Notes under the pieces: generated by a model
Database searches by the model: none
What the model was told of the DNA's origin: nothing
Seen by the model: only the letters and a program-made list of their open reading frames with translations
Source: an uncultured Flavobacteriaceae bacterium
GTDB lineage: Bacteria > Bacteroidota > Bacteroidia > Flavobacteriales > Flavobacteriaceae
NCBI GenBank assembly: GCA_947494715.1
Contig: CANLWG010000016.1
Span: 62,001-126,000 of the forward strand
Length of the DNA: 64,000 nucleotides
Reading direction: 5' to 3'
Shown: piece by piece, positions 1-64,000 of the stretch
Layout of the letters: every line of letters starts with the position of its first letter
Numbering within the stretch: the first letter of the stretch is position 1
Position numbers and translations under genes: made by a program

Positions 1-287
1 TGTCCCGGGGTATCTATAATATTAAAATGATAGGGTTTGGTAACGTCTGTAATTTGTCCATTTTTCATTGGAAAATTCCAAGTACAGGTTGTAGCCGCGG
101 AGGTAATGGTAATACCACGCTCCTGCTCTTGCTCCATCCAATCCATAGTAGCCGCACCATCATGCACCTCTCCCATTTTATGACTTACCCCCGTATAATA
201 CAGGATACGTTCCGTGGTAGTGGTTTTTCCAGCATCTATATGCGCTGCGATACCAATATTCCTTGTATATTTTAAGTCTCTTGCCAT
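1..287 (-). CDS. fusA: Elongation factor G, N-terminal part (runs off the window)
   Basis: This is the first 95 codons of the translocation GTPase EF-G; the rest lies beyond base 1. The ATG is the reverse complement of bases 285-287. The translation opens [18 protein letters not shown], carries the P-loop AHIDAGKTT around residues 15-23, the switch I stretch GITITSAA, and reaches the G3 motif DTPG at the window edge. It is the third gene of the str operon, 6 bases after the rpsG stop, so it should be co-transcribed with rpsL and rpsG. Identity is secure. Whether it is the main EF-G copy cannot be judged beyond this operon position, which is the usual one for the main copy. Confidence 0.96.
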
Positions 288-293
288 TTTTGA

Positions 294-770
294 TTAAAAT
301 CTAAAGTGGGAAAATGCTTTGTTTGCCTCTGCCATTTTATGTGTGTCCACCCGTTTCTTTACTGCAGCTCCTTCTTCCTTGGCCGCTGCCAATATTTCAG
401 CCGCCAATTTTTGTGACATTCCCTTTTCATTTCGCTTTCTGGCATAGCTTATCAACCACTTCATGGCTGTAGAAATCTTTCTGTCCGGACGGATTTGCAT
501 GGGAATTTGAAAAGTGGCACCACCAACACGCCTACTTCTAACCTCAACGTGGGGCATTACATTGGACAAGGCATCCTTCCAAAGATCCAATGCTGTCTTT
601 TCTTCATCTGTTTTCTTTTCTTCAACGATATCCATGGCACCATAGAATACATGGAATGCAACGGACTTTTTTCCGTCCCACATCATCATATTAACAAAAC
701 GGGTAACCAATTGATCGTTAAACCGGGGATCCGGTAAGAGAGGTCTTTTTTTTGCCTGTTTTTTTCTCAT
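294..770 (-). CDS. rpsG: 30S ribosomal protein S7
   Basis: S7 nucleates assembly of the 30S head by binding the 3' domain of 16S rRNA and lines the E site. The 158-aa product has the usual length and family landmarks: the start [19 protein letters not shown], the central [16 protein letters not shown], the [14 protein letters not shown] stretch and the C-terminal [16 protein letters not shown]. It sits between rpsL (79-base gap) and fusA (6-base gap) in the standard str operon order. Translation starts at the ATG at 768-770 with no Shine-Dalgarno sequence, as is normal in this phylum. Confidence 0.98.
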
Positions 771-849
771 TACTGCTTTCTTAAAAGTTTAAGGTTCCAA
801 ATTGAGGTAAGCACGCAATGGCCCGTCCCCTTGAAAATAAACCATTAAT

Positions 850-1224
850 TTACTTTTTGGGTCTTTTTGCTCCGTATTTGGATCTACGTTGGGTTCTACC
901 TGCCACACCAGCGGTGTCCAGGGCGCCCCTCACGATATGATACCTAACTCCCGGCAAATCCTTCACCCTTCCGCCTCTTACCAATACTATCGAGTGCTCT
1001 TGGAGATTGTGTCCCTCCCCTGGAATGTAAGCGTTAACTTCCTTCCCATTGGTTAACCTTACCCTTGCAACCTTTCGCATTGCAGAGTTTGGTTTCTTAG
1101 GAGTGGTGGTATATACCCGGGTACATACACCTCTTCTTTGTGGACACGAATCCAAAGCAGCCGATTTACTCTTCTTGGTAATTGTGGCCCTTCCTTTTCG
1201 TACTAATTGTGAAATTGTTGGCAT
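850..1224 (-). CDS. rpsL: 30S ribosomal protein S12
   Basis: S12 sits at the decoding centre and controls fidelity. The 124-aa product is full length, with the conserved [20 protein letters not shown] and [16 protein letters not shown] blocks. The lysines at positions equivalent to the classic streptomycin-resistance sites (K43/K44 in TPKKPN and K88 in RVKD) are wild type, so no rpsL-based streptomycin resistance is predicted. D89 is the residue that RimO methylthiolates in other bacteria. It is the first gene of the operon, and a near-perfect Bacteroidota promoter lies 44-74 bases upstream. Confidence 0.98.
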
Positions 1225-1267
1225 TACTTATAATATGTATATAATATTACCCTTGTTTAAGGGCTGG

Positions 1268-1298
1268 CAAATGTAGTGATATTTTCTAAAAATTCAAA
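1268..1298 (-). promoter_or_regulatory. str operon promoter (Bacteroidota type)
   Basis: Read on the minus strand, TTTG (1295-1298) is followed after exactly 19 bases by TACATTTG (1268-1275). This is a full match to the Bacteroidota sigma-ABfr consensus TTTG-N19-TAnnTTTG. Transcription would begin near 1261, giving a leader of about 35 bases before rpsL. Spacing, both boxes and the position all agree. The start site itself is inferred. Confidence 0.72.
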
Positions 1299-2002
1299 CG
1301 GTAGAAAATTTATTTTCCATCCATTTATTTAAAGGGGCTTAAGGTCATGCAATAATGCCCAAGATATGGAACAAATTCTATCAAAAAAGTATTGTATTCA
1401 TGTCCATGTCCTAAAGATCAAATAAAGTCATCCTGTAAAACTATTGCATTCTTTAATTCATCAAACTAATTGCGGTTATTCCCTTTGGCATATCGAAATT
1501 AATATGAAAACGTACTAAAGATAAGTTCATCTTGATGTAACCCTTATTTTAGATTGCAGATTGTCTATATATTTATTGTTAAATACATCTAGATATTTAC
1601 TGATTAGAAAGCTTCCTGTAAAACCTGCATTACCTCTTTATTAGACTTGATGCCATTCGTATATAGCAATATGTAAAAAGATGTTCTTGAAAAAAGTGTG
1701 GAGGACGAATCTTTGTCTATGCTATGCTCTACCCTTTTTCTGGGTTAAGGCATCTCTTAAAACCTATTTTGATCCCAATTTTTGATTCCGTAATTTTTTA
1801 AATAAAAAATTATGGAAATGATATTTTAAGAATTTTTATAAGGTCCCAAACTGATTTTTATGTACTTGTTAAAAATTTAACTTTTTTTTGTAAGTATTCT
1901 CTTTATTAGCGTTTCAATACTGTTGCATATATAATATAGGTACGTACATATGTGATATTTTACTAGAATTTACTTTCATTTTTCCTTTTTTTAACAAACC
2001 AA
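1299..2002. other. Long AT-rich intergenic region without a recognisable gene
   Basis: About 700 bases separate the divergent str operon promoter and the susC regulatory region. No reading frame with protein-like composition, no tRNA-like fold and no strong hairpin with a T-run was found on either strand. Composition is very AT-rich, with a small alternating palindrome around TACGTA near 1940. The stretch may hold distant regulatory sites for susC, but nothing definite can be assigned. Confidence 0.5.
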
Positions 2003-2024
2003 AAAGTTATGCACGCATAACTTT
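2003..2024. promoter_or_regulatory. 22-bp palindrome upstream of susC, candidate operator
   Basis: Two 10-base arms, AAAGTTATGC (2003-2012) and GCATAACTTT (2015-2024), form a perfect inverted repeat around AC. It ends 71 bases before the susC ATG and just upstream of a promoter-like sequence at 2037-2068. That is where an activator of a SusCD operon would bind. There is no T-run, so it is not a terminator. The bound protein is unknown; no regulator gene lies next to it. Confidence 0.45.
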
Positions 2025-2036
2025 AAGATAAAAAAA

Positions 2037-2068
2037 GTTGGATTATTAACATGAATTTATGACTTTTG
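2037..2068 (+). promoter_or_regulatory. Weak candidate promoter for the susC operon
   Basis: GTTG (2037-2040), 20 bases, then GACTTTTG (2061-2068) match TTTG-N19/20-TAnnTTTG with one mismatch in each box. Transcription would start near 2075, leaving a leader of about 20 bases. Imperfect boxes are consistent with a promoter that needs an activator at the palindrome just upstream, but the match could be chance. Confidence 0.3.
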
Positions 2069-2095
2069 CCGGTAGCTAATTCAAATAATTAAAAA

Positions 2096-5000
2096 ATGAG
2101 AACAAAACTTAATGGAATTTTAACGCTATTTCTGGCGTTAATTGTGCAGGTATCCTTTGCACAAGAAAAAGCGGTTTCAGGTACCGTGACGGACCAAGAC
2201 GGTCTTCCTTTGCCTGGTACATCCGTAGTGGTAAAAGGAACCACAATAGGTACCCAGACCGATTTTGATGGAAACTATACCGTTAACACGGAAGTGGGAG
2301 CTGTTTTGGTTTTTTCCTATATTGGGCAAAGGACCCAGGAGATTACGGTAGGAAGTGCCAACACCATTGATGTACAAATGGTGGAAGATGCCCAAGCCCT
2401 TGAAGAGGTTGTCGTAACAGCACAGGGTATTCAAAGGGAGGAACGATCTCTGGGATATGCAATAACCACGGTAGACGAGGAACAGGTGAGTTCCAGGCCC
2501 GAAGCAGATATAGGTCGGGTCCTACAAGGAAAAGTCGCCGGTGTTAACATCACCGCCAACAATGGGCTTTCAGGCTCTGGAACCAATATTATCATTCGTG
2601 GTTTTAGTTCCGTTACACAGTCCAACCAGCCTTTGTTTGTTGTGGACGGAATTCCAATCGATTCTGGGACCAACACTCAGACTTCCTTTTTGGATGGTAA
2701 TACAGAATCAAGCCGATTCTTGGATATTGATCCCAACACCATTGCAAGTGTAAGTGTTTTAAAGGGTCTAAGTGCTACGGTACTATATGGGAACCGAGGA
2801 CGAAACGGGGTGATTTTAATCACTACAAAAGGTGCAGCCACAGGTGAGGCCCCTTCTAAAACTGAAGTAACCGTTACCCAGTCCGTATTCCTTGCCAATG
2901 CTATCTTACCAAAATATCAAGATAATTACGGTGGAGGATTCCATCAGGGGTTTGGTTACTTCTTTAGTAACTGGGGACCACGTTTTGACCGTACCGATGA
3001 TGACGGTATTACCTCAGCTGGCCAATATGTCGGAGATGGTCCTGGTGGCGTTGCTATTCTACAGCACCCGTGGAATTTTTTGGCGGACCCCAGCTTAGCT
3101 GCTGGCTTTGAAGATTTGTTGGACGACCCTTATCCTTACCAGCCCTATAATGGAGTAGAGGAGTTCTTTAGGACGGGTTATGTGACCAGTACCTCGGTAA
3201 ATGTTCGAGGTGGCGGGGAAAAAGCAAGTTTCAATTTGAACTATGGACGTACTGAGGACATCGGTATTACCCCAGGGAACTCCCTCCTTAGAAACAACTT
3301 CAATCTAGGTGGTAATGCCCGGCTATCCAATAAATTAACGGCCAGCGGTGTATTCAATTTCATTCGTACCGGATTCAAGTCTCCTCCAAATGCCGTAAGT
3401 ACCGGTAGCGGTGCTGCCTTTAACGGAGGTGCTGTTTTCGGGGATCTTTTGTATACCCCCCGTAGTGTGGATCTCACTAACCTGCCTTTCCAGTCATCTG
3501 ATGGCAGAAGTGTCTACTACCGCTCTGGGAATGATATACAGAATCCTTACTGGACAGTGGCCAATGTTAAGACATCCCAGGATACGGATCGTTTCATTGG
3601 TAATACTTCGCTTACCTATGAAATCAACGATTGGATGAACCTTACCTATCGCCTAGGTTTGGATACCTATAGTGAATTTAATTTTTATGGTCAAAACAAA
3701 GGAGGGGTAGACGGTCCAGTAATCGGTCTGTTACGAACCAACAGTGTTCGCAACACGATTTGGAACCATGACCTTATCCTATCTGCCGATAAAGACCTTT
3801 CAGAAAATCTTAACCTTAAGGCCATTGCCGGTTTAAATAGCCGAAGGGATGAATTTGAACAGGACGGTATCGAAAGTCAGGGTCAACTCGTATTCGGGGT
3901 GTTGGAGCATTTTAACTTTACTACGCCCTCCGCACAGAACTCACTGACCAGGAGTGGCAACAATCCAAATCTCAATCAGAATTTTGAAGAGAATTTGGTA
4001 GGTGCCTATTTGGATTTGACACTTGGATATAAAGATTGGTTATTCTTAAACGCAGTAGGACGGAATGACTGGTCTTCTACATTGGAGCGAGAGAATAATT
4101 CCATTTTCTATCCGGGTGCAAGTATTTCCTTTGTACCGACCTCTGCCTTTGAGGGTATTCAGGGCAACTTCCTGAACTATGCCAAACTCCGATTGGGATA
4201 CGGTTCATCGGCAGGTTTCCCTACGCCCTTCAACACACGAAGTGTGCTAGGACTTAATGCGCGAAGCCTAGTGGATCTAAATGGAAATGTAATCTCATCC
4301 AATTCCGTGGACAATACCTTAGGGAATGCGGATTTGGAACCGGAAAGGATTCAGGAATTCGAAGTGGGTCTCGACACCCGTTTGTTTAACCGGTTGAATT
4401 TGAACGTTAGTCTCTTTGACAAGAGAACAACGGATTTGATTACCGATCGTACTCTGGATAGCTCTACCGGATTCACCGATACAACAGTGAACATTGGTGA
4501 AATCCAGGCACAGGGAGTCGAGGTTGATTTTGACCTTGCTATTCTTAAGGAGTTCGAAAATGGAATCGGCATCAATATCGCAGGTAACTGGACCACCATT
4601 GAAACTACAGTTACTGACTTGGCCGATGGTACGAACAATATTCTCCTGACCGATGCGATTACTGGTGAAGCGGCTAATTACGCTGTGGAAGGAAGACCTT
4701 TTGGGGTACTGCTCGGTAGTGACTTTGTTTTTGACGATAACGGAAACCGGGTAGTAAATGATGCGGGAAGGTATTTGGCAGATCCGACTATTCGAGAAAT
4801 CGGGGATCCAAACCCGGATTGGCAAACAGCACTTATTCCGACCATTACCTTTAAGAACTTTACCTTATCCGCGAACTTGCAATACCGGCATGGTGGAGAT
4901 GTGTATTCCGTAACTACCTCTGCATTGATTGGCCGCGGGGTAGTAGATGACGACAATCCGATTGATAGGGAAGCCAATTACATCCTTCCGGGCGTGAAAG

Positions 5001-5350
5001 CCGATGGCTCACCAAATGATACGGCCATCACCGCCACTGAACTGGGGTTCAATACTTATTTTGGAGGGGAAATCAATCCGCTCAGTATTTTTGACGGCTC
5101 CACAATAAGGTTACAGGAAGCTTCCCTAGGCTATTCCCTACCTTCTAAGTTATTGGAAAGGACGCCTTTTGGAAGTCTTTCCTTTACACTATCTGGACAG
5201 AACCTATGGTTTAAGGCCATCAACTTTCCGGATGATGTTCGGTACGATACCAACTCATCGAGTACAGGTGTAGGTAATGGTCAGGGCATCGACTTCTTTA
5301 CAGGCCCGTCCGTAAGGAGATATGGTTTCACGGTAAGAGCTACCTTCTAA
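2096..5350 (+). CDS. SusC/RagA family TonB-dependent outer-membrane transporter
   Basis: This is the barrel half of a SusCD uptake complex, importing an oligomeric nutrient across the outer membrane with TonB energy. The 1084-aa product has a signal peptide ending SFAQ (residues 1-23), a carboxypeptidase-regulatory-like beta domain (about 27-105, VSGTVTDQDGLPLPG), a TonB-box-like EEVVVTA stretch (about 103-110), the plug with RVLQGKVAGVNI and PLFVVDGIPID, then the beta-barrel ending in RRYGFTVRATF with a terminal Phe. Length is normal for SusC. It is followed 6 bases later by its SusD partner and then a lipoprotein. There is no carbohydrate-active enzyme or sigma/anti-sigma pair beside it, so the substrate cannot be inferred. 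RagA-type members carry peptides, SusC-type glycans. Confidence 0.95.
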   Translation: MRTKLNGILTLFLALIVQVSFAQEKAVSGTVTDQDGLPLPGTSVVVKGTTIGTQTDFDGNYTVNTEVGAVLVFSYIGQRTQEITVGSANTIDVQMVEDAQALEEVVVTAQGIQREERSLGYAITTVDEEQVSSRPEADIGRVLQGKVAGVNITANNGLSGSGTNIIIRGFSSVTQSNQPLFVVDGIPIDSGTNTQTSFLDGNTESSRFLDIDPNTIASVSVLKGLSATVLYGNRGRNGVILITTKGAATGEAPSKTEVTVTQSVFLANAILPKYQDNYGGGFHQGFGYFFSNWGPRFDRTDDDGITSAGQYVGDGPGGVAILQHPWNFLADPSLAAGFEDLLDDPYPYQPYNGVEEFFRTGYVTSTSVNVRGGGEKASFNLNYGRTEDIGITPGNSLLRNNFNLGGNARLSNKLTASGVFNFIRTGFKSPPNAVSTGSGAAFNGGAVFGDLLYTPRSVDLTNLPFQSSDGRSVYYRSGNDIQNPYWTVANVKTSQDTDRFIGNTSLTYEINDWMNLTYRLGLDTYSEFNFYGQNKGGVDGPVIGLLRTNSVRNTIWNHDLILSADKDLSENLNLKAIAGLNSRRDEFEQDGIESQGQLVFGVLEHFNFTTPSAQNSLTRSGNNPNLNQNFEENLVGAYLDLTLGYKDWLFLNAVGRNDWSSTLERENNSIFYPGASISFVPTSAFEGIQGNFLNYAKLRLGYGSSAGFPTPFNTRSVLGLNARSLVDLNGNVISSNSVDNTLGNADLEPERIQEFEVGLDTRLFNRLNLNVSLFDKRTTDLITDRTLDSSTGFTDTTVNIGEIQAQGVEVDFDLAILKEFENGIGINIAGNWTTIETTVTDLADGTNNILLTDAITGEAANYAVEGRPFGVLLGSDFVFDDNGNRVVNDAGRYLADPTIREIGDPNPDWQTALIPTITFKNFTLSANLQYRHGGDVYSVTTSALIGRGVVDDDNPIDREANYILPGVKADGSPNDTAITATELGFNTYFGGEINPLSIFDGSTIRLQEASLGYSLPSKLLERTPFGSLSFTLSGQNLWFKAINFPDDVRYDTNSSSTGVGNGQGIDFFTGPSVRRYGFTVRATF

Positions 5351-5356
5351 TCGAAA

Positions 5357-7156
5357 ATGAAAATGAAAAATATATATAGTATTATGAAAAATAGGTTTAA
5401 AAATATTGGTCTGGCCATTGTAACCACATCAATATTGCTACTAAATGGATGCGAAACCACTGAGTTAGGCGTGGTTCCGAGTCCCAATGAATTAAACCCG
5501 ACCCAGGCAGATGTAGATTTCTTCCTAAATAGTATCCAGCAATTGGTTGCTAAAGTGCATTCGGGAACGGAAGGCCTTAATGAAAATGGCACTGCTCAAT
5601 TTGGTATGGAACCGGTACGGATGCAACACTCCTTCGGCCCTACTTATAGGGAATCGTATGAGCCTGCTGATTTTGACCAGATTTGGGATGATACATACGC
5701 AGAGGCTTTGATCGATATCCGTACAATGATCCCGCTTGCGGAAGAGGCCGGGCAGTTTACCCATATTGGTATTGCCCAAATTTTAGAGGCCTATTTGATT
5801 ACGACCATGGTAGATATGTTTGGGGATGTGCCCTATACCGAAGCGGCACGTGGTGAAGAAGGAATCTTTAACCCAGCCGTGGATACAGGAGCCTCTATTT
5901 ATGCTGCGGCCGATCAGTTGTTACAGGATGCGATCGTTAACTTGAACAGGGATGAATTGGCATTACCCACCAACGATCTCTATTACGGAGCCAACGAGAC
6001 ACAATGGATTAAAGCGGCCAATACGATGCGCTTAAGACTTGCGGTACAGTCCAGATTGGTGAATCCTGCGGAGTCCACTGCTCTTATTAATAGTTTAGTT
6101 GCCGGTGGTAACCTGATTCTGGATACAGCGGATGACCTACAATTCCAGTGGGGATCCAATTTAGCGGCCCCGGATAGTCGACACCCTTATTTTGACTCAA
6201 ATTATGATGGTCAAGGTCCCAGTTCGGACTTTTACACCTGCAATTATTACATGGACTTGATGGCCAATCAGTATGAGGATGCAGACCCTAGGACCCGTTA
6301 TTATTTCTTTAGACAGCAAGAAGATTATTCCGGTGCCGATGTAATCACCAAGGAATGTGTTACAGAACCAGCTATTCCGGCTTGGTGGGCTCCTTTTGAT
6401 ATTTACTGTCTAATACCCGCAGAAAATGGTCTTAACGGATTATGGGGTAGAAATCATTTGGACGACGATGGTATTCCACCAGATGATGCCTTCCGTACCT
6501 TACATGGTGTTTATCCTATTGGTGGTCCATTTGATGATGACTCCTTTAGGAATGTTTCCGGATCGACCGCACAAAGTGAGGGACTTGCAGGAGCAGGTAT
6601 TTCTCCTCTTATATTGGCTACCAACACAAATTTGATGCTAGCAGAAACGGCCCTTGAATTAGGCACCTCTGGTGATGCCCGGGCATATCTTGAAACGGGT
6701 GTTAGACAATCAATCGGCAAAGTTACCGCTTTTGGAGAGCGTTTAGGTGCGGGCGTCATGGATAGAGTGATTGTTGAGGACGATCTGGAAACACCGGAAA
6801 ATGAGGAAATAACGGTAAGGGATTTATATATACCTACAGAAGAGGACATCAATAACCATATTGACGAAATCCTTACCGCTTATGATGCCGGTAATGACAC
6901 TGATAAGCTTCGTATCATAGCTGAACAGGTATTTATCGCTTCTTGGTGCAACGGTATGGAAGCCTATAATACGTATAGAAGAACGGGACAGCCTGATAAT
7001 CTTACTCCGGCAACCCGGGTGGCAGATCCCGGTACGTTCTTAAGAAGCATGTGGTATCCACAGATTGCTTCGGACAATAACACAAATATTACACAGAAAA
7101 GCAATCCAGATACTCCAGTATTTTGGGATACCAATCCAGAAGGATTTGTAGACTAA
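5357..7156 (+). CDS. SusD/RagB family surface lipoprotein
   Basis: This is the substrate-binding lid of the SusCD pair, exposed on the cell surface. The lipoprotein signal has the lipobox LLNGC, with Cys32 counted from the first ATG. ATGs at 5357, 5363 and 5384 are all in frame, and the last would give a more typical signal length. The mature part is helix-rich and TPR-like (AEALIDIRTMIPLAEEA, QILEAYLITTMVDMFGDVPY), with features of the SusD-like_2 subfamily, including the late YNTYRRTGQPDNLTPA region. The length of 599 aa is slightly long. It lies 6 bases after susC and 22 bases before the next lipoprotein gene, so the three form one operon. Ligand unknown. Confidence 0.93.
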   Translation: MKMKNIYSIMKNRFKNIGLAIVTTSILLLNGCETTELGVVPSPNELNPTQADVDFFLNSIQQLVAKVHSGTEGLNENGTAQFGMEPVRMQHSFGPTYRESYEPADFDQIWDDTYAEALIDIRTMIPLAEEAGQFTHIGIAQILEAYLITTMVDMFGDVPYTEAARGEEGIFNPAVDTGASIYAAADQLLQDAIVNLNRDELALPTNDLYYGANETQWIKAANTMRLRLAVQSRLVNPAESTALINSLVAGGNLILDTADDLQFQWGSNLAAPDSRHPYFDSNYDGQGPSSDFYTCNYYMDLMANQYEDADPRTRYYFFRQQEDYSGADVITKECVTEPAIPAWWAPFDIYCLIPAENGLNGLWGRNHLDDDGIPPDDAFRTLHGVYPIGGPFDDDSFRNVSGSTAQSEGLAGAGISPLILATNTNLMLAETALELGTSGDARAYLETGVRQSIGKVTAFGERLGAGVMDRVIVEDDLETPENEEITVRDLYIPTEEDINNHIDEILTAYDAGNDTDKLRIIAEQVFIASWCNGMEAYNTYRRTGQPDNLTPATRVADPGTFLRSMWYPQIASDNNTNITQKSNPDTPVFWDTNPEGFVD

Positions 7157-7178
7157 ATAAAACTAACTTTTTATAAAA

Positions 7179-7976
7179 ATGAAAAAAATGAAAAGAATAT
7201 ATATGTACATGATCGGGTTCTGCCTCCTTTCCGTAGGGTTTGTATCCTGTGAGGAAGATGAGAAAGACCCGATGCAGATTCATTTGGATGAAGCTAACAA
7301 GGCACCCTATGTTAGGATTATCTATGATCAGGTAGTAGCAGTTGACCAAGTGGCAGGAGCAAGTTTTGATGCCAATTTAAATGCCCTTGAAAATAACGTT
7401 CAGTCCTGGTCTGTTGATGTCAGCTTGGAAGGATCTGCGGATATAGATGCGGTACCTTTGACCAGCGTCTCCAGTTTTCCATCCGATATTTCTATCCCAT
7501 TTACTGAAATCGCGAGCACATTAGGTATAACCACTGATGACATCGCTGCAGGGGATAAGATTCGATTCCTAGGAACGGCCACGGGCACCAGCGGTCTTGT
7601 GGTTAACCAGGATAATTTTAGTGGAAGTATTCTGGGTCAAGCGGAACAACTGCCCGCCTTCAATTTCATTGTTCAGATAGAGTGTGCTCCCATCACGGAT
7701 GCCACAACCGGTGGAACATGGACGGTTGACGCTTTTGATAGCTTTGGAGACGGTTGGAACGGGGCTTCCATTAACTTTGTAGTAGATGGCGCAGTTAATT
7801 CGTTCACTTTTGGAAGTGGTGGTTCTGCAAACTTTTCTATTGATGTGCCGAGTGGAGCTAATTTGTTAATATTCTTCGCCTCTGGTGCTTTCGATGAGGA
7901 AGTTACATTTACAATTACATCACCTGACGGTCCTTATGGAGATTTTGGACCTAACCCCGGTAGGTGTGTCAATTAA
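7179..7976 (+). CDS. SusCD-associated surface lipoprotein, unknown ligand
   Basis: A 265-aa lipoprotein with lipobox FVSC at Cys24, followed by the acidic EEDEKD stretch that often marks surface export in Bacteroidota. The first half is beta-rich with no domain I can name. The last 90 or so residues hold a GGTWTVDAFDSFGDGWNG segment, a motif seen in many secreted Bacteroidota proteins with a jelly-roll or CUB-like fold, which suggests binding. It is the third gene of the SusCD operon and ends just before a strong terminator. It is probably an accessory surface binding protein for the same substrate; this role is inferred from position. Confidence 0.82.
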   Translation: MKKMKRIYMYMIGFCLLSVGFVSCEEDEKDPMQIHLDEANKAPYVRIIYDQVVAVDQVAGASFDANLNALENNVQSWSVDVSLEGSADIDAVPLTSVSSFPSDISIPFTEIASTLGITTDDIAAGDKIRFLGTATGTSGLVVNQDNFSGSILGQAEQLPAFNFIVQIECAPITDATTGGTWTVDAFDSFGDGWNGASINFVVDGAVNSFTFGSGGSANFSIDVPSGANLLIFFASGAFDEEVTFTITSPDGPYGDFGPNPGRCVN

Positions 7977-8024
7977 TTAATAAACTGTCCCCATCAGTCC
8001 GGGGTTTTGAATCAAACCTCTTAG

Positions 8025-8065
8025 AAAAGCTGTGGCACCCGAACCCGGATACCACAGCTTTTTAT
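8025..8065 (+). terminator. Terminator of the SusCD operon
   Basis: The perfect 11-base arms AAAAGCTGTGG (8025-8035) and CCACAGCTTTT (8052-8062) enclose a 16-base loop and lead into a T-rich tail. It lies 49 bases after the lipoprotein stop. The rest of 7977-8288 is AT-rich; no gene and no convincing promoter for the next gene was seen there. Confidence 0.8.
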
Positions 8066-8288
8066 TTATATATAATTGTAATAGCTCCATATGGCGATTT
8101 TAAATAACTATGGGCTTAAACATGGTTTCTTCAATTTTTCTCCCCCTACCTATAGGAATACCGGTTTTTTTAACAGATTTGAAGGATTTCCTACAATTCT
8201 TATTAAATTATTTATTAAATTTAGGAATAAGGGACAAAACTTATAAAAGCAGTCTCATTACATTCAAAAATCGATAAAAAGAAAAAAC

Positions 8289-9044
8289 ATGAATAAGAAA
8301 TTAGTATTGACCGCCATATCCGCATTTTGTGGGATTGCAGTCTATGGACAAGCTATAGGCGCTTCGACCAAAGGAGTTGCTGAGAACAATCTTAGAATTG
8401 CAAGTTTTATACATAACGTGAGCACTAAGTCGCCCGCTTTAATGGCAGACCGTACATTGGATTTGTCGGATATAGAAGGCTCTATGTATTATAACGAGTT
8501 TTTTAGCAAAGCAAAAATCTACTATTCGGACAAACCTTTTAAGAGCATCCTTGCACGCTATAATGCCTACACCGATGAGATAGAAATCAAAAGGGATAAC
8601 CAAGAAGTGGCTGAGGCTCTTCTTAAAGATGCCAAGGTATCCTGTGAGGTAAACGGAAATCGATTCATTTATTCCGAATACCACGACAAAAAAGGAAATT
8701 TGGAAAATGGATATCTGGTCGAACACTTTTCAGGCCAAAAATACAAACTCTACGAAAAAAAATCCAAAGCTTTTAAGGAAGGTCAACAACCCAAAACCTC
8801 CTTACATCTCCCGACTCCGGATAAATTTGTGGACAGATCGGAATACTATTTCGCCGTGGAGGGGGAAACACCTAAGTTTTTTCCGGACTCCAAGAAAAAG
8901 CTTTCAACTGTCTTTGATGCGGATAAAATCGGTGTTTTAAGAACTTTTATTAAAAAGAACGAAATCGATTTAAGCGAGAAAGAGGATTTAAAACGTCTCC
9001 TAATGTACGCCGAAACCGTTACCTTTGAAGGAAAAGGGGTTTGA
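8289..9044 (+). CDS. Secreted protein of unknown function, tandem copy 1
   Basis: I do not recognise a characterised family. The 251-aa product has a clear signal peptide (MNKKLVLTAISAFCGIAVYGQ), so it is exported. The mature part opens with a DRTLDLSDIEGSMYYNE segment and continues with RYNAYTDEIEIKRDNQE, a layout seen in uncharacterised flavobacterial proteins. The second half is Lys-rich, with PDKFVDRS and FFPDSKKKLSTVF stretches. No lipobox, C-terminal sorting domain or catalytic motif is visible. A paralogue follows 213 bases downstream and is about 80% identical over the last 200 residues by eye, so the pair is a recent tandem duplication. The cellular location after export is not clear. 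Confidence 0.75.
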   Translation: MNKKLVLTAISAFCGIAVYGQAIGASTKGVAENNLRIASFIHNVSTKSPALMADRTLDLSDIEGSMYYNEFFSKAKIYYSDKPFKSILARYNAYTDEIEIKRDNQEVAEALLKDAKVSCEVNGNRFIYSEYHDKKGNLENGYLVEHFSGQKYKLYEKKSKAFKEGQQPKTSLHLPTPDKFVDRSEYYFAVEGETPKFFPDSKKKLSTVFDADKIGVLRTFIKKNEIDLSEKEDLKRLLMYAETVTFEGKGV

Positions 9045-9257
9045 ATTAACTTATCGCCTCTCTTTAACTGATGGTTGATAATATAAGATTCCTTGCTTCT
9101 ACAAAGGGCTTTCATATTTCCTTTGGTAAGTTTATGAGCAGTGCAAGAATAAAATTAATTTAAACAAAAAAGAAGATATAAAGTACTTAATCATACATAC
9201 CTGTGATATGAAAGAACTAGCTTCTTCTTATAATAATGGGCGTATCACAAAAAAGGG

Positions 9258-10016
9258 ATGAATAGGAAATTGATATTGACCGTCGTATTCGCCATTTTTG
9301 CATTTTCTGCACTCGGGCAAACTGGGCTACAAGCTAACCCTTCTGGGGATACAGAAAATAATTTTAGATTGGCAAATTACTTTCACAGTTTAAGCAATAA
9401 GCCAGAGGCCATTGCAGCGGACCGTACATTGGATTTGGCGGATATTGAGGGTTCCATGTATTATAACGAGGATTTTAGCCTAGGAAAGGTCTATTATTCG
9501 AACAAACCTTTTAAAAGTATCCTTGCACGCTACAATGCCTACACCGATGAGATAGAGATCAAAAGGGATAACCAAGAAGTTGCGGAATCCCTCTTTAAGG
9601 ACGCCAAAGTATCCTGTCAGGTAAATGGGCATCGTTTCATTTATTCCAAATACCGTAACAAAAAAGGAAATTTGGAAAATGGATATCTGGTTAAAACATT
9701 TTCTGGCGAAAAATACGATCTTTACGAAAAAAAAATCAAAGCTTTTAAGGAAGGGCAGCAACCCGTAACTTCGTTGCATCTCCCAACTCCGGATAAATTT
9801 GTGGACAGGTCGGCTTTTTATATTGCAACGGAGTCGAAAACACCTAAGTTTTTCCCGGACTCCAAGAAAAAGCTCTCAACTGTCTTTGGCGACGATAAAA
9901 TCGGCCTTTTAAGAACCTTTATTAAAAAAAATGAAATCGATTTGAGCAAGAAAGAGGATTTACAACGTCTACTCATGTATGCCGAAACCATCACCTCCAA
10001 GGGAAAAGGGGTGTAG
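9258..10016 (+). CDS. Secreted protein of unknown function, tandem copy 2
   Basis: Paralogue of the preceding gene, 252 aa, with its own signal peptide (MNRKLILTVVFAIFAFSALGQ). The N-terminal 50 residues differ most. The block from DRTLDLADIEGSMYYNE to the shared C-terminal GKGV is nearly the same. Substitutions are spread evenly and are often conservative, and the frame is intact, so both copies look functional. The 213-base gap between the copies is not obviously duplicated. A strong bidirectional terminator lies about 85 bases downstream. Function unknown. Confidence 0.75.
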   Translation: MNRKLILTVVFAIFAFSALGQTGLQANPSGDTENNFRLANYFHSLSNKPEAIAADRTLDLADIEGSMYYNEDFSLGKVYYSNKPFKSILARYNAYTDEIEIKRDNQEVAESLFKDAKVSCQVNGHRFIYSKYRNKKGNLENGYLVKTFSGEKYDLYEKKIKAFKEGQQPVTSLHLPTPDKFVDRSAFYIATESKTPKFFPDSKKKLSTVFGDDKIGLLRTFIKKNEIDLSKKEDLQRLLMYAETITSKGKGV

Positions 10017-10096
10017 ACGGCCCCTTGGTAAAGACAGGTTAGTTTTAAGAGATGTCAATTTGCGGAAGTATTTGAGAATAATGATATGGTGATATA

Positions 10097-10133
10097 AAAA
10101 TATAAAGGGCTTGTGAAAGCCCTTTATATTTTA
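10097..10133. terminator. Strong bidirectional terminator
   Basis: The 12-base arms TATAAAGGGCTT (10101-10112) and AAGCCCTTTATA (10117-10128) enclose a 4-base loop. A T-run follows on the plus strand and another (TTTTTATA) follows on the minus strand. It separates the converging tandem secreted-protein genes from the Cys-rich peptide gene and can serve both. A weaker hairpin with a T-run (GAGTAC/GTACTC, 10153-10177, plus strand) lies beside it. Confidence 0.8.
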
Positions 10134-10183
10134 AAACAAATACAGGGGAAGTGAGTACATATTTGAGTACTCTTTTTATCTCT

Positions 10184-10369
10184 CTACCATCTATCACAGA
10201 ATCCGAAACCATTACACTCTCCTGGACAATCACAGTGGTTATCACCATAGCAAAGAGTACCTTGGGGTTGCCCCACACAATTGTCCAAACACTTTCCTCC
10301 TCCAGCTATGGTCTTTTGTTCAAAACTGGTAAGGACTTTTACTCCACTTAGATCAAATAAACTTTTCAT
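10184..10369 (-). CDS. Cys-rich peptide precursor with double-glycine type leader
   Basis: The likely product is 61 aa from the ATG at 10367-10369. An upstream in-frame start at 10414 would add 15 unlike residues. Residues 1-25 read as an exported-peptide leader (MKSLFDLSGVKVLTSFEQKT, then IAGGG), matching the hydrophobic pattern and Gly-Gly cut site of bacteriocin-type leaders. The predicted core of about 36 residues has seven cysteines (C27, C31, C40, C46, C48, C52, C58), many Gly and Asp, and ends CDRW. The gene lies 151 bases downstream of, and on the same strand as, a VKOR/thioredoxin membrane oxidase, which suits a disulfide-bonded product. Whether it is a toxin, a signal or a structural peptide is unknown. 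The odd cysteine count leaves one thiol free or intermolecular. Confidence 0.68.
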   Translation of the reverse strand: MKSLFDLSGVKVLTSFEQKTIAGGGKCLDNCVGQPQGTLCYGDNHCDCPGECNGFGFCDRW

Positions 10370-10465
10370 AATAAAAATATTAGAATTATATTGGCCTTGA
10401 ACAGTTAAGGACACTCAAGGTTTATGTCCATCTTTCGCGAAAAGATATTGTTCCCTTTGCAAAAG

Positions 10466-10488
10466 CTTTTCCGCCAAAAGCGGAAAGG
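10466..10488 (-). other. Hairpin between the oxidase gene and the peptide gene
   Basis: TTTCCGC (10468-10474) pairs with GCGGAAA (10480-10486) around a CAAAA loop, with two more pairs at the base. In the minus-strand transcript it comes just after the oxidase stop and before the peptide gene, followed only by a short CTTTT. It could be a partial terminator, an attenuator or a processing site that sets different levels for the two products. Confidence 0.4.
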
Positions 10489-10520
10489 CATACGCATCGG
10501 ACAGTATTTTCGGGGCCAAA

Positions 10521-12122
10521 TCATACTGGATTTGCTTCGTTAATTTCAGTTTCTTCAACTAAATCTTCGACGAAATAGATGATATCACTTCTTTCGTATT
10601 CTTTTGGGAATTCCCTTCCGTTAATCAAAACAGCAGGAGTAAAATTAATTCCATTGTTATGACACCATTGTTGCTGTCGCTCTAATACGTATTTGAACGA
10701 AATATCATTCACTTCGCCCCATTTGGATAGCCATACATTTAAATCTGTATTATCCAAGTATACTTCGTGTAAAGCCTCAAAGACCATATTTTGAGGTTCT
10801 GTACTGTACAACTCCAATAATCTGCATGCAACTTTATGGGCCAAATTTTCCTTATCATTTGTTGAAACATTGAATCTGATTAAGACTCTAAAATTACTAT
10901 GATTTGTACGCAATAACCCCTCTACATCATGATGTGCGGACTTGCAATAAACACAGAGTGGATTAGTAACAATCAACAATTCGATTGGCGCATAAGTATT
11001 GCCTAAATTTATTTCTTTATCATGAATTTCGGGTATTTGGGTTTCTACCTTTTCGTTTTTGGATAGTAGGGCGTTGAAAAGAGCATAGTTTCGTTTGAAC
11101 TTATTATGCGCAATGGAAAGTGTTTTTAGTTCTACTTGCTTCATTAGTAAAGGCTTTGAAAAGAGCCAAAAAGAAAACGCGACTAGAAAACCAAGTAGAA
11201 GTATTGATATAGAAATACTATTAACATTTAGAGTAATGAGAGAGTCTTCAAAAAAATAAAGAGTACAAACCTGCATCCATAGAATTACTACTATCCCTAA
11301 ACATAGAGGGCACCATTTTTTGACCACAAAAATTTGGTAGAAAATGGAGTATAAGGTAATTGGCAGGGCCAATACAGTTAATAGCACAATAGGGAAATCA
11401 TCTATTTGAAAAATAAGAAGGATATTCCAGGAAAGAACGAGTCCTAAAAAATAAACCAAACTTCCATCGCTTAACTTAAACCATCCAAGTATTGTTGCTC
11501 CTTTCGAATTTAAAACTGCGTCACAACTTGTTGTTTCACTAACACTACAAACTTTATGAAGCATCCGAGTGTTGAGCCCCAATTCGTGTCTTACGGTTAA
11601 AAGACTAACCGCTAATCCAATAATGGAAAACAAAAAATGACTTGTCTGAAAGACCGTAGGGCTCTGAAAAAAGAAGAGTGCTAAAATTATGCATGCTGTA
11701 ACTAAATATACGATGCTATGTGCTCTACTGTTACTAGTTTTTTTGAGAATCTTGTCGTCTTCCTCGGTTACTACCACAACGCCACGCCAGGATTCCAGAA
11801 ATTTGTCGGCAGATAATTTATTTCTCCTCCTATCATGGGAAATAGTGCTAATCAAATCTCCTTCTTTTGTTGCTACTAAAAATTGATCCTTCTTATTAAG
11901 TGTTATAAAGGTTTTTGGCAATTGTTTTAAAATATTTCTGTCAACTGGAACTTTTAGAGCAAGGTTATCAATTCCAAAATGATTTAGGACACCGGTAACG
12001 GAATGTAAGCTCGGGTAAGATGGGTGACTCAGTAACTGAAACTCCAATTCGTCGAAGTCGGTTTTTAGTTCTTGCTTTCTCAAAAAGGTTTTAAGAATAT
12101 AAAAAAGAGAAGAATCTTGCAT
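10521..12122 (-). CDS. C39-like, VKOR and thioredoxin fusion membrane oxidase
   Basis: A 533-aa membrane protein joining three parts. Residues 1-125 resemble a C39 peptidase domain (HPSYPSLHSVTGVLNHFGI, then the SWRGVVVVT end), but the catalytic Cys is absent, so it probably binds rather than cuts. Residues 135-325 are a vitamin K epoxide reductase-like bundle with C192 and C200 as the loop pair and W270-CPLC (C271, C274) as the quinone-side pair. Residues 370-525 are a DsbA/thioredoxin domain with active site C390-V-Y-C393 and the cis-proline loop FTPAVL. Such fusions pass electrons from substrate thiols to quinone and so create disulfides. The C39-like part suggests recognition of Gly-Gly leaders, and the next gene encodes such a peptide. 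Base use is visibly more AT-rich than in flanking housekeeping genes. Confidence 0.85.
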   Translation of the reverse strand: MQDSSLFYILKTFLRKQELKTDFDELEFQLLSHPSYPSLHSVTGVLNHFGIDNLALKVPVDRNILKQLPKTFITLNKKDQFLVATKEGDLISTISHDRRRNKLSADKFLESWRGVVVVTEEDDKILKKTSNSRAHSIVYLVTACIILALFFFQSPTVFQTSHFLFSIIGLAVSLLTVRHELGLNTRMLHKVCSVSETTSCDAVLNSKGATILGWFKLSDGSLVYFLGLVLSWNILLIFQIDDFPIVLLTVLALPITLYSIFYQIFVVKKWCPLCLGIVVILWMQVCTLYFFEDSLITLNVNSISISILLLGFLVAFSFWLFSKPLLMKQVELKTLSIAHNKFKRNYALFNALLSKNEKVETQIPEIHDKEINLGNTYAPIELLIVTNPLCVYCKSAHHDVEGLLRTNHSNFRVLIRFNVSTNDKENLAHKVACRLLELYSTEPQNMVFEALHEVYLDNTDLNVWLSKWGEVNDISFKYVLERQQQWCHNNGINFTPAVLINGREFPKEYERSDIIYFVEDLVEETEINEANPV

Positions 12123-12237
12123 TTTGGCTATTAATTTTTAACACGAAATGGTAGTCGGTCTTAGAACATTTTATAATAAGTAATATAGTTATTATGTAAG
12201 AAATTACCTTAAATATTAAGTTAATTTTATATTATTT

Positions 12238-12273
12238 ATCAAACAAAATTTCCTATAAAAACCCTTGTTTGAT
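12238..12273. repeat. Perfect 9-bp inverted repeat in the oxidase/rlmB divergent gap
   Basis: ATCAAACAA (12238-12246) and TTGTTTGAT (12265-12273) are exact inverses separated by 18 bases, about 116 bases upstream of the oxidase ATG. Each arm contains TTTG facing outward, the form of a Bacteroidota -33 box, but no matching -7 box is found at the required distance. It may be a regulator site. Confidence 0.35.
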
Positions 12274-12334
12274 TTTAGTGGAAAACTTTTGTGTGAGTGA
12301 TTTAGATTCGGAGAAAACCTGAAAACGAAAAAAT

Positions 12335-12362
12335 ACTCATTCAGAAGTAGAATGAGTTTTTA
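12335..12362. terminator. Terminator-like hairpin between divergent genes
   Basis: ACTCATTC (12335-12342) and GAATGAGT (12350-12357) pair around a 7-base loop, with TTTTT after it on the plus strand and A-runs before it. It has terminator form in both directions, yet both neighbouring genes point away from it. It may end an unseen short transcript within 12123-12335; no peptide gene was found there. The rest of the 308-base gap is AT-rich and otherwise featureless. Confidence 0.45.
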
Positions 12363-12430
12363 ATTTGAAAACTATAAATCACATATTGCCGGAAAAAATA
12401 GATTACATTCACATAATATAGCGGTAAATT

Positions 12431-13171
12431 ATGCAAAAAACCGAAAATATTTATGGAATACGGGCGGTTATTGAAGCCATAAATACCGATGAGACCATTG
12501 ACAAGGTCTATTTACAAAAAGGATTAAAAGGAGACTTATACAGGGAATTGGAAGCACTAATCCGAAAAAAGGGGGTAAACACCGCTTACGTTCCTGTTGA
12601 AAAACTAAACCGCTTAACAAAAGGTAACCACCAGGGCGTAATAGCTAAAATTTCACCTGTCTCTTTTTTTGAGCTGGAAGAACTTGTAGAAAGAGCTCTC
12701 AGCACTAAAAAGCAACCTCTATTCCTTTTGCTGGACCAAATTTCGGATGTCCGAAATTTTGGAGCTATTATACGAACCGCGGAATGTGCCGGTGTAGACG
12801 GCATTATCGTTCCAAAAAAAGGAGCCGCCCCGGTCACTTCGGATACCATCAAAACCTCAGCTGGGGCAGCTTTTAAAGTCCCCATTGCCAAAGTGGATCA
12901 TATTAAGGACGCCATTTTTTATTTACAGGCTTCAGGTGTAAAAGTGGTGGCAGCCACGGAAAAAACCGAAAACTCCATTTACGACGTTTCATTTAAAGGG
13001 CCTTGTTCCATTGTAATGGGGTCAGAGGGCATAGGAATTTCTCCTTCTACCCTCAAGTCTGTGGATGACAAGGCCAAATTACCTATGATGGGGGAAATAG
13101 AATCTCTGAATGTTTCTGTTGCTTGCGGGGTTTTTTTATATGAAGTATTACGTCAAAGAGGTTTACAGTAA
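12431..13171 (+). CDS. rlmB: 23S rRNA (guanosine-2'-O-)-methyltransferase, RlmB type
   Basis: A SpoU/TrmH-family enzyme that 2'-O-methylates a guanosine in domain V of 23S rRNA (G2251 in E. coli). The 246-aa product has the N-terminal RNA-binding substrate domain (YGIRAVIEAI, KGNHQGVIA at about 76-84) and the knotted SPOUT catalytic domain with LLDQISDVRNFGAIIRTAECAG (about 98-119), VMGSEGIGIS and SLNVSVACGVFLYE, all three SpoU motifs. Length is normal. It is divergent from the oxidase gene and converges on the rhomboid gene. RlmB rather than TrmH is inferred from the N-terminal domain and the RNTDN-like motif order. Confidence 0.92.
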   Translation: MQKTENIYGIRAVIEAINTDETIDKVYLQKGLKGDLYRELEALIRKKGVNTAYVPVEKLNRLTKGNHQGVIAKISPVSFFELEELVERALSTKKQPLFLLLDQISDVRNFGAIIRTAECAGVDGIIVPKKGAAPVTSDTIKTSAGAAFKVPIAKVDHIKDAIFYLQASGVKVVAATEKTENSIYDVSFKGPCSIVMGSEGIGISPSTLKSVDDKAKLPMMGEIESLNVSVACGVFLYEVLRQRGLQ

Positions 13172-13209
13172 TAAATACAGGTTAAAGTAGTCCTATGCCT
13201 ATTTACATC

Positions 13210-13953
13210 CTATTCCCTAGCCTTGTCCTTAGGCTCTCTTTTTAGGTAATAGGTAATCCGGACAGTTTCATTTTCAGTATCCTTAGGGTCTTTTTTCTCA
13301 ATAAAATTTCCATTTTCGTCAAACTGTTGCAAAAATTCATCCTCCTCTTCATTATAATCTTCTTTTTCCCAATCAAATTTTTTGGGTGATGGTATCTCAG
13401 CCTTAGCAAAAATGGCCAACAGAAGTCCGGTTATAAACCCGCCCAAATGTCCTTCCCAGGAAATTCCATCCTTTACGGGAAAAATATACCATAACAAACT
13501 TCCATAGATAAATACCACAATAAGTGAAAGTGCTACCAGTCGATAATACTTTGAAAAAATACCTTTAAAAAAAATAAAACTGGCCAGGACATAAATAATG
13601 CCACTAGCACCAATATGAAAGGAAGGTCTGCCTATTACCCACGTCAACAAACCTGATAAAAAAATACCCCAAAGCAAAACCCTTAAGGCTATCTTCCGAT
13701 AAAAAAAGAAAAGTGAGGCCGTAAGCACGGCCAAAGGTATGGTGTTGTTATAAAGATGCTCCACCGAACCATGAATGAACGGGCTAAGGAAAATACCTTT
13801 TAATCCGGAAAAGGTTCTTGGGTAAACCCCATATCCGTTAAGATTAACATGAAAACGTAATTCCATCAAAAAAATGGTCCAAATGGACAATACAGCCAAT
13901 AGGGGCGCTACGACCACCTGATTGGAAAACTTAAAATACTGTTGTTCGGACAT
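13210..13953 (-). CDS. Rhomboid family intramembrane serine protease
   Basis: A membrane protease that cuts transmembrane substrates. The 247-aa product has about six membrane helices and the catalytic dyad S117 in GASG (residues 115-118) and H169 in EGHLGGFITG. The EHLYNN segment near residue 65 matches the oxyanion-side His/Asn motif. The last 60 or so residues are cytoplasmic and very acidic (DWEKEDYNEEEDEFLQQFDE). It converges on rlmB with a 38-base gap. The substrate is unknown and no partner gene is nearby. Confidence 0.92.
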   Translation of the reverse strand: MSEQQYFKFSNQVVVAPLLAVLSIWTIFLMELRFHVNLNGYGVYPRTFSGLKGIFLSPFIHGSVEHLYNNTIPLAVLTASLFFFYRKIALRVLLWGIFLSGLLTWVIGRPSFHIGASGIIYVLASFIFFKGIFSKYYRLVALSLIVVFIYGSLLWYIFPVKDGISWEGHLGGFITGLLLAIFAKAEIPSPKKFDWEKEDYNEEEDEFLQQFDENGNFIEKKDPKDTENETVRITYYLKREPKDKARE

Positions 13954-14044
13954 ATTATAAAATTAATCCATTTAACGCAATAAGTCGGCCATACCCCTAA
14001 AAGCTGAAAGATTGTCATCTGGAATTTTGTTCTATTTTTATGGT

Positions 14045-15322
14045 ATGAACGCACCATTGGCAGAACGGGTACGCCCTAAAAATTTGGATGAATACATAAG
14101 TCAGAATCATTTGGTGGGTGAAAATGGATCACTTACGTTACAAATCAAAAAAGGAATTATACCTTCCTTAATTTTTTGGGGACCACCGGGAACAGGCAAA
14201 ACCACTTTGGCAAACATCATTGCCAATGAAAGTCAGCGACCGTTTTATACCCTGAGTGCTATTAACAGTGGTGTAAAGGATATTCGGGAAGTTATCGATA
14301 AGGCCAAACAAAGCGGAGGTCTCTTTACTTCCAAGAACCCTATTCTTTTTATTGATGAAATACACCGCTTTAGCAAATCTCAGCAAGATTCGCTTCTTGC
14401 GGCCGTAGAGAAAGGCTGGGTAACGCTGATAGGTGCTACCACGGAAAACCCTAGTTTTGAGGTGATTCCAGCTTTATTGTCCCGTTGCCAAGTTTATGTC
14501 CTCAACCCTTTCGGGAAAGAAGATTTGGAAGCGCTCTTGCATAGGGCAATGGAACAGGATGACCTTCTGAAGACAAAAAAAATAAAATTGAAGGAAACTG
14601 AAGCCCTCTTGCGTTTATCCGGTGGAGATGGAAGAAAACTTCTAAACATTTTTGAACTCGTAGTACATTCCGAAGAAACCGATAGTTTGACGATAACCGA
14701 TGCATTGGTTATGGGCAAGGTTCAGAAAAATACGGTTTTATATGATAAGACCGGGGAGCAGCATTACGACATTATTTCGGCTTTCATCAAGTCGATTCGG
14801 GGAAGTGACCCCAATGGGGCGGTCTACTGGTTAGCTCGAATGATCGAGGGTGGAGAGGATGTAAAGTTTATCGCCCGAAGAATGCTCATCTCGGCTTCCG
14901 AAGATATTGGCCTGGCCAATCCAACAGCCCTTGTCATCGCCAATTCCACATTTCAGGCCGTCACCACTATTGGTTATCCGGAAGCACGGATTATCTTAAG
15001 CCAATGTGCTATTTACCTAGCAACATCTCCAAAAAGCAATGCGAGCTACGCAGCAGTTGGAAATGCACAGCAAGCTGTTAAACAAACTGGCGACCTTTCT
15101 GTACCGTTGGCCTTACGTAATGCCCCCACCAAATTAATGAAGGATTTGGGCTATGGCGAGGAATACAAGTATGCACACGACTATGAAAACAATTTTGTGT
15201 CTTTGGAATTTTTACCGGACGAGCTCTCAGGAACCACATTTTATGAGCCAGGTGACAACCAACGCGAGAGGGCCATCAAAGAATTTTTGAAAAACCGATG
15301 GAAGGATAAATATGATGTCTGA
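14045..15322 (+). CDS. rarA: Replication-associated recombination protein A (AAA ATPase)
   Basis: RarA/MgsA acts at stalled replication forks and is related to clamp-loader ATPases. The start at 14045 ([18 protein letters not shown]) is preferred over the upstream in-frame codon at 14012 because it matches the family N-terminus. It gives 425 aa. Visible motifs are Walker [10 protein letters not shown], Walker [11 protein letters not shown], sensor 1 GATTENPSF, and the C-terminal tetramerisation/lid region with [20 protein letters not shown] and [10 protein letters not shown]. The stop codon is inside a 7-base tandem repeat, so the last residues (KYDV) border unstable DNA. Identity is secure. 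Confidence 0.95.
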
Positions 15323-15345
15323 TGTCTGATGTCTGATGTCTGATG
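15313..15345. repeat. 7-bp tandem repeat across the rarA stop codon
   Basis: TGATGTC occurs four times in a row (15313-15340), followed by a partial fifth copy. The rarA stop TGA is the start of the second unit. Because every unit supplies a TGA, loss or gain of units would not lengthen RarA unless the first unit were affected. The tract ends 10 bases before the converging gene's stop. Confidence 0.9.
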
Positions 15346-15354
15346 GTAAAAAAA

Positions 15355-16320
15355 TCAAAATTTGATATTCAATTCTTTGGTCATCAGATTTCCTCCTTCA
15401 TAATATTCAAAGAACCATTTCCCGTCCTTTGTATACGCCATCCCATCTTTGTTGTCCATCTTGGCATGATAAACGCCCTGAACCGAACTTTCGAAAAGTT
15501 TCATTCGTATTTTGGGTGTGCTGTCCACCAATTGGTATCCATTGGGTAATTCCTGGGCATACCATATATCGATAGCTCCACTTACATCGGAAATCTTTTT
15601 CGTGGAATTCATATCCGCTTTTGATACGTTGGATGATACGGGTTGTCTATTTTCATAAATCTGCTCTTCTGTGGTGGCTACTTGTTGGATCTTTTCCTGC
15701 TCGCTTTCCACTTTCTTTGTAATATCCGATTCAACTGGTCTTAAGTCCTTATAGCTTTGTTCATCCAAGGTAGCTTTTTGTTGTACCATGGAATCCCGGC
15801 TTTCGTTCAATTTGGAATCAGTTTCCTTGTTTTCTTCCAATTTTTTTACATCGTTCTTAAAACTTACCGTAATGGGTTCCCTTTTAGTAGCTGCGCCACT
15901 GTACTGATAATCCACATTTTCCAAAGAAGTAAAAGCAAGCCTTATGGCCTCATTGTACGAGGCAGTGTATTCTTTCAATCTACTTTTGCCCTGAATCGTT
16001 GTAAATACCTCCTGGGACCTACAATCCTTCAGTACCAAAGTAACCTTTGTCGTAAACATGGAAGAACCGTCCTGGAGTTCTGCCAAAAGACCTAAGCATC
16101 TATCCTCGTACAGTTCCATTGGCAATTCGTCTTCATAAAAGGCCTCAAAGCCATTTTTGGTAAACAAATGCTTTATGAACGTACTGGTCTGGTACTGGTT
16201 CTCCCTTTTGAAAGAATCGAACTTCTTGGGGACGATGATATATTTATAATCGTTTAAATCTGTTTGTGCCATACCTAAATAGCTCGATACGAGCAAAAGG
16301 GTCAATAGTAATCGTTTCAC
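15355..16320 (-). CDS. Exported protein of unknown function
   Basis: A 321-aa protein with a signal peptide (MKRLLLTLLLVSSYLGMAQ), so periplasmic or surface-located. The N-terminal part contains YKYIIVPKKFDSFKRENQYQ and a conserved-looking FEAFYEDELP stretch, features I associate with uncharacterised flavobacterial proteins. The middle (about 165-240) is polar and repetitive (two copies of a Val-x-Ser-x-(I/V)-(T/S)-K pattern, with EEQIYENRQPV and EQSYKDLRPV) and probably disordered. The C-terminal 70 residues hold a YDG/MORN-like KDGKWFFEYYEGG segment. It lies 89 bases downstream of the DUF5723 gene on the same strand and may be co-transcribed. No function can be assigned. Confidence 0.78.
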   Translation of the reverse strand: MKRLLLTLLLVSSYLGMAQTDLNDYKYIIVPKKFDSFKRENQYQTSTFIKHLFTKNGFEAFYEDELPMELYEDRCLGLLAELQDGSSMFTTKVTLVLKDCRSQEVFTTIQGKSRLKEYTASYNEAIRLAFTSLENVDYQYSGAATKREPITVSFKNDVKKLEENKETDSKLNESRDSMVQQKATLDEQSYKDLRPVESDITKKVESEQEKIQQVATTEEQIYENRQPVSSNVSKADMNSTKKISDVSGAIDIWYAQELPNGYQLVDSTPKIRMKLFESSVQGVYHAKMDNKDGMAYTKDGKWFFEYYEGGNLMTKELNIKF

Positions 16321-16409
16321 AAGTAATCCTTTTGAGGTTTATAGTATTGTGTAATGAAAAAAACGTGCCAAAGAAGTATTCTTGAAGTCAAGGCCACCTA
16401 ACAATCCCA

Positions 16410-17843
16410 TTAATTTTTGCCCCAAGATATGATATTTAATCCTAATTGGAAAGAAGCGTAATGGGTGTCCGCTACATTTCTGTAGGCCAAAAGATTATCG
16501 GCCATTAGATATAAATTTACAGGGCCTGCTTGTATACTTACCCCAAGTCCAATATTGGAATAGGAAAACTTATCTACGGTATATGTAGTTTTGGCGGTCA
16601 AAGTGTTCCCGAAACGTCTTAGATAAAAGGCCGTAAGTGCAGTCTGCGGCCCTCGGGGCCTATTGATCATATAGAGCTGCCCACCAAAACTATTTGTATA
16701 TCTGGAACGTGCACGGCTGCCTCCCGAAACCGTATAGTTGCAGTCACAATCTTCCCTGGATTCCAACTGTTCCCCAAAATCACGACGAATGGAGGCATAT
16801 AGTTTGGTAGGCCGAAAGGTGATATACCCTTTTGTGTCGTCCTCAAAAGGTACTAAAGCTTCTACTTCGTCAACCAAATCCTGCCAAAAATCCGCAGTGG
16901 GATCGACTAGGGCATCGGGAAGTATTACCTCAACTCCTTCCACTGTGGCTGCACCGTTCAATGTATATGTCTGGACATCATTGGTGTGGTAAATGAACCC
17001 CAAATCCAAAAGGCTTCCAGTGATTACTGTCTGTTCGTTAAGGTTATAGGTGAATCCTAAATCCAAACCTAATCCGAGGTTACCGCCAAAGAAACCACGT
17101 TTCATGATGGTACTGGCCAGATTCCCATTATCCTCGGCATCCTCCAATTCGGCGATACCGGATGTTCGCAACTTCATATCTGCATCAAGGGTACTGGCCA
17201 AAAGGTTGTTCTGGCCTTCTCTGGTCACAAAAAAACCCTTGTTCCTGGTTGAGTTAAAATCAAAAATGCTGGAATATATTTTTCCCCTTGCCCCAACAAT
17301 AAGTTGATTGTTCATTCTTTTGTTGATTCCAAAATGGAATACATTCACCATTTCGCCCCGAGTCTTTAAGTGGCTCAGATCAAACTCCTGGTTTAAACGA
17401 TCTGCATTCCCTTCGTAAGCCAGAATGGCATAATCCTTAAACCAATAACCAATCCCGTCTGCTTCGTTGTATATACCGAAAGAATAAAAATAGTTTGGAT
17501 TTCTTCCCCTGAATCCACCACTCAAAAGTTCTAATTGGAAGGTGCCACTGAGTTCATCCCTAATATTCATCCCATTAATGGCCCTATCCCTAACCTTATC
17601 GTTAATATCCAATCCATCATCAGCAAAAATGTCATTCACCGTAATTCCGCTTGACCCCCCATGCAACGATATTCCCGATAATGCCGGAATACCCGCAAAC
17701 CACTGAAAATCTGTCTTAACCCCGGGATTTACCATTAAAGACTGGGGAATATCGCTAAAGTCATAAAGCAGTTGCTTATTTTGAGCATGCGCATAGCAGC
17801 AAACCCAAAAAATGGTTGTAAAAAATAGGTTTTGGATTTTCAT
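16410..17843 (-). CDS. DUF5723 family outer-membrane beta-barrel protein
   Basis: A 477-aa exported protein (signal MKIQNLFFTTIFWVCCYAHAQ) whose opening YDFSDIPQSLMVNPGVKTD and GISLHGGSSGITVNDIF segments match DUF5723, an uncharacterised Bacteroidota family predicted to form a beta-barrel. Repeated amphipathic strands with aromatic ends continue to the C-terminus (LYLMADNLLAYR, QLGLNIIS). A double Cys pair (EDCDCNY) near residue 370 is unusual for a barrel. The start overlaps the stop of the upstream lipoprotein gene by ATGA, indicating translational coupling. The role is unknown; the pair could form one outer-membrane complex. Confidence 0.85.
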   Translation of the reverse strand: MKIQNLFFTTIFWVCCYAHAQNKQLLYDFSDIPQSLMVNPGVKTDFQWFAGIPALSGISLHGGSSGITVNDIFADDGLDINDKVRDRAINGMNIRDELSGTFQLELLSGGFRGRNPNYFYSFGIYNEADGIGYWFKDYAILAYEGNADRLNQEFDLSHLKTRGEMVNVFHFGINKRMNNQLIVGARGKIYSSIFDFNSTRNKGFFVTREGQNNLLASTLDADMKLRTSGIAELEDAEDNGNLASTIMKRGFFGGNLGLGLDLGFTYNLNEQTVITGSLLDLGFIYHTNDVQTYTLNGAATVEGVEVILPDALVDPTADFWQDLVDEVEALVPFEDDTKGYITFRPTKLYASIRRDFGEQLESREDCDCNYTVSGGSRARSRYTNSFGGQLYMINRPRGPQTALTAFYLRRFGNTLTAKTTYTVDKFSYSNIGLGVSIQAGPVNLYLMADNLLAYRNVADTHYASFQLGLNIISWGKN

Positions 17844-18388
17844 TTTATGCGAACCCTGAATTTTCCACTGGACTTTAAGGTTACCATAGGGTCCGGGAGC
17901 GTTGAGGTACTGGTAGAATCCCCCTGATTAGTTCCACTTAGCCGTATGCCGGAAGTATTTCTAATAATATCTATGCTACGACCTGCATTGCCATAGGCAA
18001 TCTCCCTACGTAAAACAGCGGTAGGGGCTGGGTCAATGGAAAAGGATTCCGTATCGAGGACATTGCCGGCCTCATCCAAAAACTCGAATACAACATCCAA
18101 TCGTTTGCTTGTAGTATTTTCCACTTCATAGGTGATTACTCCATCCAACACTCTTTCAGAGAAAATATCTTCGGCAAAGGCATCGAAATTGAAGTTTTGG
18201 GAATAAAAATTTGCTCCGTTAAATGCGTTGATTACATTTTCTGGGGTTTCAAGGTAAAAGATACTGGCTTCATAAGTAGGGGTAATATCCAAATCATCGT
18301 ATTGGTCAAAATCCTGTTTTTCCATACAGGATGAGAAGATTAAAACCGATAACAATCCTAATATAGCGTATGTCCGTAATTTCCCCAT
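17840..18388 (-). CDS. Lipoprotein of unknown function coupled to the DUF5723 gene
   Basis: The ATG at 18386-18388 gives 182 aa with a good lipoprotein signal (MGKLRTYAILGLLSVLIFSS, then Cys21). A TTG at 18427 in the same frame would spoil the signal and is less likely. The mature part begins with an acidic linker (QDFDQYDDLD) and then a beta-rich domain of about 140 residues with VVFEFLDEAGNVLD. No named family is evident. The gene is translationally coupled by a 4-base overlap to the DUF5723 barrel gene downstream and follows the nucleotidase gene by about 50 bases, so it belongs to the same operon. Confidence 0.8.
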   Translation of the reverse strand: MGKLRTYAILGLLSVLIFSSCMEKQDFDQYDDLDITPTYEASIFYLETPENVINAFNGANFYSQNFNFDAFAEDIFSERVLDGVITYEVENTTSKRLDVVFEFLDEAGNVLDTESFSIDPAPTAVLRREIAYGNAGRSIDIIRNTSGIRLSGTNQGDSTSTSTLPDPMVTLKSSGKFRVRIK

Positions 18389-18438
18389 TCTTGCCAAACC
18401 TAAGCCTCCAAACACAAGGCATATCAACTTATATAACT

Positions 18439-19128
18439 CTATAAAAAGGATTTTATTTCACGTAAATCGTGAATCATTTCGCAAAATTCGTGCTGTGGAT
18501 CATTATGGACGTTAAAGTGCAAGGTATGGAGTCCAACGGCCTTGGCACCAAGGATATCCGCCTCCAGACTATCGCCTATCATAAGTGCTTTTTGTGGTAA
18601 TACATTTGCCTTCTGAAGAGCCAATTGAAAAATTATGGGATTTGGTTTCTTTACCCCTGCCATTTCAGAATTAATAATATGGGCGAAGTAATCGCATATA
18701 TTGGCATTTCTCAATTTTTTTTCCTGTATTTCTTGAAAACCATTGGTAATGATATGAAGGTTATACTTTGGTCTTAAATATTCCAAAATCTCAATGGTAT
18801 TGGGAAAAAGATGGTTGTATTCGGATAAATGCAAAATGTACTCTTCGGAAAGTAGGTTTATGGTTTCATCATGCACGGGGTATTTTAATGCATCGAAAAC
18901 CGTCTTCAGTCGTTGATGGCGAAGCTCCGATTTGGTAATTCTCTCTTCTCGATACAATTTCCAAAAAGCCAAATTAGTAGGTATGTAGATTTCTAAAAAA
19001 TCTGGAAGCTCTATATCAATATTATTTCCTGTCAGTATTTTTTTGAAGGTTAAGGCAGAATTCTTTTCGAAATCCCAAAGGGTATGATCCAGATCGAAGA
19101 AAATGTCGGTTACGATATTCTTAAACAT
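18439..19128 (-). CDS. YjjG-type HAD pyrimidine 5'-nucleotidase
   Basis: A haloacid-dehalogenase-family phosphatase of 229 aa, closest to the YjjG/TIGR02254 group that removes phosphate from (non-canonical) pyrimidine nucleotides. Motif I is FFDLDHTLWDF with the nucleophile D12 and D14. Motif II is HIITNGFQEIQ, motif III the Lys in VKKPNPIIF, and motif IV MIGDSLEADILGA. The alpha-helical cap between motifs I and II is of the C1 type. Its ATG overlaps the end of the upstream deacetylase-like gene by 8 bases, so the two are co-transcribed. The substrate is inferred from family only. Confidence 0.88.
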   Translation of the reverse strand: MFKNIVTDIFFDLDHTLWDFEKNSALTFKKILTGNNIDIELPDFLEIYIPTNLAFWKLYREERITKSELRHQRLKTVFDALKYPVHDETINLLSEEYILHLSEYNHLFPNTIEILEYLRPKYNLHIITNGFQEIQEKKLRNANICDYFAHIINSEMAGVKKPNPIIFQLALQKANVLPQKALMIGDSLEADILGAKAVGLHTLHFNVHNDPQHEFCEMIHDLREIKSFL

Positions 19129-20416
19129 GATATTTTTTTAATGTATCGCCATATACACGTTTCCAGTCCACATCATGATCTTCTCCCAGCAGCTCATTAG
19201 AGAAAACAGTAATAAAATGCCCTTTCACTTTTTTTACCAGATAATGCAGCATTCCTATTTTTTCCAATATTTCAGCTTTGTTTTTGTAGTTTACAAAAGC
19301 GTAATCATGTATGGCAAAAGGATAAAGTCGTACGGGCTGTTGTATTTCTAAATTAACGTCATAAAAATAAAAAGGAGTACAGGTTCCGGCCCTAAAACCA
19401 ATCTCATGGGTATAGCCCATAGTATAGTCATCTGTAAATTCAGCCTCCGCTAAATTCCTATACGTGTTGGGAACATCCACCCTATTGTAGCGCATTCTGG
19501 TACAATTTACAGGTCTGTTGATAACATCTTCCAGACGCCTTTTTTCCGTTTTCAATAGGTTGGTATCGTTAAAGGAACTATAGGAAGCAGCCAGTGAAAC
19601 CTTGCTATAGTCCGCAATGGATTTTATTAAAGCTCGGAACCTATTGTTATTTGGGGATACATTTTTATCATAGGTGGAGTAGGAAGCAAACTGAAAAAAG
19701 AAGATACTATTTATACTATATTTTTTGTGTGTTTCTACTAAAAATCCAAAGTTGTTATAGGGATCTTTAGAGGGTTTGAACCAAACTGTTACACGCTGAA
19801 AAACCCTTTTTAACCTGAGCTGTCCCAAATCCATGAAAAATCCCGCCAAACTTCGTACAAAACCTCTATGGGCAAAGCAATGCGAAGTAGTAATGTCCAA
19901 AAGAGAGGTATACGTGTATGACCTTCGCTTACTTTGGATATCCGGAAACCGGTCTAAAAGACCATCCAATAATTTAAAGGCCCATAAATCCACTACAGGC
20001 TGTCGTAAAAAATTATGGCGATAGGCAATACTGTCCTTGGGTGAGAATCGTCCGTGAATGTCCTTAACATGGGGAAGATATTCCTCATAACGACTAAGGA
20101 GATAAAAACTGGCCGAAAAAATATCGAAAGGAATATTACTGCGCTCCCCGGTAGAAAAAAAACAGGGAATACCATCCCAATCCCCAACGGTAATCTCAAA
20201 ATCATTAATGCCCTGCTCAAATAATAGGTCATTGCTCCGAACAAAAAATTCGTTTTGCAAGGCCTGTTTGGTATAGGTGATCTTTGGTCCGGTATGTTTA
20301 ATGAAATCCTCTACCTTGGTGGTAAACAAAACTTCAATTCCCAAAATACGCGTAAAAACGTGCTTCATAATATAGCTGAAGCGTGACGTGATTTTATGCG
20401 TATAGATTAATAACAT
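19121..20416 (-). CDS. Polysaccharide deacetylase-like protein, probably catalytically dead
   Basis: The overall sequence belongs to a flavobacterial family of about 430 aa annotated as polysaccharide deacetylase, recognisable by NIPFDIFSASFYLLSRYEEY, SIADYSKVSLAASY, TYRNLAEAEFTDDYTMGY and IGFRAGTCTPF. From memory of relatives, the metal-binding DxD and His (as in HPSY) sit where this protein has D174-I-T and A276-A-S-Y, and a further His-containing QHF is here MRY. These changes suggest loss of metal binding, hence a pseudoenzyme or altered chemistry. There is no signal peptide. It heads a run with the nucleotidase, lipoprotein and DUF5723 genes. The comparison is from memory and needs an alignment. 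Confidence 0.75.
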   Translation of the reverse strand: MLLIYTHKITSRFSYIMKHVFTRILGIEVLFTTKVEDFIKHTGPKITYTKQALQNEFFVRSNDLLFEQGINDFEITVGDWDGIPCFFSTGERSNIPFDIFSASFYLLSRYEEYLPHVKDIHGRFSPKDSIAYRHNFLRQPVVDLWAFKLLDGLLDRFPDIQSKRRSYTYTSLLDITTSHCFAHRGFVRSLAGFFMDLGQLRLKRVFQRVTVWFKPSKDPYNNFGFLVETHKKYSINSIFFFQFASYSTYDKNVSPNNNRFRALIKSIADYSKVSLAASYSSFNDTNLLKTEKRRLEDVINRPVNCTRMRYNRVDVPNTYRNLAEAEFTDDYTMGYTHEIGFRAGTCTPFYFYDVNLEIQQPVRLYPFAIHDYAFVNYKNKAEILEKIGMLHYLVKKVKGHFITVFSNELLGEDHDVDWKRVYGDTLKKYHV

Positions 20417-20522
20417 GCTCTTTAAAATTTCAATGCGGAAAGTTGTAGGTTTTCATTCTTATTTCATTCTGTGATTCCCATTTAAATTTGGAGTCCCGAA
20501 CCTAAGAAACCTGAAACAACCG

Positions 20523-21221
20523 CTACAGTATTTTTTCATCGGCAAAACTTAAGTAATCTTTCAGGACAATAATCAAATGATCCAGTACCTTTATATCAAG
20601 GGCTCCGGCTGCCAATTGCAATTTTTGTGTAATCTCCTGATCTGCCCTGCTCGCTTTTAAGTTTCCCGATGGATGATTGTGGGCCAATATTAAGGCTACG
20701 GCACCCAATTCCAAGGCTTGTTTCATCACCAAACGCACATCGACCAATGTACCTGTAATACCCCCCTTACTTAATTGGGCTATATGCAAGACCTTATTTG
20801 CATTGTTTAGGTATAGAATCCAAAACTCTTCATGTTCCAGTTCTCCCATTCTGGGGTGGAGCAGTTCAAAAGCATCTCTACTACTTCCAATTTTTGAAAT
20901 CTTGAGGGCCTGCTCCCCTCTTCGCCGCCTCCCGATTTCTAGGGCCGCAGCTATGGTGACCGCTTTAGCCTTGCCAATACCTTTGAATTGCATCAATTGT
21001 TTTGTGGATAGTTTTCCAAGCTCGTTTAGGTTATTGCCAACAGATGCCAATATACGCTTGGAAAGCTCTACTGCACTTTCATTTTTGCTCCCTGAGCCAA
21101 TAAGTATGGCGACCAACTCCGCATCGGATAATGCCAACCTACCTTTTTGCACCAGTTTTTCCCGTGGTTTGTCATCATCGGCCCAATGTTTTATGGAAAA
21201 AGTGGTTGGTTTTTGTTGCAT
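20523..21221 (-). CDS. radC: RadC family JAB-domain protein
   Basis: A 232-aa RadC homologue. The N-terminal helix-hairpin-helix part (LMQFKGIGKAKAVTIAAALEIG, about 85-107) is followed by a JAB1/MPN metalloprotease-like domain with the metal site HNHPSG and downstream Asp (ASRADQEIT). Once called a DNA repair protein, RadC has no settled biochemical role, and its JAB site suggests a hydrolase. Both domains are intact and length is normal. It stands alone on the minus strand upstream of the deacetylase-like gene. Confidence 0.94.
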   Translation of the reverse strand: MQQKPTTFSIKHWADDDKPREKLVQKGRLALSDAELVAILIGSGSKNESAVELSKRILASVGNNLNELGKLSTKQLMQFKGIGKAKAVTIAAALEIGRRRRGEQALKISKIGSSRDAFELLHPRMGELEHEEFWILYLNNANKVLHIAQLSKGGITGTLVDVRLVMKQALELGAVALILAHNHPSGNLKASRADQEITQKLQLAAGALDIKVLDHLIIVLKDYLSFADEKIL

Positions 21222-21403
21222 TTGCTAAAGATAATGAACTAAAATTTTTATCCTTGATATCCAATACGAAATCAATAGAAAAAATTCGCTGTGACAACAA
21301 AAAAAGGAATCTTGGGGAGAAGCAAAGACGAAGCATACTTTTTAAGCACCAGAATCAATTGGAGCCCTTCAGCAATTGGAAGTAATATTCGGTAGTGGTT
21401 GGG

Positions 21404-21592
21404 TTAAAAAGGGTCATCATCGGATGGGAGATTACGTTGTTCCAAATGATTCCTAGTATCATATAGCGTCCTATCCTCTTCCATAATAGCGTTGGACATA
21501 CCCAACATAATGGCTATTAATACTATGGAAGCCTTACGTCTAAGTATTCCAAAAAAACGATGTATTAAAGCGTATGTTTTTATGCCGAACAT
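21404..21592 (-). CDS. Small membrane protein of unknown function
   Basis: A 62-aa product with a basic N-terminus (HRFFGILRRK), one membrane helix (ASIVLIAIMLGMSNAIM) and an acidic C-terminus (EEDRTLYDTRNHLEQ to SDDDPF). The charge layout and the ATG at 21590-21592 support a real gene, and I recall similar small proteins in flavobacteria, though no function is known. It sits alone between mpl and radC, on the same strand as both. The pattern suggests an N-in topology with an exposed acidic tail. Confidence 0.55.
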   Translation of the reverse strand: MFGIKTYALIHRFFGILRRKASIVLIAIMLGMSNAIMEEDRTLYDTRNHLEQRNLPSDDDPF

Positions 21593-21660
21593 ACTTCCAA
21601 TAGGTCAAAATATGTTCCAACATAGGGCAACATGACAAATCTTCCGTTCAAGACCAAAAA

Positions 21661-23019
21661 TTATTTGGAAACTTTTTGTCGAACTTCTTCCAAATCCAAT
21701 CCCCCATAGTTTCCGGAGCTCATCAGTAACAATAAAGAATTTTCAAAATTTTGATCAAAAATAAAATCATGAAATTGGGATGCTTGTGTAAAAATCTTCA
21801 AATCATCTCGTTGAAAGGCCTCAATAACCTGATCGGGTGTCACCTCTTTTAATCGTTTAATTTTTACGGACTCCGGCAGATAAAAGACAAGGGCTACATC
21901 TGCAGCATCCAAAGCCCCTTTATACCCTTTCAAAAATTCAGCATTAAAACTGCTATAGGTATGCAGCTCCAAACAGGCAATCAATTGCCGATCTGGGTAT
22001 TGTTCTTTTACCGCCCTAGTGGTTGCGGACACCTTGCTGGGAGAGTGGGCAAAATCCTTATAGACCACACTGGACGTACCCTCGGCTATTTTTTCCAATC
22101 GTTTTGAAGCCCCTTTGAAGGTGGCTATGGCTTCGTAAAAATCATCCTCATCGACACCCATATTTTGGCAAATCCATTTGGCTCCGGCCAAATTGCTGAG
22201 ATTGTGTTTTCCAAAGACTTCTATAGGCATGGCTCCCTCAGGGGTCTCCAACAGGGTCTGACCATCCTCCACAGAATACTCGGGAGTGTGGTAGGGTAAT
22301 TTTCGAATGGAATTCTCGGATGTCTCCACTACTTCTTTAACTTCGCTATCTTCTGCATTATAGGTTATGCTTCCTCCCTTTACGATACTGTCCACAAAAA
22401 TCCGAAACTGCTCCACATAATTCTCAAAGGTGGGAAATACATTAATGTGATCCCAGGCAATGCCGCTCAACAAAGCGATATTGGGTTTATATAAATGGAA
22501 TTTAGGTCGCCTATCGATGGGTGAGGATAAGTATTCATCCCCTTCCAAAACTATGAAATCGTTGTCCTCCGTTAAATGGACCATACGCTCAAACCCCTCC
22601 AATTGAGCTCCCACCATATAATCAACTTCTTTATCGTGATAATTCAGCACATGTAAGATCATTGAAGTAATGGTGGTCTTTCCATGACTACCGCCTATGA
22701 CTACACGGGTCTTATTTTTAGACTGTTCGTACAAGAATTCCGGATAGGAATAAATCTGTATTCCTAGTTCCTGGGCACGTAACAATTCGGGATTATCAGG
22801 TTTGGCATGCATGCCCAAGATAACGGCATCCAAATTAGCAGTTACTTTTTCGGGAAACCACCCAAATTCGTCAGGTAGCAAACCCTTTTCGGCCAACCGA
22901 CTTTTAGAGGGTTCAAAAATAACATCATCGCTTCCGGTAACGTTATATCCCTTATGGTGAAGGGCCAAGGCTAAATTGTGCATGGCACTGCCTCCTATGG
23001 CAATAAAATGGATATTCAT
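21661..23019 (-). CDS. mpl: Mpl-like UDP-N-acetylmuramate:tripeptide ligase
   Basis: A Mur-ligase-family enzyme that joins UDP-MurNAc to the L-Ala-gamma-D-Glu-meso-DAP tripeptide recovered during peptidoglycan recycling. The start at 23019 (MNIHFIAIGGSAMHNLAL) is preferred because it opens directly with the Rossmann glycine motif. It gives 452 aa. The central domain has the P-loop GGSHGKTTITSMILHVL, and the C-terminal domain has YKDFAHSPSKVSATTRAVKEQYP, where Mpl has DDFAHHP. No other recycling gene is adjacent. A TATCTTTG box lies about 20 bases upstream. Confidence 0.9.
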   Translation of the reverse strand: MNIHFIAIGGSAMHNLALALHHKGYNVTGSDDVIFEPSKSRLAEKGLLPDEFGWFPEKVTANLDAVILGMHAKPDNPELLRAQELGIQIYSYPEFLYEQSKNKTRVVIGGSHGKTTITSMILHVLNYHDKEVDYMVGAQLEGFERMVHLTEDNDFIVLEGDEYLSSPIDRRPKFHLYKPNIALLSGIAWDHINVFPTFENYVEQFRIFVDSIVKGGSITYNAEDSEVKEVVETSENSIRKLPYHTPEYSVEDGQTLLETPEGAMPIEVFGKHNLSNLAGAKWICQNMGVDEDDFYEAIATFKGASKRLEKIAEGTSSVVYKDFAHSPSKVSATTRAVKEQYPDRQLIACLELHTYSSFNAEFLKGYKGALDAADVALVFYLPESVKIKRLKEVTPDQVIEAFQRDDLKIFTQASQFHDFIFDQNFENSLLLLMSSGNYGGLDLEEVRQKVSK

Positions 23020-23037
23020 AAAGAACAAAATATTATT

Positions 23038-23045
23038 CAAAGATA
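23038..23045 (-). promoter_or_regulatory. mpl: -7 box candidate for mpl
   Basis: TATCTTTG on the minus strand is a full match to TAnnTTTG and lies 19 bases upstream of the chosen mpl ATG, giving a short leader. No TTTG is present at the expected -33 distance. It supports the shorter start, because the in-frame upstream codon at 23040 would overlap the box. Confidence 0.35.
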
Positions 23046-23229
23046 GCGATTGCCATTAAAAGGTATTAAGCCGAAAAAGTGAATTTTATTCATCAAAACA
23101 TCCGTTGAAAGGCGAAAAAAATCGATAAAATGCAAGATGAATAATCTACTTTTTTAACAGTTTTAGTAAGATTCACCCTTCATTATTCCATATTCACAAC
23201 ATTCTTTTCCTTAACCTGTCTATCGCAAA

Positions 23230-23237
23230 TACATTTG
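23230..23237 (+). promoter_or_regulatory. -7 box candidate for the T9SS cargo operon
   Basis: TACATTTG matches TAnnTTTG and lies 41 bases upstream of the cargo ATG. The region where a -33 TTTG is expected (about 23207-23210) reads TTCC, so only half the consensus is met. Confidence 0.38.
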
Positions 23238-23278
23238 AAAGACCAGCGTAAACGTTCAAAGCTGTCAAAGAAACTGAA

Positions 23279-26146
23279 ATGACCGACCACAATTTACCTA
23301 AGACCATTTTTTTTTGGGCCATAGGTCTTTTTTTATTGGGCTTTAGCCAAAATATAAATGCACAATGTGCTGGTAGTGACAATACAGTAACCGTCTGTGA
23401 GAAAGATACAGATGTTGCCACACAGAATTATACGCTTTTCGATAAACTAAATGGAACCCCTACACCAGGGGGTAGTTGGTCTACCAATGATCCTGCCAAT
23501 TTTTTCGCGTTAGATCGCACCAACGGAATTGTGAACCTTTGGGAAGTCAAAAACTCAGGAGTCCACCAGTTTACCTACACCAATAACCTGTGTGGTGAAT
23601 CCGCCATTGTGTCCATAAATCTCGGTGGGTATCCAGGAGAAGATAACATAGATGGGAGCGCTGATGCGTGCGGAGATGATCCCGCTGTTAACCTACATAG
23701 CTATATTGGGGACGAGACCGAAGGGAAATTTCAGGATTTTAATGGAACTTGGGCCGCAATTACCCCAGAAGCCATACCCCATTTGAATGAAAACTTTTTT
23801 GACGCCGATGCGGCAGGACCCGGTATTTACGAATTTACGCATACAGTGCCCGTAGTGGATACTTGTCCCAGCCGTCAAGTGAGATTACTATTGGAAGTAC
23901 AAAGGCCTGCAAATTCCGGTATCGGTTCAAATTTAGTGGTGTGTACAACCGATGATTTATCAGGTCTCACCAATTACGATCTAGATGTCCTATTGCTTGG
24001 TGAGGACAGTAATGGCACTTGGTCCGAAGGACCCTTAACCAATGAGTTGGAAGATCTTACCGATCACATCATAAATGTAGAAGCCATACGGGATGCGAAT
24101 AGTTCGGGTACATTTACGTTTAGGTATACCGTATTTCCTTCACATGCGGTCTGCACGGTAAACACCACCGCTGTGGACATAGTAATCCTTCCGGTTTTAC
24201 AAGGCACTATGGCCACTGTCAACTATTGCGAAGGGCCTTCGGAGTATACCATTGAAATAACGGACTACGATACTGCTTTAATAGCAAGCGGGACCTATAC
24301 GGCAACCTATTCCCTAGTATCCGCTAGTGGTACGGAAACGGATTCTGCATCATTAACCCTAAACAATGATGGAACAGGAGCCTTCCAAATTGATGGCAAT
24401 CCCATAAACCTGAACGAACCCACAACCCTGATCATTACCTCCTTAGGCACAAACGTGTGTTCTGATATACAGGTCCCTCCCATTTCGTTTATTGTGACCA
24501 ATCCAACTGCCAACGCAATGGATAGTTGTGAAGGGGAAGATTCTTCCGTAGACTTAATGAATATTTTTGATTCTTCATCAGACAATGCCAATGGTAATTA
24601 CGATATTACGTATACCCTCACCGCGCCTAGCAGTGCGACTACTAATTTTACTTTGAACAATATTGCCTTTAGTTCAGGAAATGCTACTTTCTCCATACCC
24701 GCCGCCCAAATCACCGAAACCGGGGAATATGAAATAAGCCTGGATGTAGCGAGTGGATTTCCTTTAGATTGCCAAATAACGGATACATTCATCGTAACCC
24801 CTACTCCACCATCCATAGATTTGGGCCTTCTTGTGGACAATTCTTGTGATGCGACCAGAATTGATGTAACAGTAGATGCACCAGCCCTATCCGATGGTTC
24901 ATATACCATCACTTATGACGTAACCCAAGTGAGTACGGGTCAGGTGGCCATTACCAATACCATAAACTTTGCAGGCGGCACAGCTTCCTATGAACTGGAT
25001 GTGACTTCTCTTGAGCAGGGAAACTACAACGCCAGCGTACGAAGCACCCAGGACGATACAACACCATGTAGGTTAGTATTCGATTTTGAGCTGAATGAAA
25101 ACTTTGCTATAGAGGGTATACCGGCTATCCCTACAGCACAAGCACAACAAAGTTTATGTTTGAGTGCCTTCACACCGGATTTACCTACTTTGGAAGACAT
25201 TGAAGTATCCGCTACGGGTGACATTTTGTTCTATGCTACCGAAACCGATATGGATATATTGCCATTGGATACCGAGTTGACCAACGGTGAGGATTACTTT
25301 ATTTCGAACATCGATCCGATGAACAATTGTGAGGGTTCCGATAGAATACAGGTAACTGTTACTCTGATAGACCCCACGGTACCAACTGCATCGGACTCCA
25401 ATCCTCTCTTTTGTGCATCCGATAATCCCACAGTGGGTAATTTGGACGCGGTCATCTTAAATGCGTCTTCCGTAGTTTGGTTTGATGCGGCGTCCGGAGG
25501 TAATGCCCTTGAAAATTCAGTAGCGCTAGTAGATGGCCAGAGCTATTATGCGGCAACCGAAGGGGATGACCAATGTTTAAGTACGGAACGTTTGGAAATT
25601 GTACCTACAGTATTCGGTCTTGAACCCGCATCCCTAGAATTTACCAATCTCGCACTATGCGGCCTGGACGATCCTAAGGTCGCTGATTTAAGGAGTATTG
25701 AAAGTAACAACCAGTTTGAGGTGCTCTGGTACGCTAGTCCGGAAAATGAAAATCCATTGGCCAATGATATGCTTCTGATCGAGAACATGACCTACTATGC
25801 CGAAAGTTTTGATCCTGATACCGGCTGTATAAATCCCGATCGGATTGCCGTAACGGTTGAATTGAGCAATTGTGATCCTGAGGATTACGGATTTTTTATC
25901 CCTGATGGATTCTCGCCCAATAACGATGGTAGGAACGACACTTTCTTTATACCCGATATAGAAGTAATATTTCCGGATTTTACTTTGGAAATCCTAAACA
26001 GGTACGGGTCAACATTATTTAAGGGAGATAGAAACAATCCGTCATGGGATGGGGACAAAGCTCCCAACGGTGTGTATTTCTATGTCATCGATTACAATAA
26101 ACAAGGACATGACGCCAAGCAGGGACGACTATACCTTAATCGCTAG
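23279..26146 (+). CDS. T9SS type B secreted protein with gliding-motility C-terminal domain
   Basis: A 955-aa surface protein. The signal peptide runs to about residue 30 (FLLGFSQNINAQ). The body consists of immunoglobulin-like or PKD-like beta repeats, each with a Cys pair and phrases such as DGSYTITYDVTQ and NGNYDITYTLT, followed by repeated FCASDNP/LCGLDDP modules with YYA segments. The last 90 residues form a type B C-terminal domain (GFFIPDGFSPNNDGRNDTFF, then ILNRYGSTLFKGD and NGVYFYVIDY), the signal for export by the type IX secretion system. The next gene, 13 bases on, is a PorP/SprF protein, the usual partner of type B cargo. Probably an adhesin; its ligand is unknown. Confidence 0.9.
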   Translation: MTDHNLPKTIFFWAIGLFLLGFSQNINAQCAGSDNTVTVCEKDTDVATQNYTLFDKLNGTPTPGGSWSTNDPANFFALDRTNGIVNLWEVKNSGVHQFTYTNNLCGESAIVSINLGGYPGEDNIDGSADACGDDPAVNLHSYIGDETEGKFQDFNGTWAAITPEAIPHLNENFFDADAAGPGIYEFTHTVPVVDTCPSRQVRLLLEVQRPANSGIGSNLVVCTTDDLSGLTNYDLDVLLLGEDSNGTWSEGPLTNELEDLTDHIINVEAIRDANSSGTFTFRYTVFPSHAVCTVNTTAVDIVILPVLQGTMATVNYCEGPSEYTIEITDYDTALIASGTYTATYSLVSASGTETDSASLTLNNDGTGAFQIDGNPINLNEPTTLIITSLGTNVCSDIQVPPISFIVTNPTANAMDSCEGEDSSVDLMNIFDSSSDNANGNYDITYTLTAPSSATTNFTLNNIAFSSGNATFSIPAAQITETGEYEISLDVASGFPLDCQITDTFIVTPTPPSIDLGLLVDNSCDATRIDVTVDAPALSDGSYTITYDVTQVSTGQVAITNTINFAGGTASYELDVTSLEQGNYNASVRSTQDDTTPCRLVFDFELNENFAIEGIPAIPTAQAQQSLCLSAFTPDLPTLEDIEVSATGDILFYATETDMDILPLDTELTNGEDYFISNIDPMNNCEGSDRIQVTVTLIDPTVPTASDSNPLFCASDNPTVGNLDAVILNASSVVWFDAASGGNALENSVALVDGQSYYAATEGDDQCLSTERLEIVPTVFGLEPASLEFTNLALCGLDDPKVADLRSIESNNQFEVLWYASPENENPLANDMLLIENMTYYAESFDPDTGCINPDRIAVTVELSNCDPEDYGFFIPDGFSPNNDGRNDTFFIPDIEVIFPDFTLEILNRYGSTLFKGDRNNPSWDGDKAPNGVYFYVIDYNKQGHDAKQGRLYLNR

Positions 26147-26159
26147 ACCAGATAGCAAC

Positions 26160-27107
26160 ATGAGAATATTGAAAAAAACATTGTACGTAAGTTTTGTTCT
26201 GCTATTGGTCCAAATTGGCGTTTATGCACAACAAGATCCCCAATACACGCAGTACATGTACAACATGAACGTAATCAATCCGGCCTATACCACCAACGAG
26301 CCGAGAATTTTGAATTTTGGTCTACTCTATCGCTCACAATGGAACGACGCCGTGGGTGCCCCAAAGACCCTGACTTTTTTCTCGCATATACCAATGAGTG
26401 AAAAGATAGAGATTGGGCTGTCCTTTATTTCAGATGATATTGGTGATGGTGCCCTTAAGGAAAATAATATTTATGCCGACTTTGCCTATATCCTAAAATT
26501 GAATGAAAAAAGTGATCTTTCTCTTGGGATAAAAGGTGGAATCACCACTTTTGAAACGAATTTCGATGGATTTATGCTTCCGGAATTCCAGGATGACCCA
26601 GCCTTTAACGAGAATTTAAACAATACTTTCCCGAATGTAGGAATAGGTGCATTTTACCATCGAGGGAATTTCTATGCCGGACTTTCCATACCAAATCTAT
26701 TGACCTCGACCCATATTGAAAACAAAGATGGCATTAACCGTATCGGTTCTGAAGAGATACATACTTTCTTAACCTCTGGCTATGTATATGAACTAAATCC
26801 CGACCTTAAGATCAAACCTTCCATAATGGCAAAAATGGTAAAGGGTTCGCCTCTGACCATGGATGTTTCCTTGAACGTACTGCTCAACAATCGTTTTGAG
26901 GGAGGTTTGTCCTACCGTCTGGAAGATTCGGTAAGCGCCATGTTCAATCTATCTGTTCTGCCAGCCTTGCGTATTGGGTATGCCTATGACTATACACTAT
27001 CCAACTTGAGCGATTTTAGTTCCGGGTCACACGAAATTTTTGTTCTTTTTGATCTAGATCTTTTGGGTATGGGAAAAGGATATGACAAATCTCCCCGATT
27101 CTACTAA
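26160..27107 (+). CDS. PorP/SprF family type IX secretion membrane protein
   Basis: The ATG at 26160 gives 315 aa with a signal peptide (MRILKKTLYVSFVLLLVQIGVYAQ). Frames reading further upstream overlap the cargo gene and lack sense. The mature start QQDPQYTQYMYNMNVINPAYT is the PorP/SprF signature, and the rest is a 14-strand-like outer-membrane barrel ending SGSHEIFVLFDLDLL. Family members hold or help export type B cargo, as SprF does for SprB. It sits directly between its likely cargo gene and an OmpA-domain gene whose ATG follows 2 bases after the stop, so the three are one unit. Confidence 0.93.
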   Translation: MRILKKTLYVSFVLLLVQIGVYAQQDPQYTQYMYNMNVINPAYTTNEPRILNFGLLYRSQWNDAVGAPKTLTFFSHIPMSEKIEIGLSFISDDIGDGALKENNIYADFAYILKLNEKSDLSLGIKGGITTFETNFDGFMLPEFQDDPAFNENLNNTFPNVGIGAFYHRGNFYAGLSIPNLLTSTHIENKDGINRIGSEEIHTFLTSGYVYELNPDLKIKPSIMAKMVKGSPLTMDVSLNVLLNNRFEGGLSYRLEDSVSAMFNLSVLPALRIGYAYDYTLSNLSDFSSGSHEIFVLFDLDLLGMGKGYDKSPRFY

Positions 27108-27109
27108 TT

Positions 27110-29254
27110 ATGAGAAAGCTACTATTCATACTTCTTGCGGTAAATTCATTGACCCCCATTTTGGGCCAACAGGAGCTGAAGCGCGCGGATACCTATTTTG
27201 AAAGGGCATTCTATAGCGACGCGATTCCTTTGTACGAAGAATTGCTACCGCGTCACAAGAGTTCAAAGCTCATCAAGAACTTAGCGGACAGCCATTACAA
27301 AACCTATAACATGAAAGCTGCCGCACGATGGTATGCTTATTTGATATCCAATCATGGGGAAAATATAGATGAGAGCTATCATTTTAAGTTAAACCAGTCT
27401 TTGAAGGCTATTGGTGACTACGAACAGGCGAATACAATTTTGTTGGATTTCTATTCCCAAAGGAACCAAATGGATAAAGTAGATCAACTAAAAAGGGAAT
27501 TTGTATATCTGGAAAACGTAAGTGCCATCGGCGAGCGTTTCGATATTAAAAATCTCAACATCAATACAGCTACCTCTGAGTTTGGTGCCGTACTTGTAGA
27601 TTCAAACTTGGTGTACACTGCCTCTAGAAAAAAATCCGGCGCCATTCCAAAACTGTACCGATGGAATAACCAAAATTATTTGGACATCTACTCACATCCC
27701 CTACACAAATTAGCCTTAGGAGATAGTTTGAGCGTTCCATTATCCAATACGATCAATACCAAGATGCACGAAGGTACTTTTGCCATAACCAAGGATCGAA
27801 AAACAATCTATTTTACGCGAAACAGTAAAAAGAAGACCGATACAAAAAAAATTACGCATCTTAAGATATGCAAAGCAGAATGGGTAGATGGCGCATGGAA
27901 AAATAGTATCGAACTTCCTTTTAATGACGATGTGTTTTCCACAGAACATCCTGCATTAAATGAGGATGAAACAAAACTGTATTTTGCATCGGACCGAGAG
28001 GGTGGGGTGGGCTCTTTTGATCTTTATTCCGTTGATATACAATCAGATGGGTCCTATGGGAGCCCCATTAATCTTGGAAAAGATATCAATACAGGCAAAA
28101 AGGAACAATTTCCTTTTTTAGACCAAGAAGGCAATCTATATTTCTCTTCCAACGGACACCCTGGTTATGGTTTATTGGATGTTTTTATCTCTAAAAATGA
28201 AAACGGAATTTATCAAAAACCGGATAATTTAGGTTTGCCCGTCAATAGTGGTTATGACGATTTTTCCCTAACACTGGATCCCAATGAAAAACAAGGTTTC
28301 TTTTCCTCTAACCGACCTGGAGGGCAAGGTAGTGACGACATTTATTCCTTCAAGGAAAACAAACCACTTGTCATTGAGGACTGTCAACAATTTATAGCAG
28401 GAACCCTTACGGATAAAACCACCAAACTGCCCATTTCCAAAGGAAGAGTAAGCTTATTGGACATCGAAGGAAAAGTGATAAAAACAATTATAATGGGTCA
28501 GGATGCTTCTTATAAATTTTTGGTAGAATGTGCGACAGAATACAAAATCGAGGCCAAAAAAGAAGGTTACGAAGATAATTTCAAAGTCGTCCTGACCAAT
28601 AAGGAAAGAAACGCCATCAAAGATGGTTCCCTTACCTTATTTTCAAGAGAGGAGCGAGAAAAGCAAAAAGCATTGGCTCTCCAAAAAAAGCGGGAAGAAG
28701 CAGAAAAAATGGCCCTTGCCGAGGCTGAAAGAAAACGTAAAGAGGAGAGAATAGCCGAGGAACAACGCCTCCAAATGGAAAAAGAAAAAGAGGAAAAGAA
28801 AAAAATCGCTGAGAAGAGAGCGGAAAAAGAACATCTACAAAAAATTGAAAAAGTCATTCAACAAGAGGAAGACATTGTTAAAAAAGATGGGCGGACCATT
28901 ATCAAAACCGAGGAAATCCATTTTGATTATAGTATGTGGTACCTCAGAAGGGAATCTCGCAAACGTTTGGGCAAGGTTATCGAAATCATGAAATCCAATC
29001 CAGGTATTGTTCTTGAAATCGGTACCCACACAGATATTCGAGGCAATAGCGAATATAACAGAAAGCTCTCTCAAAAGCGGGCAGACTCGGCAAAAGAGTT
29101 TCTTGTTGAAAACGGCATCGCAGAAAACAGGGTCATTGCCAAAGGCTACGGTGAATCTCGACCCATTGTAAAATGCGAGACCGTGGAAAGCTGTACGGAG
29201 GAAGATCATGAGTGGAACAGACGCTGTGAGCTGGTTATCGTTAAATGGGAGTAA
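27110..29254 (+). CDS. OmpA family protein with TPR and beta-propeller parts
   Basis: A 714-aa protein with a signal peptide (ending ILGQQ, about residue 21), TPR-like helices (about 25-130), a PD40-type beta-propeller (LNEDETKLYFASDREGGVGSFDLYSVD, FFSSNRPGGQGSDDIYSFK, about 170-420), a carboxypeptidase-regulatory beta domain (about 430-500), a charged Lys/Glu coiled coil (about 515-585) and a C-terminal OmpA peptidoglycan-binding domain (THTDIRGNSEYNRKLSQKRA). This layout is like PorE, which tethers type IX components to the cell wall. Its place after cargo and PorP/SprF genes supports anchoring of that surface complex; the exact role is inferred. A strong terminator follows. Confidence 0.9.
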   Translation: MRKLLFILLAVNSLTPILGQQELKRADTYFERAFYSDAIPLYEELLPRHKSSKLIKNLADSHYKTYNMKAAARWYAYLISNHGENIDESYHFKLNQSLKAIGDYEQANTILLDFYSQRNQMDKVDQLKREFVYLENVSAIGERFDIKNLNINTATSEFGAVLVDSNLVYTASRKKSGAIPKLYRWNNQNYLDIYSHPLHKLALGDSLSVPLSNTINTKMHEGTFAITKDRKTIYFTRNSKKKTDTKKITHLKICKAEWVDGAWKNSIELPFNDDVFSTEHPALNEDETKLYFASDREGGVGSFDLYSVDIQSDGSYGSPINLGKDINTGKKEQFPFLDQEGNLYFSSNGHPGYGLLDVFISKNENGIYQKPDNLGLPVNSGYDDFSLTLDPNEKQGFFSSNRPGGQGSDDIYSFKENKPLVIEDCQQFIAGTLTDKTTKLPISKGRVSLLDIEGKVIKTIIMGQDASYKFLVECATEYKIEAKKEGYEDNFKVVLTNKERNAIKDGSLTLFSREEREKQKALALQKKREEAEKMALAEAERKRKEERIAEEQRLQMEKEKEEKKKIAEKRAEKEHLQKIEKVIQQEEDIVKKDGRTIIKTEEIHFDYSMWYLRRESRKRLGKVIEIMKSNPGIVLEIGTHTDIRGNSEYNRKLSQKRADSAKEFLVENGIAENRVIAKGYGESRPIVKCETVESCTEEDHEWNRRCELVIVKWE

Positions 29255-29353
29255 GAGGAGGAAACTACTCCTGCGGATAGAGGGCATCGGGTAAAACCTC
29301 CGCGCCCAGTAGTGGAGACGAAAAAGACATTATAAAATCGAGATAAATAGTTT

Positions 29354-29390
29354 AAACCCCGAAAGGTTTTGAAAACCTTTCGGGGTTTTC
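29354..29390 (+). terminator. Terminator of the cargo-PorP-OmpA operon
   Basis: AAACCCCGAAAGGTT (29354-29368) pairs with AACCTTTCGGGGTTT (29374-29388) around a 5-base loop, giving a 15-bp stem with a TTTT tail. It lies 100 bases after the OmpA-family stop and leads into the cupin gene's upstream region. Confidence 0.85.
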
Positions 29391-29436
29391 CTTTGTGAAT
29401 GGATTCTTTTTATATTCGTTAGATAGAATTCATCAT

Positions 29437-29748
29437 ATGAACCTTGCCAATATCCCTTCCAAAGAAATCATGCCCGGCTATCATGGCAAACTTGTCCATA
29501 CCCAGAATATGAGCATCGCTTTTTGGGAGGTAGAAAAGGGTGCCAAAGTTCCTTTACATTCCCATGGGAACGAACAGGTAATGCAGGTTCTGGAAGGAAA
29601 GTTCGAGTTTACTTTGGATGGAATTACCAAAATCTATGAGAAAGATGATATGGTGGTAATTCCACCGCATACGCCCCATAAAGGAAAGGCGTTGACATCC
29701 TGTAAGTTAATGGATGTTTTTAGCCCGGTACGGGAGGAATACAGATAA
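29437..29748 (+). CDS. Small cupin-domain protein
   Basis: A single cupin domain of 103 aa. The ATG at 29437 (MNLANIPSKEIMPGYHGK) is preferred to the longer frame from 29395. Metal-binding positions are visible in cupin motif 1 (PLHSHGNEQVMQVLEGKFEF: two His and a Glu/Gln) and motif 2 (VVIPPHTPHKGKA). Such proteins bind a metal and may be sensors, isomerases or dioxygenase-like, so no reaction can be assigned. It lies 56 bases upstream of the SDR gene on the same strand and is probably co-transcribed with it, which hints at a shared small-molecule substrate. Confidence 0.85.
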   Translation: MNLANIPSKEIMPGYHGKLVHTQNMSIAFWEVEKGAKVPLHSHGNEQVMQVLEGKFEFTLDGITKIYEKDDMVVIPPHTPHKGKALTSCKLMDVFSPVREEYR

Positions 29749-29804
29749 TGGGATAGTATGCCCTTTGAAAACAAGAGGGCGATTTACTTAACTAAAAAAC
29801 AGAC

Positions 29805-30590
29805 ATGGACATAGATTTACAAGGGAAAAAGGCCTTGGTCGGTGGAAGTAGCGGCGGTATCGGAAGAGCAATCGCTCTTCAATTGGCAGAAAGCGGTGCA
29901 AGTGTAACCTTGATGTCCCGTAGCGAGGAAAAACTAAAGGGAATTGTTTCGGATTTGCCTGCCACCCAAGGGCAATCACATCAATATTTGGTTGTGGATT
30001 TCAATGATTTTGACGTCTACAAAAAGACCATTTCCAACTATTTTGAGAACAATTCCGTGGATATTTTGGTCAACAATACCCAAGGTCCGGCCGCCGGCAA
30101 TACATTGGAAAAGAAAGTACCCGATTATCAGGAAGCCTTCGACCTACTGTTCAAAACCGTTGTGTTTACTACTGAATTGGCCTTAAAACAAATGCAGCAA
30201 AAGCATTGGGGACGTATTATTAATGTGGCCTCCGTGTCCGTCAGGGAACCCCTTTCTTATTTGGCCCTCTCAAATACGATCAGGGCGGCAGTGGTTACCT
30301 GGGCCAAAAGCTTGGCAACGGATGTTGGTGCTTCCCGTATTACGGTGAACAGTGTCCTTACCGGGTATTTTGATACGGACCGCATCGCCCAACTAAATGC
30401 AAAAAAAGCAGAACAATTAGGGATTTCCGTGGCCGAAGTACGTTCGGAAATGGAATCCCGAGTTCCTTTAAAACGAATTGGAGAACCTGAGGAATATGGG
30501 TACTTGGTCGCTTTTTTGGCTTCGGATAAGGCGGCGTATATTACAGGCACTTCCATCCCTATCGATGGAGGCCTGCTGAAAAGTCTATAG
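29805..30590 (+). CDS. SDR-family protein lacking the Tyr-Lys catalytic pair
   Basis: A 261-aa short-chain dehydrogenase/reductase fold. Cofactor motifs are present: GGSSGGIG (residues 13-20), DF for the adenine-ring Asp (about 65) and NNTQGP (90-95). The catalytic Ser appears as S143 in INVAS. Where YxxxK should be, the sequence is S156-N-T-I-R160, so both Tyr and Lys are replaced. The C-terminal GTSIPIDGG motif is intact. A subgroup of ketoacyl-reductase-like SDRs with this replacement is known, so this is a family trait rather than a mutation. It may bind NAD(P) without classical catalysis. Its stop overlaps the converging TPR gene by 6 bases. Confidence 0.88.
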   Translation: MDIDLQGKKALVGGSSGGIGRAIALQLAESGASVTLMSRSEEKLKGIVSDLPATQGQSHQYLVVDFNDFDVYKKTISNYFENNSVDILVNNTQGPAAGNTLEKKVPDYQEAFDLLFKTVVFTTELALKQMQQKHWGRIINVASVSVREPLSYLALSNTIRAAVVTWAKSLATDVGASRITVNSVLTGYFDTDRIAQLNAKKAEQLGISVAEVRSEMESRVPLKRIGEPEEYGYLVAFLASDKAAYITGTSIPIDGGLLKSL

Positions 30591-31475
30591 CCCCAACTTG
30601 CCCATAGCATCAATGCTTTTTTGCTCTTCCAAGGCGGGTTTCAATGTGCTATCTATACGTAATGCTTTGGCAATCCATTTTTGGGCATTAGGTTTATCTT
30701 CCTTTTTTCTATATAATTTTGCCATTCTAAAATAGGCCCATTTTAAGGGGACACCGTCCAAAGGTGTGTAGTTTTTGATATATTGCCCCATATGGTATAG
30801 ACCTTCTTCCAGTTTAAGACCATATTCCCCACAAATCTTTCCTATTTGATAGTGCAACTGGTTTCGCTTTATATTCCCCAAATCGTCCAAAAGTCTTAAG
30901 GTATATAAATAATTATGCTTTGCTTTTTCAGGGTCTTCATTGTACTCATGTACGTATCCTATGGCCAAATAGCCATCGATTGCGGATAAGGATTTTAACT
31001 TTTCGGCATAGCCAAAAGCCTTGGAAGTACTACCCCCTATAATACCCGGTAAAGTTACATAAAGATCCACCAAAGCCCAATGCACCTCGATCGATTTTGG
31101 ATCCAGGGTAGCGGCCTTTTTAAAATTTCCCTTAATTTTTCCCACTAGGGTCAATGCAATAAGTTTATTGCTGTCCTGGGCTTTTTTGGCTAAAACGCCC
31201 CCATACCTAAAGGCATAATTGGCAATTTGGGGATAGGCTTCCGTTAGTTCTTTGTAAATGGCAATGGCATCGTCCCATTTACCCTGATAGCCATAAACCT
31301 CCCCCAATTTATCCTTTATGTTCCTATCCGAAGTAACGCGAAGTTGTCTTAAAAGTTCAGCCTCGGCTTGGGCATACTCCTTTTCATTGATAAGTTGATC
31401 TACATCGGCCTCTGTGTTTTGTGCCAGGCATACAAACGATTGTACATAAACCAATAGGACGAGAAAGTGTTTCAT
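30585..31475 (-). CDS. Exported TPR-repeat protein
   Basis: The ATG at 31473-31475 gives 296 aa with a signal peptide (MKHFLVLLVYVQSFVCLAQ). The longer frame from 31517 lacks one. The rest is a series of TPR-like helix pairs: NEKEYAQAEAELLRQLRV, YGYQGKWDDAIAIYKELTE, LDPKSIEVHWALVDLY, NYLYTLRLLDD and KLYRKKEDKPNAQKWIAKAL. The family is widespread in Bacteroidota without a defined role. It is probably a periplasmic scaffold. Its 3' end overlaps the SDR gene tail to tail by 6 bases. It is divergent from the alpha-2-macroglobulin gene, with 230 bases between the two starts, a space in which I see no gene and no full promoter match. Confidence 0.85.
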   Translation of the reverse strand: MKHFLVLLVYVQSFVCLAQNTEADVDQLINEKEYAQAEAELLRQLRVTSDRNIKDKLGEVYGYQGKWDDAIAIYKELTEAYPQIANYAFRYGGVLAKKAQDSNKLIALTLVGKIKGNFKKAATLDPKSIEVHWALVDLYVTLPGIIGGSTSKAFGYAEKLKSLSAIDGYLAIGYVHEYNEDPEKAKHNYLYTLRLLDDLGNIKRNQLHYQIGKICGEYGLKLEEGLYHMGQYIKNYTPLDGVPLKWAYFRMAKLYRKKEDKPNAQKWIAKALRIDSTLKPALEEQKSIDAMGKLGL

Positions 31476-31705
31476 GGGAAACCGAAACTTTGGTGATTTG
31501 TCGCTAGTTCTTCCCATCCCTTAATTTTTTGATGTTGTTTTCAAACTCCAAAGTAGTTATCCAAACTCATTCAAAAGATCTATTCCCTCATTTAAACTTT
31601 CTTATGGCACAAGTTTTGTTCACTTTTGTTGCTTAATTTTATCTTACGTGGTCCCAAGTCCCTTGTAAACATGTTAACCGCGCGATGAGGCAGAATAAAT
31701 TTAAA

Positions 31706-34700
31706 ATGAGATACCTAGTTATACTATTTACTATACTTCTTTTTTCAATGGCAAATGCACAAAAGGAAGGTACATACCCATCGCTTTGGAAGCAAGTGGA
31801 AAAACTGGAAAATGAGGGACTTACAAAATCGGCCTTGAAGATAGTACAATCCATCTCCGAAAAGGCAAAGGAAGAAGGGAGTTCACCTCAAATAGTCAAG
31901 GCATTGCTGTATACCTCCAAATACGCCCTGACACTGGAAGAAGATGCCCAATTGAAGATTGTAAGCGATTTTAAATCCGAAATCCAGAAGGCGGAATTCC
32001 CTACCAAAAATGTACTGGAAAGTTACTTGGGGAATCTGTATTGGCAGTATTTTCAACAGAACCGTTATCAATTTTATAATCGTACCAAAACGGAGACCAA
32101 AGTAGACAGTATCGACTTCCGTACTTGGGACTTGACCACCCTTTTTGAAGAAATCAATCTACATTTTGCAGCTTCGTTGGAGAATTCATCAAAACTACAA
32201 ACCATTGATGTGGATGAATTCCAAGAAATCCTGACCAAGCAGAAAGGCTCTGAAATCTATCATCCAACACTATTCGACCTATTGGCCCATATTGCCTTGC
32301 AGTTCTATAAGACCAGTGAAAATACCATTACACGGCCAGCGGACAAATTTGAAATGGACGACCCGAAGTTACTTTGCGAGGCCTATCAGTTTACACAGCA
32401 ATCCATCGATTTTACCGACAAGACTTCCCTACAGTCCAAAGCTTTGCAGATCTATCAAGAACTCGTGGAGTTTCATTTCCCGGATGTACGGTTGGAGGCC
32501 TTGGTAGATGTGGATATCGAACGATTACGATTTATTCATCAAAATGCGCTTTTCCCGAACAAGGATGCAGCCTATCTTGACGTTCTCCAAAACTCCGCTG
32601 AAAACCTAAGCCACCATGAAGTATCCGGTTTGTATCGATATGAAATCGCTCAATTGTATCATCAATGGGGAAATTCGTATCAACCCAAGACCAAAGAGGA
32701 ACATCGCTGGAAGCTAAAAGAAGCTCTGACGCTATGCGAATCGGTTATCGCTCAATTTCCCGAAAGCAAGGGCGCCGAAAAGTGCAAGGCCTTACAGTCG
32801 GAAATTCTTTCCAAAAGCCTACAATTAACTATAGAACAACATATTCCCATTGATTCCCCCTCCCGAATATTGGTCAACTACAAAAACCTTGGCGGACTTC
32901 AGCTTGTGGCCTATAAGGCATCAAACAACGACATCAAGAAATTGAACAAGCTGTACCCGGAATCCAAACAACTGGACTTTATCAAAAAACTATCCGCCAC
33001 CAAGCAATGGGAAGCTCCATTGAAAAATGAAAACGATTTCCAACGGCACGGTATTGAAATTTTGATGCCCAAATTGAGCAATGGACAATACATCATTTTG
33101 GCCGTTCCAAAAGAAGGTATCAATGCAACCTTCGCATACTCCAAGGTTCAGGTGACGAATTTGGCCTTGGTAGAGACCCAAACCCTGGAACACCATCAAT
33201 TTCAGCTCATCGATAGGAATAATGGGAAACCCCTGGAAAATGCTACGTTGCAATTGACCTATCAAGAGAACTATGATCGTAAGTTTCTAACCAAAACATT
33301 TACGACCAATGATAAGGGGTCTGTACGGATTCCACTCGGCTCTAAGCGATGGACCTCCATAGGTATAAAGGTCATCTACAAAGAAGATACGGCCTATTTT
33401 GGGGAGTACTATATTGACTCAAGACCAAATTCCAGAACCCTCCGTTCAATCGATAATTCTGCATTTCTGTTTACTGATAGAAGTATCTATAGGCCAGGAC
33501 AAATACTTTATTTTAAAGGGGTAGCGGTTTCTAGGGAGAACGAAGTGTCCAAAATCCTATCCAATATTCCGATAACGGTAAACTTAAAGGACGTAAATTA
33601 CCAAGAAATAGCTAAATTGGATGTAACGACCAATGAATTTGGTTCCTTTTCAGGAAAATTCATACTACCTGCTAACGGACTTACCGGAAGTTTTTCGTTG
33701 GGGGTAAATTCAAAATCCATTAAAATCAATGGAACTGCAGACTTTTCCGTGGAGGAGTATAAGCGACCTAAATTTCAAACCTCCTTTGAACCGGTAAGGG
33801 AAACCTATAAGGTTAACGATAGTATTGCCCTGAAGGGTACGGCAACTGCATACGCGGGTAGTGCCATTACCGATGGCCAAGTGGCCTATACCGTACGTAG
33901 GGTCGTTTACTTTCCGAGGTGGTATTATTGGAGCAGACCCTATTTTAATGTATCCCCCCAGGAAATAGCCCACGGCAATACGGTTACCGATGCTTCGGGG
34001 AACTATACCATCCATTTCAAGGCAATCCCGGATAATAGCATTGGGAAAGAACATCTCCCAACTTTCAGTTATGAAATTACCGCAGACGTAACCGATATTA
34101 ATGGCGAAACGCACACGGCCACTAGTATTGTCCGTGTAGGTTACCATAGCCTTAATGCTGAAGTTAGGATTTCGGATAGACTAAACAAAAATGTAAAAAA
34201 TCATGAAGTTGAAATAGCGACCACCAATTTAAACGGTCAAGCTGTAGGTGCCAAGGGTACTCTTAAAGTGTACAAGCTACAACCCCCTAAATATGTTCTG
34301 CGCAATCGGCCTTGGGCCGCACCCGATTACCAAAATTGGGACAAAAGCAGTTTTAAGAAACTTTTCCCGCATGATGCCTATACCGATGAGCATGATTTCA
34401 CCACTAGGGCAAAAGGGAAATTGGTATGGGAGTCCAGTTTTGATACGGAAAAATCTACTGAAATTCTCTTGGACACTTCCAAAAAATGGGAATCGGGGAA
34501 ATATATTCTGGAACTCCGGACCCAGGACAAATTCGGACAAGAGGTAAAGGCCAAAGCCATTACTACACTCTTTAGCGAAAAGGACGCCATTTTGGCCGAC
34601 AACCAATTGTTCGATATAAAACTTGACAAATCCGAGTATCGCGTTGGTGATCGAGTAAAAGTCACCTTGACCTCAGCGGCCAAAAATCTTTGGGTAAACG

Positions 34701-37700
34701 TAACGGTGGAAAAAGATCAAAAAATCGTAGATACCAGAATTATCCGATTAAATAAAAATACGGAAAGTTTTATCCTTCCAATAACGGAACCTGATTTGGG
34801 TGGCTTTGCTATCAATTACAGTTTTTCGGCATTCAATGCCTTTACCTCCGGCTCCTTGATGATTCCTGTACCCTATCCTAAAACCGATCTGGAAATCGAA
34901 ACGGTGACGTTTCGCGATAAGCTCAAGCCAAATACAGCTGAAACCTGGACTTTCAAGATAAACGGCCCAAAGGGCGATAAGGTAGCTGCAGAATTGTTGG
35001 CCAGCATGTACGATGCTTCTTTGGATGCTTTTCGAGGACATTCTTGGAATGCCAGTTTCGATTATCGACCTACTTACTATTCCAATATCTATAGTAATGC
35101 CTACCGAAGTTTTGGAACGGAAGGTTTCCGAGTATACAATGACTTTTCCAGTGGATACAGCTACCAACCCCAGTATTATGATACTTTTGACTGGTTTGGG
35201 TTTCATTTTGGGTATGGGTCAGGAATCCGTGGATATACCAGCGGTTTGGTCCGAAAATCCAATGCGCCTCCAGCGGCCATGGAAGTAATGGAAGAGAGTG
35301 CCGCTCTGGATGAAGTAGCTATAGTGGAAAATGATCTTGAAAGAAAAGTCGCTGGAATTGGCATAAAGGACAAAGCATCGGAAGAAAATCAAAATAAGCA
35401 AAAAGAACAGGATTTCGGTGCTATCGCCATTCGCAAAAACCTTAAGGAAACCGCATTTTTCTTTCCGCAATTGTATACCGACAAGGAAGGCAATGTTTCG
35501 TTTAGCTTTACTACCCCCGAGGCTTTGACCACATGGAAACTGCAGCTATTGGCCCATACCCAGAACTTGCAAAGTGCGTATACGTCCATGGAATCGGTAA
35601 CCCAAAAGGAGCTTATGGTTATTCCCAATGCTCCCCGTTTTTTACGCGAAGGCGATGAAATTACTATGAGCACCAAGATTGCCAATCTTACCGATAAAAA
35701 ACTTTCCGGCCACGCCAAATTACAATTGGTTGATGCCCTTACAGGTCAGGATATTACAAAAAAATTAGTGTTGAACTCCTCCTCTTCCGGAGAGATGTCC
35801 GCCCAAGTTGCAAAAAAGGGATTCTCTGTTGATTCGCTTGGCAATACCCAAATCTCATGGCAATTAAAGATTCCTGAAGGAATACAGGCTATACAGTACA
35901 TAATATTGGCCAAAGCAGGGGATTTTAGCGATGGGGAACAGAACGTACTTCCTGTATTGACCAACCGAATGTTGGTGACAGAGACTTTGCCCATGTGGGT
36001 AGGCGGCAACCAGACCAAAACATTTGTTTTGAAGAAGTTAAGGGAGAATACTTCTGCCACGCTGAGCAACCATAAGCTGACTTTGGAAATCACGTCCAAC
36101 CCCGCTTGGTACGCCGTACAGGCCCTACCCTATCTCATGGAGTATCCCCATGAGTGTAATGAGCAAATCTTTGCAAAATATTATGCCAATACCTTGGCCA
36201 GCCATATCGCCAATAGCAACCCAAGGATAAAGGAAGTATTTGATCAGTGGCGGAATTCCGATGCGCTAGTAAGCAATTTGGAAAAAAATCCCGAACTGAA
36301 ATCACTTTTGATCCAAGAAACCCCTTGGCTACGTGATGCCCAATCGGAGACGGAACAGAAAAAACGTATCGCCTTGTTATTCGACCTCCATACCATGCGG
36401 AACGAGCAGGCCAATTCCTTGAGCAAACTTCAACAGAACCAAATGTCTTCCGGTGCATGGGCATGGTTCAAGGGAGGGAGGGCCAACCGATACATCACAC
36501 AGCACATCATTACAGGATTAGGACATTTGAAACGTATGAAGGTTACGGATGTAGATGACAATGCTCAACAAATGCTTCGAAACGCCATTCGTTATCTCGA
36601 TACCGAATTTGTAAAGGAATATGAGCAGATGAAAAAGTATACGAAGAACCTAAAAGATGACCATTTAAGCCAAATGCAAATCCATTATCTCTACATGCGT
36701 AGTTTTTTCAAGGACGTCAAGACTTCTAAAAAGGTAGACGAAATTGTAACATACTATCAAGGACAAGCACAAAACTATTGGACAAAAAAGGGATTGTATT
36801 CCAAAGGGATGCTGGCCTTGGCCCTTTATCGTATGAATGATAGAACCACGGCCAACAAAATTTTGAGGTCCTTAAAAGAGAATAGTATCACCAATGAAGA
36901 ACGGGGCATGTACTGGAAGGAAAATACGGCCTCCTGGTACTGGTACCAAGCCCCGATCGAGACCCAAGCTTTGATGATAGAGGCGTTTTCGGAAATTCAG
37001 AATGATACAGAAATAGTGGACAACCTTAAGGTCTGGCTGCTAAAGAATAAACAGACTAATCAGTGGAAAACAACGAAGGCGACAACCGAGGCGGTCTATG
37101 CACTCCTTCTTCAAGGTAGTGATTGGCTGTCCGTTACCGAAACGGTAGATGTACTTGTCGGAAAGGAAAGGATGGAGCTCTCCCGATTAGAAAATGTAAA
37201 GTTGGAAGCAGGGACCGGGTATTACAAAACCTCTTGGAGTGGCAAGGAAATTGAATCTAAAATGGCCAATGTTACGCTCACGAAAAAGGGAGAGGGCATT
37301 GCTTGGGGAGGACTGTATTGGCAATATTTTGAGGATTTGGACAAAATTACCTCTGCGGAAACCCCTTTACAACTAAAAAAGAAACTCTTCATTAAAAAGA
37401 ATACGGATACAGGCGAAGAAATTTCAGCGATAACCCAAACCACTGATTTGAAAGTGGGCGATCTGGTACGGGTGCGTATAGAACTTAAGGCAGATAGGGA
37501 TATGGAATTTATACATATGAAGGATATGCGAGCGGCAGGCTTTGAGCCTACGAATGTGCTTTCCAGCTACAAATGGCAGGACGGACTAGGCTACTATGAA
37601 AGCACTAAGGATGCCAGTACCAATTTCTTCTTTGACTATTTACCAAAAGGTGTTTATGTCTTTGAGTACGACCTTCGAGTTAACAATGCAGGGGATTTTA

Positions 37701-37792
37701 GCAACGGTATCACTACAATTCAGAGCATGTATGCTCCTGAATTCAGTAGTCATAGTGAAGGAGTGAGGGTGGCAGTAGGCAGTGAACGATAA
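31706..37792 (+). CDS. Alpha-2-macroglobulin family protein
   Basis: A giant periplasmic or surface protease-trap protein, 2028 aa from the ATG at 31706 (signal MRYLVILFTILLFSMANAQ). After an N-terminal helical region of about 350 residues come macroglobulin MG domains (FTDRSIYRPGQILYFKGV is the MG2/MG3 signature) and a Tyr-rich stretch with SGYSYQPQYYDTFDWFGFHF near residue 1150. A Ser/Glu/Lys-rich linker that could be the bait region follows, then the A2M domain (FFFPQLYTDKEGNVSFSFTTPEALT) and a thioester domain. The thioester motif is Cys1484-Asn-Glu-Gln in YPHECNEQ, so CxEQ is intact. Unlike the enterobacterial locus there is no penicillin-binding protein gene beside it. Confidence 0.93.
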   Translation: MRYLVILFTILLFSMANAQKEGTYPSLWKQVEKLENEGLTKSALKIVQSISEKAKEEGSSPQIVKALLYTSKYALTLEEDAQLKIVSDFKSEIQKAEFPTKNVLESYLGNLYWQYFQQNRYQFYNRTKTETKVDSIDFRTWDLTTLFEEINLHFAASLENSSKLQTIDVDEFQEILTKQKGSEIYHPTLFDLLAHIALQFYKTSENTITRPADKFEMDDPKLLCEAYQFTQQSIDFTDKTSLQSKALQIYQELVEFHFPDVRLEALVDVDIERLRFIHQNALFPNKDAAYLDVLQNSAENLSHHEVSGLYRYEIAQLYHQWGNSYQPKTKEEHRWKLKEALTLCESVIAQFPESKGAEKCKALQSEILSKSLQLTIEQHIPIDSPSRILVNYKNLGGLQLVAYKASNNDIKKLNKLYPESKQLDFIKKLSATKQWEAPLKNENDFQRHGIEILMPKLSNGQYIILAVPKEGINATFAYSKVQVTNLALVETQTLEHHQFQLIDRNNGKPLENATLQLTYQENYDRKFLTKTFTTNDKGSVRIPLGSKRWTSIGIKVIYKEDTAYFGEYYIDSRPNSRTLRSIDNSAFLFTDRSIYRPGQILYFKGVAVSRENEVSKILSNIPITVNLKDVNYQEIAKLDVTTNEFGSFSGKFILPANGLTGSFSLGVNSKSIKINGTADFSVEEYKRPKFQTSFEPVRETYKVNDSIALKGTATAYAGSAITDGQVAYTVRRVVYFPRWYYWSRPYFNVSPQEIAHGNTVTDASGNYTIHFKAIPDNSIGKEHLPTFSYEITADVTDINGETHTATSIVRVGYHSLNAEVRISDRLNKNVKNHEVEIATTNLNGQAVGAKGTLKVYKLQPPKYVLRNRPWAAPDYQNWDKSSFKKLFPHDAYTDEHDFTTRAKGKLVWESSFDTEKSTEILLDTSKKWESGKYILELRTQDKFGQEVKAKAITTLFSEKDAILADNQLFDIKLDKSEYRVGDRVKVTLTSAAKNLWVNVTVEKDQKIVDTRIIRLNKNTESFILPITEPDLGGFAINYSFSAFNAFTSGSLMIPVPYPKTDLEIETVTFRDKLKPNTAETWTFKINGPKGDKVAAELLASMYDASLDAFRGHSWNASFDYRPTYYSNIYSNAYRSFGTEGFRVYNDFSSGYSYQPQYYDTFDWFGFHFGYGSGIRGYTSGLVRKSNAPPAAMEVMEESAALDEVAIVENDLERKVAGIGIKDKASEENQNKQKEQDFGAIAIRKNLKETAFFFPQLYTDKEGNVSFSFTTPEALTTWKLQLLAHTQNLQSAYTSMESVTQKELMVIPNAPRFLREGDEITMSTKIANLTDKKLSGHAKLQLVDALTGQDITKKLVLNSSSSGEMSAQVAKKGFSVDSLGNTQISWQLKIPEGIQAIQYIILAKAGDFSDGEQNVLPVLTNRMLVTETLPMWVGGNQTKTFVLKKLRENTSATLSNHKLTLEITSNPAWYAVQALPYLMEYPHECNEQIFAKYYANTLASHIANSNPRIKEVFDQWRNSDALVSNLEKNPELKSLLIQETPWLRDAQSETEQKKRIALLFDLHTMRNEQANSLSKLQQNQMSSGAWAWFKGGRANRYITQHIITGLGHLKRMKVTDVDDNAQQMLRNAIRYLDTEFVKEYEQMKKYTKNLKDDHLSQMQIHYLYMRSFFKDVKTSKKVDEIVTYYQGQAQNYWTKKGLYSKGMLALALYRMNDRTTANKILRSLKENSITNEERGMYWKENTASWYWYQAPIETQALMIEAFSEIQNDTEIVDNLKVWLLKNKQTNQWKTTKATTEAVYALLLQGSDWLSVTETVDVLVGKERMELSRLENVKLEAGTGYYKTSWSGKEIESKMANVTLTKKGEGIAWGGLYWQYFEDLDKITSAETPLQLKKKLFIKKNTDTGEEISAITQTTDLKVGDLVRVRIELKADRDMEFIHMKDMRAAGFEPTNVLSSYKWQDGLGYYESTKDASTNFFFDYLPKGVYVFEYDLRVNNAGDFSNGITTIQSMYAPEFSSHSEGVRVAVGSER

Positions 37793-37847
37793 GCAGTTGC
37801 AGTCCGCAGTTTGGTGAAAATAGAATTATTAAAAGCTTTGAAGACGG

Positions 37848-37872
37848 AAAGCTGCGAATTCTGAGCTTTTTA
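37848..37872 (+). terminator. Weak terminator candidate after the macroglobulin gene
   Basis: AAAGCT (37848-37853) and AGCTTT (37864-37869) form a short 6-bp stem with a TT tail, 55 bases after the stop. The stem is weak and the T-run short. Confidence 0.3.
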
Positions 37873-38006
37873 CTAAAAATTGGAACGAAAGACCACCTAC
37901 TATCCTTAAAGATAAATCGTTGAAAAGGAATTGGCAAATTCTAACTATTTCGCCTTACTTACTGATTTTCACTATATTTAATGATGTAACAACAAAACCA
38001 AAAAGT

Positions 38007-38387
38007 ATGAATTCAAAAGTTTTTATGGTCATCAGAATACTTCTCGGCCTATTTGTGCTCGTCTTCGGGCTGGATAAATTTTTTCATTTTATGCCCATGG
38101 ACCATAGTTCCATGAGTGAAGCTGCAATGGGTTACATGGGTGGATTGGCAAGTACAAAGACAGTATACTTGGTAGCTCTTGTGGAAATTTTGGCAGGTTT
38201 GGCATTCCTATTGAACAAATATGGAGCATTGATGGCCCTTATCTTAATGAGCGTCTCTGTAAATGCTGTATTGTTCCATGCTATTCTGGAGCCAGGAACC
38301 ATCTATGGGGCATTAATTTTACTAATCTTGAACATCGTTGTACTTTTTGGGTACAAAGACAATTACAAGGATTTGCTCAAGGGATAA
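38007..38387 (+). CDS. DoxX family membrane protein
   Basis: A 126-aa protein with four membrane helices (VFMVIRILLGLFVLVFGLDKF, MGYMGGLAS to VALVEILAGLAFLLNKYG, LMALILMSVSVNAVLFHAI, YGALILLILNIVVLFGY), matching DoxX/DoxD-like proteins. The ATG at 38007 is chosen because the longer frame from 37920 adds an unrelated stretch and starts with TTG. In other bacteria DoxX proteins are linked to thiol and sulfur redox at the membrane, but most flavobacterial members are uncharacterised. It stands alone and converges on the DUF4136 gene across a palindromic repeat. Confidence 0.85.
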   Translation: MNSKVFMVIRILLGLFVLVFGLDKFFHFMPMDHSSMSEAAMGYMGGLASTKTVYLVALVEILAGLAFLLNKYGALMALILMSVSVNAVLFHAILEPGTIYGALILLILNIVVLFGYKDNYKDLLKG

Positions 38388-38419
38388 TGCCGGAAAACAA
38401 ATTTTAAGACCAAAGTAGG

Positions 38420-38542
38420 CCGTCTAAAAAATCAAAATAAGTTATCATTACGAACGGGGTGAGTTAATCCCCTACTTTATCATTCGTGATTTATGGACTG
38501 CTTTGTCCCTCACAAAGATGAAGTTCAGGACTTTTTAGACGG
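38420..38542. repeat. MITE-like palindromic repeat between converging genes
   Basis: The perfect 11-base ends CCGTCTAAAAA (38420-38430) and TTTTTAGACGG (38532-38542) are inverted repeats bounding about 100 bases that can fold on themselves. The inner part (ATCATTACGAACGGGG, then GACTGCTTTGTCCCTCACAA) resembles a decayed form of the dispersed GATTGCTTCGTTCC-type repeats found in many Bacteroidota intergenic spaces. It holds no reading frame. It may also work as a terminator for both converging genes. Confidence 0.6.
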
Positions 38543-38550
38543 TCTCTTTT

Positions 38551-39081
38551 TTACCTTTTAGTTTTCGGTGGGTATTTGGATAAGACTTTCTCCACAATTT
38601 CCTTTAGTTTCTGTTCTCGCTCCAGCGGAGATGCATCTTCCTTGAACGAACTTTCACTGACCGCCTGCCAAAAGAGCATATCCTTTTGGTTATCAACAAA
38701 GTCAAATTGAATCTGGCGTTCCATGTTGGGCCTACCTACAGGGATGCCTATAGAAACACCGCCACCAACGTTTCCACCGCCGCCGCCAACTCCCAAGCCT
38801 ACATTGCTGTTTCGAGGAGTTTGAAATGTATTGCTCTGGATATTGATTAAAAAATCGGGCTCTTCGGAAAAAACCAAACCTTTGGATTGTAAGGCAATAT
38901 CCAATACCCGAAATAATCTTTTGTTATCCAATTCACTGAGCCCGGTATCCATGTCCGAATAATAATTGAAGGTATTGTAGTTGGAAAAATCAGCAGCCTT
39001 ATCGTAATCATAGTTGACCCGAATAGCATTGCAAGAACCCAAAAGAAGTACAAGAAGAATGTATCCTACTGTTTTCATCAT
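38551..39081 (-). CDS. DUF4136 family lipoprotein
   Basis: The ATG at 39079-39081 gives 176 aa. The next codon is also ATG, and the longer frame from 39165 overlaps obgE and lacks a signal. The signal is MMKTVGYILLVLLLGSCNAI with lipobox Cys17. The mature part has the DUF4136 hallmarks: VNYDYDKAADFSNYNTFNYY at the start, LVFSEEPDFLINIQS in the middle and a C-terminal LKEIVEKVLSKYPPK helix. A Gly-rich loop (GVGGGGGNVGGGVSIGI) is typical. The family has no proven function. The gene starts 63 bases after the obgE stop on the same strand. Confidence 0.9.
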   Translation of the reverse strand: MMKTVGYILLVLLLGSCNAIRVNYDYDKAADFSNYNTFNYYSDMDTGLSELDNKRLFRVLDIALQSKGLVFSEEPDFLINIQSNTFQTPRNSNVGLGVGGGGGNVGGGVSIGIPVGRPNMERQIQFDFVDNQKDMLFWQAVSESSFKEDASPLEREQKLKEIVEKVLSKYPPKTKR

Positions 39082-39143
39082 ATTACTTTCCTTAAAAATA
39101 CTGAAAAAAGGAATAACACTTTGGCATACAGCGCTATATTCGA

Positions 39144-40145
39144 TTAACTGCTGAGCATTGCCCAAAGCCTATCCTTTAACTCTTGAATACCCAACTGCGC
39201 TACGGAAGAGATAAATAGATAAGGTACCTCCTTAAAATCCTTGTCCAGTTCCACACGCATCATTTCCATCAGTTCCTCATCCAACAAATCACTTTTTGAG
39301 ATGGCTACCAAGCGCTGTTTATCCAGAAGTTCCGGATTATAACGCCGCAGTTCATCCAATAAAATTTCATATTCCTTGCTAATATCCTTACTATCTGCCG
39401 GGATTAAAAAAAGTAAGGTAGCATTCCGTTCTATATGCCTTAAAAAGTAATGGCCCAGACCTTTGCCTTCGGCTGCTCCTTCTATGATTCCGGGAATATC
39501 GGCCATTACAAAACTCTGGAAATCCCTATGCTTAACAATTCCAAGGTTGGGTTTTAGGGTCGTAAATTCATAATCAGCTATTTTGGGCTTTGCCGATGTG
39601 ACAACTGAAAGTAAGGTAGACTTTCCGGCATTGGGGAAACCAACCAAACCGACATCGGCCAATACCTTTAATTCCAAAGTCACCTGTTTTTCCTGTCCGG
39701 GTAGTCCCGGTTGGGCATACCTGGGCGTTTGATTGGTACTACTTTTAAAATGGGAATTGCCTAAACCACCTTTTCCTCCCCTTACTACAATTTTTTCTTC
39801 ACCTTCCTCTGTAATCTCAAAAAGGATGGCATTGGTCTCCGTATCCCTGACCACTGTGCCCAAAGGAACTTCTAATACCACATCTTCCCCATTGGCACCC
39901 GTACTGGTCTGTTTGCCGCCATGCCCTCCATGGCCTGCCTTAAAATGTCTTTTGAACTTATAGTGAACCAATGTCCATAAATTGGTATTCCCCCGAATAA
40001 TGATATGACCTCCACGACCGCCATCACCGCCATCGGGGCCTCCCTTGGCTACATACTTCTCCCGACGAAGATGCGTGGAGCCCTGGCCTCCTTTACCCGA
40101 GGTTACCTGAATTTTCACATAGTCTACAAAATTACCTTCGGTCAT
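39144..40145 (-). CDS. obgE: GTPase Obg
   Basis: Obg/CgtA is an essential GTPase in late 50S assembly and stress signalling. The 333-aa product has the Gly-rich Obg fold (residues 1-158, [22 protein letters not shown]) followed by the G domain with G1 [12 protein letters not shown]2 TT in [11 protein letters not shown]3 [10 protein letters not shown]4 SKSD and G5 SSVA. The optional C-terminal OCT extension of some Firmicutes is absent, as usual here. It lies about 50 bases after the GNAT gene on the same strand. Identity is secure. Confidence 0.97.
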
Positions 40146-40194
40146 AAATCTAATTTCGTAATCCCATAAATGGGAATCCCTTATGTTAAACTAG

Positions 40195-40716
40195 TTATTT
40201 GAGCGGGCTTGAAATCACATAGGTAATCCCTTCTTCCTCTGGCAAAACCCATGATTTTTTGACTCCTTTTAACCTTTTGGCCCCTATTTTTTCAAGTGCG
40301 TATTGAGAACGAAAGTTCTTGGAATTGACATAAAAGACAACAGCTTTACAGGATTTTAAGGCATAATTTACCATCAACTTCTTTACCGCCCTATTGTAAA
40401 GGCCGCCCCAATAGTCCTTGGCCAAAAAAGACCATCCAATTTCCACCACCTTATCAACTTCATCCACCATCTTAAACCTTGAACTACCTATAACATCTTG
40501 AGATTGCCTGTCCAGAATAACCAAAGCACCATGAGATGCCATGGACTCTTTAAAAAACAGGGTGAACTCCTTCAATGTGTAACGAAATTTGTTTTGGTGC
40601 TGTTCCCATATCAAGGGGTCGGATGCCACATTGAACAAATTTTCAAAATCTTCTCTTATTAGCGGTTTAATGGTCACCAAATCATTTTCCAAAAACGGCT
40701 GAAGATTAAAATTCAT
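40195..40716 (-). CDS. GNAT family N-acetyltransferase (RimJ/RimL-like)
   Basis: A 173-aa acetyltransferase of the RimJ/RimL-like group (Acetyltransf_3). The opening LENDLVTIKPLIREDFENLF, the central GSSRFKMVDEVDKVVEIGWSF and the acetyl-CoA loop region KDYWGGLYNRAVKKLMVNYA (Q/RxxGxG-like) are followed by VNSKNFRSQYALEKIGAKR, the typical Asn and Ser region. The acceptor is unknown; related proteins acetylate ribosomal protein N-termini, small amines or antibiotics. It sits between the hpt-adk fusion and obgE, all on the minus strand, with gaps of 85 and about 50 bases. Confidence 0.88.
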   Translation of the reverse strand: MNFNLQPFLENDLVTIKPLIREDFENLFNVASDPLIWEQHQNKFRYTLKEFTLFFKESMASHGALVILDRQSQDVIGSSRFKMVDEVDKVVEIGWSFLAKDYWGGLYNRAVKKLMVNYALKSCKAVVFYVNSKNFRSQYALEKIGAKRLKGVKKSWVLPEEEGITYVISSPLK

Positions 40717-40801
40717 CCCAACTTAAAAATCATCAAACTGCTAAAATTATAAAACCGCTTAAGCTCTAATTCAATACCTTTTTTGAAGTACACAAAAAGG
40801 C

Positions 40802-41908
40802 TTAGAGTTCCTCGATTACCTTGCCTAACCGCATGGTAATTTCATCAATGGCCCCAATACCGCTTACACTGTGGAATTTGCCCTGGGCTTCATAGTAATC
40901 CTTTAAAGGGGCTGTCTTTTGGTTGTATTCCTCAAAACGATTGCGGATTTTGGCCTCATCCTGATCGTCCGAACGGCCACTCACTTTCCCGCGTTCCAAT
41001 AGTCGTTGAATCAGAACCTCATCATCAGCCTCCAAGGCAATGGTGGCATTAATCTTCATATTCTTGGTTTCCAATAATTTATCCAAAGCTTCCGCCTGTG
41101 CTTCGGTTCTCGGGAAACCGTCAAAAATAAACCCACTGGCTTCAGGGTTTTTGTCAACCTCATCCCGCAACATATTAATGGTCACCTCGTCGGGTACCAA
41201 ATCGCCCCGGTCCATATAGGATTTGGCCAAATTACCCAAATCCGTCCCATTTTTAATATTGTAACGGAATACATCCCCCGTAGAGATATGTTTTAAATTG
41301 TATTTTTCCTTTAGAAATTCGGCCTGAGTTCCTTTTCCGGCACCCGGTTTTCCGAACAATACAAGGTTGATCATATGTGTTTGGTTTAATTGGTATACTT
41401 CTTTTAGATTTCGGCCCAGTTCCTTATAATCCAGACCGTAGCCTACTATAAATCTATCGGGGATTTCAATGCCTACATAATCTATGGTGTATTCTCCATT
41501 ATAAACTTCTGATTTATAAAAAAGACTGGCCACCTTGAATTCCTTTACATTGGAGGTGGAAAACAAATGGACCAACTGCTGTAGCGTACGGCCAGAATCT
41601 ATAATATCTTCCAAGATAATCACACTACGGCCCTCAATATTCTCTGGAGGATCTAGAAGTGTCTCCACAATGCCCGTAGAGGTAAGCCCCTGATAGGAGC
41701 TTAATTTTACAAAGGATACCTCACAGGAATGGGCATACGCCTTAAGGAAATCCGACACGAACATAAAGGCACCGTTTAGGACACCCACAAAAATAGGGGT
41801 CTTATCCCTATAGTCTACGGCAACTTCATCAGCAATTTTCTGGATAGCCGCCGTAATCTGACTCTCGGTCAAAAAAGGTTTAAAATATTTATCGTGAAGC
41901 TTTATCAA
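40802..41908 (-). CDS. adk: Hypoxanthine phosphoribosyltransferase-adenylate kinase fusion
   Basis: One 368-aa frame carries two purine enzymes. Residues 1-178 are a hypoxanthine phosphoribosyltransferase with the PRPP loop VIILEDIIDSGRTL (about 96-109), VSFVKLSSYQG and DRFIVGYGLDY. Residues 179-368 are adenylate kinase with P-loop GKPGAGKGTQ (186-195), ISTGDVFR, the NMP-binding GFPRTEAQAEAL and a short lid (ERGKVSGRSDDQDE) without a zinc-binding Cys set. The join is at Met179 (ATG 41372-41374), which could also act as an internal start for free adenylate kinase. The fusion links purine salvage to nucleotide balance and is a feature of Flavobacteriia. It is divergent from purK. Confidence 0.95.
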   Translation of the reverse strand: MIKLHDKYFKPFLTESQITAAIQKIADEVAVDYRDKTPIFVGVLNGAFMFVSDFLKAYAHSCEVSFVKLSSYQGLTSTGIVETLLDPPENIEGRSVIILEDIIDSGRTLQQLVHLFSTSNVKEFKVASLFYKSEVYNGEYTIDYVGIEIPDRFIVGYGLDYKELGRNLKEVYQLNQTHMINLVLFGKPGAGKGTQAEFLKEKYNLKHISTGDVFRYNIKNGTDLGNLAKSYMDRGDLVPDEVTINMLRDEVDKNPEASGFIFDGFPRTEAQAEALDKLLETKNMKINATIALEADDEVLIQRLLERGKVSGRSDDQDEAKIRNRFEEYNQKTAPLKDYYEAQGKFHSVSGIGAIDEITMRLGKVIEEL

Positions 41909-41931
41909 GGCTGCAATTTTATCTGGGATGG

Positions 41932-41939
41932 CAAATATA
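41932..41939 (-). promoter_or_regulatory. adk: -7 box candidate for hpt-adk
   Basis: TATATTTG on the minus strand fully matches TAnnTTTG, 23 bases upstream of the hpt-adk ATG. No TTTG lies at the -33 distance. It is paired with an opposite-facing box at 41993-42000, making a compact divergent purine promoter region. Confidence 0.4.
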
Positions 41940-41992
41940 CCAATTTGATTTTGCTTTTGGAGCGGAGCGACTTTTGTTTTGGAAATTCATTG

Positions 41993-42000
41993 TATTTTTG
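41993..42000 (+). promoter_or_regulatory. purK: -7 box candidate for purK
   Basis: TATTTTTG matches TAnnTTTG, 34 bases upstream of the purK ATG. The nearest TTTG upstream (41973-41976) is 16 bases away rather than 19-20, so the match is partial. It supports the purK start at 42035. Confidence 0.38.
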
Positions 42001-42034
42001 CATCGCCTCCCAAACTAGGGCAAAACGGAATCCA

Positions 42035-43198
42035 ATGAGCTATTTTTCTTCTAATTTTAAACTAGGTATTTTAGGTGGTGGTCAATTGGGGAAAATGTTG
42101 CTTTACGAAACCCGAAAATGGGACATTTATACCCGGGTCATGGATGCCTCCAAAGAGGCTCCTTGTCGGATTGCCTGTAATGAATTTGTCCTTGGAAATC
42201 TCATGGATTTTGATGACGTTTATTCCTTTGGCAAGGAGGTGGACGTTCTTACTATTGAAATCGAAAATGTAAATGTTGATGCCCTCGAAAAATTGGAGGA
42301 TGAAGGTATAAAGGTATATCCACCTACCTGGGCCTTACGTACCATACAAAATAAGGCGAAGCAAAAGCTTTTTTACGTAGATCACGGTATCCCAACGGCG
42401 CCTTTCTCACGCTTTGCCTATGCCAGTGAAATAAAGGATAGTTTGGAAAATGGCGGACTGGATTTCCCTTTTGTCTGGAAAAGTGCCCAATTTGGATACG
42501 ATGGTCAAGGCGTTAAAATAGTACGAAAAATTGAAGATTTGGAAGGATTGCCTCCCGGTGAATGTATTGCGGAGGACATGATACCTTTTAAAAACGAATT
42601 GGCGGTGATTGTGGCCAGAAGCGTTAATGGGGAACGGGATACCTATCCCGTGGTCGAGATGGAATTTCATCCCGAAGCCAATCAGGTGGAGTATGTCATC
42701 TGTCCGGCCCGTATTGATGATGCCGTAGCAAAAAAAGCCCAAGAAATTGCCTTAAAGGTATCCGAGGAAATTAAGCATGTTGGATTATTAGCCGTGGAAA
42801 TGTTCCAAACCCAAGAAGATGAAATCTTAGTGAACGAAGTAGCCCCAAGGCCCCACAACAGTGGTCATTACAGTATTGAGGCAAGCTATACCAATCAATT
42901 TGAGCAGCATATTAGGGCCATATTGGATCTGCCCTTGGGAAATACAAGAAGCAAGGTAGCGGGTATTATGGTTAACTTGGTAGGTACAGAGGGCCATACC
43001 GGGGACGTAGCCTATGAAAATATGGAACAAGTTTTACAGATGGAAGGCGTAACCCCGCATATCTACGGAAAAAGACAAACGCGTCCATTTCGCAAAATGG
43101 GCCATGTTACCATAGTAAACGAGAATATTTCCAAGGCAAGGGAAATAGCACAACGCGTAAAGGAAACGATAAACGTAATAAGCAAACAGCATGAGTAA
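42035..43198 (+). CDS. purK: 5-(carboxyamino)imidazole ribonucleotide synthase
   Basis: PurK uses ATP and bicarbonate to turn AIR into N5-CAIR in purine synthesis. The ATG at 42035 gives 387 aa starting MSYFSSNFKLGILGGGQLGK; the longer frame from 41894 would run through the promoter region. Visible features are the N-terminal GGGQLGKMLL motif, the ATP-grasp parts (FVWKSAQFGYDGQGVKIV, AEDMIPFKNELAVIVAR, VGLLAVEMF) and the metal site NEVAPRPHNSGHYSIEA. Its stop overlaps the purE start by 8 bases, so the two are translationally linked and act in sequence. Confidence 0.96.
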   Translation: MSYFSSNFKLGILGGGQLGKMLLYETRKWDIYTRVMDASKEAPCRIACNEFVLGNLMDFDDVYSFGKEVDVLTIEIENVNVDALEKLEDEGIKVYPPTWALRTIQNKAKQKLFYVDHGIPTAPFSRFAYASEIKDSLENGGLDFPFVWKSAQFGYDGQGVKIVRKIEDLEGLPPGECIAEDMIPFKNELAVIVARSVNGERDTYPVVEMEFHPEANQVEYVICPARIDDAVAKKAQEIALKVSEEIKHVGLLAVEMFQTQEDEILVNEVAPRPHNSGHYSIEASYTNQFEQHIRAILDLPLGNTRSKVAGIMVNLVGTEGHTGDVAYENMEQVLQMEGVTPHIYGKRQTRPFRKMGHVTIVNENISKAREIAQRVKETINVISKQHE

Positions 43199-43682
43199 AG
43201 TAGCCGTAGTAATGGGAAGTACCAGCGACCTGCCCGTTATGCAGGAAGCCATAGATATTCTAAAGGGGTTTGATATTGAGGTGGATGTGGACATAGTATC
43301 CGCGCACCGTACACCCGAAAAACTGTTCGAGTTCAGTAAAAATGCCCATGAAAATGGTTATTCCGTTATCATCGCCGGTGCCGGAGGTGCGGCACATCTT
43401 CCTGGCATGGTGGCTTCTATGTCCCCTTTGCCGGTAATAGGCGTTCCGGTTAAGAGCAGTAATTCCATTGATGGTTGGGATTCGATACTCTCCATTCTAC
43501 AAATGCCCGGTGGCGTGCCCGTAGCTACCGTCGCCCTTAACGGTGCCAAAAATGCCGGTATCCTTGCCGCCCAAATTATAGGCAGTTCGGATAACTGTGT
43601 ACTGGATAAGATTATACTCTATAAAGAAAGATTGAAACAGAAAGTCATCGACGGAGCCAACGAAGTACGAACCAAGAAATAA
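43191..43682 (+). CDS. purE: N5-carboxyaminoimidazole ribonucleotide mutase
   Basis: PurE moves the carboxylate of N5-CAIR to make CAIR, the step after PurK. The 163-aa class I enzyme has the GSTSDLPVMQ loop, the active-site SAHRTPE, IIAGAGGAAHLPGMVAS, LPVIGVPVKSSNSIDGWDSI and PGGVPVATVALN. The class I type agrees with a neighbouring purK. The start overlaps purK by 8 bases. A loosely repeated CAACC-rich stretch (43725-43760) lies between it and the peptidase gene, with no gene in it. Confidence 0.97.
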   Translation: MSKVAVVMGSTSDLPVMQEAIDILKGFDIEVDVDIVSAHRTPEKLFEFSKNAHENGYSVIIAGAGGAAHLPGMVASMSPLPVIGVPVKSSNSIDGWDSILSILQMPGGVPVATVALNGAKNAGILAAQIIGSSDNCVLDKIILYKERLKQKVIDGANEVRTKK

Positions 43683-43766
43683 AAATACTTACCAATTCTT
43701 GGTTGGTGGTTATTTGTTTTGAAGGTACAACCGTCAACCATCAACCCTAAACTATCAACAAATACT

Positions 43767-45794
43767 ATGAATCCCCTTCTCAGCTCTTTTGACACGGCAC
43801 CTTTCTCCAAAATAAAGGACGAACACTACAAGCCTGCCTTTCTCGAGGCAATGCAGTCTGCCCGAAAGGAAATCGATGTCATCACTGATAATCCGGATAC
43901 GCCTACCTTTGAAAACACCGTTGTGGCGTTGGAGTTTACCGGTCAACATTTGGATAGGATTTCCAGCCTGTTCTTTAATTTGAATTCTGCGGAGACCAAT
44001 CCCGAAATCCAAAAGATAGCCCAGGAAATCTCTCCCCTGCTTTCGGAATTTAGCAATGATGTCACCCTCAATGAAGCATTGTTCGAAAGAATCGATTTCG
44101 TCCATCAGCAAAAAGATGATTTAAACCTTTCAACCGAGCAGCAGACTTTGCTGGAAAAAAAATACAAAAGCTTTAGTCGCAATGGAGCCAATTTGCCCGA
44201 AGAAAAAAAGAAGCGGCTACGTGAAATCGATGCAGAATTAGCCAAACTTAAATTGCAATTTGGGGAGAATGTATTAGCTGAAACCAACAAGTACGAGCTA
44301 CATCTTACCAACGCATCGGACTTGGATGGTTTACCTGAAGGAGAGAAGGAAGCAGCGGTCCAATTAGCCAAGTCCAAGGATAAAGATGGTTGGTTGGTCA
44401 CCCTGGACTACCCCAGCTACATTCCTTATATGAAGTATGCCAAAAACAGGGAATTGCGTAAAAAGTTGTCCCTGGTCTTTGGTAGTAAAGGTTTTCATGG
44501 AGATGAACTGGATAATCAGGCAAACGTGCTGAAAATTACCAAACTCCGACATGAAAGAGCAAATTTGTTGGGCTACATGACCCATGCCCATTTTGTATTG
44601 GAAGAGCGCATGGCCGAAACTCCTAAAAAAGTACATACATTTTTAAACGAACTCCTGGAAAAGGCCAGACCGGCTGCTGAAAGGGAATTTAAACAATTGG
44701 AAGATTTCGCCAAGGAACTTGATGGCATAGGCCGATTACAAAAATGGGATGGCAGCTACTATTCCGAAAAATTGAAACAAAAACTCTTCAATTTGGATGA
44801 TGAGAAGTTGAAACCTTATTTTAAATTGGAGAATGTCATCGCTGGAGTTTTTAAGGTTGCGGAAAAACTCTTCGGATTACGGTTTGAGGAAGTTTTTGAT
44901 ATTGACACCTATCATGAAGAAGTAAAAACCTACAAGGTATATGATTTGGGCAATAACTTCATCTCTCTTTTCTATGCTGATTTCCATCCTAGAAAGGGAA
45001 AAAGGGGCGGTGCTTGGATGACCTCTTACAAACCGCAATACAAAAGGAACGGGGGAAATATACGACCACACATCTCGAATGTCTGCAATTTTACACGCTC
45101 AACACCCAACAAGCCATCCCTATTGACCTTTACCGAAGTAACCACATTGTTCCATGAATTTGGGCATGGGTTGCATGGTATGTTGGCCAATACCACCTAT
45201 CCTAGTCTATCAGGCACTTCAGTATATTGGGATTTTGTAGAACTCCCCAGTCAAGTGATGGAAAACTGGTGCTATGAAAAAGAGGCCCTTGAACTGTTCG
45301 CCACGCACTACGAGACGGGCGAAACGATTCCCATGGAATTGGTTGAAAAAATAAAGGAATCCGCCACTTTTCAAGAAGGCATGGCCACACTCCGGCAACT
45401 GAGTTTTGGATTGTTGGACATGGCATGGCATGGGGGAGATCCTTCGAATATAACCGATGTGAAAATTCGTGAGAACCAAGCTTTTGAGGGCACCCAATTG
45501 TATCCGGACACTCCAGAAACTTGTATGAGCACCGCATTCTCCCACATTTTTCAGGGAGGATATTCTTCAGGTTACTATAGCTATAAGTGGGCCGAAGTTT
45601 TGGACGCCGACGCCTTTGCCTTCTTTAAGGAAAAAGGAATTTTTAACAAGGAAGTGGCAACGAAATTCAAAGAAAATATACTCTCCAAAGGGGGCACCGA
45701 AAAACCGATGGTACTCTACAAAAGATTCCGGGGCCATGAGCCAAAAATAGAGGCATTATTGGAAAGGGCAGGACTTTTGAATACTATGGAGTAG
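43767..45794 (+). CDS. M3 family oligopeptidase (peptidyl-dipeptidase type)
   Basis: A zinc oligopeptidase of the M3A/Dcp-OpdA group, 675 aa from the ATG at 43767 (MNPLLSSFDTAPFSKIKDEH). The frame from 43719 starts within repetitive non-coding sequence. The zinc site is FHEFGHGLHGML, with the third ligand Glu about 25 residues later (VELPSQVMENW). The helical N-terminal half and the C-terminal FSHIFQGGYSSGYYSYKWA substrate segment are typical. There is no signal peptide, so it is cytoplasmic and degrades short peptides. Whether it cuts as a dipeptidyl carboxypeptidase or an oligopeptidase cannot be told. Confidence 0.93.
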   Translation: MNPLLSSFDTAPFSKIKDEHYKPAFLEAMQSARKEIDVITDNPDTPTFENTVVALEFTGQHLDRISSLFFNLNSAETNPEIQKIAQEISPLLSEFSNDVTLNEALFERIDFVHQQKDDLNLSTEQQTLLEKKYKSFSRNGANLPEEKKKRLREIDAELAKLKLQFGENVLAETNKYELHLTNASDLDGLPEGEKEAAVQLAKSKDKDGWLVTLDYPSYIPYMKYAKNRELRKKLSLVFGSKGFHGDELDNQANVLKITKLRHERANLLGYMTHAHFVLEERMAETPKKVHTFLNELLEKARPAAEREFKQLEDFAKELDGIGRLQKWDGSYYSEKLKQKLFNLDDEKLKPYFKLENVIAGVFKVAEKLFGLRFEEVFDIDTYHEEVKTYKVYDLGNNFISLFYADFHPRKGKRGGAWMTSYKPQYKRNGGNIRPHISNVCNFTRSTPNKPSLLTFTEVTTLFHEFGHGLHGMLANTTYPSLSGTSVYWDFVELPSQVMENWCYEKEALELFATHYETGETIPMELVEKIKESATFQEGMATLRQLSFGLLDMAWHGGDPSNITDVKIRENQAFEGTQLYPDTPETCMSTAFSHIFQGGYSSGYYSYKWAEVLDADAFAFFKEKGIFNKEVATKFKENILSKGGTEKPMVLYKRFRGHEPKIEALLERAGLLNTME

Positions 45795-45821
45795 TTTTTC
45801 GGGTTAACTTATTGATAAGCC

Positions 45822-45853
45822 TTTGCTTGGATTCCCTTATTCTAATACTTTTT
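45822..45853 (+). promoter_or_regulatory. Near-consensus promoter for the nucleotidase gene
   Basis: TTTG (45822-45825), 20 bases, then TACTTTTT (45846-45853) differ from the Bacteroidota consensus only in the last base. The gene's ATG is at 45882, leaving a leader of about 22 bases. Confidence 0.35.
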
Positions 45854-45881
45854 ACCGAACTTCGCCGAAAATTAGTATAGT

Positions 45882-46403
45882 ATGGTCTTATTTGTGGACA
45901 TGGACGAGGTACTTGCGGATACCTACGGCGCACATATTGAACAATACAACCAAGACTTTGGCGAAAATCTTACGGTAGACTTTTGCTCCGGCTGGGAAGT
46001 GTGGCAAAAAGTCCCTGAAAATAGAAGGGAAAGTATTCGGCAGCATACTTCTTTAAAAGGATTTTTTAGAAATCTTAAGATTATTCCGGACAGTCAAAAT
46101 GTTATGAAGGAACTGGCCAAAAAGTATGAAGTGTACATTGCCTCCGCGGCTATGGAATTTCCGAATTCCCTTGAGGAAAAATCAGAATGGCTGGATGAAC
46201 ATTTCCCTTTCATCCCTTGGCAGCAACGTATTCTATGTGGTCACAAGCACATCTTGAAGGGAGACATTTTGATTGATGATCGCACCCGAAATCTGGAAAC
46301 CTTTCAAGGCAGGAGCATTATGTTCAGCTCACCGCATAATATCCATACCAATGGTTTTGAGAGGGCCAAGGACTGGAAGGAAGTGGGCAAAAAATTGTTA
46401 TAA
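45882..46403 (+). CDS. 5'(3')-deoxyribonucleotidase-like HAD phosphatase
   Basis: A 173-aa HAD-fold phosphatase of the NT5C group that removes phosphate from deoxyribonucleotides. Motif I is MVLFVDMDEVLADTYG with nucleophile D6 and acid D8, motif II is the Ser in YIASAAMEFP, and motif IV is DILIDDRTRNLETF. The cap is short. It stands alone, converging on the heparinase-like gene with a 22-base gap. A role in trimming excess dNTP precursors is inferred from family. Confidence 0.9.
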   Translation: MVLFVDMDEVLADTYGAHIEQYNQDFGENLTVDFCSGWEVWQKVPENRRESIRQHTSLKGFFRNLKIIPDSQNVMKELAKKYEVYIASAAMEFPNSLEEKSEWLDEHFPFIPWQQRILCGHKHILKGDILIDDRTRNLETFQGRSIMFSSPHNIHTNGFERAKDWKEVGKKLL

Positions 46404-46425
46404 CCATCGACGCCTCCCCATAGTA

Positions 46426-48258
46426 TTAGTCTAATTTCACCTGAATTATTTCCTCAGAATCCTTTGTGGAAAAAACCTCGAACCCCAATAATTGTGTTCC
46501 CGGGTTTGGTGCATCAAAGCCGGAAGGGGGCGGATCGGTCTTATATATTTTAAATGAGGCCTCCCTAGGCCGTAACAACTTAACCGTTATGGATTGTCCT
46601 CCCTTGGATAGATAAGCGGCCCGGCCACCTTCGGTAATCTCTATTTCAGCAGGGGTTACAAAAGCCCATCGAATTTTGGCATTATTTGTCTCCCCGGTCC
46701 GCAGGGAATCCGTGATTAAAAGCTCTTGATCCTGGCCAACTTCAAAAGTTCTTCTCGCATAGGTCAATTGGGGGTCATAAATTGCCGATAAATTTACCGC
46801 CGCCTTAAATGTATTGGCGTCATCCCCGATCTTTTCAATAGTAGCTAAGGCTTCTGGGTTCTGCAAGGAGTCATTTACAACAAGGGTGTTATGGGAGAAT
46901 ACGTTATTTCTAAAAACTTTCCATCTATCGGAACCCCTATTTTTTTTCCAAATTCCCAAACCTAAGCTTTCAAGGGAATGATATCCCTGAAGGCCCAAAT
47001 CCAGTGCCCAGCGTATCCCATACTTTTCAAATACAAAAGAGCCAATATCCATGTGGGCGTGATTGGCCGAAGGACTCCCCGCCTTCACACCTAGATAGAG
47101 GGCTGAGTCTGACCATGAGGATCTATAAATGGCAATTGGAGTGGTGCCATGTGCAATGTACCGGTTTTCATTCTCTGATCTAACTTCGGGGATATCTTGA
47201 GACCATAAAAGAAGAAAAGGAAGAAACCGATTTGAAATTCCGGTGGCCATAAACTCTCTATTACCATCCATATAGGATTTTAATATATCCATTTCCTGCC
47301 ATAACAATTCCGGTCTTTTCATTTCCTTGGAAAAATAAAATTGTGCCGCATTGAGCCCAGGAGTTTCCCTAGAATCGGAATAATTAAAATATAGACCGGA
47401 GGGGCCTATGACATGGCGATAATAATTAGCGGTTTCCAAAAATCCAGGCTCATCCAACAGTCCAAAATCGGAAGCAAAGGCCGTTTGCAACATAGCGATT
47501 AGAAGCACATTGTATGTTGTACCATAAGACCAGTACATTGGTCCTTCGGGGTAATTTCCATTGGCAGCATATTCCCGCATTGCCTCTGGAACATGTTCAA
47601 TGCTCCTTTTGATTACCGTGGTGCATACATCAGGAGCCGAATCAAATACCGCAATTGCAGCAGCGGTCAACCCACCGTGGCAGACCGGGTTCCAATTGTT
47701 GGATGAACTGATCCAACCATGCTCCAAATTTTCGTCCAGAGAGGTTCTGATTCCTTTTTCCAACAACGCTCCGGCAATAGTTTCTCTTTCTGCAGCACTA
47801 AGATCATGGAACAGCCAATCATATCCTATCGCCAAGCCCATGGCCATTTCGGCAACGTCCAAATAATGAGAGGGATTCCAGGATGAAAAGCTACTTGCGG
47901 CCAACATTTCCTGCTTGGCCTTCTCAAAATAGGGTCTTTGTCCCGTAATCTTATACGCATAGGCCAAATAAAGTATGCGCTTCAAATAGGTTCTGGAAAC
48001 CTCCAGCAGTCTCCTCCCTTCCTTAATTTCCCGAGCCGGAGGAACGGCCAAAAGGCTATCGCAATTCCTCAAAATCTGTTCATGGATAAACGCATATCTT
48101 GTATCCGAGTCAATCCTTTGTTTTAAATTATTAATCGTACCTGATTGGATAAACAATCTTGGATGTTCCTTGACCGGATTTTCAAATATCTGTGAAAGCG
48201 AAAGCTGAACCGATAAACAAAACAGGAGAAGTGTTCTTATTGGGCATCTAATCATCAT
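46426..48258 (-). CDS. Heparinase II/III-like exported polysaccharide lyase
   Basis: The ATG at 48256-48258 starts a signal peptide (MMIRCPIRTLLLFCLSVQLS), giving 610 aa. The frame from 48297 adds 13 non-signal residues. The first 340 residues form an alpha/alpha toroid with HPRLFIQSGTINNLKQRI and the catalytic-looking SSSNNWNPVCHGGL and YPEGPMYWSYGTTYN. The second half is the beta-sandwich Heparinase_II/III domain with GSPSANHAHMDIGSFVFEKYGIRWA and NVFSHNTLVVND, including the His/Tyr residues used by PL21-, PL12- and PL17-type lyases. The acidic glycan substrate is not identifiable. It is not inside a polysaccharide locus, so it may act on a host, algal or self glycan. Confidence 0.88.
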   Translation of the reverse strand: MMIRCPIRTLLLFCLSVQLSLSQIFENPVKEHPRLFIQSGTINNLKQRIDSDTRYAFIHEQILRNCDSLLAVPPAREIKEGRRLLEVSRTYLKRILYLAYAYKITGQRPYFEKAKQEMLAASSFSSWNPSHYLDVAEMAMGLAIGYDWLFHDLSAAERETIAGALLEKGIRTSLDENLEHGWISSSNNWNPVCHGGLTAAAIAVFDSAPDVCTTVIKRSIEHVPEAMREYAANGNYPEGPMYWSYGTTYNVLLIAMLQTAFASDFGLLDEPGFLETANYYRHVIGPSGLYFNYSDSRETPGLNAAQFYFSKEMKRPELLWQEMDILKSYMDGNREFMATGISNRFLPFLLLWSQDIPEVRSENENRYIAHGTTPIAIYRSSWSDSALYLGVKAGSPSANHAHMDIGSFVFEKYGIRWALDLGLQGYHSLESLGLGIWKKNRGSDRWKVFRNNVFSHNTLVVNDSLQNPEALATIEKIGDDANTFKAAVNLSAIYDPQLTYARRTFEVGQDQELLITDSLRTGETNNAKIRWAFVTPAEIEITEGGRAAYLSKGGQSITVKLLRPREASFKIYKTDPPPSGFDAPNPGTQLLGFEVFSTKDSEEIIQVKLD

Positions 48259-48265
48259 TAATCCT

Positions 48266-48625
48266 TTAGAATTTCTTATTGCCCTTCCAATTATCATAGC
48301 CTCCTTCTAGATTAACCACATTCCGGTAACCCAGGGAGTCCAGCAGTTTTTGGGCTTTCGCGCTCCTGCCCCCTTTTTTGCAATACAGATACAGTTTTCT
48401 GTCTTTAGGTACAGTATCAAAATATTTTTGAAACCCTGTATCGAACCAATCCATGTTTAGGGCATTTTCTAAATGACCCATCTCGAATTCCTTGGGAGTC
48501 CGAACGTCGATCAATATCCCGTCTTTGATATCCTTTTGTGAAAACTCTGTGATAGGTTTTGATTTTATTTGGCTATGGCCAAAATTAAGGCCCAACAATA
48601 CCACAATAGCAGTTAAAAATTTCAC
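48266..48625 (-). CDS. Exported rhodanese-like domain protein
   Basis: A single rhodanese domain of about 119 aa behind a signal peptide. I choose the GTG at 48623-48625, which gives MKFLTAIVVLLGLNFGHSQ. The TTG at 48655 in the same frame lies upstream of a TATTTTTG promoter box and adds charged residues before the signal. The active-site loop is YCKKGGRSAKA, with Cys as the sulfur acceptor, and GILIDVRTPKEFEMGHLENA is the classic substrate-side motif. Periplasmic location suggests sulfur or thiol handling, but the acceptor is unknown. It is divergent from the sigma factor gene and ends 7 bases before the lyase ATG, so the two may be co-transcribed. Confidence 0.88.
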   Translation of the reverse strand: MKFLTAIVVLLGLNFGHSQIKSKPITEFSQKDIKDGILIDVRTPKEFEMGHLENALNMDWFDTGFQKYFDTVPKDRKLYLYCKKGGRSAKAQKLLDSLGYRNVVNLEGGYDNWKGNKKF

Positions 48626-48642
48626 GGAATTGAATTTAAAAT

Positions 48643-48650
48643 CAAAAATA
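48643..48650 (-). promoter_or_regulatory. -7 box deciding the rhodanese start
   Basis: TATTTTTG on the minus strand is a full TAnnTTTG match. Transcription from it would begin near 48636, downstream of the TTG at 48655 and 11 bases before the GTG at 48625. This supports the GTG as the true start. No -33 TTTG was found. Confidence 0.4.
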
Positions 48651-48657
48651 CACAATT

Positions 48658-49299
48658 ATGGCAGCTAGAAAATACAGTGAACAAAATGAAAATATGCGGG
48701 TAATTAAATCAAATTCATCTATTTTTGATGTTGACAAGGCATCTATGGCAACGCAACAACTACAACCGGAAACTTGGGTAGACTCTTATGCGGATTACCT
48801 TTTTAACTATGCCGTGGCCCGTGTAAACGATTCGGAAATAGCCAAGGATTTGGTTCAGGAAACATTTTTTGCCGGATTGAATTCAGCTAAAAATTATAAA
48901 GGAGATGCCGCCGAGCGTACTTGGCTTATTGCCATTTTAAAACGAAAGGTAATTGATCATTACAGAAAGATCAATTCAAAAAAAGGCAAGGCGGAAGTAC
49001 GCATGAGCTATAGCGCGGGAAGCGAAGCAGAAGGCGATTGGATGGAAGAACAGGTAGCGGACCCCTTTAGTAACTTTGAAAATGATGCCATTGAAAACGA
49101 GGAATTGGGATTGGCCATACAAGGCTGTATTTCCAAATTGCCCAAGAAACAATCCTTGGTATTCACCATGAAGACCATACGTGGAATGAGTACTGAAGAT
49201 ATTTGTAATGAACTGGATATAAACCCGTCTAATTTGTGGGTAATGATCCATAGGGCCAGAACGTCCTTGATGGGCTGCCTTAATCAAAATTGGTTTTAA
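48658..49299 (+). CDS. ECF-type sigma-70 factor
   Basis: A 213-aa extracytoplasmic-function sigma factor. Region 2 covers DSYADYLFNYAVARVNDSEIAKDLVQETFFAGLNSA with a downstream TWLIAILKRKVIDHYRK. Region 4 covers LPKKQSLVFTMKTIRGMSTEDICNELDINPSNLWVMIHRAR. The first 29 residues before MATQQLQPETW are less typical, so the true start could be the ATG at 48745. The next gene, one base after the stop, encodes a small zinc-finger protein that probably acts as its anti-sigma factor. The signal and regulon are unknown. Confidence 0.92.
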   Translation: MAARKYSEQNENMRVIKSNSSIFDVDKASMATQQLQPETWVDSYADYLFNYAVARVNDSEIAKDLVQETFFAGLNSAKNYKGDAAERTWLIAILKRKVIDHYRKINSKKGKAEVRMSYSAGSEAEGDWMEEQVADPFSNFENDAIENEELGLAIQGCISKLPKKQSLVFTMKTIRGMSTEDICNELDINPSNLWVMIHRARTSLMGCLNQNWF

Positions 49300-49300
49300 A

Positions 49301-49531
49301 ATGATGATATCCTGCGAGAAAGCGGCATTGATATGTAACAAAACACAGTATAGGGAAGCAACCTTTATGGAAAAGATAAAGCTGAGGATGCATTTACTCA
49401 TGTGCAAAACATGTTCGGCTTTTACCAAAAAAAATACAGAGTTGACAGCTTTATGCGAAAAAGCAAATTTACACAGCCTCTCAGAAGGCGAAAAAATAAA
49501 AATGAAGCAACAATTGGAAGAGAAAATCTAA
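49301..49531 (+). CDS. Small zinc-finger protein, putative anti-sigma factor
   Basis: A 76-aa protein with the zf-HC2 pattern found in zinc-binding anti-sigma factors: C12, then H31-x3-C35-x2-C38 (HLLMCKTC), with an extra C5. There is no membrane helix, so if it holds the sigma factor it does so in the cytoplasm, possibly through thiol redox as in RsrA-type proteins. The gene starts one base after the sigma stop, consistent with coupled expression. Its stop overlaps the end of the converging UbiA-like gene by 4 bases. Confidence 0.8.
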   Translation: MMISCEKAALICNKTQYREATFMEKIKLRMHLLMCKTCSAFTKKNTELTALCEKANLHSLSEGEKIKMKQQLEEKI

Positions 49532-50355
49532 TTTTTCCCTTCTATTAATAGCCAAATTAACATCCACCAGAATAGGGGAACGGCTTCTACCCAGAAAGCT
49601 GAAAAATATTTACCCTGGTCCTTCCTTGTAACTATCAAAATACTTCCCACACCAAGAGATAAAAGTGCTTTGGACAAAATTTCATTCTGTGTTGTTTCAT
49701 CCTTTAAAAAAGTTAGGAAAAAGAAGAGAAAAATCAACAGCATGCCCAAAATTTTGGTTTTTGCCACACCATAACGGCGGGGTAACGTTTTCAGTTCAGG
49801 TGGGTCATACTTCATATCCCGAATCTCAAAGGGCAATATTAAAACAAGTGCCAGCATAAAGCGTTGTATAGTTTCTACCCAAACATCCCAGGAAAGATTT
49901 GAACTTATGGCTACTACTGGCAATACTACGGTAGTACCTGCCCAAACAATAGCTACGGGAAATATTTTAAAGCCGGCCAAACTTCTTAGATTCCGGGTTC
50001 CAGGCAAGACAGGAAGGGCATATAGACCCGTGAACAATCCCAATATTCCCACTGCAAAAATGGTGTTCCATTCAAGAAAAAATAAATTGTATATGGCAAT
50101 TCCCAAGCAAACAAAACTGAAAAACTGAATGTATCCATGGTATTGGTTGGCAAGTCGTATGTACTTCTTTACTTCTACTCCGTATTTAACGAAATTGTAA
50201 CAGGCAATACTGCCAAAGAATGTGAAGGAAAACAAGTTTTTGTCCGAGGGGATATTTAAAATTGAGGAAGTAACCCAAAGCAGTGAGAGAATGGCCAAGG
50301 CCACATGGATGCTAGCGTCAAGATAAAAATTAAAAATGCGACCCAAGAGCTTCAT
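49528..50355 (-). CDS. UbiA-like polytopic membrane protein
   Basis: The ATG at 50353-50355 (MKLLGRIFNFYLDASIHVAL) gives 275 aa. The frame from 50388 adds unrelated residues. Eight or nine membrane helices are visible. The pattern resembles UbiA prenyltransferase relatives: FYLDASIHVA, TFFGSIACYNFVKYGVE (where Asp-rich NxxxD sites would lie) and PFEIRDMKYDPPELKTLPRRYG, a second-motif-like DxxxD/YD segment. The first Asp-rich motif is weak, so catalytic prenyl transfer is not certain. It may be part of quinone, lipid or carotenoid chemistry, but no such genes are beside it. A TACTTTTG box lies 5 bases before the start. Confidence 0.72.
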   Translation of the reverse strand: MKLLGRIFNFYLDASIHVALAILSLLWVTSSILNIPSDKNLFSFTFFGSIACYNFVKYGVEVKKYIRLANQYHGYIQFFSFVCLGIAIYNLFFLEWNTIFAVGILGLFTGLYALPVLPGTRNLRSLAGFKIFPVAIVWAGTTVVLPVVAISSNLSWDVWVETIQRFMLALVLILPFEIRDMKYDPPELKTLPRRYGVAKTKILGMLLIFLFFFLTFLKDETTQNEILSKALLSLGVGSILIVTRKDQGKYFSAFWVEAVPLFWWMLIWLLIEGKN

Positions 50356-50359
50356 CGAA

Positions 50360-50367
50360 CAAAAGTA
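50360..50367 (-). promoter_or_regulatory. -7 box candidate for the UbiA-like gene
   Basis: TACTTTTG on the minus strand matches TAnnTTTG and ends 4 bases before the chosen ATG. If used, transcription would start at or just before the start codon, giving a leaderless or nearly leaderless mRNA. No -33 match was found. Confidence 0.28.
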
Positions 50368-50453
50368 GCCAAACTGTTTATAAACCACTTTTTTGGTTAA
50401 AAACTTTGCCTCTCACCACACCTCGTTTTGTCCATTTTCAGGGAATTTATCCC

Positions 50454-50461
50454 TAATTTTG
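50454..50461 (+). promoter_or_regulatory. gcvP: -7 box candidate for gcvP
   Basis: TAATTTTG fully matches TAnnTTTG, 20 bases upstream of the chosen gcvP ATG. The upstream TTTG (50427-50430) is 23 bases away rather than 19-20. It supports the start at 50482 over the in-frame codon at 50428. Confidence 0.4.
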
Positions 50462-50481
50462 TGCAGCTTTTATTAAAAATT

Positions 50482-53334
50482 ATGAGGACAGATTTGTTTG
50501 CTTTACGTCATATTGGAATTCAGGATGAAGACCTTCCCCATATGTTAAAAACAATTGGGGTCGATAGCTTGGAACAACTTGTTCATGAGACGCTTCCAAA
50601 TGAAATTCGACTTAAGGAACCTTTGCAGTTGGACGACCCGATGAGCGAGCACAAATTCTTGGCCCATTTACAAGAGTTGGCCCAAAAGAATAGTGTTTTT
50701 CGCTCGTATATAGGTTTGGGATATCATGAAAGCCTAACACCCTCCGTTATAAAACGCAATATCCTGGAAAACCCGGGATGGTATACCGCCTATACCCCTT
50801 ATCAGGCCGAAATTGCCCAAGGTCGTCTGGAAGCATTGCTTAATTTTCAGACCATGGTATGTGACCTCACTGGAATGGAAATTGCCAATGCATCTTTGTT
50901 GGACGAAAGTACCGCAGCGGCCGAGGCCATGACTATGTTATTTGCTGTAAGAAGCCGTGAGCAAAAAAAGAACAATGTCAATAAATTTTTTATTTCCCAA
51001 GACATCTTGCCACAGACATTATCGCTTTTAAAAACCCGTTCAACCCCTTTGGGAATTGAGCTTATTATCGGCAATCACAAAGAGTTTGGATTTGGGAACG
51101 ATTTTTATGGAGTCCTTTTACAATATCCGGGCAAATACGGTCAAATTCATACGTATTCGGATTTTATCGCAAATGCGACAAAGAACAACATTAAAGTCTC
51201 GGTGGCCGCTGATATTCTAAGTCTGGTACTGTTGACCCCTCCCGGAGAACTTGGTGCCGATATAGTTGTAGGTACCACCCAGCGTTTTGGAATTCCATTA
51301 GGGTATGGCGGGCCCCACGCTGCCTATTTCGCCACCAAAGAAGAGTATAAAAGACATATCCCGGGTCGCATAATAGGGGTCACGAAGGATATGGATGGAA
51401 AATCTGCTTTACGTATGGCCCTACAAACTAGGGAACAGCATATAAAAAGGGACAAGGCCACATCCAATATCTGTACAGCTCAGGTGCTTTTAGCCGTTAT
51501 GGCGGGCATGTATGCGGTATATCACGGCCCGAAGGGATTGAAATATATTGCTGAAAAAGTACACCGTACTGCGGTAACATTAGCTGAAAGCTTGGAAAGA
51601 ATGGGGTTGTATCAGTTAAATACGTCCTTCTTTGATACCATTGCGGTTAAATGTGATGCGAACAGACTTAGGCCAATTGCTGAAGAGCACGAAATAAACT
51701 TTCTCTACATAGATGCCGACACTGTTTCCATTTCGGTAAACGAAGCCACTTCGCTCAATGACTTGAACCAAATTATCAGCGTTTTTTCTAAGGCCTTAAG
51801 CGAAAAAGAGATGGACTCTATCGAAACATTATCGGACAAATCCGCTATTTTGGAAGATGTTGTACGAATTTCCCCATTCTTGGAAAACCCCGTATTCAAT
51901 TCCTATCATTCAGAAACGGAATTGATGCGTTATATCAAAAAGTTGGAGCGAAAAGACCTATCCTTAAACCATTCCATGATTTCTTTGGGATCTTGTACCA
52001 TGAAGCTCAATGCAGCCTCCGAAATGCTACCCATAAGTTGGACAAATTGGGGTAACATACACCCCTTTGTACCTGTTGCACAGGCGGAGGGTTATCAAAT
52101 TGTACTACGAGGATTGGAGAAGGACCTTACCGAAATAACGGGGTTTGCAGGGACTTCGTTACAGCCCAATTCAGGGGCCCAGGGCGAGTACACAGGCCTG
52201 ATGGTAATCAGGGCCTATCACGAATCCAGGAATGAGGGGCATCGCAATATCTGTATCATCCCTGCGTCGGCACATGGTACCAACCCGGCATCCGCAGTAA
52301 TGGCCGGGATGCAAGTGGTAGTGACCAAAACGGACGAAAAGGGGAATATAGATGTGGCCGACTTGGAAGAAAAAGTGGCAAAGTATGCAGATAATTTGGC
52401 TGCTCTAATGGTCACTTACCCTTCCACACATGGGGTTTTTGAATCCTCTATAAAGCATATTACCAAACTCATCCATGATTATGGCGGACAGGTTTATATG
52501 GACGGTGCGAATATGAACGCACAGGTAGGGCTTACCAACCCGGCATCCATTGGAGCGGACGTTTGCCATCTTAATCTCCACAAAACTTTCGCCATACCAC
52601 ATGGCGGCGGCGGACCGGGAGTTGGGCCCATATGCGTTGCAGAACAATTGGTATCTTTTCTGCCCGGAAATCCTGTAATCCCTACTGGTGGAGAAAAGGC
52701 AATTTCTGGAATCTCGGCCGCACCTTGGGGAAGCTCCCTTGCCTGTTTAATATCCTATGGATACATTAAGATGTTAGGAGAACAAGGGTTGACACATTCC
52801 ACCAAAATCGCAATCCTTAATGCTAATTATATCAAGCATCGTCTTTCAGGAAAATATAACGTTCTGTACAGTGGGGAAAATGGTAGGGCGGCACATGAGA
52901 TGATCATTGACTGTAGACCTTTTAAACAAAATGGTATTGAGGTCGTAGATATTGCCAAACGGCTCATGGACTATGGTTTTCATGCCCCAACGGTCTCCTT
53001 CCCCGTTGCAGGAACGGTCATGATTGAACCTACGGAAAGCGAGAGCTTGGGTGAGTTGGATCGGTTTTGTGATGCTATGTTATCTATCCGAGATGAAATT
53101 GATGCCGTGAATATGGACAATCCCAGTAATGTACTAAAAAATGCCCCACACACTTTGGAGATGGTTACTAATGATGATTGGAATTACCCTTATAGCCGGC
53201 AGAAAGCGGCATTTCCCTTGCGCTATGTTTCCGAGAATAAGTTCTGGCCATCGGTCAGGAGGGTAGATGATGCTTATGGCGACCGTAATTTAATCTGTAC
53301 TTGTACACCTATTGAGGCTTATATGGAAGTTTAG
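50482..53334 (+). CDS. gcvP: Glycine dehydrogenase (P-protein of the glycine cleavage system)
   Basis: GcvP decarboxylates glycine using pyridoxal phosphate and passes the aminomethyl group to the H-protein lipoyl arm. The 950-aa product is the fused single-chain form. The N-terminal half holds [20 protein letters not shown] and [19 protein letters not shown]. The C-terminal half holds the PLP lysine in [21 protein letters not shown], with [12 protein letters not shown] and [14 protein letters not shown]. The start at 50482 ([12 protein letters not shown]) matches the family. T- and H-protein genes are not adjacent, as is common in Bacteroidota. It is followed by a terminator. Confidence 0.97.
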
Positions 53335-53359
53335 AAATATCGTAAATCAAAGTGAAGAC

Positions 53360-53401
53360 AAGCCTTTTTCCCGCTATCTATAGAGATTAAAAGGCTTTTT
53401 T
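53360..53401 (+). terminator. gcvP: Terminator of gcvP
   Basis: AAGCCTTTT (53360-53368) and AAAAGGCTT (53389-53397) are exact 9-base inverse arms with a 20-base loop and a run of T's directly after, 26 bases past the gcvP stop. Confidence 0.75.
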
Positions 53402-53508
53402 GCATTCGAAATTCTTTAGCCTCCCTTTATGGACATCGTATTGTCCGCTCAAAATGGATTTCGTTGAAAAAGCAATTGGCTATCTTTATAGAAACCAAGA
53501 TACCCGCC

Positions 53509-54567
53509 ATGAATATTGGAATTACAGGCACTGGAAGCTACCTCCCCGCTCAAATAATTGAAAATAGTGATTTTAGCGAATACGAATTTCTTAACGAGGA
53601 CGGCACCTCTTTCGAACATTCCAATACGGTTATTATAGAAAAGTTCAAGTCTATCACAGGAATTGGAGCACGGCGGTATGCCAAAGACCATTTGAACACT
53701 TCCGATCTTGCTTTTTTCGCAGCCGAAAAGGCCATTGCCGATGCCAGAATCAATAAGGAGGAACTGGACTACATCATTTTTGCGCATAATTTTGGAAATG
53801 TTCCCTTTGGGAAGACCCAAGCGGACACGGTACCTAGTTTGGCAACTCGTGTTAAACATCACTTAGAGATAAAAAATCCCAAATGTGTAGCTTACGATGT
53901 TTTGTTCGGATGTCCGGGATGGATAGAAGGTGTTATACAGGCCTACGCCTTTATCAAAAGTGGTATGGCCAAAAAATGTCTCGTCATCGGTGCCGAAACT
54001 CTCTCACGGGTAGTCGACAAGAACGATAGAGATTCCATGATCTACTCGGATGGGGCCGGAGCCGCAATTATTGAGCGATCCGCAAAAGCAGGAATGATTT
54101 TGTCGCACATTTCGGCAACCTATTCCTATGAGGAGGCCAATTTTTTGTTTTTTGGAACGTCCTATGATAAATCTGCAGAACAAGAAGTCAGCTATATTAA
54201 GATGTATGGGCGAAAAATATACGAATTTGCATTGACCCATGTACCTAACGCTATGAAGGAATGCTTGGACGAGAGTGGAATTTCAATCGCAGAATTGAAG
54301 AAAATATTTATCCATCAGGCCAATGAAAAAATGGACGAGGCCATTGTTAAAAGATTCTATGAACTCTACAACCTCGAAATGCCTAAGGGCATAATGCCCA
54401 TGAACATTGCGCAATTGGGCAATAGTTCCGTAGCAACCATTCCCACTTTATTGGATATGGTAAAATATGGAAAAATTGAAAATCAAAGTATCGCAAAAGG
54501 AGATGTTGTTATCTTTGCAAGTGTTGGCGCGGGTATGAATATAAACGCCATCGTTTATAGGGTTTGA
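53509..54567 (+). CDS. Ketoacyl-ACP synthase III-like enzyme
   Basis: A FabH-type condensing enzyme of 352 aa from the ATG at 53509 (MNIGITGTGSYLPAQIIENS). The frame from 53464 begins with TTG and adds a non-family stretch. The Cys-His-Asn triad is present: C135 in LFGCPGW, H269 in IHQAN and N305 in LGNSSVATIP. It is longer than FabH by an insertion near residues 25-45 and a long loop after 200, so it is a KAS III family member rather than the fatty-acid starter FabH. It heads a cluster with a methyltransferase-like gene (65-base gap) and a GT2 glycosyltransferase, suggesting a role in an unknown lipid or secondary metabolite. Confidence 0.9.
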   Translation: MNIGITGTGSYLPAQIIENSDFSEYEFLNEDGTSFEHSNTVIIEKFKSITGIGARRYAKDHLNTSDLAFFAAEKAIADARINKEELDYIIFAHNFGNVPFGKTQADTVPSLATRVKHHLEIKNPKCVAYDVLFGCPGWIEGVIQAYAFIKSGMAKKCLVIGAETLSRVVDKNDRDSMIYSDGAGAAIIERSAKAGMILSHISATYSYEEANFLFFGTSYDKSAEQEVSYIKMYGRKIYEFALTHVPNAMKECLDESGISIAELKKIFIHQANEKMDEAIVKRFYELYNLEMPKGIMPMNIAQLGNSSVATIPTLLDMVKYGKIENQSIAKGDVVIFASVGAGMNINAIVYRV

Positions 54568-54632
54568 AAGTTTAAGGTTTTGTGACCTAAAGCCTAAAAT
54601 GCCGAAAATCCAAAGTCATTTAAGCCAAAAAA

Positions 54633-55184
54633 ATGTACGAAAAGACCTATCCAAATAAACGCTTTCGACATACTTTATCTTTTCTTCAGAAGCACATTTC
54701 TACCCATGAGTCTATCTTAGATTTAGGTGTTGAAAATCCTTTTTCGGAAATCATGTTGAAGCAGGGATATCCGGTGGAAAATACGAAGGGAGAGGACTTG
54801 GATGTTGACTTTTCCATAGTTCAAAACACCACTGCGGATGTGGTTACCGCTTTTGAGATATTTGAGCATTTGGTAGCACCGTTCAATGTTCTAAGGAAAA
54901 TAAAATCCAATAAGCTGGTTGCCAGTATCCCCTTGCGACTATGGTTTTCGCCAGCTTACCAAAACAAATCCGACCCCTGGGATAGGCATTATCATGAATT
55001 TGAGGACTGGCAATTTAATTGGTTATTGGAAAAAGCGGGATGGGAAATCAAGGACACGGCCAAATGGACGAATCCCGTCAAAAAAATAGGTATACGTCCT
55101 TTACTGAGAAGTTTTACACCAAGATATTATATCGTTTATGCGGTACGAAAAAATGAGGATTCTGAATTTAGCACTCAGAACTAG
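54633..55184 (+). CDS. Methyltransferase-like protein with degenerate SAM motif
   Basis: A 183-aa protein with the class I methyltransferase outline: motif I in SILDLGVENPFSEIML, a VVTAFEIFEHLVAPFNVLRKI stretch as in methyltransferase 11/23 families, and a late YYIVYAVRK strand. The glycine loop of motif I is altered (DLGVENP instead of DxGxGxG), and the acidic GEDLDVDF follows it. SAM binding is therefore uncertain. It sits between the KAS III-like gene and the GT2 gene (8-base gap to the latter), so it is likely to modify the same product. The central WDRHYHEFEDWQF segment is typical of relatives. Confidence 0.78.
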   Translation: MYEKTYPNKRFRHTLSFLQKHISTHESILDLGVENPFSEIMLKQGYPVENTKGEDLDVDFSIVQNTTADVVTAFEIFEHLVAPFNVLRKIKSNKLVASIPLRLWFSPAYQNKSDPWDRHYHEFEDWQFNWLLEKAGWEIKDTAKWTNPVKKIGIRPLLRSFTPRYYIVYAVRKNEDSEFSTQN

Positions 55185-55192
55185 TAATCATC

Positions 55193-56050
55193 ATGAACTA
55201 TTACATTATAATACCTGCCCACAATGAAGAAGCCTTTTTGGCGGATACGCTGAATTCTGTTCAACTACAGACTTTACCCCCAAAAAAAGTTATTGTGGTA
55301 AATGATAATTCAACTGATGGCACGGAATCCATTATAGATGATTTTATAAGAGGTAACCCCCTTTTTGAGAAACTCAATAGTACATCCTCAACGGATCATT
55401 TGCCTGGCCGCAAGGTAATCAATGCTTTCAATAAGGCTTTGGAGACACTGGATGGAACATATGATTTTTTGGTAAAACTTGATGCAGATATCATCTTGCC
55501 CCATAATTATTTTGAAAAAATTTCAGAAATATTCAGAGCACATCCTGAAGTTGGAATAGCTGGTGGATTTGCCTATGAAAAAGATGTTAACGGAGAATGG
55601 GAATTGAACCATCCCATGAACAAAGACCATGTAAGGGGTGCGTTCAAAGCCTATACCAAGGCATGTTTTATAGCCATAAACGGGCTTAGAAATGCCATGG
55701 GATGGGATACCGTTGATGAGCTTTTGGCCCAATATCATGGTTTTAAGATCTTTACCGAGGAGGCGCTTAGGGTTAAGCATTTGCGTCCAACGGGAAAAGC
55801 ATATAACAAGAAAGCAAGATTATTGCAAGGAGAAGCAATGTACACTATGGGTTACGGAATTCTGCTTAGTAGTATGGCTTCCTTGAAAATGGCTTTAAAA
55901 CAGCGAAATTTAAGTGTCTTTTTTCACAACCTTAAAGGTTTTTTCAATGCCAGGAAAAATAAAACTCCCTATTTGATATCTGAAAAAGAGGCAAAGTTTA
56001 TCAGAACCCTGAGATGGAAGAACGTCGGAAACAAACTTTTAAATAAATAA
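55193..56050 (+). CDS. Family 2 glycosyltransferase
   Basis: A 285-aa GT-A fold enzyme. IIIPAHNEEAFLADTLNSVQ starts the nucleotide-binding domain, VVNDNSTDGT follows, and the metal-binding DxD is FLVKLDADIILP. AGGFAYEKDVNG is the mid-domain segment, and the catalytic-base region is DTVDELLAQYHGFK. The C-terminal 90 residues have a hydrophobic stretch (MGYGILLSSMASLKMAL) and basic tail suited to membrane contact. It is the third gene of the KAS III-methyltransferase-GT2 group and starts 8 bases after the preceding stop. Donor and acceptor are unknown; a lipid acceptor is plausible from context. Confidence 0.9.
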   Translation: MNYYIIIPAHNEEAFLADTLNSVQLQTLPPKKVIVVNDNSTDGTESIIDDFIRGNPLFEKLNSTSSTDHLPGRKVINAFNKALETLDGTYDFLVKLDADIILPHNYFEKISEIFRAHPEVGIAGGFAYEKDVNGEWELNHPMNKDHVRGAFKAYTKACFIAINGLRNAMGWDTVDELLAQYHGFKIFTEEALRVKHLRPTGKAYNKKARLLQGEAMYTMGYGILLSSMASLKMALKQRNLSVFFHNLKGFFNARKNKTPYLISEKEAKFIRTLRWKNVGNKLLNK

Positions 56051-56053
56051 AAC

Positions 56054-56088
56054 AAAAAACCGCAAGGTCTACCCCTGCGGTTTTTTTA
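56054..56088. terminator. Bidirectional terminator
   Basis: AAAAAACCGCA (56054-56064) pairs with TGCGGTTTTTT (56076-56086) around an 11-base loop. T-runs are present after the stem on both strands. It ends the GT2 operon on the plus strand and the bamA-ompH operon on the minus strand. Confidence 0.85.
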
Positions 56089-56107
56089 CTTTAAGAATTG
56101 TTCTTTA

Positions 56108-56617
56108 TTAAATTCCCAATTCTGCCTTTACTTCCGGCAAAATATCTTTACCCTTTGCTACTATAATAGGTCCACCGGCCTGGGCATCAATAACGTAGTC
56201 AAAACCTTGGGCCGCAGATACTTTTTCAATAGCCGCCTTGGCCTTTTCCATAATAGGCTGAATAAGTTCCGCTTGTTTTTTACCTAACTCTTGCTGTGCA
56301 GCTTGCTGTGCCTCCCCTATACTCTTTTGAAAACCCTGTAACTCAAGGACCCTTTTTTCATTTTCTTCCCTGGTTTTGGAAGGAGCCTCATTTTCGTATT
56401 GGGTAGATTTGTTCTGCAATTCCGTCATGGAACTTTCAATATCCGCTCTATATGTTTCCTGAAGCTTTTTAAGTTCGGCTTCGGCAGCTTTCATCTCCGG
56501 CATGGCGGACAACAACTGGGTCACATCAATATGCGCAATCTTGCTCTGGGCATTTACAAAACTGGTCGCGGCTATAAATAAAACTAGTGCTACAGCTATC
56601 CTTCTTACTTGTTTCAT
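56108..56617 (-). CDS. OmpH/Skp family periplasmic chaperone, copy 2
   Basis: A 169-aa OmpH/Skp protein with a signal peptide (VALVLFIAATSFVNAQ). The mature start SKIAHIDVTQLLSAMPEMKAAE and the C-terminal AQGFDYVIDAQAGGPIIVAKG are the beta core of the fold, with the coiled-coil arms (TYRADIESSMTELQNKSTQYENEAP to AQQAAQQELGKKQAELI) between. It binds unfolded outer-membrane proteins on their way to BamA. The gene is last in the uppS-bamA-ompH run, 153 bases after a first OmpH gene, and is closed by a terminator. Length is close to E. coli Skp. Confidence 0.93.
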   Translation of the reverse strand: MKQVRRIAVALVLFIAATSFVNAQSKIAHIDVTQLLSAMPEMKAAEAELKKLQETYRADIESSMTELQNKSTQYENEAPSKTREENEKRVLELQGFQKSIGEAQQAAQQELGKKQAELIQPIMEKAKAAIEKVSAAQGFDYVIDAQAGGPIIVAKGKDILPEVKAELGI

Positions 56618-56770
56618 GAGTTAAATTTTAATTGTTTTTAATGGTCTCACGGAACCTTGGTTAATCAAATAAATATTTTTTCAAATTTAATTATTTGTTT
56701 AATCAGGCCAATTCCATGAATTTTGATTCTAATTTTTGAGTGTTAATTATGGTTAAAAGCTTTTTTTATC

Positions 56771-57613
56771 TTAGTTAGTGGAATCATTTTCGTCTTCGGC
56801 TTCAGTTTCTTGTTTTTTTCGAGCTTCTATTTTGGCTTTTCGTTTTGCCTCACGTTCCTCCAAAAGCTTTTTCCTTCTTGCCTCATATGCCTTTTTACGC
56901 TCTTCCCTTAATTTCAATTGCTCCGCTCTCTTTTCATCTGCCGTTTTGGCCCTGGCTTCCGAGGCCTGTTCCGCTTTTTCTTTTCGTTCTTTAAGAGCAT
57001 CGCTCATTTCCTCTTCGGCCGGTTCCCCTTCAAAATCCTGAAGTCGACTCCTAGTCTCTGCCTTCTTCTTGGGTTTGCTAATTTTTCGGGTCCTGGCAAT
57101 ACCCCTTAAAATCAAATCGCTAATATCGTGCCTTTTTTCGGAGTACAACATTACAACATCCGCTGATTTATCAAAAATAAAATCATACTTTTTGTTGGCC
57201 CCTATTTTTTGTACCTCATTGAACACTTGATCTTGTATGGGTTGGATAAGCTGGCGTTTTTGTATGACAAGATCTCCCTGCGGACCAAATCGATCTTGCT
57301 GATATTCCAACATTTCCTTCTCCAAAATCTGTATTTCCTCCTCACGTTCGGTAATGAGTTCATCAGTCAACAATACCTTTTCCGCCATAAGATCCTTTTT
57401 CATTTGATCGACCGAGCTTTGCTTCTGCTCAATTTCCACTTTCCATTTTTGTACCTTAGACTCCAATTGCTCGCTGGCTTCCCTATACTCCTCAACGTTT
57501 TCCAAAATATATTCCATGTCCACATACGCAATCCGAACTCCGCGCTGGGCTTGGGAACACCATGAAAACAGCACGATTGATAAGATTAAAAGAACGTTTG
57601 ATTTTTGCTTCAT
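56771..57613 (-). CDS. OmpH/Skp family protein with charged C-terminal tail, copy 1
   Basis: A 280-aa OmpH protein with a signal peptide (VLLILSIVLFSWCSQAQ). Residues 25-175 are the Skp-like core with RIAYVDMEYILENVEEY, a long coiled coil and YDFIFDKSADVVMLYSEK. Beyond that is a tail of about 105 residues that is almost only Lys, Arg, Glu and Ala (AEQLKLREERKKAYEARRKK to AKRKAKIEARKKQ), which is not part of Skp. The tail may form a long charged helix or bind nucleic acid, membrane or peptidoglycan. It follows bamA by 92 bases on the same strand and precedes a second, ordinary OmpH gene. Confidence 0.9.
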   Translation of the reverse strand: MKQKSNVLLILSIVLFSWCSQAQRGVRIAYVDMEYILENVEEYREASEQLESKVQKWKVEIEQKQSSVDQMKKDLMAEKVLLTDELITEREEEIQILEKEMLEYQQDRFGPQGDLVIQKRQLIQPIQDQVFNEVQKIGANKKYDFIFDKSADVVMLYSEKRHDISDLILRGIARTRKISKPKKKAETRSRLQDFEGEPAEEEMSDALKERKEKAEQASEARAKTADEKRAEQLKLREERKKAYEARRKKLLEEREAKRKAKIEARKKQETEAEDENDSTN

Positions 57614-57704
57614 TGTATTTTCGTTTTATCCAATAGAAAATATCATGCCAAAATTACTAAAACTTTTAAAATGAAAGGATTAGCTACTGTCACGATTTCC
57701 AAAT

Positions 57705-60326
57705 CTAAAACTGTTGGCCAATGATGAAGTGCGTCTGCCATCCGCTTGGGCCTGCTTGGGGGCTGACATTATCTGGATCAAACCCATACCCAAAATCAAT
57801 ACCCAATAGACCAAATGCCGGCATAAATATCCGAAGCCCCGCCCCGACCGATCGTTTTAACTCAAACGGATTAAACTCCTGAAAATTGTTGAAAGCGTTC
57901 CCTGCTTCCAAAAAAGTTAGGGCAAAAATAGATGCGGAAGGTTTTAACGTAAGCGGATATCTTAATTCCAAAGAGAATTTATTATAAACCAATCCACCCT
58001 CCTGTCTTCCTGTTGTACGGTTTATGGGGGTCAATGATTGGTTTTCATATCCCCTTAACTGTATGATGTCCCTTCCGTCCAGGGTGAAGTTCCCAAGACC
58101 ATCCCCCCCAACAAAAAACCGTTCAAAGGGAACGTCTCCTATATCGGTATTGTAACTACCTAAAAAACCAAATTCCGCATTAGATCGTAATACCAATGTT
58201 TTATCCGCACTACCGACTAAAGTGGTATACCAATCCCCTTTAAACTTGATTTTGTAATACTCCAACCACTTAAAACGCTCTTCCTCCAGTGCCTCGCGCC
58301 TATCATTAAGCAATATGGATTGGGGATCATTGGGATCTAGCTGACTGATTTCTTCCAAGAGCTCCTCACTTTCGTCCCGAATAGCCTTGAAGTCTTTGTT
58401 GCTAAAAAGGGAGTAGGGTGGTGTTAGTTTTGTAGTAATCTCAAAATTAGATCCTCCACGTGGAAATATGCGCCCTCCGGAAGTTGCGTTTCTTGATATA
58501 CCCAATGTATAGGTAAACGAATTGGATGACCCGTTACCAAAACTGAACAATCCAATATTATAATTGTTAAAATCGTATAGCTGATATCCCAAGGAATGGG
58601 AAATTGTAAAGAAATCATCAGGCCATTGTACTCTTTTGGCAAGTCCGGTGGATATTCCGGTAATGGCAAAACCTCGGCTTTTATCCACATCTATTCTTCC
58701 CCTACTATCAAAACTGGTCCCGAACTGCTGTGTCCTAGATAGGGACAGATTAAAACGTACAGGTTTCTTGCCTCCCAACCAGGGCTCGGAAAAGTTGAGG
58801 CTATATACCCTAAAAGTTCTACTGGCCTGGACCCTAACGGCAAAAGTCTGTCCATCTCCCATGGGAACTGGTTTATAGGCTTCCCCCTTAAGCAAGTTCT
58901 TTATGGAAAAATTACTGAACGAAAGTCCCAAGGTACCAATAAAACCTCCTCCTCCATAACCTCCCTGCAATTCTATCTGACTGGAACCGGATTCTACCAA
59001 ACTATAGGCAATATCAACGGTACCTTCGTTGGGATTGGGATTCTGTATGTCCGGCTTTATCTGCTCCGCATCAAAATAGCCGAGCTGTCCCAATTCTCGA
59101 ATACTTCTAATAATATCCGATTTATTGTATTTCTGACCAGGGCGTGTACGAAGCTCCCTAAAGATAACATGATCATTGGTCTTGTCATTTCCTGAAACCG
59201 TAATATGGTCCAAGAATGTTTCCTTGCCCTCGATAATTCTAATTTCGAAATTTATGGTATCATTCTCTGCCGAGACCTCAACAGGGTTAATACTGGAAAA
59301 AAGATAACCATTGTTCTGATATAGACTGCTCAAATCCTGCGCATCTGGTTTGGAATCGTCGGCAATTCGTTCTCTGAGCAACACTCCATTATAGGTAGCC
59401 CCTTTTTTGATACCAAGTACCTGGCTCAACTGTCTATCGGTATACACACTGTTTCCGACAAAATCTATATCACCAAAATAGTATTTGTCGCCTTCCTCGA
59501 CCGCAATTTTAATATTGATATTATTCTCATCTATTTTGATTATGGAGTCCGATAGTATTCGGGCATCCCTATATCCATTTTCCGCATATTTGTCCACCAA
59601 AAGTGCGAGATCGTTTTCATAGTCTTCCTCTATGAATTTGGATTTTTTCCAAAACCTGCCCAATCTCTTTTCCTTGGTCTTCTTAAAGGCTTTTCGCAAT
59701 TTCTTGCTTTTGAGCTTTTCATTTCCTTCGAAAATAATATCCTTAATCTTAACCTTATCGCCCTTGTTTACGTTGATGACCATCTTCTGCGCATTGGTCT
59801 CCGAAGTGTCGTTAGCCGTTATTATGGAAACCCGGGCATTTAGAAACCCTTGCTTTTGATACTTATTTTGAAGGTAGTTTTTGGTGTTTGCAATTAAACT
59901 TTCGGTAATCTTTTTACCCTTCTTAAGATCGGTATCCTTTACAATGTCATCTACCTTCCTTTTTTTAATACCATTTATGGTAACTTTGGACAAAGTAGGG
60001 CGTTCTATTATATTTAGTTCCAGAAAAACTTCTTCTCCTTCTACTTTAGTAATATAAAAATCTATATCGCTAAAAAGTTCTAGTCCCCACAGTTTTTTTA
60101 TGACCCCGCTTATTTGCTCCCCGGGAACTGTAATGGGTTGCCCTACCCTAAGGCCGGTATAGGTCTTAACGGTCTGCTCGTTATAACTCTGCAATCCGGT
60201 AACCTCCAAACCTCCAAGAATATATTTTTTCCCCTCCTCATATGAGGTTACTTGGGCGAAGGTGAATGTGGTGATGAAGAGTAAAAGGAAGGTAATCAGT
60301 GGTTCAAGAGATATGAACCTTTTCAT
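57705..60326 (-). CDS. bamA: Outer-membrane assembly factor BamA
   Basis: BamA inserts beta-barrel proteins into the outer membrane. The start at 60326 is preferred because it begins a signal peptide (MKRFISLEPLITFLLLFITT, cut near FAQ) 4 bases after the uppS stop; the frame from 60359 overlaps uppS. The 873-aa product has POTRA repeats in the first 390 or so residues (KYILGGLEVTGLQSYNEQTV, FLDHITVSGNDKTNDHVIFREL) and a C-terminal barrel with the RGYENQSLTP lid-lock motif (L6 loop) and final Phe in HFIIGQQF. Neighbours are uppS upstream and two OmpH chaperone genes downstream, the conserved Bacteroidota arrangement. Confidence 0.96.
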   Translation of the reverse strand: MKRFISLEPLITFLLLFITTFTFAQVTSYEEGKKYILGGLEVTGLQSYNEQTVKTYTGLRVGQPITVPGEQISGVIKKLWGLELFSDIDFYITKVEGEEVFLELNIIERPTLSKVTINGIKKRKVDDIVKDTDLKKGKKITESLIANTKNYLQNKYQKQGFLNARVSIITANDTSETNAQKMVINVNKGDKVKIKDIIFEGNEKLKSKKLRKAFKKTKEKRLGRFWKKSKFIEEDYENDLALLVDKYAENGYRDARILSDSIIKIDENNINIKIAVEEGDKYYFGDIDFVGNSVYTDRQLSQVLGIKKGATYNGVLLRERIADDSKPDAQDLSSLYQNNGYLFSSINPVEVSAENDTINFEIRIIEGKETFLDHITVSGNDKTNDHVIFRELRTRPGQKYNKSDIIRSIRELGQLGYFDAEQIKPDIQNPNPNEGTVDIAYSLVESGSSQIELQGGYGGGGFIGTLGLSFSNFSIKNLLKGEAYKPVPMGDGQTFAVRVQASRTFRVYSLNFSEPWLGGKKPVRFNLSLSRTQQFGTSFDSRGRIDVDKSRGFAITGISTGLAKRVQWPDDFFTISHSLGYQLYDFNNYNIGLFSFGNGSSNSFTYTLGISRNATSGGRIFPRGGSNFEITTKLTPPYSLFSNKDFKAIRDESEELLEEISQLDPNDPQSILLNDRREALEEERFKWLEYYKIKFKGDWYTTLVGSADKTLVLRSNAEFGFLGSYNTDIGDVPFERFFVGGDGLGNFTLDGRDIIQLRGYENQSLTPINRTTGRQEGGLVYNKFSLELRYPLTLKPSASIFALTFLEAGNAFNNFQEFNPFELKRSVGAGLRIFMPAFGLLGIDFGYGFDPDNVSPQAGPSGWQTHFIIGQQF

Positions 60327-60330
60327 ATCG

Positions 60331-61071
60331 CTAGTTGAGTTGTTCGCTAGTTTTTCCAAATCGTCGTTCTCTGTTCTGGTAATTACGGATGGCCTCTACC
60401 AAATGTTTCTCACTAAAATCGGGCCAAAATACGTCAATAAAATATAATTCCGCATACGCTATCTGCCAAAGCAAAAAATTGCTGATCCTGTGTTCCCCAC
60501 TAGTACGAATCAACAAGTCTACATCTGGTAAATTGTGCGTGTAAAGATGGCTATTTATAATGGTTTCATCAATATTTTCAGGAGAAATTATATTATTTTT
60601 AACTTTGGTACTTATCCGCTGTACGGCATTTTTCAATTCCTCGCGAGCACCGTAGCTAAGGGCTAAAGTAAGGGTCATCCCAGTATGGTCATCCGTTTTT
60701 TGCATAACCTCCAACAACTCGTCCTGAGCCTTTTTTGGCAATGAACCGATATCACCAATGGTGTTTAACCTAACATTGTTTTCCTTAAAAGTCCTGAGTT
60801 CTTTTTTTAGGGAGGAGACCAAAAGTTTCATCAAGGTATCCACTTCCAGTTTTGGGCGTTTCCAATTTTCTGTAGAAAATGTATAGAGTGTTAGGAATTG
60901 TATCCCGATTTTGACGCAGTCTTCCACTGTATTTCGAACGGTGCGTACCCCATTCTCATGTCCAAAGACCCTTAGTCTCCCTCTTTCTTTTGCCCATCTT
61001 CCATTACCATCCATGATAATGGCCAAGTGTTTCGGGAGATTTTCACGATTGATGTTTTGCAAAGTACCCAT
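60331..61071 (-). CDS. uppS: Isoprenyl transferase (undecaprenyl diphosphate synthase)
   Basis: UppS adds cis-isoprene units to make the C55 carrier of peptidoglycan and other surface polymers. The ATG at 61069-61071 gives 246 aa (MGTLQNINRENLPKHLAIIM); the TTG two codons upstream is an unlikely start. Catalytic D21 is in IIMDGNGRWAKERG. FLTLYTFSTENWKRP and LLIRTSGEHRISNFLLWQIAYAELYF are the other conserved blocks. It lies 4 bases upstream of bamA and 8 bases after the DUF6089 stop. Identity is secure. Confidence 0.96.
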   Translation of the reverse strand: MGTLQNINRENLPKHLAIIMDGNGRWAKERGRLRVFGHENGVRTVRNTVEDCVKIGIQFLTLYTFSTENWKRPKLEVDTLMKLLVSSLKKELRTFKENNVRLNTIGDIGSLPKKAQDELLEVMQKTDDHTGMTLTLALSYGAREELKNAVQRISTKVKNNIISPENIDETIINSHLYTHNLPDVDLLIRTSGEHRISNFLLWQIAYAELYFIDVFWPDFSEKHLVEAIRNYQNRERRFGKTSEQLN

Positions 61072-61079
61072 ATGCAAAG

Positions 61080-61781
61080 TTACTCAAAACAATCGGAGCA
61101 CGGTTTTCTGCCAAAAGTGTAGGTCAAGGTTACTCCCGAAAAGACATACCAATCGTCGCTTAGAATATTTCCAAACTCGGGTCCTGGGTTAATTTGTTGC
61201 ATCACATTGGATTTTTCAGGATTGCTTCCATCGAGATTATCCGTAAAGGTGTATCTAGCGCCTATCTCCGCCCCCAGTATTAAAAATTGGTTGAGACGCA
61301 ATTTGGCACCCACAGTCATTGGAATGGCAAAAGACCCATCCCTTTGATTGGCATTGATAAATTGACCGGCATCAAAATAGTTATAATCATACCTAAAGTA
61401 TGTTAATCCAGTATATAAATATGGAGTAAATGCTGGACCTAGCTTATGAAGGTTGTATTCTACAAAATTAAATTCCAATCCCGCGGAGGCCTCTAAAATG
61501 GAATTATCCATGACGAAACCTCTTTGTTGTCTTGAGGAGATACTGGATTTGGAGTCATCAGCAGTAAACTTTCCATAGATAACACTTGCCCGCCAAGCAT
61601 ATCTTTTGCTCTTGTTCCATTTGAACAATCCCCCAATGGCTATATCGGATGGCAGAATATAGTTGGTCCTTCCTACATCCCCAATAACATTGGCCGCTCC
61701 AAAAAAACCTCCTATTTCATACGTTTGGGCGCTCAACTTAAAACTGATCAAAACAAGAATTACGATAATGTATCGCCTCAT
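61080..61781 (-). CDS. DUF6089 family outer-membrane barrel protein
   Basis: A 233-aa exported protein from the ATG at 61779-61781 (signal MRRYIIVILVLISFKLSAQ). The frame 9 bases longer starts with TTG. The body YEIGGFFGAANVIGDVGRTNYILPSDIA and the alternating strands ending VFSGVTLTYTFGRKPCSDCF match DUF6089, a Bacteroidota family of small predicted beta-barrels always found next to uppS and bamA. It may help outer-membrane assembly, but no activity is known. The C-terminal CSDC pair is a candidate disulfide or metal site. It is co-transcribed with uppS (8-base gap). Confidence 0.87.
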   Translation of the reverse strand: MRRYIIVILVLISFKLSAQTYEIGGFFGAANVIGDVGRTNYILPSDIAIGGLFKWNKSKRYAWRASVIYGKFTADDSKSSISSRQQRGFVMDNSILEASAGLEFNFVEYNLHKLGPAFTPYLYTGLTYFRYDYNYFDAGQFINANQRDGSFAIPMTVGAKLRLNQFLILGAEIGARYTFTDNLDGSNPEKSNVMQQINPGPEFGNILSDDWYVFSGVTLTYTFGRKPCSDCFE

Positions 61782-61889
61782 AAATTCCAAAAGTTTGCGA
61801 ATACACCAATTTTGGCCTACTCAATTGGTTATATTCCCGTTCTCTCTTGATAAACAGCTTTTAGTTATATTTATTGTTCCAAGGAAGTG

Positions 61890-62774
61890 TCAATTACGTC
61901 GATCTTCTCCCCATAATAGTTTATTCCGAAGGGTTTTTAAGAAGCTTTCAGAAGTGTATTCTATCATCTTTACAGTAAAATCAGCTTTTTCTACAGTTAT
62001 TTCCGTTCCATTTTCTACCGATGCGATTCTGGAATCCAAAGAAATCAGATGATGTTCTTCCCTACCTGAAACTTTCAAGCGTATAACGGTTTCATCTGAA
62101 ATAACCAAAGGCCTTGCATTAAGGTTATGTGGTGCTATGGGAGTTAGGACCAAAGATTTTGCCGTGGGGATAATAACCGGCCCGCCACAGCTCAAAGAGT
62201 AGCCTGTGGATCCGGTAGGTGTAGAAACAATGAGCCCGTCCGCCCAATAAGACGTTAGATATTCCCCATCCAAATGCGTCTCTACGGTAATCATGGAAGT
62301 GGTATCCTTTCTACTTACGGTCACCTCGTTAAGTGCAAAATTTAAGTCTTCAAATTCGGGAATACTCGAATCTGAGCTTACCTTAACTAGGCTTCTTTCC
62401 ACAATGTGGTAATCTCCTTTTACAAATTCCTGGACTACTTTTCTAACATCTTCCTTTTTAAAGGTGGACAAAAAACCCAAACGACCTGTATTGACCCCAA
62501 CGATTGGGATACCCAAATCCCTTACATACGTAGTTGCCCTTAAGATATTTCCATCCCCCCCAAAACTTACGAACATATCATATGAACTGTCCAATCCCTC
62601 AAAAGCGGTGAAGGTTCTGAAATCCTTTACGCCAGGGTGGCTATGGGATAAAAAGGTGTGGAAATTTTTCTCAATGGATATCTCAGCGGATATGGCTCGG
62701 AGTTCTTCCAATAATTCCTCAACAAAATCCGAGGTCGTTTCTTGATGCGTTTGGCCATATATAGCAACTTTCAT
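61890..62774 (-). CDS. nadK: NAD kinase
   Basis: Makes NADP from NAD and ATP. The 294-aa product has the diacylglycerol-kinase-like motif FGGDGNILRA with catalytic D74, the NTGRLGFLSTF loop (about 95-105), the ribose-binding FALNEV (N149-E150), and STPTGSTGYSLSCGGPVIIP. Start is the ATG at 62772-62774. It is 108 bases upstream of DUF6089 on the same strand and follows the CBS-domain gene by 174 bases, as is common in flavobacteria. It supplies NADPH for the biosynthetic genes nearby, but the linkage is probably general. Confidence 0.95.
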   Translation of the reverse strand: MKVAIYGQTHQETTSDFVEELLEELRAISAEISIEKNFHTFLSHSHPGVKDFRTFTAFEGLDSSYDMFVSFGGDGNILRATTYVRDLGIPIVGVNTGRLGFLSTFKKEDVRKVVQEFVKGDYHIVERSLVKVSSDSSIPEFEDLNFALNEVTVSRKDTTSMITVETHLDGEYLTSYWADGLIVSTPTGSTGYSLSCGGPVIIPTAKSLVLTPIAPHNLNARPLVISDETVIRLKVSGREEHHLISLDSRIASVENGTEITVEKADFTVKMIEYTSESFLKTLRNKLLWGEDRRN

Positions 62775-62948
62775 TGAATTTGGCTTTGGGAATCGAAAAA
62801 ATCAGCTACCGTCTTCATTGAAATTCTTGAAGGACATGAACCTATTTTTTACTATCATTTAAATATGGATAAACTGAACAATCTTATTGTACTACATATA
62901 GAGTTTAGCCAACAGGGCTAAGAAACCAAAAAAAGCCTCATTGTCCTG

Positions 62949-63605
62949 TTAAACATTTAAATACTTATCCAAATAATCCGACCGTTGCTTTAAATCTTCC
63001 AAAAACTGGTCATCCTTGCTGCCCAACAATATATTGTAGTTATATCTCCTAAAGGTCTGCAATACTTCATTTAAGCTGGAAGTACTTATCTTAAGGGTAA
63101 TCTGTACTACATCGTTACGCATATCCGTAATGAATGCACCAATAATCTTGGCATTGTTGCTTTCTATAATTTGGGCTATCTCGCTAAAAGAGTAATCCTT
63201 GGTGCCTTTGGCGACGACCACAATGTCCCCTGGTTCGGTAAAAAAGGGAGTGTCTATAAATGCCCCGACAATTTCAGTAAGATCATAATACCCAATAACC
63301 TTCTCATTGTCATCCAATACCGCTAAAAGATTAGCCTCGTTTCGTGCAAATGTTTCAAGAACATCCAACCAATTGCTTTCCTTTCTCACGAAAAAGGCTT
63401 CCAAATTATATCTGTAGTCCTCAATTTTTTTATCGCCTTTGAAACTTTCCAAATCGTTTTCGCCCAATATTCCCAAAAAACTACCATTTTCCGATATAGC
63501 TATGTGCGAAAAGACAGTACCCCTAAAAAAAAGAACGGCCTTCTCCAGCGAGTCCCCAATATCAAAAACCGGTAAGTCGGTAAGGATGTGCGTTTGAATC
63601 TGCAT
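62949..63605 (-). CDS. CBS-domain protein with C-terminal ACT-like part
   Basis: The ATG at 63603-63605 (MQIQTHILTDLPVFDIGDSL) gives 218 aa. The frame from 63632 adds an unlikely stretch. Two CBS modules are visible: the first with FSHIAISENGSFLGILGENDL and the second with ANLLAVLDDNEKVIGYYDLTEI. They are followed by an ACT-like beta domain (DIVVVAKGTKDYSFSEIAQI, then NAKIIGAFITDM). CBS pairs bind adenine nucleotides or S-adenosyl ligands, so this is likely a ligand sensor. It is divergent from pdxJ and upstream of nadK, an arrangement I recall in related genomes. Its target is unknown. Confidence 0.82.
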   Translation of the reverse strand: MQIQTHILTDLPVFDIGDSLEKAVLFFRGTVFSHIAISENGSFLGILGENDLESFKGDKKIEDYRYNLEAFFVRKESNWLDVLETFARNEANLLAVLDDNEKVIGYYDLTEIVGAFIDTPFFTEPGDIVVVAKGTKDYSFSEIAQIIESNNAKIIGAFITDMRNDVVQITLKISTSSLNEVLQTFRRYNYNILLGSKDDQFLEDLKQRSDYLDKYLNV

Positions 63606-63693
63606 AACTTTAAATATAGCGCAAAATAACAATTAAAAACATCAAAAGGTATGCCTAATTTGTATTTTTACGACATAATAATAGATAAAGAGG

Positions 63694-64000
63694 ATGACCA
63701 AACTTAGCGTTAATGTAAACAAGATAGCGACATTGCGAAATTCAAGGGGAGGAAACGTTCCCGACCTCCTCAAAATGGTTATGGATATCGAGGAATTTGG
63801 ATCTCAGGGAATTACCATACATCCCAGACCCGATGAAAGACATATTCGTTATCAGGATGCAAGGGACCTAAAGAAAATAGTAACCACGGAACTGAATATA
63901 GAAGGCAATCCCATTCCAAAATTTATCGATTTAGCACTTGAGGTAAAACCGACCCAGGTTACTCTGGTACCTGATGCCGTGGATGCTATAACCTCAAACG
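63694..64000 (+). CDS. pdxJ: Pyridoxine 5'-phosphate synthase, N-terminal part (runs off the window)
   Basis: The first 102 codons of PdxJ, which condenses 1-deoxyxylulose 5-phosphate with aminoacetone phosphate to form pyridoxine 5'-phosphate. The start [20 protein letters not shown], the [17 protein letters not shown] active-site segment (about 49-65) and [12 protein letters not shown] are the expected N-terminal blocks of the TIM barrel. It is divergent from the CBS-domain gene across 88 bases. It supplies the cofactor for enzymes such as GcvP. The remaining residues are beyond the window. Confidence 0.95.

Follow-up and report, generated by a model that had tools for sequence, protein, structure and literature searches.

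A C39-like/VKOR/DsbA-like fusion oxidase of Bacteroidota as a predicted leader-guided maturase of cysteine-rich Gly-Gly peptides

Our analysis of a 64,000 nucleotide stretch of DNA from an uncultured Flavobacteriaceae bacterium (assembly GCA_947494715.1, contig CANLWG010000016.1, positions 62,001 to 126,000; hereafter the window) points to a fusion oxidase with a C39-like, a VKOR and a DsbA-like part as a dedicated maturase of leader-bearing, Cys-rich export peptides. The enzyme is predicted to work in the cytoplasm, guided by the leader and coupled to quinone, before the peptide leaves through a C39 exporter, and we assign this reading a probability of about 0.6. The pairing of the oxidase with such peptides and its general function are well supported by the genomic comparisons, from which we also infer leader binding, oxidation, use of quinone, the cytoplasmic side, the hand-over to an exporter and a bacteriocin-like secreted product. 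Specifically, a dead C39 domain would grip the Gly-Gly leader like a C39 protease, without cutting it, and the DsbA-like domain would transfer disulfides onto the peptide core. The VKOR bundle would re-oxidise the DsbA-like domain and pass the electrons on to quinone. An extra helix (TM0) would flip this bundle, so that its two Cys pairs come to face the cytoplasm together with the C39-like and DsbA-like domains. The oxidised precursor would finally pass to a cleaving C39 ABC exporter, which would remove the leader and whose gene is found next door in about 60% of the loci and, for the window locus, elsewhere in the genome.

Features of the oxidase-peptide locus, given in positions of the window. 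Residue numbers refer to the respective protein.
Feature	Position	Strand	Details	Basis
Hairpin followed by T-rich stretch, terminator-like	10085..10129	-	hairpin at 10100-10129, about 54 nt past the peptide stop	read from sequence
Precursor peptide	10184..10369	-	61 aa; leader, residues 1-24, ending GG (10298-10369); core, residues 25-61, with seven Cys (10187-10297)	
Hairpin and H-type pseudoknot	10392..10455	-	25 nt separate the end of the pseudoknot helix from the peptide ATG	pairing scan, covariation
C39-like/VKOR/DsbA-like fusion oxidase	10521..12122	-	533 aa	ORF, Pfam, alignment
DsbA-like thioredoxin domain	10563..11021	-	residues ~368-520; C390-x-x-C393; TP motif 495-496	PF13462
VKOR bundle and helix to the thioredoxin domain	11145..11645	-	residues ~160-326; C192, C200, C271, C274	PF07884
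Extra hydrophobic helix TM0	11658..11714	-	residues ~137-155, from C39-like domain to VKOR TM1; boundaries approximate	hydropathy, 65 aligned proteins
Degenerate C39 domain	11760..12122	-	residues 1-121; SHPxYPSL motif; without catalytic Cys and His; proposed leader binder	

The initial annotation had described a fusion of 533 residues with Cys at 192, 200, 271, 274, 390 and 393 and with a C39-like N-terminus that lacks its catalytic Cys, and both descriptions are borne out by the open reading frame and an alignment of 65 oxidases. In Pfam, VKOR (PF07884) matched residues 163-285 with an E-value of 2.7e-14 (53.9 bits, cut-off 27.5) and Thioredoxin_4 (PF13462) matched residues 368-509 (E 3.7e-6). 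The match to Peptidase_C39 was sub-threshold and began at profile position 17 (E 1.2e-3, 19.1 bits, cut-off 22); the same site scored 22.5 bits in a genome-wide profile search, and the paralogs in the organism's own genome reached 51.6 bits (contig C5), 49.6 bits (C19) and 20.6 bits (C6, below the cut-off of 22) against PF03412. NCBIfam, searched at E up to 1, returned zero matches for the oxidase or the peptide. A profile built from 21 oxidases found solved structures of the VKOR-thioredoxin, DsbA-like and C39 types, each at the segment where it was expected and the last of them weakly; among the matches were the VKOR segment of 4nv6 (E 2.8e-5) and, for the DsbA-like segment, 1z6m together with DsbA/DsbG-like chains. 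Searching the solved structures with the single oxidase sequence gave nothing useful, and AlphaFold models were unusable (mean pLDDT 39.6 for the oxidase alone, 37.5 with one relative), so that TM0 and the proposed leader groove rest on sequence. Within the alignment all six redox Cys are invariant (65/65), the CxxC is likewise present in 65/65, and the TP motif is conserved with T495 in 61 and P496 in 64 of the 65 proteins. The catalytic Cys and His of C39 proteases occur in 0/65 oxidases and in 38/38 exporters encoded at the same loci, which argues that the C39-like domain is not a protease; core columns of the alignment are common to both groups. The high AT content that had been remarked upon for this DNA holds for the oxidase gene, whose GC content of 34.9% (window 41.1%) falls in the lowest 1.3% of windows of the same size; the peptide gene has 41.4%.

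Loss of the active site need not abolish leader binding, since the LahT protease accommodates leader positions -4, -7 and -12 in a hydrophobic groove that lies some 20 Å from its active site (PMC6363468). The leader in the window carries Ile at -4 and Leu at -12 and has Gln at -7, where the rule asks for a hydrophobic residue at all three positions. A distance comparison was made over 53 loci, each represented by one intact oxidase and its one nearest peptide. Leader distance tracks the distance between C39-like domains after correction for the VKOR-thioredoxin part (partial Mantel 0.241, p 0.0005); a weaker value resulted from the converse test, of leader against VKOR-thioredoxin distance (0.133, p 0.013), and the core correlates with C39-like distance at r 0.207. 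The leader appears to covary modestly with the C39-like domain, in a test that removes common ancestry only in part. The suggestion of the initial annotation, namely that the C39-like part recruits the peptide and the rest of the enzyme oxidises it, is supported by the sequence comparisons, leader binding, oxidation and export being steps which we infer. Three findings go beyond that annotation: the extra helix with its charge pattern, the pseudoknot RNA upstream of the peptide gene, and the rarity of an odd Cys count in the family.

The cytoplasm is normally a reducing compartment and disulfides are normally made outside it. Our prediction is that the fusion is turned inside out relative to other VKORs and has its active parts in the cytoplasm; the indirect support for this, as for guidance by the leader, is good. 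Topology was scored on the first 64 loci, whose proteins with a length of 480 aa or more number 65. At the site of TM0 a 17-residue hydropathy peak of at least 1.4 is found in 64 of these 65 fusions, and the extra helix would bring the C39-like domain, the Cys of the VKOR loop, the CxxC and the DsbA-like domain to one common side. The density of Lys and Arg is 0.162 per residue on this redox and C39-like side versus 0.037 on the other, an asymmetry present in 65/65 proteins and also in 34/34 clusters formed at 40% identity. Under the positive-inside rule, which is a tendency, the loops of the fusions show the reverse of the pattern of other VKORs: averaged over the 65 fusions, Lys and Arg number 0.34 in the TM2/3 loop, 1.91 before the CxxC and 0.69 after TM4, versus 3.33, 0.42 and 2.75 in 12 VKORs from the phylum without a C39-like domain. 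A score combining the three loops is positive in 64/65 fusions versus 2/12 other VKORs. Three more of the latter (L116, L118 and L129) fit the split, giving 13 opposite to the fusions out of 15 scored, a set that leaves out L117 and includes near copies from one genus (L123-L126); the exceptions are one fusion of the 65 and the short VKORs L127 and L138. TM0 together with the reversed Lys/Arg pattern leads us to predict that all active parts share the cytoplasm with the leader. Inspection by eye reveals no signal peptide on the C39-like domain. In a Parabacteroides distasonis record (L145) the C39-like part is an ORF of its own without TM0, next to a VKOR-thioredoxin ORF starting at TM1; the two overlap in a shifted frame and we use this evidence with caution. 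Separate C39-like and VKOR ORFs at two further loci (L008 and L081) are possibly frame changes and were not taken as evidence.

The most serious alternative is that the oxidase acts outside on a peptide that has already been exported and cleaved, with the C39-like domain as a remnant or as a dock for the exporter. Characterised VKOR-DsbA fusions do act outside, and this alternative would also accommodate the one fusion of 65 without the charge reversal. Precedents for disulfide formation in exported peptides exist as well: the disulfides of bacteroidetocins have been attributed to an oxidoreductase encoded in the cluster of the exported peptide (PMC6671954), and TMcin disulfides need a DsbA-family protein (PMC13252029). 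We nevertheless regard an outer-side enzyme as unlikely, since its Lys/Arg pattern is reversed relative to 13/15 scored VKORs of the phylum, its C39-like domain is without a signal peptide (by eye) and in one case is a separate, helix-free ORF, and the leader covaries with this domain.

On the substrate side, the initial annotation had reported a 61-residue Gly-Gly precursor with a core of seven Cys, on the same strand as the oxidase and downstream of it, and our analysis agrees. The ATG of the peptide is at 10369, 151 nt after the oxidase stop, and its own stop at 10184, while the mechanically called ORF begins at GTG 10414; all seven Cys follow the TIAGGG motif. The scan of named genomes yielded Ulvibacterium marinum (locus L114) as sole relative, with an oxidase that is 81% identical and the gene order kept. 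Conservation of the peptide frame in relatives had been raised as the point on which the peptide might fail, and in this relative the frame is kept: the 24-residue leader shows 4 synonymous and 0 amino-acid changes, and in the core 25 codons have changed, with 16 amino-acid changes and all seven Cys retained. The corresponding values for the oxidase are dN 0.106 and dS 0.538. This pattern of codon changes argues for a real gene and not a chance frame. A Pfam Disintegrin match on the peptide (E 0.02) was attributed to chance, as was an RsaE match around the terminator-like hairpin, at 31.1 bits where the cut-off is 79. That hairpin shows as a stem in this weak RsaE alignment, and a consensus scan did not list it.

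The number of Cys in the core is even in 106/122 peptides of the family and in 63/72 when the nearest peptide per locus is taken (one-sided binomial p 2e-11, if loci were independent), which suggests that Cys are paired in the product. With seven Cys, an odd number, the peptide of the window and its counterpart in Ulvibacterium depart from this trend; dimer formation, one thiol left unpaired or some further modification may account for it. Loci with several peptides (32 loci, 77 pairs) have a common leader and diverse cores, with a mean identity of 62% among leaders and of 23% among cores. An odd Cys number in the window peptide and a thioredoxin-like domain predicted to be cytoplasmic might alternatively fit a thiol reductase or isomerase, which would keep or reshuffle the precursor Cys until export. 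This appears very unlikely in view of the even counts in 106/122 cores, with the paired Cys that they suggest, and of the quinone-directed chemistry of known VKOR-DsbA fusions, which is oxidative.

Evidence that the oxidase would be a maturase of these peptides comes also from the company that its gene keeps. The organism's own genome encodes four oxidase loci and 4/4 have a nearby Cys-rich Gly-Gly peptide, directly downstream at three of them and on the other strand, 1.57 kb off, at one. Relatives of the oxidase occur in 29/199 genomes of the family and in 36/296 genomes of the phylum (Bacteroidota). For the locus counts we required a GG or AG leader and at least three core Cys, a rule whose leader part was changed from GG/GA to GG/AG after unmatched loci had been viewed. 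It was applied to 77 Bacteroidota loci, which are not independent (several come from one genome) and which leave out fragments, some paralogs (e.g. two of the three copies in G059) and L039, a shorter copy of L099. A peptide on the same strand downstream is present within 500 nt at 56/77 loci and within 1500 nt at 61/77; when both sides are counted, a peptide lies no more than 3 kb away at 72/77. Within 1500 nt at the same 77 loci, the control placements yielded 0 peptides downstream on the opposite strand, 6 upstream on the same strand and 1 upstream on the opposite strand. The initial annotation had named an oxidase occurring mostly without any nearby Gly-Gly peptide as a refutation; the counts show the opposite and favour its reading. 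Of the five loci without a rule-matching peptide, L051 and L058 carry Gly-Ala leaders. At the other three (L043, L066 and L074) the 3 kb around the oxidase contain no leader peptide rich in Cys; the GG peptides encoded at L043 and L074 have 2 and 0 Cys, respectively, and lie beside genes that look graspetide-like, a label read from sequence. VKOR loci presumed to be without a C39-like domain, as judged from frame length and sequence, match a looser rule in 2/22 cases, both apparent chance frames; 20 of these 22 control loci span just 1.5 kb per side, and L113 and L134 are the same VKOR. As for existing names, 'vitamin K epoxide reductase family protein' is given to 7/8 oxidase matches in plasmid records, and 'hypothetical protein' to the peptides beside them in the four records viewed.

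It had also been asked whether C39 ABC transporters adjoin the oxidase. In the fetched stretches, such an exporter is present in 38/64 loci and an HlyD-like adaptor in 37/64, both named from sequence, with Pfam run on one set (L097). Peptide(s), exporter and HlyD accompany the oxidase on Aureibacter tunicatorum pAT1 and Emticicia oligotrophica pEMTOL01, and peptide(s), exporter, LanC and glycosyltransferase genes do so in the Parabacteroides distasonis record. At the window locus no HlyD-like adaptor was seen, and a C39 profile search of the window found no cleaving C39 exporter, as the initial annotation had stated, the oxidase itself being the only match. On other contigs of the organism's own genome lie four open frames with a C39 match that are as long as an exporter (734-749 aa), and the one checked with Pfam shows both C39 and ABC domains. 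Of 18 other oxidase genomes, 17 match C39 strongly within a frame of 728 aa or longer, and the 18th (G153) does so within one of 290 aa.

The gap between oxidase and peptide gene also holds a candidate RNA element. A pairing scan over the 95 nt upstream detected it in 47/165 peptide genes versus 17/900 other genes and 4/495 shuffles, the latter being simple ones that keep base composition alone. In 36 upstream regions, picked by gene position alone, the stem is 85% and the pseudoknot helix 88% paired, with 12/12 pairs changed on both sides; the upstream hairpin is weaker (62-65% paired). Covariation over the whole structure is 0.403 versus 0.207 for shuffles, which related sequences can exceed (0/500 shuffles reach the observed value), and at most 0.195 for slid versions. 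A first covariation count, for which elements had been chosen by their ability to pair, was set aside as biased. Folding without the pseudoknot was no better than for shuffles (z -0.86), and the case for the RNA therefore rests on covariation. A strict pattern has 58 copies in the fetched loci, with a leader peptide following in 48 and Cys-rich variants in two more. A pseudoknot-free model gave 76 copies in 23/149 family genomes. Five of these copies are in the organism's own genome, where two lie upstream of Cys-rich orphan leader peptides on contig C6. The oxidase match list includes 18 of these 23 genomes and five are absent from it. In the 33 of 76 matches that were inspected, several of which overlap the loci used for model building, a leader peptide comes next in 29, a close variant in two (L163, L164) and neither in two (L171, L174). 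Rfam gave no match in window positions 10000-13000 at E up to 5, DUF805b RNA (RF02914) included, and none at gathering score at the element in the relatives L024, L030, L036, L042 and L070. At L049 and L077 DUF805b RNA matches fall into the slot before the peptide, and their layout is similar to that of the element. One guess would be that the RNA controls translation of the peptide.

That the oxidase is a general disulfide enzyme which happens to lie beside a separate peptide system is hardly credible, for although there is no exporter at the window locus, the oxidase occurs in just 29/199 family genomes and 5/23 genomes with the RNA element are outside the oxidase match list, the association is specific in strand and position, holds at 4/4 loci of the organism's own genome, and has a patchy spread that fits an accessory and not a general system.

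Several known systems resemble the proposed leader-guided maturase in part. VKOR-thioredoxin fusions of the type solved in PDB 3kp9 and 4nv6 share the four-Cys VKOR bundle and a thioredoxin-like domain with the window oxidase. They act on general substrates with an extracytoplasmic active site and, to our knowledge, are without a C39-like domain or TM0. Type 1 secretion ABC transporters of the HlyB type have a C39-like domain without the catalytic Cys that is not a protease and binds the substrate; there it is fused to an ABC exporter, whereas in the window it is fused to a redox enzyme. Glycocin clusters of Bacillota (e.g. sublancin) combine a GG precursor, disulfides, a C39 exporter, thiol oxidoreductases and glycosyltransferases, the last of which are also found at some oxidase loci. 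We know the glycocin oxidoreductases only as separate proteins without a leader-binding domain. An inverted VKOR of Aeropyrum pernix, said to be the subject of work by Hibender from 2017, reportedly has its active site in the cytoplasm, and for the inverted VKORs (Aeropyrum pernix, CyDisCo) we know of no leader-binding domain and no dedicated peptide. The engineered CyDisCo format is described in the accessible part of its report as using an inverted VKOR with a cytoplasmic active site (PMC5471842).

Of the known systems, bacteroidetocins come closest; they are alike in belonging to Bacteroidota and in having a Gly-Gly leader, a C39 ABC exporter and a thiol oxidoreductase gene. According to the accessible part of their description, they contain four Cys, deletion of the thiol oxidoreductase attenuates activity, the disulfides were inferred by the authors, and the oxidoreductase of the cluster is the likely bond maker in Bacteroides, which are without general disulfide machinery (PMC6671954). 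They differ in that the oxidoreductase is a separate gene, no C39-like/VKOR fusion being mentioned in the same part of the text, and in having leaders of 15-16 aa and a four-gene set with a five-helix protein, whereas the window has a leader of 24 aa and other neighbours (PMC6671954). In titles and abstracts of the open-licence literature we found no description of a C39-like/VKOR/thioredoxin fusion, which is weak evidence because open-licence papers only were covered. The accessible text of a VKOR phylogeny contains no words beginning with peptidase, C39 or Bacteroid (PMC4555120).

At what we would call even odds, the fusions represent a new class of RiPP maturase, a cytoplasm-facing disulfide synthase aimed by a dead C39 domain, and the pseudoknot marks and probably controls the set of its peptides, orphans distant from any oxidase gene included. 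If true, this would show the making of disulfide-rich peptides in a reducing compartment, with the leader selecting the substrate. Substrate, thiol oxidase and quinone reductase would be united on the cytoplasmic face by a natural enzyme, which would be a natural counterpart to the engineered inverted-VKOR format for cytoplasmic disulfide proteins, as far as that format is described in the accessible part of its source (PMC5471842). The oxidase and the RNA element would together serve as handles for finding a large and poorly annotated set of Cys-rich peptides.

Upstream (5′) of the peptide gene we identified a covarying RNA pseudoknot, and the same element was also found ahead of many other leader peptides of the Bacteroidota oxidase family. 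A comparison of this region of the window with Rfam 15 matched no family. In two loci, L049 (9142-9177) and L077 (8922-8953), the slot before the peptide, which holds the new pseudoknot in other loci, is occupied by the DUF805b RNA (RF02914). Via the RNA element we located two orphan peptides in the genome to which the window belongs, apart from its four oxidase loci.

Features and their positions (L097, within its stretch)
Feature	Location	Strand	Remark
Covarying RNA pseudoknot	window 10392-10455	-	5′ of peptide gene
RNA-element site	G000:C6:81291-81354 (L151)		orphan Cys-rich Gly-Gly peptide
RNA-element site	G000:C6:211530-211594 (L152)		orphan Cys-rich Gly-Gly peptide
L097 cluster	contig C10, 6389-12859		three Cys-rich Gly-Gly peptides
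Paired gene	window 8289-9044	+	251 aa
Paired gene	window 9258-10016	+	252 aa

The paired neighbours are highly alike in sequence and look like a tandem duplication.

One peptide subfamily shares a CPGxC stretch and has odd core Cys counts, namely 7 in the window and in Ulvibacterium marinum (L114) and 5 in L041 and L164; the odd number seems to be kept within it.

L097 comes from the window's own genome. Alongside its three peptides it encodes a C39 exporter and HlyD, and one further gene there resembles UDP-glycosyltransferases; the stretch contains no oxidase. Peptides resembling those of L097 adjoin oxidases in L050 and L052. Glycosyltransferase-like genes occur near oxidase and peptide in part of the family: L006, L008 and L146 (by Pfam or annotation), L050, L052, L061, L081, L082 and L051 (by similarity), and L007, L056, L058 and L059, which share a 214-aa gene family, adjoined in L007 by a DUF6734 gene. 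Such genes beside oxidase and peptide hint at glycosylated products.
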